Shown: piece by piece, positions 1 through 29,948 of the stretch
Position numbering within the stretch: the first letter of the stretch is position 1
Layout: each line of letters begins with the position of its first letter
IMG/VR virus record: IMGVR_UViG_3300021437_000066
Span: 1-29,948 of that record
Direction: 5' to 3' (one strand)
DNA: 29,948 nucleotides
DNA from: a virus
Program-made: the position numbers and the translations under genes
Notes under the pieces: generated by a model
Told to the model about the DNA's origin: nothing
Databases searched by the model: none
Seen by the model: only the letters and a program-made list of their open reading frames with translations

Positions 1-291
1 GTAAAGAACGATGCTGGAGTCGTTGAAGATCTGACTGGAAGTACGTTCCTGCTTCAGATACGCGACTCCACCTACGCGCCAGATATTCGCATATCAGCAA
101 CAGATGCAAACGGGTTACTCGCAATCATCCCAACTCAAGGGGTAATCACAATCCAGCTGACCCCTACAGCAACCGATGCGCTGATCTACAGCTCAGGTAT
201 CTATGATCTGATTCAGACTAAGCCCAACGGAGACAAAATAAAGCTACTCCAGGGAACGGTCTCTGTTGAACCCACTATCAGCCGTGTATGA
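1..291 (+). CDS. Partial baseplate/BppU-like structural protein (C-terminal part)
   Basis: The reading frame is open from the first base of the window to a TGA at 289-291, so the start lies upstream. The visible 96 residues begin near 'DLTGSTFLLQIRD' and end 'LLQGTVSVEPTISRV'. This is the pattern of the short Ig-like/BppU_N-type beta domains found just upstream of phage tail fibres: a 'TG.t..lqiR' strand, a central 'TPTATDAL' strand and a closing 'LLQGTVSV' strand. It probably helps attach receptor-binding proteins to the baseplate. The next gene's ATG (288) overlaps this stop as ATGA, which indicates translational coupling. The family assignment is by pattern only; the virion role is supported mainly by the fibre genes that follow. 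Confidence 0.6.
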   Translation, partial: VKNDAGVVEDLTGSTFLLQIRDSTYAPDIRISATDANGLLAIIPTQGVITIQLTPTATDALIYSSGIYDLIQTKPNGDKIKLLQGTVSVEPTISRV

Positions 292-659
292 TAGTTGTGA
301 CGCGTCCTCCCTCGACGATTATTAGCGTCGACCAGAAGTCAAATCGGGTTAGCGTTAACCAGAACCTGACCGTTGTTGGGTTGAATAACGTCGCGGTAAA
401 TAATCCAACTGCAAACGATACGTTGGTGTATGCGGCAGGCCATTGGGTCAACGCTCCCGCGAAAACAGAGAACTTTGAATTCATTCAGCTCTCAAACAGC
501 GCAGTCTGGGAGATTCTCCACAACCTCAACAAGCGACCGTCAGTCACTGTGATTGATTCAAGCGGGGCGACCGTTGAGGGTGATATCGCTTATGTGGATG
601 CAAACCGTCTGATCATCACATTCTCTGATCCAATTCAGGGAACGGCATTTCTAAACTAG
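288..659 (+). CDS. Tail fibre/attachment-type structural protein (small)
   Basis: A 123-residue protein in an ATGA overlap with the preceding gene, without an obvious Shine-Dalgarno sequence, so it is probably translated by coupling. The N-terminal 60 residues contain a fibre-like repeat ('NQNLTVVGLNNVAVNNPTA'). The C-terminal half has the phage-tail motif 'WEILHNLNKRPSVTVIDSSG' followed by 'VEGDIAYVDANRLIITF', seen in many tail-fibre and baseplate proteins and likely a small beta-sandwich. No enzyme motif is visible. I infer a structural role in the fibre or its connector. The same HxL-type C-terminal motif recurs in the next gene ('ITHGLSTLDALVQVYEVSTG'), suggesting the two are related by duplication of this domain. 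Confidence 0.6.
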   Translation: MIVVTRPPSTIISVDQKSNRVSVNQNLTVVGLNNVAVNNPTANDTLVYAAGHWVNAPAKTENFEFIQLSNSAVWEILHNLNKRPSVTVIDSSGATVEGDIAYVDANRLIITFSDPIQGTAFLN

Positions 660-666
660 GAAACTC

Positions 667-1653
667 ATGTCACGCAAATTCCTCACCTCGGTTGATTTCA
701 GTAAAAACGAGATCCAAAACGCAGTTGCCCAGGTACTGTCGGCAGCTCCGGCAGGGGCAGTCCCCGGTCAGTTTTACTTTAATAGTACAAGTGGGAAGTT
801 GGAGTATCGCGGGGCGACCGCTTGGATTGACGCAACGGCTCGTTCCAACCATACTGGCACCCAGACCGCTGCTACTATCAGCGACTTTGTGCAGACGGTG
901 CAGAGTCAGCGACTGGATCAGATGGCGGCTCCTACAACGGCAGTATCGTTGAATGGGCAGCAGATCAGTAACCTGGCTGACCCAATTCAGCCACAGGATG
1001 CTGCCACAAAGAACTACGTGGACTCGGCAATCAACGGTACTGACTGGAAAAATTCAGTTCGAGTTGGTTCAACCGCCAATATCGCCTCGTTGGCAGGTCT
1101 GTTGACAATTGATGGGGTTACTCTGGTTGCAGGCGACCGAGTTCTGGTTAAGAACCAGTCCCAGCCTATCTATAACGGTATCTACGTTGCTGCTGCTGGC
1201 GCTTGGAACCGCTCGATTGACGCTGACACTGGAACCAAGGTAACTTCAGGCCTTTCAGTAATGATCACTGAAGGTACAACTAACGCCAGCACTCAGTGGC
1301 GCCTGATTACTGCTGACAGTATCGTTCTTGGGACAACTCCCCTCTCCTTTACTCAGATTGGTGCATCGATCTCCTACGCGCCCGGTACAGGCGTCGGTAT
1401 TGTTGGGAATGTTATCTCGATCGATCCAGCGCTGGTCGTTCGCAAATACGCCCAGACGTTTGGTGATGGTACTGCCACCAGTATTGCAATCACTCACGGT
1501 TTGTCTACTCTTGATGCGTTGGTTCAGGTGTATGAGGTTTCCACTGGGGCTACAATCGAGTGTGATGTGATTCGTAACAGCACCAATCAGGTAACGTTGG
1601 GCTTTGCTTTGGCCCCAGCTTCTAACTCGCTCCGCGTTCTGGTTCAAGGTTGA
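667..1653 (+). CDS. Tail fibre protein
   Basis: A 328-residue protein preceded by an AGGAAA Shine-Dalgarno sequence. The N-terminal part (about residues 1-60) has 'AAPAGAVPGQFYFNSTSG', a common fibre attachment motif. Around residues 95-125 is 'DPIQPQDAATKNYVDSAI', the classic phage-fibre phrase. Around 130-200 is a 'TIDGVTLVAGDRVLVKNQ..NGIYV' domain typical of tail-fibre and collar proteins. The C-terminal 65 residues repeat the 'THGL...V.V.....G..IECDVI' sandwich of the preceding gene. It most likely forms part of the long or short fibres. It ends in a TGATG overlap with the tailspike gene, so the three genes look like one translational unit. Confidence 0.8.
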   Translation: MSRKFLTSVDFSKNEIQNAVAQVLSAAPAGAVPGQFYFNSTSGKLEYRGATAWIDATARSNHTGTQTAATISDFVQTVQSQRLDQMAAPTTAVSLNGQQISNLADPIQPQDAATKNYVDSAINGTDWKNSVRVGSTANIASLAGLLTIDGVTLVAGDRVLVKNQSQPIYNGIYVAAAGAWNRSIDADTGTKVTSGLSVMITEGTTNASTQWRLITADSIVLGTTPLSFTQIGASISYAPGTGVGIVGNVISIDPALVVRKYAQTFGDGTATSIAITHGLSTLDALVQVYEVSTGATIECDVIRNSTNQVTLGFALAPASNSLRVLVQG

Positions 1654-4406
1654 TGACCACTAGCTCGCTTGCTCTTAAATCCCTCCCTCGTCTTCCGGTT
1701 TCAGAGGGAGCAACATCCCCCAACCCAGGGATCGCAGGAGTGTTTGCCTGGAGCACCACCCTGTCCAAGACAATGGTTTGGGGTGGAGCGAGCTGGAATG
1801 CGGTAAACCAGAAGCCAACGTATGATGAGTTGGCGGCGGGGTCGTCAGTACTGATTCAGGACTTTATCCCAGCCAATATCTGGGCCAATATCGTTGCCGG
1901 GACAAATACAACCCCAGTTCACACGTATGTGCAGGCTGCGTTGGACGCCTGCGCCGCGTCTCATTCGACTCTGGTATTCTCCCCCTACAAGTTCCTGATG
2001 AGTGCAGGGGTGACGTACGACTACGGAACTCACTCGATTGTTGGTAACGGTGCAGAACTGAACTACAGTTCAATGACTGCTGCTGGTGTATGTTTTTCAA
2101 TCACCACCCCCAATAACTTCTACCCGTTATGGGACTTGGCAGTCTATTCGTTGAACGGATTGAATATCAAGGGTATCAACTACGGTGGTACAAGAATCAC
2201 CGGGCTGATTGGGGTTCAGTTCGGAATCGGTCTATCCAATTCAGGCGCACACGCAGCCGTTCAAAACTGCACAATTTCTGGTTTTGATACTGGCGTTTCC
2301 TTTGGCGATCACTCATACGTTCAGAAGATAGATTCATGTGCAATCCATAATTGCAACACTGCTATTCTATATTCTGGCGTCACGCTTAATGATTCTGGGG
2401 AACGGCTTGGTTTCACCAACTGTGTGATTTTCAATAGTTTGACGCTTGCCCATGCAATTGCAGGCAATATGTCATTCAGCAATTGTTCGTTTGACTACTT
2501 TACCCAAGAAGCTATTATCGCGGAATTGGGCGGTTCAGTCTATATCAGCGATTCTCATATTGAATCAATCAACACGCCGAATCTAAGACCTTGGTTGCTA
2601 TGTAAGGATTCTAATTCCAGAATCTGTCTGAGTAACACAATCATTATCGTTAATGAGACAGTCTCGGTCTATATCGGTATTGCTGATGAATCCACTACGG
2701 GTGGCGATGTGGGTTCTGCTGATGCTGGAATCTATCTGGTCAATACCCATGTGAGCTTCACCCCGACTGGCGCGTTCACATTACCGACTATTTTCAAAGG
2801 CGCAGTCTATATTGACAATCTAACGTCTTTTGATGGTGGACGCTACTCAACTACCAACAAGCGGGTTCATGTCCATGTGGATCGAAATAACCTGCTTGCT
2901 GACGGTTCTTTTGAGAACTATGCAACCCCATCCGAATGGACTATCAGTTCTGGCGCTGCATTCACTGCCCCATCAATTGTTACAACACAATTCAGCGCAG
3001 GGGCAAAGTCATTGAATATGGCTCCGGCTGCTGGAACAACGACTAAGATTTACAAGTCGTTCCTATGTTCTCCCGGCGCAAAACCAACCTTCGGTTTCAA
3101 AGTTCTTGGGACAATTCCATCTGGCTCATTCCTCAATTTGGTTGTTGGATACCTTGGGAATAATGGATTCGATTCGGGAATCTCAAGCAGAACTTTCCTG
3201 TATTCATACACTGCGACTGATGTTAATTCATCAACATGGGCAATCGAATCGGCAAGGGCTTATTCAAGAGCACCAATCGGCACAACAAGGTTCTATGTTT
3301 CCCTAGAAGCAACTGGATCAGCAAACGTCTATATTGACGAATGTGTGATTGAGATTCTTGATAACAAACCTGCTACGCCAGACCTGAATGACACTTCAAT
3401 TGATAAGTTGAAGGATGTGGATACCACTACGGTTGCCCCAACTAATGGTCAAGCATTGGTATGGAATTCAACCACAAATAACTGGAATCCCGGAACAGTT
3501 GCAACTACTGGCGGTCTGTCTGCTGCAAATGCTGAATCAATCACAGGCCGTTGGGCTTTCACTAATGGGGCAAGATTATCGGTATTTGATTTTCAGTATG
3601 CTGATATTAATGACAAGTCAACGGCGGCAGATTCTGGAATATCTTTCAATTACAGTTCATCCTATTCAACCACTGCTCCGTTTCCTTACTATCGAGATTT
3701 CACAATCTTCAATGGTAAGGGTCTGGCTGCAATGAAGGTGTTTGGTTCATCAAGGACTGCCCTATTCTATTCTGGAATGCAGTTTGGTAACTTCTCGTGT
3801 GCTGCCAATCAGATCAGTTATACAGGCGGCGCAGGCGATCTGGGTGATGGTATGGAAGTTGCCATTAACTATAACTCTGGCTACGATTCAACTACTGGCC
3901 TTTGGTCGTTCCCCTATTATCGTAATTTCCATGTGTTTGATGGTAAGGGTGGTGGTCTGTTCAAAGCATCTGGCGTTGGGCGCAGGGTTGATTTTGAGAC
4001 GCCGAATGTCTATTTGACGACCTCAATCAACTTCAAGGGAACTGGTACATTCAATACGCAGTTCAATTCATCTGGTACAATCACTGCAAATCGGGTGATC
4101 AATTTGCCCAATGCTTCTGGGACAGTCGCATTGAATGAAGTCACCCCTGTTCTGTATCAGACAACAAACTACACGGCAACCACTGCTGATTCAGTTCTGT
4201 TGATGGATACTGGAGTTGGCGTTACTTTGACGTTGCCTGCGGCAAATACTGCACCGGGAAAACTGTTCAGAATCTCAAACGCAGGGGCAAATGCATTCAC
4301 CTTGACTGCGACCGCTGGATTGATTCAGTGGTCAGCAACCCAATCAATTCCAGTTGCCACACAACGCTGTGTGATCTCTGATGGTAATAACTGGTTCTGG
4401 TGCTGA
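1653..4406 (+). CDS. Modular tailspike/tail fibre protein with predicted beta-helix
   Basis: I place the start at the ATG at 1653, in a TGATG overlap; a TTG one codon earlier is possible. The protein has about 917 residues. Residues 1-55 resemble a particle-binding segment. From 'KPTYDELAAGSSVLIQDF' to about residue 400 is a pectate-lyase-type beta-helix tailspike pattern: 'AALDACAASHSTLVFSP.KF' followed by repeated short G/N/S-rich coils. About residues 410-570 open with 'NNLLADGSFENYATPSEW', resembling a carbohydrate-binding-module sandwich. A linker follows with 'LKDVDTTTVAPTNGQALVW', common in phage fibres. The C-terminal 300 residues hold two similar blocks ('PYYRDFTIFNGKG' and 'PYYRNFHVFDGKG'). 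It probably binds and may depolymerise surface polysaccharide; no catalytic residues can be assigned by eye. Confidence 0.8.
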   Translation: MTTSSLALKSLPRLPVSEGATSPNPGIAGVFAWSTTLSKTMVWGGASWNAVNQKPTYDELAAGSSVLIQDFIPANIWANIVAGTNTTPVHTYVQAALDACAASHSTLVFSPYKFLMSAGVTYDYGTHSIVGNGAELNYSSMTAAGVCFSITTPNNFYPLWDLAVYSLNGLNIKGINYGGTRITGLIGVQFGIGLSNSGAHAAVQNCTISGFDTGVSFGDHSYVQKIDSCAIHNCNTAILYSGVTLNDSGERLGFTNCVIFNSLTLAHAIAGNMSFSNCSFDYFTQEAIIAELGGSVYISDSHIESINTPNLRPWLLCKDSNSRICLSNTIIIVNETVSVYIGIADESTTGGDVGSADAGIYLVNTHVSFTPTGAFTLPTIFKGAVYIDNLTSFDGGRYSTTNKRVHVHVDRNNLLADGSFENYATPSEWTISSGAAFTAPSIVTTQFSAGAKSLNMAPAAGTTTKIYKSFLCSPGAKPTFGFKVLGTIPSGSFLNLVVGYLGNNGFDSGISSRTFLYSYTATDVNSSTWAIESARAYSRAPIGTTRFYVSLEATGSANVYIDECVIEILDNKPATPDLNDTSIDKLKDVDTTTVAPTNGQALVWNSTTNNWNPGTVATTGGLSAANAESITGRWAFTNGARLSVFDFQYADINDKSTAADSGISFNYSSSYSTTAPFPYYRDFTIFNGKGLAAMKVFGSSRTALFYSGMQFGNFSCAANQISYTGGAGDLGDGMEVAINYNSGYDSTTGLWSFPYYRNFHVFDGKGGGLFKASGVGRRVDFETPNVYLTTSINFKGTGTFNTQFNSSGTITANRVINLPNASGTVALNEVTPVLYQTTNYTATTADSVLLMDTGVGVTLTLPAANTAPGKLFRISNAGANAFTLTATAGLIQWSATQSIPVATQRCVISDGNNWFWC

Positions 4407-4407
4407 C

Positions 4408-4845
4408 ATGTATCTGCTATTCTACAAAGGTACGAAGGAAAATCCCAAATCAACCTGGGTTGACAATACGATCTGCCAAGTGACCCAGAGTAAGTTCTCC
4501 CATGTGGAGTTGGCCTATCGCCGCACCAAGGACGTTTATCATTGCTGGTCCAGCTCCCCAAGGGATGGAGGCGTTCGCCAGAAGGATATTGACATTTCCT
4601 CAGGGAAGTGGGAAGTCGTAAATATCAAACGCAAACAAGTAAAGTCTGAAGACTGGTTTATGTTTGAAGCGGCAACCTCAACGGGATACGATTATCTTGG
4701 GGTCGTTGGAACCGTTATACAGTATAACTGGTTCAATTCAAAGGACAAGTGGTTCTGCTCGGAGATAGTGGCTGAGGCGCTTGGGAAACCAGAATCATGG
4801 CGGTATTCGCCAGAAGATTTACATAAGATCTATAATGTACGATAA
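4408..4845 (+). CDS. Permuted NlpC/P60-like (YiiX/LRAT-type) hydrolase
   Basis: The start is the ATG at 4408, one base after the tailspike stop; an upstream in-frame ATG at 4381 lies inside the tailspike gene and is less likely. The protein has 145 residues. It begins 'MYLLFYKGTKE'. It has 'KFSHVELAYR' in the N-terminal third, which supplies a candidate catalytic His, and 'WFCSEIVAEALG' in the C-terminal third, which supplies a candidate catalytic Cys. The His-before-Cys order is that of circularly permuted papain-like NlpC/P60 enzymes (YiiX/YaeF type). Small proteins of this kind are often encoded beside phage tail fibres. The substrate could be peptidoglycan peptide or a lipid or thioester bond. 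The assignment rests on motif order and spacing only. Confidence 0.65.
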   Translation: MYLLFYKGTKENPKSTWVDNTICQVTQSKFSHVELAYRRTKDVYHCWSSSPRDGGVRQKDIDISSGKWEVVNIKRKQVKSEDWFMFEAATSTGYDYLGVVGTVIQYNWFNSKDKWFCSEIVAEALGKPESWRYSPEDLHKIYNVR

Positions 4846-5257
4846 GAAGCGGCTTCTCACAATAGCGATGTCTGATATTGATTCAGCGTTGTTTGCAACT
4901 CTGTTTGCAGCGATATTAACAGCGCTGGCAATCTCGATAATGAGCCCCTGTCCGTTCTTTACCCATATTGCCAAGCCTGTCTGGGTATTCGCGTTCTCGG
5001 TATTTGCCATCGCCCGGTTCTATCAGCTGTTTGACCGCCGACTAAATCGCTATGCCCGCATATCAACCTCAATGTTCGGCTTTGTGTTGTGGTCTGCTGT
5101 GGCAGCTTCAGCAATTATAAATACAACTGAGCAACCGTTGCGCATAGTATATCTCGTTCCGCTGATTATGGAAATTTGGATCACCGGACGCGCTCTTCTC
5201 GAAAAGCCAACCACAACAAGAATAACATCAAATGATCGACGCCGCAAACATAAATGA
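4835..5257 (+). CDS. Multi-pass membrane protein, unknown (holin-like by context)
   Basis: I chose the ATG at 4835 (140 residues, 'MYDKKRLLTIAM'), overlapping the end of the hydrolase gene. It has a weak TAAGA upstream; ATG 4868 is an alternative and ATG 4781 is deep in the previous gene. Four hydrophobic stretches are visible: 'ALFATLFAAILTALAISIM', 'VWVFAFSVFAIARF', 'SMFGFVLWSAVAASAII' and 'VYLVPLIMEIWITGRALL'. The tail is basic ('RRRKHK'), which would favour a cytoplasmic C terminus. I do not recognise the family. Its position between a possible cell-wall hydrolase and a TM-plus-coiled-coil protein allows a holin-like role, but small phage membrane proteins have many functions. Confidence 0.6.
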   Translation: MYDKKRLLTIAMSDIDSALFATLFAAILTALAISIMSPCPFFTHIAKPVWVFAFSVFAIARFYQLFDRRLNRYARISTSMFGFVLWSAVAASAIINTTEQPLRIVYLVPLIMEIWITGRALLEKPTTTRITSNDRRRKHK

Positions 5258-5585
5258 TATCCTGACAGTCGTCGGCACGATGGTTGGAACCGCAGTGGCT
5301 GGTTCCCTGGGATTTCGCCGTATTATCAAATCATGGGTAAGCGAGGGGGTTGCAATCTCCAAGGGTGAGGCTGAACGCGATATTGTGGAAAACCTGCGGG
5401 GTGAGTACAAGCGGTTGGCCGACCATAATCATGAGCTGATGATTCAGATGCAGAAACTCCAAAAGGAGATTCTCAATTTGCATAACTCAATTTCCTCCCT
5501 TCGGTCTGAGAATGTGTCTCTGAAGACTGAGATTGAACGCCTCCACAAAGTTATTGACCGCCTCGAATCTCGGGAGCTCAAATAA
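5232..5585 (+). CDS. Membrane-anchored coiled-coil protein (i-spanin-like topology)
   Basis: A 117-residue protein whose ATG overlaps the preceding gene by 26 bases. Residues about 8-27 ('DILTVVGTMVGTAVAGSLGF') form one hydrophobic segment. From about residue 45 to the end there is a long amphipathic heptad pattern ('LRGEYKRLADHNHEL', 'LQKLQKEIL'-like, 'LKTEIERLHKVIDRLE'), i.e. a coiled coil. An N-terminal anchor plus a coiled coil is the topology of inner-membrane spanins, but no partner outer-membrane lipoprotein lipobox was found nested or nearby. Other membrane-bound phage coiled-coil proteins share this plan. It shares one base with the start of gene 13 (TAATG). Confidence 0.55.
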   Translation: MIDAANINDILTVVGTMVGTAVAGSLGFRRIIKSWVSEGVAISKGEAERDIVENLRGEYKRLADHNHELMIQMQKLQKEILNLHNSISSLRSENVSLKTEIERLHKVIDRLESRELK

Positions 5586-6328
5586 TGTCCACTGTTACCT
5601 CGCGGGTTGGTGTTATTGATTGGGCCAAGCGCAAACTAGGCTACCCGCTGGTTGATGTGAATGTGCACGTGGATCAGTGCGATGATATTGTGGACGAGGC
5701 GATTGCTTTCTTTCGGGATTACTACTTTGACGGTATTGAGAAGGTTTATCTGAAGCATCAGATCACTGCAACTGATATTGCCAACCAATATATTACGTTA
5801 CCTGACCTGATTTTCGGGGTCAATCGGGTATTCCCAGGGAGTGCCGGGGCAGGCGGTCAGCCGAATATCTTTGATACTGAGTACCAGATTCGGATGAATG
5901 ACCTACGAGATATCACCTCAACCTCGATGATTTACTATGCTCAGGTGATGCAGCACATTGCGTTGCTTGACAATATGCTCAATACAGCGAAACAGTACCG
6001 ATGGAACAAACTCACCAATAAGCTGTATATTGATGAGAACTGGGCTGCCAAGGAAATCGAAGGCAACTATATTGTGTTGGACTGCTACAGGGCGCTTGAC
6101 CCGGCCGAGGCTCCCAAGTTCTGGGATGACCGCTTGTTCAAGCAGTATGTGGTTGCTTTGATGAAGCAGCAGTGGGGTCAGAATCTGAAGAAATACAGCG
6201 GCATCACTTTGCCAGGCGGTATTGCGTTGGATGGTCAGTCGATCTACGATGAGGGTAAGGCTGACAAAGAAGATATTGAAGACAATATCATGAACAAGCT
6301 GGCTCCGCTTGAATTCATGATGGGGTAA
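5585..6328 (+). CDS. 13: Neck/head completion protein gp13
   Basis: A 247-residue protein at the position of T4 gene 13, followed by 14 and 15 in order. The N-terminal segment ('LGYPLVDVNVHVDQCDDIVD' and then 'FRDYYFDGIEKVYLKH', 'ITATDIANQYI') matches the pattern I know for T4-type gp13. That protein seals the portal after packaging together with gp14, forming the neck to which the tail docks. It is shorter than T4 gp13 (about 309 residues). The C terminus 'NIMNKLAPLEFMMG' precedes gene 14 with one base between stop and start. The assignment relies on synteny and the recognisable N-terminal half. Confidence 0.85.
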   Translation: MSTVTSRVGVIDWAKRKLGYPLVDVNVHVDQCDDIVDEAIAFFRDYYFDGIEKVYLKHQITATDIANQYITLPDLIFGVNRVFPGSAGAGGQPNIFDTEYQIRMNDLRDITSTSMIYYAQVMQHIALLDNMLNTAKQYRWNKLTNKLYIDENWAAKEIEGNYIVLDCYRALDPAEAPKFWDDRLFKQYVVALMKQQWGQNLKKYSGITLPGGIALDGQSIYDEGKADKEDIEDNIMNKLAPLEFMMG

Positions 6329-6329
6329 T

Positions 6330-6983
6330 ATGACCCTGCGCCTACACACTTCAACCTGGAATAATGAGAACTCGTTAATCGAGTCGCTCATTATTGAGGC
6401 GATCCGTATGCACAGTATGGATTTTCTGTATATCCCCCGGAAGCTCGTCAATGAGGATAAGATCCTTGGGGAAGACCGCCTCAGCAAGTTTGAGCACGCG
6501 TACCCTATCGCCATGTATATGGAGAACTCTGATGGGGGCTTTGAGGGGCAACAAATGTTTGCCAGCAAGTTTGGCCTTCAGATGGAGCAGTCAGCTACGT
6601 TGTCAGTGGCGCGGCGCGAGTGGGAGCGGTTGGTTGGGGCGTCAGGCAATACTATTCTCCCAAACAGACCGGCAGAAGGCGATTTGATTTATTGCCCAAT
6701 GACAAATGGGTTGTTTGAAATCAATTTTGTCCAACACCAGATGCCATTCTATCAGGTTGGTCAGTTGTACGTGTATCAGCTGACAATCGAGTTGTTCAGG
6801 TATTCGTCAGAGAAACTTGAGACTGGTATTGCCGATGTGGACGTATTTGAAAGCCTCAAGTCGGCCGATGTGGCGGTAAATCCATCACCGGATGTGCCAG
6901 GGAACTTTGGCGATAACGATAAGCTGGCAGCTGAGGCAACTTCAAAGTTCTTTAACAAGAACTCCCCCTTTGGTAATCTCTGA
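6330..6983 (+). CDS. 14: Neck protein gp14
   Basis: A 217-residue protein preceded by GGGG (6322-6325). It contains the gp14-like segment 'ESLIIEAIRMHSMDFLYIPR' near the N terminus, 'KFEHAYPIAMYMENSDGGF' in the middle, then 'GDLIYCPMTNGLFEINFV' and 'YQVGQLYVYQLTIELFRYSS'. These features, with its place between 13 and 15, identify the T4 neck protein that with gp13 forms the collar ring at the head-tail junction. The acidic C-terminal segment is variable in the family. It overlaps gene 15 by TGATG, indicating coupled expression of stoichiometric neck subunits. Confidence 0.88.
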   Translation: MTLRLHTSTWNNENSLIESLIIEAIRMHSMDFLYIPRKLVNEDKILGEDRLSKFEHAYPIAMYMENSDGGFEGQQMFASKFGLQMEQSATLSVARREWERLVGASGNTILPNRPAEGDLIYCPMTNGLFEINFVQHQMPFYQVGQLYVYQLTIELFRYSSEKLETGIADVDVFESLKSADVAVNPSPDVPGNFGDNDKLAAEATSKFFNKNSPFGNL

Positions 6984-7708
6984 TGTTTGAAACTCCATTC
7001 TATCATCGTAATATCCGTAACCTGGTAGTGGGATTCGGTACTCTGTTCAGTCATATTAAGATTGTCCGAGACGATGAGGCGACGCCTGGCAATACCCAGA
7101 TTATCTCTGTGCCGATTGCCTATGGCCCAAAAGAGAAGTGGAATGTGAGGGTTGATCAAGACCCAAATCTTGAGAACCACACGTATGTCAATATCCCCCG
7201 TATGGGGTTTGAGATCACCGGGTACGCCTACGACGCTGCTCGGGCAATGAACCGTAACAACAAAATCAACGGTTGCACAACGGCTGGGGTTCCAAACGGT
7301 CGAGTTAACGCGCCAGTTCCATATAACGTAGAGTTATCATTATATTTGTTGACCAAGGGTACTGAAGATAGTCTGTCTGTGATTGAACAGATACTGCCTT
7401 TGTTCGCTCCAGAGTACACCTTATCCACAGTATCGCCTGTTGGGGTTCCAATTGATATTCCAATTATCCTGAACGGGGTGTCGGTGTCTGACGACTTTGA
7501 GGGTGACTTTCAGACGCGCCGATTGGTCACACACACGCTGAGCTTTACCGCCAAATTGAATCTGTTTGGGGCCGTTGATACCTCAAGCGGCGTTATTCTG
7601 AATACGACGGTTCCGGTCACCTCTGCTCCGGCTGCAACAGATACGCACTTGGCGACTGGAGTATTGCCAAGTAAGGCAATCGTTGTGGATACTTGGAAAT
7701 TAAATTGA
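6983..7708 (+). CDS. 15: Tail sheath stabiliser/terminator gp15
   Basis: A 241-residue protein with the gp15 hallmark start 'FETPFYHRNIRNLVVGFGTL' and then 'IVPIAYG'-like ('IISVPIAYGPKEKW'). The central 'IPRMGFEITGYAYDAARAMN' and 'VPYNVELSLYLLTKGTEDSL' follow, with 'GVSVSDDFEGDFQTRRLVTH' towards the C terminus. In T4, gp15 forms a hexamer capping the finished tail tube and sheath and joins the tail to the neck. The stop codon overlaps the proposed TTG start of the terminase gene, so no room remains for a small terminase gene here, unlike T4 (15-16-17). Confidence 0.9.
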   Translation: MFETPFYHRNIRNLVVGFGTLFSHIKIVRDDEATPGNTQIISVPIAYGPKEKWNVRVDQDPNLENHTYVNIPRMGFEITGYAYDAARAMNRNNKINGCTTAGVPNGRVNAPVPYNVELSLYLLTKGTEDSLSVIEQILPLFAPEYTLSTVSPVGVPIDIPIILNGVSVSDDFEGDFQTRRLVTHTLSFTAKLNLFGAVDTSSGVILNTTVPVTSAPAATDTHLATGVLPSKAIVVDTWKLN

Positions 7709-9807
7709 ATCTGACTGGTTATCTTGGTAACACGCTACTCAAGCCTATCGGCGCGCCGCTAGACTTCACCGAGCATGAGCTTGATGAATATATCAAGTGC
7801 AAGAAAGACCCGATCTACTTTATCCGAACCTACTGTAAAATCGTCACATCAGACTACGGCCTGATCGTATTCCCACTGTTCGATTATCAGATACGCTTCA
7901 TCATGGCTATGCATGAAAGGCGCATGGTCATCGGGATGTTCGGCCGACAGATGGGCAAAACGACCTGTGCAGCGGCTTACTTGTTGTGGTTCTCGATTTT
8001 CAACGATGCAAAAACGTCGGCAATTCTGGCTAACAAAGCCGCAGCTGCTCGTGAGGTGATGGCGCGTTACCAGATGATGTTTGAGTATTTGCCAAAGTTC
8101 CTTCAGCAAGGGGTTAAGACCTGGAACAAGGGCGATATTGAACTCGAGAACGGTTCCAAGGTATTCACAGGAGCGACCTCAGCGTCTGGTATTCGAGGGA
8201 AAACCTGCGTTTCTGGATCAACCAAGGTATGTATCAGGGACAAACAAGGCTTCATCTTCTACGCGGCGATTGACGAATTGTTATCTGGCCTTGGACGCGA
8301 GCATCTTGTTGGGACCAACTCTGAGGTTGTTGAGCAATTTGGTCCCGAGAAGGTTCGGTTGATCGTTGAAGAATACCCAACAGAATATCCGAAAATCAAA
8401 ATCGGTCAATCGTTATCTGAGTTTGAAATTCTATCTGAAGACAAATTCCGAAGGGTTGAGGAATTGTTGTTCCAGGGCGTTCGTTACACATTGGTTGTTC
8501 GGTTCGCGAGCGGTAACTCTATTACTGTGACCCCAGACCACAAATTGTTGACGTCTATTGGATGGAAAACTGCGGCCAACCTGTCAGTTGGCGATAAATT
8601 GAGCGACGAAATGATTTCGTCCGTTGATTGCGGCAATTCGATTCCAGTGTATGATTTCTTCAACGTCGACGAGAAGCACTCATACTATACCAACGGAGTG
8701 ATATCCCACAACTGTCAATTGTTGTATATTGACGAGGCGGCGATCATTCCAAATTCGGTTGCCGATCAGTTCTTTACTTCAACGTACCCAACGATTTCAT
8801 CAGGTAAAACTGCAAAAATCGTAATGACCTCAACCCCTCTTGGTTACAACCACTTCTGGAAGTTCTGGAACGAGGCTGAGACTGGGATGAATGACTTTTA
8901 CCCGGTAAGGGTTCGATGGCAAGAACACCCAACCAGAGACGACGAGTGGGCCGCAGGTCAGTTACGGCTACTGGGCGAGTTGAAATACAATCAGGAGGTG
9001 GAGTGCGCGTTTCTGGGCTCATCCTCGACCCTGATCAATGCAAACGCGATGGGTAAAATGTCAGCGATTGCTCCGTTGCTGAAGCGGGAAGACGGGCTGG
9101 ACGTTTACGAGTTCCCAATCAAGGGCGACGCGCCCCATTCCTACGTCATATCTGTTGACACCTCAAAGGGCGTTGGGGGCGACTACTCGGTATTCAACTG
9201 TATCGATGTGACGACTTTCCCCTACAAGGTTGTTGCCAAATACCGTAACAACAAGATTGCTCCATTGTTATTCCCCAGTGTGATTTATCAGATAGCCAAC
9301 GACTATAACGAGGCGCTGGTGATATTTGAAACCAATTGCTCTGAGCAGGTTCCTCATATCGTGTATTATGAGTTGGAATATACCAATATCGTGTTTGTCA
9401 GTCAAACCCCCAAGGGTCAGGTGGTGTCAGGGGGCTTTGGTAATAACGTTCGCCTTGGGGTGAATATGGACAAACGAATCAAGCGGATTGGGTGCTCAAA
9501 CTTCAAGAGTATGGTTGAAGAGGGTAAACTGATCACATTTGATGCTGACACAATCGCTGAGATTTCGACCTTCATCCAGGTGAGGGATACGTATGCGGCT
9601 GATGACGGGTATCATGACGATTTGGTGATGTCATTGGTCATATTCGCTTGGTTGACGACCCAGCCGTACTTTGTTGAGATGACCAACCTAAATATGAGGC
9701 AAGCCCTGTATCAGAGTCGAATTGATGCAATTGAATCAGAGCACATCCCGATTGGTAATTTTACAAACGGGGTTGATTCGCCAGAACCAGAGACTTTCAA
9801 TTTCTGA
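7705..9807 (+). CDS. 17: Terminase large subunit gp17, interrupted by a mini-intein
   Basis: No ATG lies near the start. I chose TTG 7705, which overlaps the gp15 stop and has GGA seven bases upstream; TTG 7693 is an alternative. The precursor has about 700 residues, or about 531 once the 169-residue intein is removed. The ATPase Walker A-like motif is 'GRQMGKTT' (about 80-87) and Walker B is 'LLYIDEAAI' just after the intein. 'MTSTPLGYNHFW' is the coupling motif. The C-terminal RNase H-like nuclease has acidic residues in 'VISVDTSKG', 'VIFETNCSE' and 'YHDDLVMSLVIFAWL' (about D485, E542 and D638 of the precursor). It translocates DNA into proheads and cuts concatemers. The intein sits directly before Walker B, so splicing must occur for activity. 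Confidence 0.95.
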   Translation: MNLTGYLGNTLLKPIGAPLDFTEHELDEYIKCKKDPIYFIRTYCKIVTSDYGLIVFPLFDYQIRFIMAMHERRMVIGMFGRQMGKTTCAAAYLLWFSIFNDAKTSAILANKAAAAREVMARYQMMFEYLPKFLQQGVKTWNKGDIELENGSKVFTGATSASGIRGKTCVSGSTKVCIRDKQGFIFYAAIDELLSGLGREHLVGTNSEVVEQFGPEKVRLIVEEYPTEYPKIKIGQSLSEFEILSEDKFRRVEELLFQGVRYTLVVRFASGNSITVTPDHKLLTSIGWKTAANLSVGDKLSDEMISSVDCGNSIPVYDFFNVDEKHSYYTNGVISHNCQLLYIDEAAIIPNSVADQFFTSTYPTISSGKTAKIVMTSTPLGYNHFWKFWNEAETGMNDFYPVRVRWQEHPTRDDEWAAGQLRLLGELKYNQEVECAFLGSSSTLINANAMGKMSAIAPLLKREDGLDVYEFPIKGDAPHSYVISVDTSKGVGGDYSVFNCIDVTTFPYKVVAKYRNNKIAPLLFPSVIYQIANDYNEALVIFETNCSEQVPHIVYYELEYTNIVFVSQTPKGQVVSGGFGNNVRLGVNMDKRIKRIGCSNFKSMVEEGKLITFDADTIAEISTFIQVRDTYAADDGYHDDLVMSLVIFAWLTTQPYFVEMTNLNMRQALYQSRIDAIESEHIPIGNFTNGVDSPEPETFNF
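8206..8712 (+). other. Mini-intein (169 aa) inside the terminase
   Basis: The insert runs from Cys1 ('CVSGSTKVCI', block A) to the terminal His-Asn of 'YYTNGVISHN' (block G), with Cys as the +1 extein residue. Block B is visible as 'SITVTPDHKLLT' with its TxxH, followed by 'AANLSVGDKL'. Block F is 'IPVYDFFNVDEKHSYYTNG'. No LAGLIDADG or HNH motif lies between blocks B and F (about 20 residues), so the homing endonuclease has been lost or never existed. All splicing residues (Cys1, TxxH, HN, Cys+1) are intact. The rejoined flanks, 'SGIRGKT' and 'CQLLYIDE', read as an uninterrupted T4 gp17 sequence. Confidence 0.95.
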
Positions 9808-9819
9808 CAACAGCGTTCA

Positions 9820-9826
9820 CTAAATA
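9820..9826 (+). promoter_or_regulatory. T4-type late promoter box before gene 18
   Basis: CTAAATA followed by TATT, between genes 17 and 18 and about 43 bases before the gene 18 start. The T4 late promoter recognised by gp55 is TATAAATA with no -35 element. This is one of the larger gaps in the structural cluster, and the tail sheath is a high-level late product. Similar boxes occur upstream of gene 22, the HNH gene and tnpB. Confidence 0.6.
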
Positions 9827-9868
9827 TATTCGTACCTCTCGGGGTTTGAAACAAATAAAAGGAATAAT

Positions 9869-11794
9869 ATGCCAATTGCACTCTCACCCTCAGTGACGGT
9901 AACTGAGAAAGACCTGACCAACGTTGTCCCAGCGGTTGCCACTTCGATCGGCGCTGCGGTTATCGAGGCAGGCTGGGGCCCAGTAAATCAAGTGGTCACA
10001 ATCGACTCAGAAAATGAAATGGTTCGCCAGTTTGGTAAGCCCAATTCAGCCAATGCAGCTAACTGGTTTGCTGCTGCTAACTTCTTGGCCTACTCAAACA
10101 ACCTCCTGTTGGTTCGTTCTGGGACAACTGGTCAGACCAACGCTGTGGCAACGCCCAGCTCGGTTGTGAGTATCCCCGTTTCAGCTGGTGGAACTGGCTA
10201 CACAACGGCAACGGTCGTTATCGGCGCTCCGGCGGCTGGTGGCGCGCAGGCTACTGCCACAGCAGTCGTTGCGGGCGGTGCGGTGACTTCAATCACAATT
10301 ACTGCTGCGGGCTTTGGCTACGCTTCTGCTCCCACAGTCACTATCACAGGTGACGGTTCAGGGGCAACTATTGGTACGGTTATGTTGGGCGGTTTGACAA
10401 TCAACAACGAAACCGACTATCTCAGCATGTATTCGCACGGCGAGGCAATGGTCGGTGAGTTCGCTGCCAAGTACCCTGGCTCGTTGGGTAACTCCTTGGC
10501 ATACTCAATCGCCGATGCTGCGTCGTTTGCCGCTTGGGCCTATAAAGACCAGTTTGCAGGCGCTCCAGGCACAACCGCATACGCTACTCAGCGCGGCGCC
10601 AGCAACGATGAACTGCACATGGTTGTGGTTGACGTGGGCGGTCGTATCACTGGAACCCAGGGCACTATCCTTGAGAAGTTCGCCTATGTCTCCAAGGCTT
10701 CTGATGCGCGTAGCGATACGGGCAGCGCTGCCTACTACAAACAAGTGGTCAATGCAACGTCCAAGTATCTGGTTTGGATGGATCATCCCGCGCTTGGTAC
10801 AAACTGGGGTACTGATGCAGCTTCTGGCGTCGCCTACGCTTCAATCGGAACCGCTATCAGCCGTACCCTGAGCGGGGGTGCAGATAACTTTACGGCCACG
10901 ATGGGTCAGCGCGAAGCGGCGTTTGACTTGTTTGGTAACGATGAGCAGTTCGATGTTAACCTGATTATCGTCGGTAAGGCGTCGGCAACTCTGACAAACT
11001 ACGTTATCCAGAATATCGCTGAAGTGCGTCGGGATTGTGTGGCTTTCGTTTCCCCAGAGAATATCGTCACTGGCGAGGCTTTGATTGGTAATACCAGCGC
11101 GATTGTTGATAGTATGATCGCCTACCGCAACCTGATCACATCCAGCTCGTATGCGTTTATTGACTCTGGATTCAAATACCAGTACGACAAATACAATGAC
11201 CAGTACCGCTGGGTGCCGCTGAATGGCGATATCGCAGGTCTTGCTGCCCGCACCGACAACACCAATGACCCCTGGTTTAGCCCTGCTGGTCTGAATCGCG
11301 GTCAGGTGAAGAATGTCGTCAAGTTGGCATTCAGCCCACGTAAAACCGATCGAGATAATCTGTACAAGAACAGTATTAACCCGGTGGTATCGTTCCCAGG
11401 TCAGGGTACTGTGTTGTATGGCGATAAGACCGCGTTGACCAAGCCAAGCGCGTTTGATCGTATCAATGTGCGTCGGTTGTTTATTGTGTTGGAGAAGTCC
11501 ATCGCTACTGCTGCCAAGTACCAGATGTTTGAGTTCAACGATGACTTTACCCGCGCTCAGTTTGTGGGTATGGTGTCCCCGTTCCTGCGGGATGTGAAGG
11601 GTCGTCGCGGTATCTATGACTTCTCGGTTGTGTGCGATGGTACCAACAATGGTCAAATCGTGGTGGATACCAACAACTTTGTGGCCGATATCTACATTCA
11701 GCCTGAGCGCAGCATCAACTTTATGACGTTGAATTTCGTTGCCACTCGGACTGGGGTGTCGTTTACTGAGATTGCAGGGGCCAGCGGCGGTTAA
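9869..11794 (+). CDS. 18: Tail sheath protein gp18
   Basis: A 641-residue protein, near the length of T4 gp18 (659), with an AAAGGA Shine-Dalgarno sequence. The start 'MPIALSPSVTVTEKDLTNVV' and 'TSIGAAVIEAGWGPVNQVV' are typical of sheath proteins. The C-terminal region ('DINVRRLFIVLEKS'-type: 'RINVRRLFIVLEKSIATAAK', then 'EFNDDFTRAQF', 'FLRDVKGRRGIYDF') is the conserved sheath core that forms the contractile lattice. Around residues 100-175 lies a Gly/Thr/Ala-rich beta insert ('AGGTGYTTATVVIGAP', 'AGGAVTSITITAAGFGYAS') not present in T4. Such inserts sit on the outer surface of sheaths in other phages. It is followed by a strong GC hairpin before gene 19. Confidence 0.95.
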   Translation: MPIALSPSVTVTEKDLTNVVPAVATSIGAAVIEAGWGPVNQVVTIDSENEMVRQFGKPNSANAANWFAAANFLAYSNNLLLVRSGTTGQTNAVATPSSVVSIPVSAGGTGYTTATVVIGAPAAGGAQATATAVVAGGAVTSITITAAGFGYASAPTVTITGDGSGATIGTVMLGGLTINNETDYLSMYSHGEAMVGEFAAKYPGSLGNSLAYSIADAASFAAWAYKDQFAGAPGTTAYATQRGASNDELHMVVVDVGGRITGTQGTILEKFAYVSKASDARSDTGSAAYYKQVVNATSKYLVWMDHPALGTNWGTDAASGVAYASIGTAISRTLSGGADNFTATMGQREAAFDLFGNDEQFDVNLIIVGKASATLTNYVIQNIAEVRRDCVAFVSPENIVTGEALIGNTSAIVDSMIAYRNLITSSSYAFIDSGFKYQYDKYNDQYRWVPLNGDIAGLAARTDNTNDPWFSPAGLNRGQVKNVVKLAFSPRKTDRDNLYKNSINPVVSFPGQGTVLYGDKTALTKPSAFDRINVRRLFIVLEKSIATAAKYQMFEFNDDFTRAQFVGMVSPFLRDVKGRRGIYDFSVVCDGTNNGQIVVDTNNFVADIYIQPERSINFMTLNFVATRTGVSFTEIAGASGG

Positions 11795-11802
11795 TAGCGA
11801 AA

Positions 11803-11818
11803 CGGGGCTTCGGCCCCG
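11803..11818 (+). promoter_or_regulatory. C(UUCG)G hairpin between sheath and tube genes
   Basis: A perfect 6-bp inverted repeat CGGGGC-TTCG-GCCCCG with a UUCG tetraloop. It lies 9 bases after the gene 18 stop and before the AAAGGA of gene 19. No U-tract follows, so it is not a classical terminator. It could protect the upstream mRNA 3' end, mark a processing site or weakly attenuate read-through, adjusting the sheath to tube ratio. Confidence 0.6.
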
Positions 11819-11834
11819 GTAACAAAGGATCAAA

Positions 11835-12356
11835 ATGTCAAGTATTCAAGATTTCAAGGGTCAGCTGATCAATGGCGGTTTCCGTCCCAATCAGTTCCGT
11901 TGCTTTATCGTATTCCCAACCGCAGTGGCTGGTGGCGTGCAGGCAGGCCAAAAGGCGCAGTTCCTAGCCAAGTCGGCTCAGTTGCCCTCCTCCTCTGTGG
12001 ACGCGGTTACTGTGTCCTATCGGGGTCGCCCGGTGAAGTTCGCTGGCGAGCGTACATTCCAGCCATGGAGCATTGAGGTGTATACCGATACCGACTTCAA
12101 TGTGCGTAATGCGTTTGAGAGCTGGATTGAGTTGATGCAGAATGCTCGCTCGACTTCTGGGGCTCTCATCCCTGCAATGTATCAAGTTGAAATGCAGGTT
12201 CAGGCGCTGGATCGTAACGACCGGGTTGTGAAAACGTACAAGTTCGTTGATGCGTTCCCCACTGAAGTTGGCGCTATCAACCTGAGCTGGGATGATAACA
12301 ACACAGTGGCAACGTTCGGGGTGAATTTCGAATTCAACTACTTCGAGACGGTCTGA
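11835..12356 (+). CDS. 19: Tail tube protein gp19
   Basis: A 173-residue protein, close to T4 gp19 (163), directly after the sheath gene as in T4, with an AAAGGA Shine-Dalgarno sequence. Hallmarks are 'GGFRPNQFRCFIVFP' near the N terminus, 'KSAQLPSSSVDAVTVSYRGR', 'FAGERTFQPWSIEVYTDTDF', 'RNAFESWIELMQNARST' and the C-terminal 'FVDAFPTEVGAINLSWDDNN'. It polymerises into the inner tube through which DNA passes. A second member of the same family is encoded at 22560-23078. Confidence 0.95.
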   Translation: MSSIQDFKGQLINGGFRPNQFRCFIVFPTAVAGGVQAGQKAQFLAKSAQLPSSSVDAVTVSYRGRPVKFAGERTFQPWSIEVYTDTDFNVRNAFESWIELMQNARSTSGALIPAMYQVEMQVQALDRNDRVVKTYKFVDAFPTEVGAINLSWDDNNTVATFGVNFEFNYFETV

Positions 12357-12369
12357 GCTTAAATAGCTA

Positions 12370-14025
12370 ATGGCAAAACTACTTGATCAACTGTTTGGCT
12401 TTCAACTGAAACGAAAGCCAAGCGATAACGAGCAAATCAGCTCGGTCGTCGGCCCCGCAAATGAGGACGGTGCAATCGTACTTGATACGAGCGCATACGG
12501 TTCTCATTACGGGGTCGCTCTTGATCTTGAAGGCGCCATCAAGAATGAGAACGATCTGGTAAGGCGTTACCGTGAGGTGGCGAACTTTCCAGAGGTTGAT
12601 TCGGCGATTGAGGACATTGTCAATGAGGCAATTGTCACTGATCAGGAAGACTATGCGGCCAAGCTGAATCTAGAGCAGGTCAATATCCCTGCTGGAATCA
12701 AAAAGAAGTTTGAACAAGAGTTTCAGAATATCCTGGACTTGTTGGACTTTAACGAGCGGGGTCATGATATTTTCCGCCAGTGGTATGTGGACGGTCGGCG
12801 TTATACGCACGTGCTGTTTGACAAGGAAAATACCAAAAACGGTATCGCTGAGGTGCGGTATATTGACTCGCAGAAGATCAAAAAGATTCGTCAAATCAAG
12901 AAGTCCCGCAACCCCCAGGGTATTGAGGTTATCAGCGGGATTGACGAATACTATATCTACAATGAGAAGGGAATCACCGAGAACAATGCGACAGGCATTA
13001 AGCTGTCTCTGGATTCGGTTGTGATGACCAGCTCTGGTAACGTGGATGGCAACACAGGTATCATGATTGGATACCTGCAGAAGGCGATCAAGCCTGCCAA
13101 TCAGTTGAAGATGATTGAGGACGCGGTGGTTATCTACCGCATCACCCGCGCCCCAGAGCGTCGGATTTTCTATATTGATACAGGTAACTTGCCAAAACAC
13201 AAGGCAGAGCAGTACGTTACCGAGATGATGAACAAGTTCAAGAACAAACTTGTTTATGATGCGCATACTGGGGAGATTGCCGATAGCAAGCGGAATGTCT
13301 CGATGATGGAAGACTTCTGGATGCCTCGGCGCGAGGGCGGTAAGGGTACTGAGATTACGACGTTGGCGGGGGCGCAGAACCTGAGCCAGTTGGATGACCT
13401 AGACTACTTCAAGCGCAAGTTGCTTCAGTCGCTTAATGTGCCAAACTCCCGCACCAAAGAAGAAACTGGCTTTACCCTGGGTCAGTCACAAACGATCACC
13501 CGGGATGAGTTGAAGTTCAGTAAATTCGTTGGTAAGTTGCGGTTGAAGTTCTCTGGGTTGTTTACAGACCTATTGAAGATCCAGTTGATCTCCAAGGGCG
13601 TTATCTCCCTGAGTGACTGGGAGAAAATCAAGAACAAGATTCGGTACGACTTCATCCAGGATAACCATTTTGCTGAGATGAAGAAGGTTGAGATCAACCA
13701 GACCAAGATGGGTCTGCTTCAGATGGCCGATCAGTTTAGCGGTAAGTATTACTCAAAGAAGTGGATCATGAAGAATGTCCTCTCGATGAACGATGATGAA
13801 ATCGACGAGATTGAGGATGAGATTCGCGAAGAGGGTAACGACGCCAACCCGGTTGTTATGGGTATGCCAACGGTTGATGCAGATGGAAACCGAGTTGATC
13901 AGATGGCAGGGCAGCAGGATCAACTGGACGCGCAGATGCAGCAACAACAGGACGCGGCCGATCAACAACTACAACAAAAAGACGAGTTGCACCAACAGCG
14001 ACTTAAACAGAAGGAAGTGAAATGA
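12370..14025 (+). CDS. 20: Portal vertex protein gp20
   Basis: A 551-residue protein (T4 gp20 about 524). Recognisable segments are 'AIKNENDLVRRYREVANFPE', 'VDSAIEDIVNEAIV', 'DFNERGHDIFRQWYVDGRRY' and 'VDGNTGIMIGYLQKAIKPAN'. The signature 'DDLDYFKRKLLQSLNVPNSR' and 'ITRDELKFSKFVGKLRLKFS' follow. It forms the dodecameric portal ring and the prohead initiator. The last 50 residues are unusually Gln-rich ('QMQQQQDAADQQLQQ'). There is no Shine-Dalgarno sequence; a TTAAATA box ends four bases before the ATG. The stop overlaps the next gene (ATGA). Confidence 0.95.
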   Translation: MAKLLDQLFGFQLKRKPSDNEQISSVVGPANEDGAIVLDTSAYGSHYGVALDLEGAIKNENDLVRRYREVANFPEVDSAIEDIVNEAIVTDQEDYAAKLNLEQVNIPAGIKKKFEQEFQNILDLLDFNERGHDIFRQWYVDGRRYTHVLFDKENTKNGIAEVRYIDSQKIKKIRQIKKSRNPQGIEVISGIDEYYIYNEKGITENNATGIKLSLDSVVMTSSGNVDGNTGIMIGYLQKAIKPANQLKMIEDAVVIYRITRAPERRIFYIDTGNLPKHKAEQYVTEMMNKFKNKLVYDAHTGEIADSKRNVSMMEDFWMPRREGGKGTEITTLAGAQNLSQLDDLDYFKRKLLQSLNVPNSRTKEETGFTLGQSQTITRDELKFSKFVGKLRLKFSGLFTDLLKIQLISKGVISLSDWEKIKNKIRYDFIQDNHFAEMKKVEINQTKMGLLQMADQFSGKYYSKKWIMKNVLSMNDDEIDEIEDEIREEGNDANPVVMGMPTVDADGNRVDQMAGQQDQLDAQMQQQQDAADQQLQQKDELHQQRLKQKEVK

Positions 14026-14705
14026 CAAAGAATATTTTGAATTTTATCGACGCAGTTGAATCTGGTAAGTCGATTGCAATTGAGTCGGCCTTTGCTGAAC
14101 TGATCGCAGACCGTATTAATAACGCTATTGATGAGCGCAAGGTTGAGATTGCTCAGAGCTTGTTTAAAGAGTCGGTTAAGGAGAAAGTCGAAGAACCCCT
14201 TGCCGAGGCAGAGCTGAATGAGGTTGATGTGCACGTTAGCGGCAAACCAAGCAAAGCCGACGTTGATCATCTGGAGAGTGGCGCAAAGCTGCACGGCGGT
14301 AAGTTTGACGGTCACTCGGATAAGGGCGCGTACTACAAATTCCCAAACAAAGGCGCTGCACAGAAGTTCAAAGCTCATGCAGACAAGTCGCCAAGTAAGA
14401 AACTGTTTGGCGACGTTCTGGATGAATCCATCACCGAAGAAGAGTTCAACGCGCTTGACGAGTCTGAGCAGGCTCTGTATGAATTGAGCAAATCTACTCT
14501 GGGTTCATACGTCAAGAAGGCTTCTAAATATGCAGCGGGCGCGGCCACTAACGCAATGCATTTTCAGAACGTTTCTAACGCTTTGAGCAACCAGAATCTG
14601 AAAAAGAAGTCCGACGAGTTCAGAAAACATTCAAGTGATGCTACCGATAAACAATTCAAACGGTTGAGCGGTATCGACAAAGCGGCCGACCGTCTGGTGA
14701 AATAA
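14022..14705 (+). CDS. Prohead core protein (gp67/gp68 position)
   Basis: A 227-residue protein in ATGA overlap with the portal gene, at the locus of the T4 core genes 67 and 68. The N-terminal 50 residues ('ILNFIDAVESGKSIAIESAF', then 'INNAIDERKVEIAQSLF') resemble the short core-protein motif of T4-like phages. The middle is acidic and the C-terminal third carries 'ALYELSKSTLGSYVKKASKY' and a Lys-rich tail ('KKKSDEFRKHSSDATDK'), a pattern I associate with prohead core and internal proteins. It may be cleaved by gp21 on maturation. The exact equivalence to 67 or 68 is not settled; the protein is longer than either and might combine both. Confidence 0.6.
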   Translation: MTKNILNFIDAVESGKSIAIESAFAELIADRINNAIDERKVEIAQSLFKESVKEKVEEPLAEAELNEVDVHVSGKPSKADVDHLESGAKLHGGKFDGHSDKGAYYKFPNKGAAQKFKAHADKSPSKKLFGDVLDESITEEEFNALDESEQALYELSKSTLGSYVKKASKYAAGAATNAMHFQNVSNALSNQNLKKKSDEFRKHSSDATDKQFKRLSGIDKAADRLVK

Positions 14706-14706
14706 C

Positions 14707-15123
14707 ATGGCATACAAAGTCCTCAAACAAACCGAGACCTTGGCTATTGTCAAGGTCTGGGGTACAAATACAACCGATATCATCCACCTGGCAACCGACC
14801 TGCTTTCCCCCACTATGGTGATCTCAGGTACTCCGACTGTCAATATCACTGGGTTCACCTATGGTTGCTCCCCTGGTGGGCAGGATCAGGTTGAAGTCTC
14901 AAGGAACGGCGTACCTATCGCCAACCTGTACCAGAACGGTCAAATTGACCTGGGCGGTGAGTGGGGTATCTCTGATGATATCGGCAATACCGATGATATC
15001 ACAGTTCATATGAATGGCCAGGGCTTTATCTATATCAACCTGCGTAAGGTTGCCGGATACAAGTCAAAGATTGAGCCAGAGACCTTTGGTCCTTACGATA
15101 ACACAACGGTGGTGGGCGCATGA
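14707..15123 (+). CDS. Hypothetical protein between core and protease genes
   Basis: A 138-residue protein starting one base after the core-protein stop and overlapping gene 21 (ATGA). The sequence is beta-rich and globular: 'TETLAIVKVWGTNTTDIIHL', then 'NITGFTYGCSPGGQDQVEVS', 'PIANLYQNGQIDLGG' and 'DDITVHMNGQGFIYINLRKV'. It has no transmembrane segment and no enzyme motif. Location in the prohead cluster suggests a virion or assembly protein, for example a minor capsid or decoration protein. I do not recognise the family. Confidence 0.7.
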   Translation: MAYKVLKQTETLAIVKVWGTNTTDIIHLATDLLSPTMVISGTPTVNITGFTYGCSPGGQDQVEVSRNGVPIANLYQNGQIDLGGEWGISDDIGNTDDITVHMNGQGFIYINLRKVAGYKSKIEPETFGPYDNTTVVGA

Positions 15124-15776
15124 AATTCCTCAGAGAAGCAATCATTTTTGATGATGTGAAAATCATCACAGAAGGTTCAGGCGATACAAAGCGCCTCTTC
15201 ATTGAGGGTATCTTTGCTCAGGCTGAAAAGAAAAACCGCAACGGGCGCATTTACCCTAAACAGGTAATGGAGAATGCGGTGAACAACTACGTGGAAACGT
15301 ATGTGTCAAAGAACCGTGCTCTGTCTGAGTTGAGTCACCCTGAGAACCGCCCAAACGTCAAGCCTGAGCTGGCCTCGCACCTGATTACCTCGTTGAAGAT
15401 GGAAGGAAATGACGTTTACGGAAAAGCGAAGATTCTCAATACACCCCAGGGCAATATCCTCAAGGGGTTGCTGGAGGGCGGCGTCCAGATGGGCGTGAGC
15501 ACCCGAGGACTGGGCTCAATCGAAGAGCGAGCTGGCACAGTGTATGTGAAGAATGATTTTGCGATGACTGCAATTGATGCAGTGTCTGACCCCAGTGCGA
15601 TTGACGCATGGGTACAGCCGATCATGGAGTCGCGCGATTGGGTTTTTATTGATGGTCGCTACGAAGAACGCGAGATTGAAGAGGCGCAGTATGCAATCAA
15701 GCATGCATCTGCAAAACAGCTTAACGAGGAAATGCTTAAACAGTTCCAGAAGTTTATGAGCTCAATTTCGGGGTGA
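15120..15776 (+). CDS. 21: Prohead maturation protease gp21
   Basis: A 218-residue protein, near T4 gp21 (212). It has the herpesvirus-assemblin-like protease pattern: 'RNGRIYPKQVME' (about 40-51), the catalytic His in 'ALSELSHPENRP' (H73) and the catalytic Ser in 'GVQMGVSTRGLGS' (S127). The intervening 'GNDVYGKAKILNTPQGNIL' is also typical. It digests scaffold and core proteins and trims the capsid protein at L/I-x-E sites inside the prohead. It overlaps the preceding gene by ATGA and lies directly before its main substrate, the scaffold gene. Confidence 0.93.
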   Translation: MKFLREAIIFDDVKIITEGSGDTKRLFIEGIFAQAEKKNRNGRIYPKQVMENAVNNYVETYVSKNRALSELSHPENRPNVKPELASHLITSLKMEGNDVYGKAKILNTPQGNILKGLLEGGVQMGVSTRGLGSIEERAGTVYVKNDFAMTAIDAVSDPSAIDAWVQPIMESRDWVFIDGRYEEREIEEAQYAIKHASAKQLNEEMLKQFQKFMSSISG

Positions 15777-15788
15777 CTATCAATTTCA

Positions 15789-15795
15789 CTAAATA
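15789..15795 (+). promoter_or_regulatory. T4-type late promoter box before gene 22
   Basis: CTAAATA (in CACTAAATAATAATC) ends 19 bases before the gene 22 start, and an AAGGAG Shine-Dalgarno sequence follows it. Position and sequence match the late promoter expected for gp55 sigma. Its CACTAAATA context is the same as that of the box before gene 18. Confidence 0.6.
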
Positions 15796-15814
15796 ATAAT
15801 CAAGGAGTAATTAC

Positions 15815-16726
15815 ATGTCTATTGAAGAAAAGATCCTGGCTCTCCAGGAAGCTGCAAAGAAGATCGAAGCTGACAAAGCCGACGACGCTGAAGATAAGCT
15901 GGACGGCGGCGATGATGAAGCTATCGAGGGCGAGGATGAGACCAAGCCTAATAGCCGCAAGCAAGATGTCAAAGAAGAGGTCAAAGTTGAAGAGTCAGTC
16001 AAGGTAATCGACCTTGGTGCTCTGTTCGATGGCGTTGATCTGACTGAAGAATTCAAAGAAAAGGCCACCACAATTTTTGAGGCAGCGGTGGCTGCGCGCA
16101 CAGAACAGTTGCGCGAATCGATGGAAGAAGAATTGGCGCAATTTGCTTTCAATGAAAGCGTTGCAACAAAAGAGGGGTTAGTTGAAAAAGTTGATGGATA
16201 CCTCGATTTCGTAGTCGAGCAGTGGTTGAAAAATAATGCAGTTGCCCTAGATCGCGGCATCAAAGCTGAAATCTTTGAGAGCTTTGTTGGTAAGATGAAA
16301 AACGTGTTCGTTGAGCACAATATCAATCTGCCCGATGAAGAGTTTGACCTGGTTGAGTCGTCGATTCACAAGGCCGAAGAACTTGAAGTTCAGTTAGATG
16401 AGCAAGTAGCACAAAACGTTGAATTGCTCAAGACAATCAAGGCTTACGCTAAACAGCAGAAAATTGACGAGTGCTCAAAAGGCATGACCGATATTGACGC
16501 TGAGAAGTTTGCCCTGTTGGCAGAGGAAATCTCGTTTGAAGATGAAGTATCGTTCGTTGCAAAGCTCACCACCATTCGTGAGAACTATGTGAGTAAGCCT
16601 GTTGCTGAACAAACCAAGCAACTGACTGAGGATGTGACTGCTGAGTCGCACACTCCAGTTGAAACCATTGCAGAAGAAGTCAAAGTGGATCCCACAATGG
16701 CCTCGTATCTGAAGACCTTCCGTTAA
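15815..16726 (+). CDS. 22: Prohead scaffolding core protein gp22
   Basis: A 303-residue protein with a strong AAGGAG Shine-Dalgarno sequence. It is very acidic and helical, with a low-complexity Asp/Glu stretch at residues 20-55 and long predicted helices after it. It contains scaffold-like segments such as 'VDGYLDFVVEQWLKNNAVAL' and 'EIFESFVGKMKNVFVEHNI', and ends with 'MASYLKTFR'. These and the place between 21 and 23 identify the T4 scaffold, which fills the prohead and is destroyed by gp21. Length is close to T4 gp22 (about 269). Confidence 0.92.
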   Translation: MSIEEKILALQEAAKKIEADKADDAEDKLDGGDDEAIEGEDETKPNSRKQDVKEEVKVEESVKVIDLGALFDGVDLTEEFKEKATTIFEAAVAARTEQLRESMEEELAQFAFNESVATKEGLVEKVDGYLDFVVEQWLKNNAVALDRGIKAEIFESFVGKMKNVFVEHNINLPDEEFDLVESSIHKAEELEVQLDEQVAQNVELLKTIKAYAKQQKIDECSKGMTDIDAEKFALLAEEISFEDEVSFVAKLTTIRENYVSKPVAEQTKQLTEDVTAESHTPVETIAEEVKVDPTMASYLKTFR

Positions 16727-16743
16727 TAACAAGAAAGAATAAT

Positions 16744-18006
16744 ATGACGACCCGTCAAGACCTCCTGAAAAAATGGGCTCCGGTTCTGGAAGCCGACAAT
16801 GCCCCGAAAATCGCTGACGCATACCGCGCTGGCGTCACGGCTCAACTCTTGGAAAACCAAGAACAAGCCAACCGCTCTGAGCGCGCAGCTCTGTTTGAAG
16901 ACGCTCCCGCCAACAGCGCTGGCGGCATGCCCGATACGGGCGGCGTGGCTAAGTTCGACCCAGTGTTGATCAACCTCGTTCGCCGTGCAATGCCTGCCAT
17001 GATCGCGTACGACATGTGTGGCGTACAGCCGATGACCCAGCCTACCGGCCTGATCTTCGCAATGAAGAGCAAGTACGGCACGCAAGGCGGCACTGAGGCT
17101 CTGTTCAACGAAGCCGACACCGACTACTCTGGTACAGGTACGCACGCTGGTGATGGCTCGGTTGCTGGTTCCACCACTGGTACCGCAATGAGCACGGCTG
17201 CTGCTGAGACCCTGGGTTCGACCAGCGGTACACCTGGCGCCACGTTCAACCAGATGAGCTTCAGCATCGAGAAAACCTCGGTGACTGCTCAGTCCCGCGC
17301 TCTGAAGGCTGAGTACAGCGTTGAGTTGTCTCAGGACCTGAAAGCTGTGCACGGTCTGGACGCTGAAGCTGAGTTGTGCAACATCCTGTCAACCGAGATC
17401 CTGAACGAGATCAACCGCGAAGTTATCCGCACTGTGTACAACAGCGCAAAGATCGGCGCTCAAGTTGGTACGGCTACGGCTGGTACGTTTGACCTGGACG
17501 TTGACTCAAACGGTCGTTGGTCTGTTGAGAAGTTCAAAGGCTTGCTGTTCCAAATCGAACGCGAAGCCAATGCAATTTACCAGCAAACCCGTCGCGGTCG
17601 CGGTAACTTCATCGTTTGCTCGGCTGACGTGGCCTCTGCTTTGGCAATGGCTGGCGTGTTGGACTACGCTCCTGCACTGAGCACCAACCTGACGGTGGAT
17701 GAGGCTTCTAGCACGTTCGCTGGCGTGTTGAATGGCAAGTACAAGGTGTATGTGGATCCGTTTGCAGCTAACCAGTCCGTTGAGCAGTTCTTGATGGTCG
17801 GCTACAAAGGCGCTCACGCCTTCGACGCTGGTGCGTTCTACTGCCCATATATTCCGCTGCAACTGTTCCGCGCTACTGACCCGAACACCTTCCAACCCAA
17901 GGTGGCGTTCCGTACTCGATACGGTTTCGTTGCTAACCCGTTCACAACCCTGAACGCAAACGGAAACACCTACTTCCGGAAAATCAAGGTAACGTCGCTC
18001 CTCTAG
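16744..18006 (+). CDS. 23: Major capsid protein gp23
   Basis: A 420-residue HK97-fold capsid protein, shorter than T4 gp23 (521), chiefly in the region of the T4 insertion domain (here a Gly/Ser/Thr/Ala-rich stretch at about 130-170). Recognisable segments are 'LLKKWAPVLEADNAPKIADA', 'NLVRRAMPAMIAYDMCGVQP', 'QSRALKAEYSVELSQDLKAV', 'STEILNEINREVI', 'FAGVLNGKYKVYVDPFA' and 'FQPKVAFRTRYGFVANPF'. The N-terminal propeptide is probably removed by gp21 at the L-F-E site near residues 50-52; this is inferred from the known L/I-x-E preference. A strong terminator follows. No gene 24 vertex paralogue lies downstream. Confidence 0.96.
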   Translation: MTTRQDLLKKWAPVLEADNAPKIADAYRAGVTAQLLENQEQANRSERAALFEDAPANSAGGMPDTGGVAKFDPVLINLVRRAMPAMIAYDMCGVQPMTQPTGLIFAMKSKYGTQGGTEALFNEADTDYSGTGTHAGDGSVAGSTTGTAMSTAAAETLGSTSGTPGATFNQMSFSIEKTSVTAQSRALKAEYSVELSQDLKAVHGLDAEAELCNILSTEILNEINREVIRTVYNSAKIGAQVGTATAGTFDLDVDSNGRWSVEKFKGLLFQIEREANAIYQQTRRGRGNFIVCSADVASALAMAGVLDYAPALSTNLTVDEASSTFAGVLNGKYKVYVDPFAANQSVEQFLMVGYKGAHAFDAGAFYCPYIPLQLFRATDPNTFQPKVAFRTRYGFVANPFTTLNANGNTYFRKIKVTSLL

Positions 18007-18020
18007 AAGTAAACGCTTAC

Positions 18021-18036
18021 TTACTTAAATAAGTAA
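18021..18036 (+). promoter_or_regulatory. Palindrome containing a late-promoter-like box after gene 23
   Basis: TTACTT-AAAT-AAGTAA is a perfect 6-bp inverted repeat 15 bases after the gene 23 stop, just before the terminator. Its centre contains TTAAATA (18025-18031), a T4-late-like box. It could be an RNA hairpin, an operator-like site or a remnant promoter. No function is shown. Confidence 0.35.
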
Positions 18037-18040
18037 ATCA

Positions 18041-18072
18041 GAAAACTCTGGCTTCGGTCAGAGTTTTCTTTT
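18041..18072 (+). terminator. Rho-independent terminator after gene 23 (copy 1)
   Basis: A 10-bp perfect stem GAAAACTCTG/CAGAGTTTTC, extended by G-U and C-G to a UUCG tetraloop and followed by a U-rich tract. It ends the highly expressed capsid transcript. A 28-base core of this terminator is repeated exactly at 19322-19349, after the HNH gene. Confidence 0.92.
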
Positions 18073-18075
18073 GTG

Positions 18076-18082
18076 ATAAATA
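18076..18082 (+). promoter_or_regulatory. T4-type late promoter box before the HNH gene
   Basis: ATAAATA directly after the terminator U-tract and 32 bases before the ATG at 18115. Seven of the eight bases of the T4 late consensus TATAAATA are matched (G in place of the first T). It would give the homing gene its own late transcript despite the upstream terminator. Confidence 0.5.
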
Positions 18083-18114
18083 AACAGGAACCCTTCTTAA
18101 TTACATATTACGCC

Positions 18115-19323
18115 ATGAATATCTATTCTATACTTGAATCCAAACCTCATAACCCACATTATCTGAAACGATACTGGAAGTTTATCAACGCTTGCACGCA
18201 CAAACAAGACGAATACGTCGAAGACCATCATATATGCCCTAAGGCAAAAGATCTATTTCCAGAGCACGAACACGCTGAATGGAATTCAAAATTTCTAACA
18301 GCACGTCAACATATAACCGCTCACGTCATGTTATGGAAAGCGTATGGAGGGAGTCAGTCATCGGCCCTCAACTGTATGCTTGGTAATTTTAATTCTTCGA
18401 CTAACATTAAGCTTAGTGGTAGAATCGTTCCTCCCGCAATAAAGATTCGTTATTTGGCGAAAACGAGGGAAGGCGCCATCGAACATAGAGGCAAACATAT
18501 TAGGGGCAAATCGAACTACAAAGATAAAGATGGAAATCGGTTCTTCCTGAAAACGGACGACCCTATGATCAAAGAACTGGGGTTAGTTGGCAATAACACT
18601 GGGATGACGCATACCCAAGAGACTCGCGATAAGTTATCTGGTCCAAAGACGACTCGGTTATATTATGGTTGGCCTGAGATCAAGGTAATTCATCATGACG
18701 ACCCAGAGCACGATGAGAAGGTTGATGCGTTGATGCGGCTTGGGTGGACGATTGATCGGACACAGTACTCATACGATGAAGAGAAGAAGCATATTCAGAG
18801 GGGGAAGGATCATCAGAAGAAGCAGACTTCGGCTGCCTTGACCGGAACCATCACGTACTATTATCCAAACGGGATGTATTATGGGAGGATTCCTCATGAG
18901 TCTCCCATCATCAAAGAACTGGGCCTTGTTCACCTCAGATCAGATAAACAGAACGCGCAGGCGCGAGAGAGGGCATTGTTGAACGCAGCGAATCCAGAAT
19001 CTCAACGGAAGAAGAGCAAAACAATCTCTCAGCTAAGGTGGTTCTACGACCCGATAACTCAGGAAAAGAAGCGGTTGCTTGAGTGTCCAGAGGGGTGGTT
19101 GGAGGGGCGCGGCAACACAACGGTTTGTGGTGGGTCGACGACCTGGAACGACGGGGTGAAGAATTATCGGTTGATGCCAGGGGTTGAGCCAGATCCAAGT
19201 TGGGTTCGCGGAATGGCGCCTCAGAAGCGGCGTCTCTTTAATTATACAAACGGAGTTGATTGGATTCAACGTTATTCAAATGAGCCGATCCCAGAAGGTT
19301 ATCGCATAGGGAAACCGAAATAA
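18115..19323 (+). CDS. HNH-type homing endonuclease (free-standing)
   Basis: I prefer the ATG at 18115 (402 residues); a GTG at 18073 is in frame but lies in the terminator tail. Neither has a Shine-Dalgarno sequence. The nuclease domain is N-terminal: 'EYVEDHHICPKAKDLFPEH' (about 38-56) followed by 'WNSKFLTARQHITAHVMLWK' has the HHI...N...H arrangement of phage HNH endonucleases. The rest is built of DNA-binding-type repeats: two 'Y..G......D.P.IKELGLV' blocks, then W-D-G-rich segments ('WFYDPITQEKKRLLECPEGW', 'TTWNDGVKNYRLMPGVEPDP', 'RGMAPQKRRLFNYTNGVDWI'). It is expected to cut an endonuclease-free allele near gene 23 and spread by repair. Terminator copies flank it. Confidence 0.82.
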   Translation: MNIYSILESKPHNPHYLKRYWKFINACTHKQDEYVEDHHICPKAKDLFPEHEHAEWNSKFLTARQHITAHVMLWKAYGGSQSSALNCMLGNFNSSTNIKLSGRIVPPAIKIRYLAKTREGAIEHRGKHIRGKSNYKDKDGNRFFLKTDDPMIKELGLVGNNTGMTHTQETRDKLSGPKTTRLYYGWPEIKVIHHDDPEHDEKVDALMRLGWTIDRTQYSYDEEKKHIQRGKDHQKKQTSAALTGTITYYYPNGMYYGRIPHESPIIKELGLVHLRSDKQNAQARERALLNAANPESQRKKSKTISQLRWFYDPITQEKKRLLECPEGWLEGRGNTTVCGGSTTWNDGVKNYRLMPGVEPDPSWVRGMAPQKRRLFNYTNGVDWIQRYSNEPIPEGYRIGKPK

Positions 19324-19349
19324 CTCTGGCTTCGGTCAGAGTTTTCTTT
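19322..19349 (+). terminator. Terminator after the HNH gene (copy 2 of the gene 23 terminator)
   Basis: AACTCTGGC-TTCG-GTCAGAGTT with a following TTCTTT. It overlaps the HNH stop codon and is identical over 28 bases to the gene 23 terminator (18044-18071). The HNH cassette is therefore bounded by a direct repeat that is itself a terminator. Confidence 0.9.
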
Positions 19350-19350
19350 C

Positions 19351-19378
19351 AATCCCGGCTTTGGTCGGGATTTCTTTT
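19351..19378 (+). terminator. Second terminator hairpin downstream of the HNH gene
   Basis: AATCCCG/CGGGATT 7-bp stem, extended by G-U and C-G around TTTG and followed by TTCTTTT. It is immediately after copy 2 and similar in design but different in stem sequence. Tandem terminators insulate the next gene. Confidence 0.85.
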
Positions 19379-19397
19379 GAGCGAACGGTAAATACGC

Positions 19398-19403
19398 TAT
19401 AAT
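19398..19403 (+). promoter_or_regulatory. Sigma70-like -10 element before the split homing endonuclease
   Basis: A perfect TATAAT followed by TACC. No good -35 is visible at 17 bp. The expected transcription start would fall on or next to the A of the ATG at 19410, so the mRNA may be leaderless. The same ten bases TATAATTACC recur at 29076-29085, upstream of a small early-type gene. Confidence 0.45.
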
Positions 19404-19409
19404 TACCAT

Positions 19410-19988
19410 ATGACGTTTACCGAAGCAATCAAACATATCCGCGAAACTCCAAGGAGAATGCGGGAAGACTACGTCAAGTCCCTAGGCGTATTTGACGAGC
19501 TGCGCGCTACTATCCTTTCAATCCCCGAGATTTCTAATTGGAAGTTCAAAGAACAGCTAGATTACTTGATCGCTGATAGGCCGAACTTACGTTGTTATTG
19601 CGGTGGTCTATTGAAGATTGGGGCCAATTATTGTTCTGCTCAATGTACTGGACGTTCAGAGAAAACCCGGGCTGCAATGAGTATAGGGCAGAAGGCGAAC
19701 GCTGCTTCTCGTATGGAGAAGTCCAAGGCAACTATGCTCAAGCGGTACGGCGTTACCCACAATAATCACATTGAATCATGCGTTGAATCGAGAAAGAAGA
19801 AACGCGCTGAATGGGTTGAACGTACAAATAGAGAAACCTTTGAGAGGGTTGGACTGAATATTGATGACTTTAACTCGGTAGAAAAGTTACAACCTCTGAT
19901 TGATTCATGCGTATCCCTTGAGGAACTGAGAACGACGCATTTTGGTTCAATGAGTATTATGACTATGTGTCGGCACATTTGGAAATAA
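19410..19988 (+). pseudogene. N-terminal half of a Vsr-like homing endonuclease, cut off by TnpB
   Basis: A 192-residue product. It has a zinc-ribbon-like cluster 'CYCGGLLKIGANYCSAQC' (about residues 62-79) followed by 'KATMLKRYGVTHNNHIES' and a C-terminal helical segment resembling a DNA-recognition unit ('SMSIMTMCRHIWK'). This is the usual front half of large phage homing endonucleases whose back half begins with an 'E(F/Y)NGLYWHS' nuclease motif. That back half is found at 21250-21993, with tnpB between. The protein stops at the likely junction. About 40-50 residues normally found between the halves are not seen. It may still be expressed as a stand-alone DNA-binding protein. Evidence is pattern and context. 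Confidence 0.65.
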
Positions 19989-19994
19989 ATACTA

Positions 19995-20001
19995 TATAAA
20001 T
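19995..20001 (+). promoter_or_regulatory. T4-type late promoter box before tnpB
   Basis: TATAAAT followed by C matches seven of eight bases of the T4 late consensus TATAAATA, 19 bases before the tnpB ATG. A second near match (AAATAAATAC) lies about ten bases upstream. It would put TnpB under gp55 control. Confidence 0.5.
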
Positions 20002-20020
20002 CAGTAAACGTTTTATTGAA

Positions 20021-21247
20021 ATGCAACTAAAATCATACAAGTACAGAATCTACCCAACCAAGACTCAAGAAAAATATCTTTCTGAAGTCTTTGGTTCTGT
20101 GCGTTTTGTGTGGAACCAATTGGTTGCAAATTTCAACTCATTCTCAAAAGATGGGCCAAATAGACCTATGAGTGAGAAAATCTTAAAAGATAATCCTGAG
20201 TACAGTTGGCTGAACAATTCCATTTCATACGCGCTACAACAAAAGAGTAGGGATTTCGAAGAAACTAAGAAGCAATTCTTTTCTAAAACTCGCAAATCTA
20301 AACTGGGTAGGATGAAGTTTAAGAAACGCGGAGTTTCTACAGATTCATTCCGTATTCCGGGCCAGAAATTTTTAACTGGACAAGTAAATTTTGAGACGTC
20401 AAGAATCAAAATTCCAAAGATGACCCCGATTAAAATGTCTGTTGATAGGAAGTTTTCAGGAACCATAAGGAACGTAACGCTTTCCAAAAACAAAGCAAAT
20501 CAATATTTTGTTTCAATTTTAGTTGAAGAAGCTATAGAATTGAAACAAAATACTGGTCGCTCAATCGGTATTGACTTGGGACTTAAACATCTTTGTATCA
20601 TGAGTAATGGTATGAAAATTGAAAACCCAAGGTGGTTTAGAGAAAACCAATCTAAACTAAAACGAGCGCAGCAGCATTTGAGTCGCAAGGTGAAGGGCAG
20701 TTCAAGGTATGAGAGGCAGCGATTAAAAGTTGCAAAGTCATATCTCAAAGTAACCAATCAACGAAAATGGGTTTATCAAAACTTATCTACTTGGCTGGTT
20801 AATAACTACGATACAATATGTATGGAAGATTTGAATATCAAGGGAATGGTCAAGAATAGGAAATTGGCAAAGTCGATTTCTGATGCATCTTGGGCAACTC
20901 TGGTTTCTATGATTTCATACAAGGCTAACTGGTATGGTAAGTCTTTTCAGAAAATTGATCGTTGGTATCCGTCATCAAAGACGTGTTCTCATTGTGGTCA
21001 TAAAGAAACCGATATGGGCTTGCACATACGAGACTGGATTTGTGGTTCATGTGGAACGACTCATGATAGAGACTTAAATGCGGCAGTAAACATTTTGAAT
21101 AAAGGTCTGGTTGATCTTTATGGATTCGCATCGGAAGAATTATCCGATTACAAACGTCGAGAGGAATTAAGTCCTTCGGTAGAAATACCAACGGCATCTT
21201 CGATGAAGCGTTTAGTCAGTTTTATAGATTTTTATGAAACGGCATAA
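20021..21247 (+). CDS. tnpB: TnpB RNA-guided nuclease (IS200/IS605-IS607 family)
   Basis: A full-length 408-residue TnpB. The N terminus 'YKYRIYPTKTQEKYLSEVFG' is the usual helical start. The RuvC-like triad is intact: D185 in 'SIGIDLGLKHL', E269 in 'TICMEDLNIKGM' and D351 in 'THDRDLNAAVNIL'. The zinc finger is CSHCG...CGSCG (C322, C325, C341, C344). TnpB cuts DNA next to a transposon-adjacent motif, guided by an omega-RNA made from the gene's 3' end and the flanking DNA. No TnpA transposase is nearby, so movement would need another source or phage recombination. The gene divides a homing endonuclease gene. Its sequence is more A/T-rich than the neighbouring capsid genes, consistent with separate origin. 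Confidence 0.93.
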   Translation: MQLKSYKYRIYPTKTQEKYLSEVFGSVRFVWNQLVANFNSFSKDGPNRPMSEKILKDNPEYSWLNNSISYALQQKSRDFEETKKQFFSKTRKSKLGRMKFKKRGVSTDSFRIPGQKFLTGQVNFETSRIKIPKMTPIKMSVDRKFSGTIRNVTLSKNKANQYFVSILVEEAIELKQNTGRSIGIDLGLKHLCIMSNGMKIENPRWFRENQSKLKRAQQHLSRKVKGSSRYERQRLKVAKSYLKVTNQRKWVYQNLSTWLVNNYDTICMEDLNIKGMVKNRKLAKSISDASWATLVSMISYKANWYGKSFQKIDRWYPSSKTCSHCGHKETDMGLHIRDWICGSCGTTHDRDLNAAVNILNKGLVDLYGFASEELSDYKRREELSPSVEIPTASSMKRLVSFIDFYETA

Positions 21248-21265
21248 TTATCGTTATTGAATCGA
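21130..21265 (+). ncRNA. Predicted omega-RNA scaffold and guide of TnpB
   Basis: Four short hairpins follow one another in the last 120 bases of tnpB: ATCGGA/TCCGAT (21130-21148), GAGGA/TCCTT (21161-21176), GGTA-GAAA-TACC with a GNRA-type loop (21178-21189) and CATC/GATG (21195-21205). TnpB omega-RNAs are known to overlap the tnpB 3' end and to finish with a roughly 16-20 nt guide from just beyond the element. If the element ends near the tnpB stop, the guide would start at about 21248. It would then match the nuclease-domain coding sequence of the interrupted homing endonuclease. The boundaries are inferred. Confidence 0.4.
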
Positions 21266-21993
21266 AGAAATTGTGCATCGAGTTCAATGGGCTTTATTGG
21301 CATAGCGCTGAGCGGATCGACAAGAATTATCATTCAGATAAAACGAAAGCCTGTGCAAGCAAAGGCTATCAACTGATCCATATTTTGGAGAGTGAGTGGC
21401 TCCTCAAACGAGACATCGTCAAGTCGATTCTACGCGCTAAGTTAGGAGTTACTGAAAGGATTTGGGCAAGGAACTGTACCGTTTCTGATATTTCTGCGAC
21501 TGAAGCCAAGACGTTCTTTGAGCAGAATCACATTCAGGGTAACGCGACTGCGTCCCGTTATATTGGTTGCTATCATAATGGCCGGTTGGTAACGGCAATC
21601 TCAATCGGGCGATCGAGGTTCTCAAAAGAGGCTGAACTTGAGTTGATTCGGTACGCGACTGTTCTGAATGTGACCGTTGTTGGGGCGTTTGGGAAGATGT
21701 TGGCGTTTCTCAGGAAAACCGAGTTGCGCGAAATCGTCACTTACTGTGACCTGCGATATTCTGTTGGGACAACCTACGCTAAATTTGGAAAGTTCGTTCG
21801 CGAAACTGGTCCTGGTTATTCGTGGAACAACTCAACTTCAGAGAGTATCCCTCGGTATCAAACTCAGAAGTCAAAGCTGGAAAAACTGTTTCCAGAACAC
21901 TATTCGAGCGAGTTGACTGAGGTTGAGATAATGAAACGAGCGGGATATTTCCAGAACTTTGATTCTGGTCACGCAGTTTACGTTTTGACTTGA
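21250..21993 (+). pseudogene. C-terminal nuclease half of the split Vsr-like homing endonuclease
   Basis: The frame is open from 21238 and reads 'IVIESKKLCIEFNGLYWHSA' across the start of this segment. It has no ATG until well inside; TTG 21271 is the best internal start (240 residues). The EFNGLYWHS motif, then 'KTKACASKGYQLIHILESEW' and 'LLKRDIVKSILRAKLG', is the Vsr/EDxHD-type nuclease core of phage homing endonucleases. The following 'NHIQGNATASRYIGCYHNGR', 'ELELIRYATVLNVTVVGAFG' and 'TYCDLRYSVGTTYAKFG' form the usual C-terminal region, here without visible stops or frameshifts. Intact coding suggests recent separation from its front half, or selection to keep a separate nuclease polypeptide. 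Confidence 0.65.
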
Positions 21994-22023
21994 CCAGGAG
22001 GGATTGATCAACTTAAATAGTTG

Positions 22024-22563
22024 ATGATCTCCTTCAAAGACTACCTTCGCGAATCAACGAACGCTGGAAACTACGTTTCAATCAAGTGCTCTGACCTGGG
22101 AAGGTTCTTTGATGCGCTTCACGTTACTCCCCCAAAATCTGGAGAATCTCCTCCAGCAGGCGACTACCACTGTACCCTGATGTATTCAAAGGGAAGCTCA
22201 GTACCCCCAAACAGAATCCAGAAGTTCCTTGACGCAAACTTCAGCGCCCCTATTACTTGCAATATCGTTGGAATTGATTGTTTTGACTCGATTCCAAAAG
22301 ACGGTTCCCGCGATGCGGCAAAGTCATGCTTGGTTCTGAAACTTGATAACCCGACGCTTGGGATTATCCATAACTCGCTTGTCCCATTCGGGTTGAAGCA
22401 TTCATACGCTGAGTACAATCCTCATGTGACTCTACGCTATAACATGAGCGTGACTGAGGCTCATGTGTATCGGGACATGCTCAATGTGTCCCCTGAGTTG
22501 AGGGAGCTTACTCTGACCCTACGAACAATCAAATCTGAAACTGTCAACGAGGATTATGTATGA
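22024..22563 (+). CDS. 2H phosphoesterase, candidate anti-CBASS protein Acb1
   Basis: A 179-residue protein from the ATG at 22024 (a TTG one codon earlier is possible). The two H-x-T motifs of the 2H superfamily are clear: 'GDYHCTLMYSKG' (H49, T51) and 'EYNPHVTLRYN' (H134, T136). Family members act on 2',3'-cyclic or 2'-5'-linked RNA, or, as in T4 Acb1 (gene 57B), cleave cyclic oligonucleotide signals of CBASS immunity. Resemblance to the Acb1 pattern includes the opening 'SFKDYL', the first-motif wording 'HCTLMYS' and the 'GLKHSYAEYNPHVTL' approach to the second. Acb1 is my favoured reading; a tRNA/RNA 2H enzyme is the alternative. It overlaps the next gene by ATGA. An AGGAGG lies 22 bases upstream, too far for normal use. 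Confidence 0.65.
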   Translation: MISFKDYLRESTNAGNYVSIKCSDLGRFFDALHVTPPKSGESPPAGDYHCTLMYSKGSSVPPNRIQKFLDANFSAPITCNIVGIDCFDSIPKDGSRDAAKSCLVLKLDNPTLGIIHNSLVPFGLKHSYAEYNPHVTLRYNMSVTEAHVYRDMLNVSPELRELTLTLRTIKSETVNEDYV

Positions 22564-23078
22564 CTTGTACAACCAATATCGACTTATTGACTCCAAACGG
22601 GTTTAAGTTCTCAATTCAAAAGTACCCTGAGTTAGACTATTTCATCCAGGGCGTACAGTTACCTGCCATTGGTCTGGGCGAGGCAGTTCAGGTATCCAGT
22701 GTTCATGATATGAAGATGCCCGGTGAGACGTTGACATTTGATGATCTGACCATTACCTTTATGGTTGATTCTCAGATGAAGAATTACCTTGCAATACAGG
22801 AGTGGATGTTTGGTCTGGGCTTTCCAGTTGGTCATGCAGCCTTTACCAGTTTCGTTAATGAAGCTCGTAATGCTCAATCATATACCACTATAAGTAAGTC
22901 TGTTAGTGACTGTTCATTGATGATACTTGGTACGAATAATCAAATCGTTAAACAGTTTAACTTTATTGATGCCTTTCCTACTTCATTAAGTGCTATTAAC
23001 GTTGGTTCAACTAATACCGACGTCAACTACGTTGAAGCTACCGTCGTTATGACTTACTCTTATTACTCGCCTGTATAG
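22560..23078 (+). CDS. Tail-tube-family protein (gp19/gp54-like paralogue)
   Basis: A 172-residue protein overlapping the 2H gene by ATGA. 'NGFKFSIQKYPELDYFIQGV' and 'QLPAIGLGEAVQVSSVHDMK' start it. 'MPGETLTFDDLTITFMVDSQ' and 'MKNYLAIQEWMFGLGFPV' follow, and 'NFIDAFPTSLSAINVGSTNT' closes it. The closing motif parallels gp19 at 11835-12356 ('FVDAFPTEVGAINLSWDDNN'). The tube fold is also used by T4 gp54, the tube initiator on the baseplate, so a tube-initiator or tail-completion role fits. Similar proteins occur near uvsY in other distant T4-like phages as I recall them. The exact T4 equivalent is uncertain. The stop codon runs directly into the first 81-bp repeat. Confidence 0.8.
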   Translation: MTCTTNIDLLTPNGFKFSIQKYPELDYFIQGVQLPAIGLGEAVQVSSVHDMKMPGETLTFDDLTITFMVDSQMKNYLAIQEWMFGLGFPVGHAAFTSFVNEARNAQSYTTISKSVSDCSLMILGTNNQIVKQFNFIDAFPTSLSAINVGSTNTDVNYVEATVVMTYSYYSPV

Positions 23079-23157
23079 TTACTCTAACTCATTGTTACCG
23101 AAGTAACTATAACTAGACCTACTTCAACCCTACAGAGTAATTATAACGTTTATTAAA
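23077..23157 (+). repeat. 81-bp perfect direct repeat, copy 1 (before uvsY)
   Basis: Identical over 81 bases to 25446-25526. It begins inside the stop codon of the upstream gene and ends 30 bases before uvsY. A further shared stretch, CAAAATAATAAT, follows after an eight- or nine-base divergent gap. It contains AGTTACT paired with AGTAACT (a 7-bp stem, 9 bp in this copy because of flanking bases) enclosing TAAC/GTTA. It also holds the near-duplicate 12-mers AGTAACTATAAC and AGTAATTATAAC. No protein-coding potential was seen. Confidence 0.97.
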
Positions 23158-23187
23158 CTGTACACAAAATAATAATCCAAATAAATT

Positions 23188-23619
23188 ATGACGCTTGATG
23201 AATTGAAACTGATGTGGGAAAAGGACGCCCCAATACCCGATGACTTGGGGGCAGCGGCACTTCAACAGCCGATGTTGCACTCAAAGTATATTGGGTTTGT
23301 TATTGACGCCAAGCTTCGGCTGACGAAAGCGCAGCATGATATTGCTGATCTGCGAGCAACCAAATCAAAGTATTTCCGAGGTGAGATGACTCGGGAAGAG
23401 TTGACTGATCGTGGGTGGCAGCAATGGCAATACAAAACCCTAAAGACTGATATTGAAGGGTTGATTGAGGCCGATTCAGATTATCAGAAACTGGTTGCTC
23501 GCGAGTCGTATCTCAAGTCAACCATATATTTCCTTGAGAGTGTGCTTGGGGCAATCAAAGACCGAGGTTGGGCGACCAAAGCGGGTATTGATTGGGCTAA
23601 GTTCAGGGCAGGCGTATGA
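23188..23619 (+). CDS. uvsY: Recombination mediator UvsY
   Basis: A 143-residue protein, near T4 UvsY (137). 'MTLDELKLMWEKDAPI' at the start, 'LHSKYIGFVIDAKLRLTKAQ', 'RATKSKYFRGEMTREELTDR', then 'LKTDIEGLIEADSDYQKL' and 'YLKSTIYFLESVLGAIKDRG' match the UvsY pattern of a helical oligomer. It loads the UvsX recombinase on gp32-coated single-stranded DNA. No Shine-Dalgarno sequence is present; an AAATA box ends four bases before the ATG. The gene overlaps uvsW by four bases (ATGA), so they form one unit. Confidence 0.92.
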   Translation: MTLDELKLMWEKDAPIPDDLGAAALQQPMLHSKYIGFVIDAKLRLTKAQHDIADLRATKSKYFRGEMTREELTDRGWQQWQYKTLKTDIEGLIEADSDYQKLVARESYLKSTIYFLESVLGAIKDRGWATKAGIDWAKFRAGV

Positions 23620-25112
23620 TTAAAATTGTACCTGGGAACGAGACATTCGTTCGGATTGTCTGCGATGATTGGGGAATCGAGGCTGAGCTGGCAGACTTCT
23701 TTTGTTTCTTTGCTCCAGGGTACAAGTACATGCAGAAGTTTAAAACTGGTATGTTTGATGGAAAGATACGGTTATTCAACAAACAGAGAAAGACCATATA
23801 CAAGGGGTTAGTTGATGAGATCGTCAAATGGGCAAAGAACCGCGATTATCCCATTGAAGTTGATATTACCCTGAAGAACTCAACCGACATTACCCCAGAA
23901 GAGGTGAGGCGGTTTGTTGATTCGCTTGATCTGCGCGGTAAGGGTCAACCGCTTCAGATTCGCGAGTATCAGTACGAGGCAATCCACCGAGCGATCAAAT
24001 ACAACAGACAGTTACTGTTGAGTCCAACTTCAAGTGGTAAGTCGTTGATTCTGTACGCATATTTCCGCTGGCAGTTTGCTCAGGGTCGTCAGTGTACGCT
24101 GATCGTTCCCTCGACTATGTTGGTTGAGCAGATGTTCAGTGACTTTGAAGATTACTCTAGCGCCAATGGGTTTGACGTGGAAGAATCGGTTGGGGTTCTG
24201 TATTCAGGCAAGGAGCGCGTATTTACAAAGCCCCTGATCATTAGTACCTGGCAGTCGTGTGCAGCGATGGTTAAGAACGACCGAAGAGCGTTTGATGCGC
24301 TGAGAAGCCGTACCGAGTGTATTGGGTTTGATGAGGCGCACACCTACAAGGCCGATGTGGTGAAGAGCGTTATGGAGGAGTTTGTTGCAGCCAAGTATCG
24401 TATTGGTACAACAGGTACTATTGACGATGCAAAGATCAATGCGCTGACTCTGACAGGTCTGATGGGCCCAATCTATAAGGTCATCACCACAAAACAGTTG
24501 ATGGACAACGGGCAGATTGTTCGGCTTGAAATCAACGCATTAGTTCTTCAGTATGCTGAGGAAATGCGAAAAGCGTACAAGGGAATGGACTATAAGGAAG
24601 AGGTGAAGTTCCTGGTTGGGTACGCGCCACGAAACCAGTTTATTGCCAAGCTGGCCTCATCGATCAAGGGTAATACGCTGATTCTGTTTAATTACGTGGC
24701 CCACGGTAAGATCATTTCAGATGAGATCGCCAAGGTATCTGATCGAACCGTACACTTTATCCATGGAGGGGTTGAGGTTGAGGAGCGGGAGCGTATCCGG
24801 ATATTGTTGGATACGTCTGAAGATGCAATTGTTGTTGCCACCTCAAGTTTATTCTCAACTGGAACCAATATCCCAAGCCTTGAGAATGTGATATTTGCAA
24901 TCCCAAGCAAATCGACTATCCGTATTCGTCAGTCGATTGGTCGAGGACTTCGACTCAAATCGGGTAAAACCCTATGTCGGCTGTTTGATATTGCCGATGA
25001 CCTTTCGTACAAATCGTACAAAAATACGACCCTAAATCATTTGGAAGAGCGTATTGCGATTTATGATAAGGAGTCGTTTGAATGGACAATGAAGAAGTTA
25101 CCGCTGAGATGA
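23616..25112 (+). CDS. uvsW: RNA-DNA/branched-DNA helicase UvsW
   Basis: A 498-residue superfamily 2 helicase, the length of T4 UvsW (about 502). The N-terminal 90 residues form the UvsW-specific domain ('FAPGYKYMQKFKTGMFDGKI'). Walker A is 'LLSPTSSGKSLI' (GKS 141-143), motif II is DEAH (239-242) in 'IGFDEAHTYK', motif III is TGT (266-268) and motif VI is 'RQSIGRGLRLKSGK' (about 438-451). UvsW unwinds R-loops and branch-migrates recombination junctions, helping the switch from origin- to recombination-dependent replication. It overlaps uvsY by ATGA and the following small gene by 31 bases. Confidence 0.95.
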   Translation: MIKIVPGNETFVRIVCDDWGIEAELADFFCFFAPGYKYMQKFKTGMFDGKIRLFNKQRKTIYKGLVDEIVKWAKNRDYPIEVDITLKNSTDITPEEVRRFVDSLDLRGKGQPLQIREYQYEAIHRAIKYNRQLLLSPTSSGKSLILYAYFRWQFAQGRQCTLIVPSTMLVEQMFSDFEDYSSANGFDVEESVGVLYSGKERVFTKPLIISTWQSCAAMVKNDRRAFDALRSRTECIGFDEAHTYKADVVKSVMEEFVAAKYRIGTTGTIDDAKINALTLTGLMGPIYKVITTKQLMDNGQIVRLEINALVLQYAEEMRKAYKGMDYKEEVKFLVGYAPRNQFIAKLASSIKGNTLILFNYVAHGKIISDEIAKVSDRTVHFIHGGVEVEERERIRILLDTSEDAIVVATSSLFSTGTNIPSLENVIFAIPSKSTIRIRQSIGRGLRLKSGKTLCRLFDIADDLSYKSYKNTTLNHLEERIAIYDKESFEWTMKKLPLR

Positions 25113-25444
25113 ACCAATCAAACGTTAATGAGGTTCTGTACGCGGTCAAGCTAACTTCTGGTGAAGAGCTTATGGTGGTATTGGTTGATATTACCGAAGA
25201 AGGAATTGAGATAGAAGACCCGATTCTCGTTTCTAAATACCCGGTAATGACTGGAAGCGGTATCAGCGAAGCCGTTGTTATGTCAGCTTGGATGGCTTTA
25301 TCGTCAACTTCAAACTTCTTTCTTGATAGTATGAATGTTATGACTATTCAACCGCTTCACCCTGACTTGTATGATTCTTATCTCGAGAAGATAGGCTTCA
25401 AAGATAAACCCTTCTTTGTTGATACTTCGGTATCAATCCACTAG
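25082..25444 (+). CDS. Small conserved-type protein after uvsW (possible Sm-like fold)
   Basis: A 120-residue protein starting inside the end of uvsW. The AAGGAG eight bases before ATG 25082 supports that start over ATG 25109. The core 'LYAVKLTSGEELMVVLVDIT' and 'EGIEIEDPILVSKYP' resembles the Sm/LSm-like strand pattern (ligand-binding 'L.(S/T)GE.L' and then 'I.I.DP'). I have seen similar small phage proteins near recombination genes. The C-terminal half is less regular, with 'FLDSMNVMTIQPLHPDLYDS'. A nucleic-acid-binding role is plausible but not shown. Its stop codon is two bases before the second 81-bp repeat. Confidence 0.7.
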   Translation: MDNEEVTAEMNQSNVNEVLYAVKLTSGEELMVVLVDITEEGIEIEDPILVSKYPVMTGSGISEAVVMSAWMALSSTSNFFLDSMNVMTIQPLHPDLYDSYLEKIGFKDKPFFVDTSVSIH

Positions 25445-25445
25445 A

Positions 25446-25526
25446 AGTTACTCTAACTCATTGTTACCGAAGTAACTATAACTAGACCTACTTCAACCCT
25501 ACAGAGTAATTATAACGTTTATTAAA
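25446..25526 (+). repeat. 81-bp perfect direct repeat, copy 2 (before gene 55)
   Basis: Identical to 23077-23157 and again placed immediately after an upstream stop codon. Together the copies bracket uvsY, uvsW and the small gene. In this copy the downstream CAAAATAATAAT leads directly into a strong TTGACA promoter element, which copy 1 lacks. Confidence 0.97.
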
Positions 25527-25544
25527 TCTATTGCAAAATAATAA

Positions 25545-25574
25545 TTGACATTATTTTGATATTTTGATTATGAT
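25545..25574 (+). promoter_or_regulatory. Sigma70-type promoter for gene 55
   Basis: A perfect -35 TTGACA (25545-25550), an 18-bp spacer and a -10 TATGAT (25569-25574, five of six). The expected start is near 25581, only about eight bases before the gene 55 ATG, leaving a very short leader. It makes sense for the late sigma factor to be read by unmodified host polymerase before late transcription begins. Confidence 0.75.
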
Positions 25575-25588
25575 TTTAAAATTAGTGT

Positions 25589-26128
25589 ATGAACGCACTA
25601 ACTGAAAACAAACCCCGAGCCCACTATGTGGATAATGCAAAGTTTTACGAGGCGCTGGTCCAGTACCGAGCGGCTTGTGAGGCGCATGAGGGTTGGCCTG
25701 AAACGTATCCACAAGTCCCAAACTTTATTGGGGAAAGTATCGTGGCAATCGCAACCAACCTCGCGTACCGTCCTAACTTTAACGGGTACTCGTGGCGCGA
25801 TGAAATGATTGGCGATGCAATTGAGAATTGCCTTCGCTACGTCAAGTCATTTGATATTGACAACTACAAAAACCCTCACGCTTACTTTACCCAGTGCTGC
25901 TGGTATAAGTTCATCGAGCGAATCAAGCTCGAGAACAAACAATCAAAGATCAAGCGGTCGATGGTACGCTACGCAGGGTTTGATACCTTTGCTCTGCAGG
26001 CACATGATGAGACTGGGGAGTTCACAATCAATATGAGCGAGTATCTGGATGCGCTGGGTGAGGACGATACCCCTCTGCCAAAGCCCGTTGAGATTGTCCC
26101 AGGTCCACTTGAGGGGTTCTTTGAGTGA
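25589..26128 (+). CDS. 55: Late-transcription sigma factor gp55
   Basis: A 179-residue protein, close to T4 gp55 (185). 'NFNGYSWRDEMIGDAIENCL' followed by 'VKSFDIDNYKNPHAYFTQCC' is the gp55/sigma region 2-like core (T4 has [20 protein letters not shown] and KYKNPHAYITQACF). The C terminus 'PGPLEGFFE' corresponds to the sliding-clamp-binding tail of T4 gp55 (SLDFLYE). It recruits host RNA polymerase to TATAAATA boxes, with gp33 and the clamp as coactivators. No Shine-Dalgarno sequence is visible. It overlaps gene 47 by ATGA. Confidence 0.93.
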   Translation: MNALTENKPRAHYVDNAKFYEALVQYRAACEAHEGWPETYPQVPNFIGESIVAIATNLAYRPNFNGYSWRDEMIGDAIENCLRYVKSFDIDNYKNPHAYFTQCCWYKFIERIKLENKQSKIKRSMVRYAGFDTFALQAHDETGEFTINMSEYLDALGEDDTPLPKPVEIVPGPLEGFFE

Positions 26129-27171
26129 AGTTCGCAATTCTCGGGGATACACATTTGGGGGCCAGGTCGGCCTCCTCTCACTTTTCCAAACACTTTAACC
26201 GTTTCTTCACTGAGGTATTCTACCCGCACCTGATCAAGAACGGTATTCAAGAAGTTATCCAGTTGGGGGATTTCTTTGATGATCGAACCAAACTGAGCGT
26301 AAAGGCGTATAATGAGTGTAAGGCGGCTTGGTTACAGCCGCTGGCCACTAACGGTATCCATATGCATATCTTGGTTGGGAATCATGACTCCCTCCACAAG
26401 AACTCAATCAAGGTCAATACGCCTGAGCTGATCCTCCAACAGGAATTTCGCGATTCTGTGACAATTTACTCGCGCCCAGCGGTACTTGATCTGGGCGGCA
26501 CAACGATCTCGATGATCCCCTGGATATGTGACGATAACCGAGAAGCGGTATTCAAGTTCTTCCAGAATAACCGAACTGATCTGTGCTGCGGCCACTTTGA
26601 AATTGATGGGTTTGATATGCAGCGGGGCGTTCCCGGTCATGGGGGTCTACCTCGGGATATCTTTGACAAATTCGAGGCAACCTTCAGCGGTCACTATCAT
26701 ACCCAGTCGTACGATGAGCTTACCCGTATCCGGTATGTGGGAACTCCGTATGAGATAACCTTTGCTGACGCCAACGACCCTCGAGGATTTCATGTATTTG
26801 ATACCGAAACCCGTTCGGTCGAGTTTATTGCAAACCCGTTCACAATGTTTGAGCGCGTTGTGTATAATGAGGGTTGGTCAGGCGATGCCGGTTCAATGGT
26901 AGGGAAGATTGTGAAGTTGGTGGTTGAGAAGAAATCTGACCTGTACCAGTTTGATCGGTTTGTAGACAGTCTCAAGTTGGCAGGCACATACGAGCTACAG
27001 ATTATTGAGAACTTCGCAGACATTGCAAACGCTGAAATTGAGGGCGAGGTGAAACTCGAGGATTCTCAGGCTATAATTGAGAACTATATTGACGGGCTGA
27101 CGACCGCAGTGGACAAGCAGCGCCTCAAGGAATATGTTCAAGGCCTGTATCTGGAGGCGATTGCAAAATGA
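26125..27171 (+). CDS. 47: Recombination nuclease subunit gp47 (SbcD/Mre11-like)
   Basis: A 348-residue protein (T4 gp47 about 339). All Mre11-type metallophosphoesterase motifs are visible: 'ILGDTHLG' (D8, H10), 'LGDFFDDR' (D49), 'LVGNHDSL' (N86, H87), 'CCGHFEIDG' (H156) and 'SGHYHTQS' (H189, H191). With gp46 it resects DNA ends to expose single strands for UvsX. It overlaps both flanking genes by ATGA, indicating a 55-47-46 translational chain. Confidence 0.95.
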   Translation: MKFAILGDTHLGARSASSHFSKHFNRFFTEVFYPHLIKNGIQEVIQLGDFFDDRTKLSVKAYNECKAAWLQPLATNGIHMHILVGNHDSLHKNSIKVNTPELILQQEFRDSVTIYSRPAVLDLGGTTISMIPWICDDNREAVFKFFQNNRTDLCCGHFEIDGFDMQRGVPGHGGLPRDIFDKFEATFSGHYHTQSYDELTRIRYVGTPYEITFADANDPRGFHVFDTETRSVEFIANPFTMFERVVYNEGWSGDAGSMVGKIVKLVVEKKSDLYQFDRFVDSLKLAGTYELQIIENFADIANAEIEGEVKLEDSQAIIENYIDGLTTAVDKQRLKEYVQGLYLEAIAK

Positions 27172-28880
27172 TTCTGATCAAACAACTGAGGTTTCGAAAC
27201 TTCCTCTCATATGGGAATACTCAGACCACGTTCCAACTGAATAGGAGTCGCCGTACCCTGATCAAGGGGAAGAACGGCTCAGGTAAGTCGTCCATTGTGT
27301 TGGATACCCTGATGTATGCGCTGTACGATAAACCATACCGAGCAGTGAACAAGGCGCAAATGATCAACTCGATCAATAAGCGCGATATGACTGTGGAGGT
27401 GGACTTTTCAGTCGACGGGGTCAACTACTCGGTTCATCGGGGTATGAAGCCCTCGGTATTCGATATTTTCTGTGAGGGGCAACTGGTTGAACAGGACGCA
27501 GCCAAGCGGGATTATCAGGCGTTTTTGGAAACTCAAATCCTCAAGGTATCTGAGAAAACCTTTAAGCAGATTGCGGTGTTGGGGTCAGCCTCATACGTGC
27601 CGTTCATGCAACTTACTGCTGCGCAACGGAGGGAGTTGATCGAGTCGATTCTTGATATTGAAGTGTTCAGTCATATGAACGCGGTTCTGAAGGATAGGGT
27701 TGCTGCCACCAAAGAAGAAACCAAACGGGTGACCAATGAGGTGGCAATCAAGAAAAGCGAGGCGGTTGCTCAACAGAAATTGCTGGCGTATATGAAAACC
27801 AATACTGAGCAGAGGGTTGCTGAGTACGAGCAACAGAAGGTTGAGCTGAATGGGCAGTTACAGGCTCTGGTTGAATCTGAGGCTCCACTTCGACTTGAGT
27901 TGGATCAGCTACAGGCGACCAAGCTGGAATTTGACTCCAAGCGGTACGAGTCCCTCTGTCTTGAATTGAGTTCAGCTGAGCGAGAAGTTGCCAACATCAA
28001 CAAACGTCTAAAGTCGATTGGGTCAATTGATGAGTGCCCAACCTGCCTTCAGAAAGTAACCGCTGATCACGTTCACTCGGTTGGGGCTGAACTGAATATG
28101 TCAAAGGCCGTTCTACAAACTTCGATTGACGAGTACAAAGTACAGGTTTCTCAACAGAACGAGTTGAAGGATGCAGCGTATGCGCACCTTGAGGAAATCT
28201 CAACGTTGACTTCAAGGGTATCAAAGAACGCAACAGATCAGGCAACCTTGTTACGTCAGATCGGATCAATCGACGCCTCAATCAAGTCAGTACTGTCAAA
28301 CACGACCGACGTTAGCGCTGAGCAGGAACGGCTCAAAGAAATCGGCGCCGAGGCGTTGCGACTCATCGAGCGCCAGCGGGATTTGTCTGAAGAGAAGCAC
28401 CTACAGGATGTGGCAATTCAACTGCTCAAGGACAGTGGGATCAAAACTGCTATTGTGAGGGAATACCTGCCAGTACTGAATCAACTGATCAACAAGTATC
28501 TGGCTGCGTTTAACTTCTTTGTAGACTTTACCCTGGACGAGAACTTTGATGAGATTCTCAAGTCCCGAGGGCGCGATACGTTCTCGTACAGTAGTTTTTC
28601 AGAGGGCGAGAAGCGCAAAATTGATACCAGTATTCTGTTGGCATTTCGTCAGCTGGCAGCAATGAAGAACTCAGCCAAAACTAACGTGTTGATCTTTGAT
28701 GAGATTCTTGATGGCAACCTTGACCTGGCGAGCCGAGAGGCGTTTAATGAGATCGTTGGACAGATTGGCGATGCAAATGTGTTTGTGATTAGTCACGCTG
28801 ACGCGTCGACCGACCACTACGACGATGTGATTTTGGTTGAGAAGCGCGGAGACTTCAGCGAATACGATTTCCAAAACTAG
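27168..28880 (+). CDS. 46: Recombination ATPase subunit gp46 (SbcC/Rad50-like)
   Basis: A 570-residue protein (T4 gp46 is 560). Walker A is 'IKGKNGSGKSSI' (34-41). A coiled-coil region (about 165-420) holds the zinc-hook 'DECPTCLQKV' (C287, C290). The ABC signature is 'YSSFSEGEKRK' (about 471-481) and Walker B is 'NVLIFDEILDGNLD' (E509). It powers and holds together the gp46/47 end-resection complex needed for recombination-dependent replication. The first residues overlap gene 47 by ATGA. Confidence 0.96.
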   Translation: MILIKQLRFRNFLSYGNTQTTFQLNRSRRTLIKGKNGSGKSSIVLDTLMYALYDKPYRAVNKAQMINSINKRDMTVEVDFSVDGVNYSVHRGMKPSVFDIFCEGQLVEQDAAKRDYQAFLETQILKVSEKTFKQIAVLGSASYVPFMQLTAAQRRELIESILDIEVFSHMNAVLKDRVAATKEETKRVTNEVAIKKSEAVAQQKLLAYMKTNTEQRVAEYEQQKVELNGQLQALVESEAPLRLELDQLQATKLEFDSKRYESLCLELSSAEREVANINKRLKSIGSIDECPTCLQKVTADHVHSVGAELNMSKAVLQTSIDEYKVQVSQQNELKDAAYAHLEEISTLTSRVSKNATDQATLLRQIGSIDASIKSVLSNTTDVSAEQERLKEIGAEALRLIERQRDLSEEKHLQDVAIQLLKDSGIKTAIVREYLPVLNQLINKYLAAFNFFVDFTLDENFDEILKSRGRDTFSYSSFSEGEKRKIDTSILLAFRQLAAMKNSAKTNVLIFDEILDGNLDLASREAFNEIVGQIGDANVFVISHADASTDHYDDVILVEKRGDFSEYDFQN

Positions 28881-29018
28881 AGGAAACGAAATTCAGAAAA
28901 CGACCTCCGCAAACCCAATAGAGGCGCGGCCTAGCGGACCAAGTTTTCTTAAAACTCGTTTAAATTGACGTTTTAGTGGTTTTCATTGATTTTGTGTAGG
29001 GCGGTGTTATTTCGCATA
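28881..29018 (+). other. Non-coding gap between gene 46 and the terminator
   Basis: About 140 bases after gene 46 with no open frame of note. It contains a small AGTTTT/AAAACT inverted repeat near 28942 and a TTGACG hexamer (28965-28970) without a convincing -10 at 17-18 bp. I see no clear functional element. Confidence 0.4.
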
Positions 29019-29060
29019 AAAACGGAGTTAATCTTGACGGATTTAACTCCGTTTTACTTT
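29019..29060 (+). terminator. Strong rho-independent terminator downstream of gene 46
   Basis: A perfect 13-bp stem AAAACGGAGTTAA/TTAACTCCGTTTT (29019-29031 and 29043-29055) with an 11-base loop and a T-rich tail. It closes the 55-47-46 transcript. The stem is A/T-flanked and symmetric, so it might also work in reverse. Confidence 0.92.
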
Positions 29061-29081
29061 TATTGATCCCTCCGTTATAAT
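29053..29081 (+). promoter_or_regulatory. Sigma70-like promoter for the small-gene cluster
   Basis: -10 TATAAT (29076-29081), spacer 17, -35 TTTACT (29053-29058, four of six). The -35 overlaps the terminator tail. It leads to the gene at 29112, whose CGGAGAAAATC-ATG supplies a good Shine-Dalgarno sequence. Confidence 0.6.
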
Positions 29082-29111
29082 TACCCTATCGTAACGTAAT
29101 CGGAGAAAATC

Positions 29112-29336
29112 ATGAATGGATCGCAACTCAAACAATTCCTGAAAGATGAACCTTGCATCAAGGAAATCTATGAATTGCCTTCAAGCGTTGTGATTGAACG
29201 ATTTGTGGGTTCTAAGGTGACTGTTACTTGGAAGGATGCTGACCTGTATCTCGTCGAAACCTATGTCAAAGGTCGTCATAAAATTTTCAATGTTAGCGGC
29301 TCTGATCTGAAATACGGCATTGCTTCTTTGGGTTGA
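29112..29336 (+). CDS. Hypothetical small protein
   Basis: A 74-residue protein with a GGAG Shine-Dalgarno sequence at proper spacing and its own promoter. It contains 'CIKEIYELPSSVVIERFVGS', 'KVTVTWKDADLYLVETYVKG' and 'RHKIFNVSGSDLKYGIASLG', suggesting a small beta-rich domain. No transmembrane segment or enzyme motif is visible. It is first in a run of short overlapping genes typical of early phage host-takeover clusters. The family is not recognised. Confidence 0.75.
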   Translation: MNGSQLKQFLKDEPCIKEIYELPSSVVIERFVGSKVTVTWKDADLYLVETYVKGRHKIFNVSGSDLKYGIASLG

Positions 29337-29338
29337 AC

Positions 29339-29710
29339 ATGTCTGAACTTGAACATTATCTTACGCAGTTTGTATCCGAGAATAACAGCAGGGTTCTGAG
29401 CTACATTGATCGCGTTCTATGGGATCGCGTTTGCCATCTAGAGTCTCACGAATTCGTTAAGCCATTGATTAACAATCCCCAATATCAGTATAATTGCAGT
29501 GCAGTAATTGGAATCCTTGAGGGTCATTTGGGTCAATGGATGTTCCGGCGTATATTGGCCGCTGACGTGATTCATGGCGATGCAATGGAAATTTTGAATT
29601 TACCATTCGACGCAGTAAAATTCATGATGATCAGCGGTCATCCGACTGCTGCACTTTGCTTTGAATTCATGAAGATGCGTGAATCTATTTTGAAGGGCGA
29701 AATGAAATGA
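29339..29710 (+). CDS. Hypothetical protein
   Basis: A 123-residue protein. I chose ATG 29339 ('MSELEHYL'), two bases after the previous stop; a TTG overlapping that stop at 29333 is less likely. The protein seems helical ('NNSRVLSYIDRVLWDRVCHL', 'AVIGILEGHLGQWMFRRILA') and has no recognisable motif. It overlaps the next small gene by ATGA. Confidence 0.7.
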   Translation: MSELEHYLTQFVSENNSRVLSYIDRVLWDRVCHLESHEFVKPLINNPQYQYNCSAVIGILEGHLGQWMFRRILAADVIHGDAMEILNLPFDAVKFMMISGHPTAALCFEFMKMRESILKGEMK

Positions 29711-29883
29711 TTTCTGAGACTCTGCTTGCGCGTTACCAATTCAGCGCCGAATTCAATAAGCTGGTTAGGTTCTTCAATAATCTTGAGAAATCTCTTGAAT
29801 ATCCAAACTCAGAAGGCTATTCAGAACAAGTCAGCCGACTTCAAAAGGCTGAAACAGACTTATTCCTTTGGGGTAAACTATGA
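29707..29883 (+). CDS. Hypothetical small protein, 58 aa
   Basis: ATG at 29707 in ATGA overlap with the preceding gene, stop at 29881-29883. The product starts 'MISETLLARYQFSAEFNKLV' and ends 'ETDLFLWGKL'. It is mostly helical, charged and soluble. The tight ATGA joints on both sides support it as a real gene despite its size. The function is unknown. Confidence 0.7.
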   Translation: MISETLLARYQFSAEFNKLVRFFNNLEKSLEYPNSEGYSEQVSRLQKAETDLFLWGKL

Positions 29884-29948
29884 AAACGATCATTCATGTC
29901 AACCAACACGTTATCAAGTCGAATGCAAAGACTGGTTCAAATGATCCG
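29880..29948 (+). CDS. Partial hypothetical gene running off the window
   Basis: ATG at 29880 overlaps the previous stop (ATGA). The frame stays open to the window end, giving 'MKTIIHVNQHVIKSNAKTGS' and then NDP. This resembles the start of a small hypothetical protein common in phages (an M-K-x-I-I-H-V-N-Q-H opening), as I remember it. Only the first 23 codons are visible. Confidence 0.65.
   Translation, partial: MKTIIHVNQHVIKSNAKTGSNDP

Follow-up and report, generated by a model that had tools for sequence, protein, structure and literature searches.

What does a perfectly repeated non-coding sequence do at two gene junctions of a T4-like phage, and which of the neighboring genes does it serve? 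The question is raised by a T4-like phage contig that forms an entire IMG/VR virus record of 29,948 bp (the window), in which the genes are ordered tail tube, uvsY, uvsW, Sm-like, 55, 47, and 46. The gene names given in an earlier sequence-only reading (tail tube, uvsY, uvsW, gp55, gp47, and gp46) are borne out by phrog matches, and the Sm-like gene is added here; its product scores 24.5 bits against PF16243, under the curated cut-off of 29.4, and the Syn9 homologue scores 144.7 bits. The genes and the two repeat copies are located as follows.

22560-23078, plus strand: tail tube gene (late), phrog_45, into which the antisense promoter of copy 1 points
23188-23619, plus strand: uvsY, phrog_231
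23616-25112, plus strand: uvsW helicase gene, phrog_16
25082-25444, plus strand: Sm-like gene, phrog_471, directly upstream of the cassette and facing its backward promoter
25589-26128, plus strand: gene 55, late sigma factor, phrog_234
26125-28880, plus strand: genes 47 and 46, phrog_100 and phrog_77
23077-23157, no strand: repeat copy 1, 81 bp, in the tail tube/uvsY gap, with diverged homology to ~23178
25446-25526, no strand: repeat copy 2, 81 bp, in the Sm-like gene/gene 55 gap

The perfect identity over 81 bp, 2.4 kb apart, that had drawn attention to the locus was confirmed: all 81 of 81 positions are the same at a spacing of 2369 bp, and the longest exact direct repeat arising by chance is 14-19 nt (15 window-sized third-order Markov controls). 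The claim that both copies begin at the stop codon of the upstream gene is only approximate: the left end of copy 1 falls on the second base of the TAG that terminates the tail tube gene (23076-23078), and that of copy 2 is 2 nt past the stop codon of the Sm-like gene (25442-25444). The homology extends beyond 81 bp, as a differing 7-nt block (CTGTACA in copy 1, TCTATTG in copy 2) is followed by a common 12-mer, CAAAATAATAAT. Recombination between the two copies could in principle delete uvsY-uvsW.

The suggestion to look for more copies elsewhere proved fruitful. A 27-nt piece of the repeat, searched against viral contigs, matched one other contig, IMGVR_UViG_3300021437_000061 (G001, 34.7 kb), which carries a third copy, identical to copy 2 (25446-25548) at 103 of 103 nt and located in the gap between genes for an Rz-like spanin and DNA primase, the latter followed by nrdA and nrdB. 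The three copies thus precede the uvsY-uvsW, 55-47-46, and primase-nrdAB units, and relatives keep diverged cassettes before 55; among cultured phages, no convincing match to the repeat copies was found. The tetranucleotide correlation between the window and G001 is 0.967, compared with 0.948 and 0.971 for halves of single genomes and 0.887 for the related phages G002 and G004, from which we infer that the two contigs are probably parts of one phage. The window's own halves correlate at just 0.82, one of them being rich in endonuclease/transposase genes. An assembly artefact is unlikely, since the genes are ordered as in relatives, the flanks of each of the three copies are unique, and the right end of copy 1 is its own.

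Promoter-like elements were then located on both strands around the repeat.

25509-25537, minus strand: antisense promoter of copy 2; -35 TTTGCA (25537-25532), 17-nt spacer, -10 TATAAT (25514-25509); 10/12
23140-23168, minus strand: antisense promoter of copy 1, read from the sequence; same -10 (23145-23140), weaker -35 TTTGTG (23168-23163)
25545-25574, plus strand: sense promoter of the 55-47-46 unit; TTGACA, 18-nt spacer, TATGAT; 11/12; outside the 81-bp repeat

The antisense start of copy 2 is predicted at ~25502-25500 and that of the gene 55 transcript at ~25581, the divergent starts being ~79 bp apart. The antisense -10 and start region fall inside the 81-bp repeat, as do ~57 nt at the 5' end of the antisense RNA predicted here; the sense promoter falls outside it and is missing in copy 1. 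The antisense -35 elements of the window are weak, and the whole antisense site is marginal in comparison with shuffles of its own gap (p 0.05). The opposite-strand promoter is the best-conserved content of the repeat and had been missed by the earlier reading.

Conservation was surveyed in 46 non-redundant T4-like phages, including Syn9, P-SSM4, S-SM1, S-RIM2, and S-SKS1, with the gaps aligned on the stop codon upstream of 55; promoters were scored on both strands as -35 and -10 hexamers separated by 16-18 nt, and expectations were derived from dinucleotide shuffles. Antisense promoters scoring at least 10/12 occur in 41 of the 46 gaps (3.1 expected), those scoring at least 11/12 in 32 (0.3 expected), and perfect ones in 17 (0.01 expected); by the measure of at least 10/12, five gaps have no antisense site. 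The sense promoter is found in 37 gaps (3.3 expected) and both promoters in 33 (0.4 expected), forming a divergent sigma70-type pair whose -35 elements are adjacent, and interlocked in some cyanophages. From the stop codon of the preceding gene to the antisense -10, the median distance is 29 nt; the -35 is farther out, and the promoter points back into that gene. When all same-strand gaps of a genome were compared, the best antisense site was that of the 55 gap in Syn9 (42 gaps), P-SSM4 (51), and G002 (14), and the SAR11 phage HTVC008M has a perfect antisense promoter in its gene 55 gap. In G003/G004, the -10 is kept with an antisense score below 10/12, and no antisense site of at least 10.3 was found among the 32 same-strand gaps of G004. 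Not all T4-like phages share the feature, for a gap of this kind upstream of 55 is absent from T4, Vibrio nt-1, and Stenotrophomonas Marzo. It is very probable from this pattern that the cassette carries a conserved backward promoter sequence, and we expect, with good though lesser confidence, that the promoter is active in infection. Its presence before 55 in most relatives looks like a conserved, apparently undescribed source of antisense RNA. We found no report of an antisense promoter before 55, which may be mapped in the Syn9 transcriptome paper, outside the literature searched; among the papers searched on early transcription antisense to late genes of phages, none describes the uvsW/Sm-like to 55 site.

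A 20-mer covering the antisense -10 and the start region, WATAATTACTCTGTAGGGTT, was used for a blind scan of 2.9 million viral contigs and was found in 18, one of which is G001. In all 17 others, it lies between 55 and uvsW and points to uvsW, the gp55 sequences being 39-42% identical to that of the window; some of these contigs are near-duplicates, so that the independent cases number fewer than 17. Among 84,980 bacterial/archaeal genomes, the single match is on a contig whose genes are arranged in the same way; it is presumably phage DNA within a metagenome-assembled genome. The cyanophage form of the pattern occurs in 64 viral contigs, 32 times at the 55 gap in the same orientation and 32 times at other sites, and the notion that the start-region motif is exclusive to the 55 gap was accordingly dropped. 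In freshwater phages, the window's form of the motif stands just upstream of primase in the sense orientation. Based on these other placements, the motif marks a class of phage promoters, of which the backward placement at 55 is conserved.

The sites seem to differ in age. Gene order is as in the window in G002 (gp55 59% and uvsW 70% identical) and in G003/G004 (55% and 60%), in all of which the gap before uvsY is only 24-25 nt long and without the repeat. At the corresponding position in G002, CATAAATA spans the tail-tube stop codon and matches the cyanophage late promoter NATAAATA described previously (PMC2984593). In the gap before 55, these close relatives retain recognizable remains of the cassette, e.g., CTACAGAGTAATTATAGC in G002. 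From the two gaps together, the gene 55 site is the old one, and the uvsY copy was apparently gained in the window's lineage; because a diverged cassette is also present at the spanin-primase junction of G004, the primase site may be old too. The conserved link between uvsY and 55 that had been proposed is thus unsupported, as relatives have no repeat before uvsY, yet keep the promoters at 55; relatives with promoters and no repeat, named in advance as evidence against the proposal, were in this way encountered in part.

Copies within one genome resemble each other far more than their counterparts in other genomes. The window-55 and G001-primase copies are related with a z of 31 and the 55 and primase copies of G004 with a z of 10, whereas orthologous cassette pairs between these genomes give 1.9 and 1.5, indicating that the copies within a genome evolve together. 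Either gene conversion or a single factor reading all copies may account for this concerted evolution. A candidate site for such a common regulator is a dyad with counterparts, likewise AAATAAT...ATTATTT between the -35 regions, in G002, G003/G004, and the G004 primase site.

25535-25557, no strand: dyad AAAATAAT-N7-ATTATTTT, between the two -35 elements, as it appears in the sequence

What else the repeat might encode was examined at the level of RNA and late promoters.

25446-25502, minus strand: predicted antisense RNA, its first ~57 nt, with a possible hairpin (UUCG loop) ending at the left edge of the repeat

This hairpin is weak (-12.0 kcal/mol, z -1.6), the fold z-score of the repeat is only -1.7, and neither a conserved terminator, a strong fold, nor an ORF consistent among relatives was found for the antisense RNA. 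At the covariance-model gathering threshold, Rfam gave no match in the window. Intrinsic terminators were found at neither repeat copy and, in a survey that relaxed the GC limit and included a positive control, in 4 of the 46 relatives per strand. A leader RNA for uvsY or 55, as suggested in the sequence-only reading, is unsupported, because the predicted 55 start (~25581) is downstream of the repeat and no Rfam family or intrinsic terminator is matched. The repeat contains no late promoter octamer of the T4 type (TATAAATA) or NATAAATA; the one candidate, TATAACTA, is a single mismatch from TATAAATA and was rejected, as it is unseen in the gaps of relatives. The earlier reading is therefore supported in part: the promoter sequence, the three copies before replication, recombination, and sigma units, and the concerted evolution speak for the shared control module that it envisaged, and the leader RNA and the uvsY-55 link are unsupported.

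The explanation favored here, with moderate confidence, takes the repeat as the upstream portion of a cassette of divergent promoters, of which the backward one would act early and restrain the preceding late unit. By comparison among relatives, the old site is the junction of the tail tube-uvsY-uvsW-Sm and 55-47-46 units; from it, a host-type RNA polymerase would fire both ways early in infection, forward to yield gp55, gp47, and gp46 mRNA, and backward so that antisense RNA is made or convergent transcription runs into the same-strand unit before it, entering at its 3' end; with the -35 elements so close, the two directions should compete for polymerase. The genes restrained before gp55-directed late transcription sets in would be uvsW and the Sm-like gene at the 55 copy, and the tail tube and spanin genes at the other two. 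The restraint itself is a tentative element of this scheme. The uvsW gene of T4 is expressed late, and its product removes or unwinds the R-loops priming origin replication, so that an early restraint of uvsW would make sense. The cassette also stands before primase in the window phage, and its antisense half before uvsY, where the missing sense promoter means that the cassette fails to explain how uvsY is switched on. More speculatively still, an early antisense promoter common to marine T4-like phages might keep UvsW, together with the last part of the late unit, switched off until gp55 takes over, a timer tied to the late sigma gene, which the window phage might have extended to two further late/early junctions, with the copies kept alike by a common factor or gene conversion. 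To our knowledge, late-transcription timing in marine T4-like phages lacking the middle-mode regulators of T4 is poorly known, and a conserved promoter firing back from the late sigma gene offers a concrete target for infection transcriptomes (Syn9, S-PM2, and P-HM2). The concerted evolution of the copies shows that regulatory cassettes are copied and homogenized inside a lytic phage genome.

An unlikely but reasonable alternative is a mobile regulatory cassette resembling the promoter-early stem-loops (PeSLs), of which the forward promoter alone would be useful, backward transcription being a by-product and the copies spreading and homogenizing by recombination. PeSLs consist of a sigma70-like early promoter and a stem-loop, the latter an effective intrinsic terminator, in an intergenic gap, and recombination between them shuffles genes or makes mini-circles. 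Copies 2 and 3 are indeed laid out as stop codon, small stem-loop, sense sigma70-type promoter, and gene, and the copies are dispersed and homogenized; however, the backward promoter is conserved at least as well as the forward one (41 versus 37 of the 46 gaps), the uvsY copy kept the backward half without a forward promoter, and the stem-loop is not terminator-like. It is quite improbable that the element is a transcription-primed replication origin, with backward transcription forming an R-loop near uvsY, 55, and primase. T4 has such an origin at uvsY, ori(uvsY), which together with the copy before uvsY, the neighboring uvsW, and the suitability of several copies for several origins speaks for the idea, but cumulative GC skew has no inflection at the copies, the element is absent at uvsY in relatives, and an unwinding element was not identified. 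The perfect identity of non-coding DNA and the lack of copy 1 in relatives would suit a functionless recent event, either a chance duplication or a gene-conversion tract, or else an assembly artefact; we regard these as highly improbable, since phages whose gp55 is only near 40% identical still keep the core at the 55 site, copies alike within a genome are seen independently in two lineages, and the unique flanks, the gene order of relatives, and the third contig speak against an artefact. A plus-strand element, which could serve the preceding unit as a terminator or 3'-end RNA structure or the following unit as a late promoter (TATAACTA), is equally improbable despite the position just past stop codons, the small hairpins in relatives, and the one-letter difference noted above, as terminator and Rfam matches, a clear fold, and any recurrence of TATAACTA in the gaps of relatives are lacking and the conserved letters fit promoter elements on the other strand.

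How the favored divergent cassette relates to known systems can be considered last. Bacterial bidirectional promoters are built on one pseudo-symmetrical core, whereas the window has two full promoters with adjacent -35 elements (interlocked in some cyanophages). What is shared is that divergent starts from one locus compete for polymerase (PMC12825309, PMC10268837). In halovirus HF2, intergenic repeats act as promoters, and a complex bidirectional promoter region has been described along with counter-transcripts (PMC8707807); the short repeated intergenic sequences with a promoter role are alike, but HF2 is an archaeal virus with an unrelated promoter type and no link to a late sigma gene. 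The antisense RNA CfrI at psbA in cyanophage S-PM2 (PMC2984593, PMC12197685) resembles the RNA predicted here in being an antisense RNA of a T4-like cyanophage that lies on a gene's 3' side; as for a cis-antisense RNA, the promoter orientation fits and no consistent ORF is present. CfrI differs in its site, which is psbA and a homing endonuclease gene rather than the uvsW/Sm-like to 55 junction, and the latter type of site is predicted from sequence across Kyanoviridae and in a SAR11 phage. PeSLs, reportedly described in T4-like phages by Arbiol (2010) and Comeau (2014), share with the window cassette the small intergenic size, the several copies per T4-like genome, and, less clearly, the sigma70-type early promoter with a stem-loop. 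They are also mentioned in PMC4503421. A sense promoter with a foldable upstream sequence is present at the 55 and primase copies (the folds being weak), and the uvsY copy is without the sense promoter. The window cassette differs in its conserved backward promoter, its stem-loop unlike a terminator, and its place at core replication/recombination junctions instead of the hyperplastic regions that harbor PeSLs. PeSL cassettes are the nearest known kind, but their terminator feature is missing here.

A second intergenic stretch is shared by the window (29052-29095) and another sequence, L107 (L107:598-641), with 93% identity over 44 nt, and contains a promoter-like TTTACT-17-TATAATTA (-35 hexamer, spacer length in nt, and -10 side), which is probably an early promoter of the window's own phage. 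In the freshwater phage contigs L127, L129, L130, and L134, a sense promoter, TTGACA-16-TATAATTACTCTGTAG, is located immediately 5' of the DNA primase gene.

Several other features were found in the window:

7693-9807, terminase large-subunit ORF
18044-18071, 19322-19349, and 19351-19378, terminator-like 28-nt hairpins (three copies)
18073-19323, HNH endonuclease ORF
20021-21247, TnpB-like transposase ORF (phrog_506)

On inspection of its translation by eye, the terminase ORF appears to contain an intein-like insert. An identical pair of the hairpins, with a UUCG loop, flanks the HNH endonuclease ORF, and a third copy is 68% identical. The capsid and tail tube genes are separated by an insertion of endonuclease-like ORFs, and the TnpB-like transposase ORF lies among these.

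The long promoter pattern occurs twice per genome in two cyanophage-like genomes of 174 kb and 155 kb (paired occurrences, L238 with L247 and L223 with L248). In some cyanophages, the sense and antisense promoters are interlocked via TTGACAAGTTTGTCAA, each -35 falling within the spacer of the other, as in Syn9 (L136:4175-4269) and P-SSM4 (L137:3721-3809).
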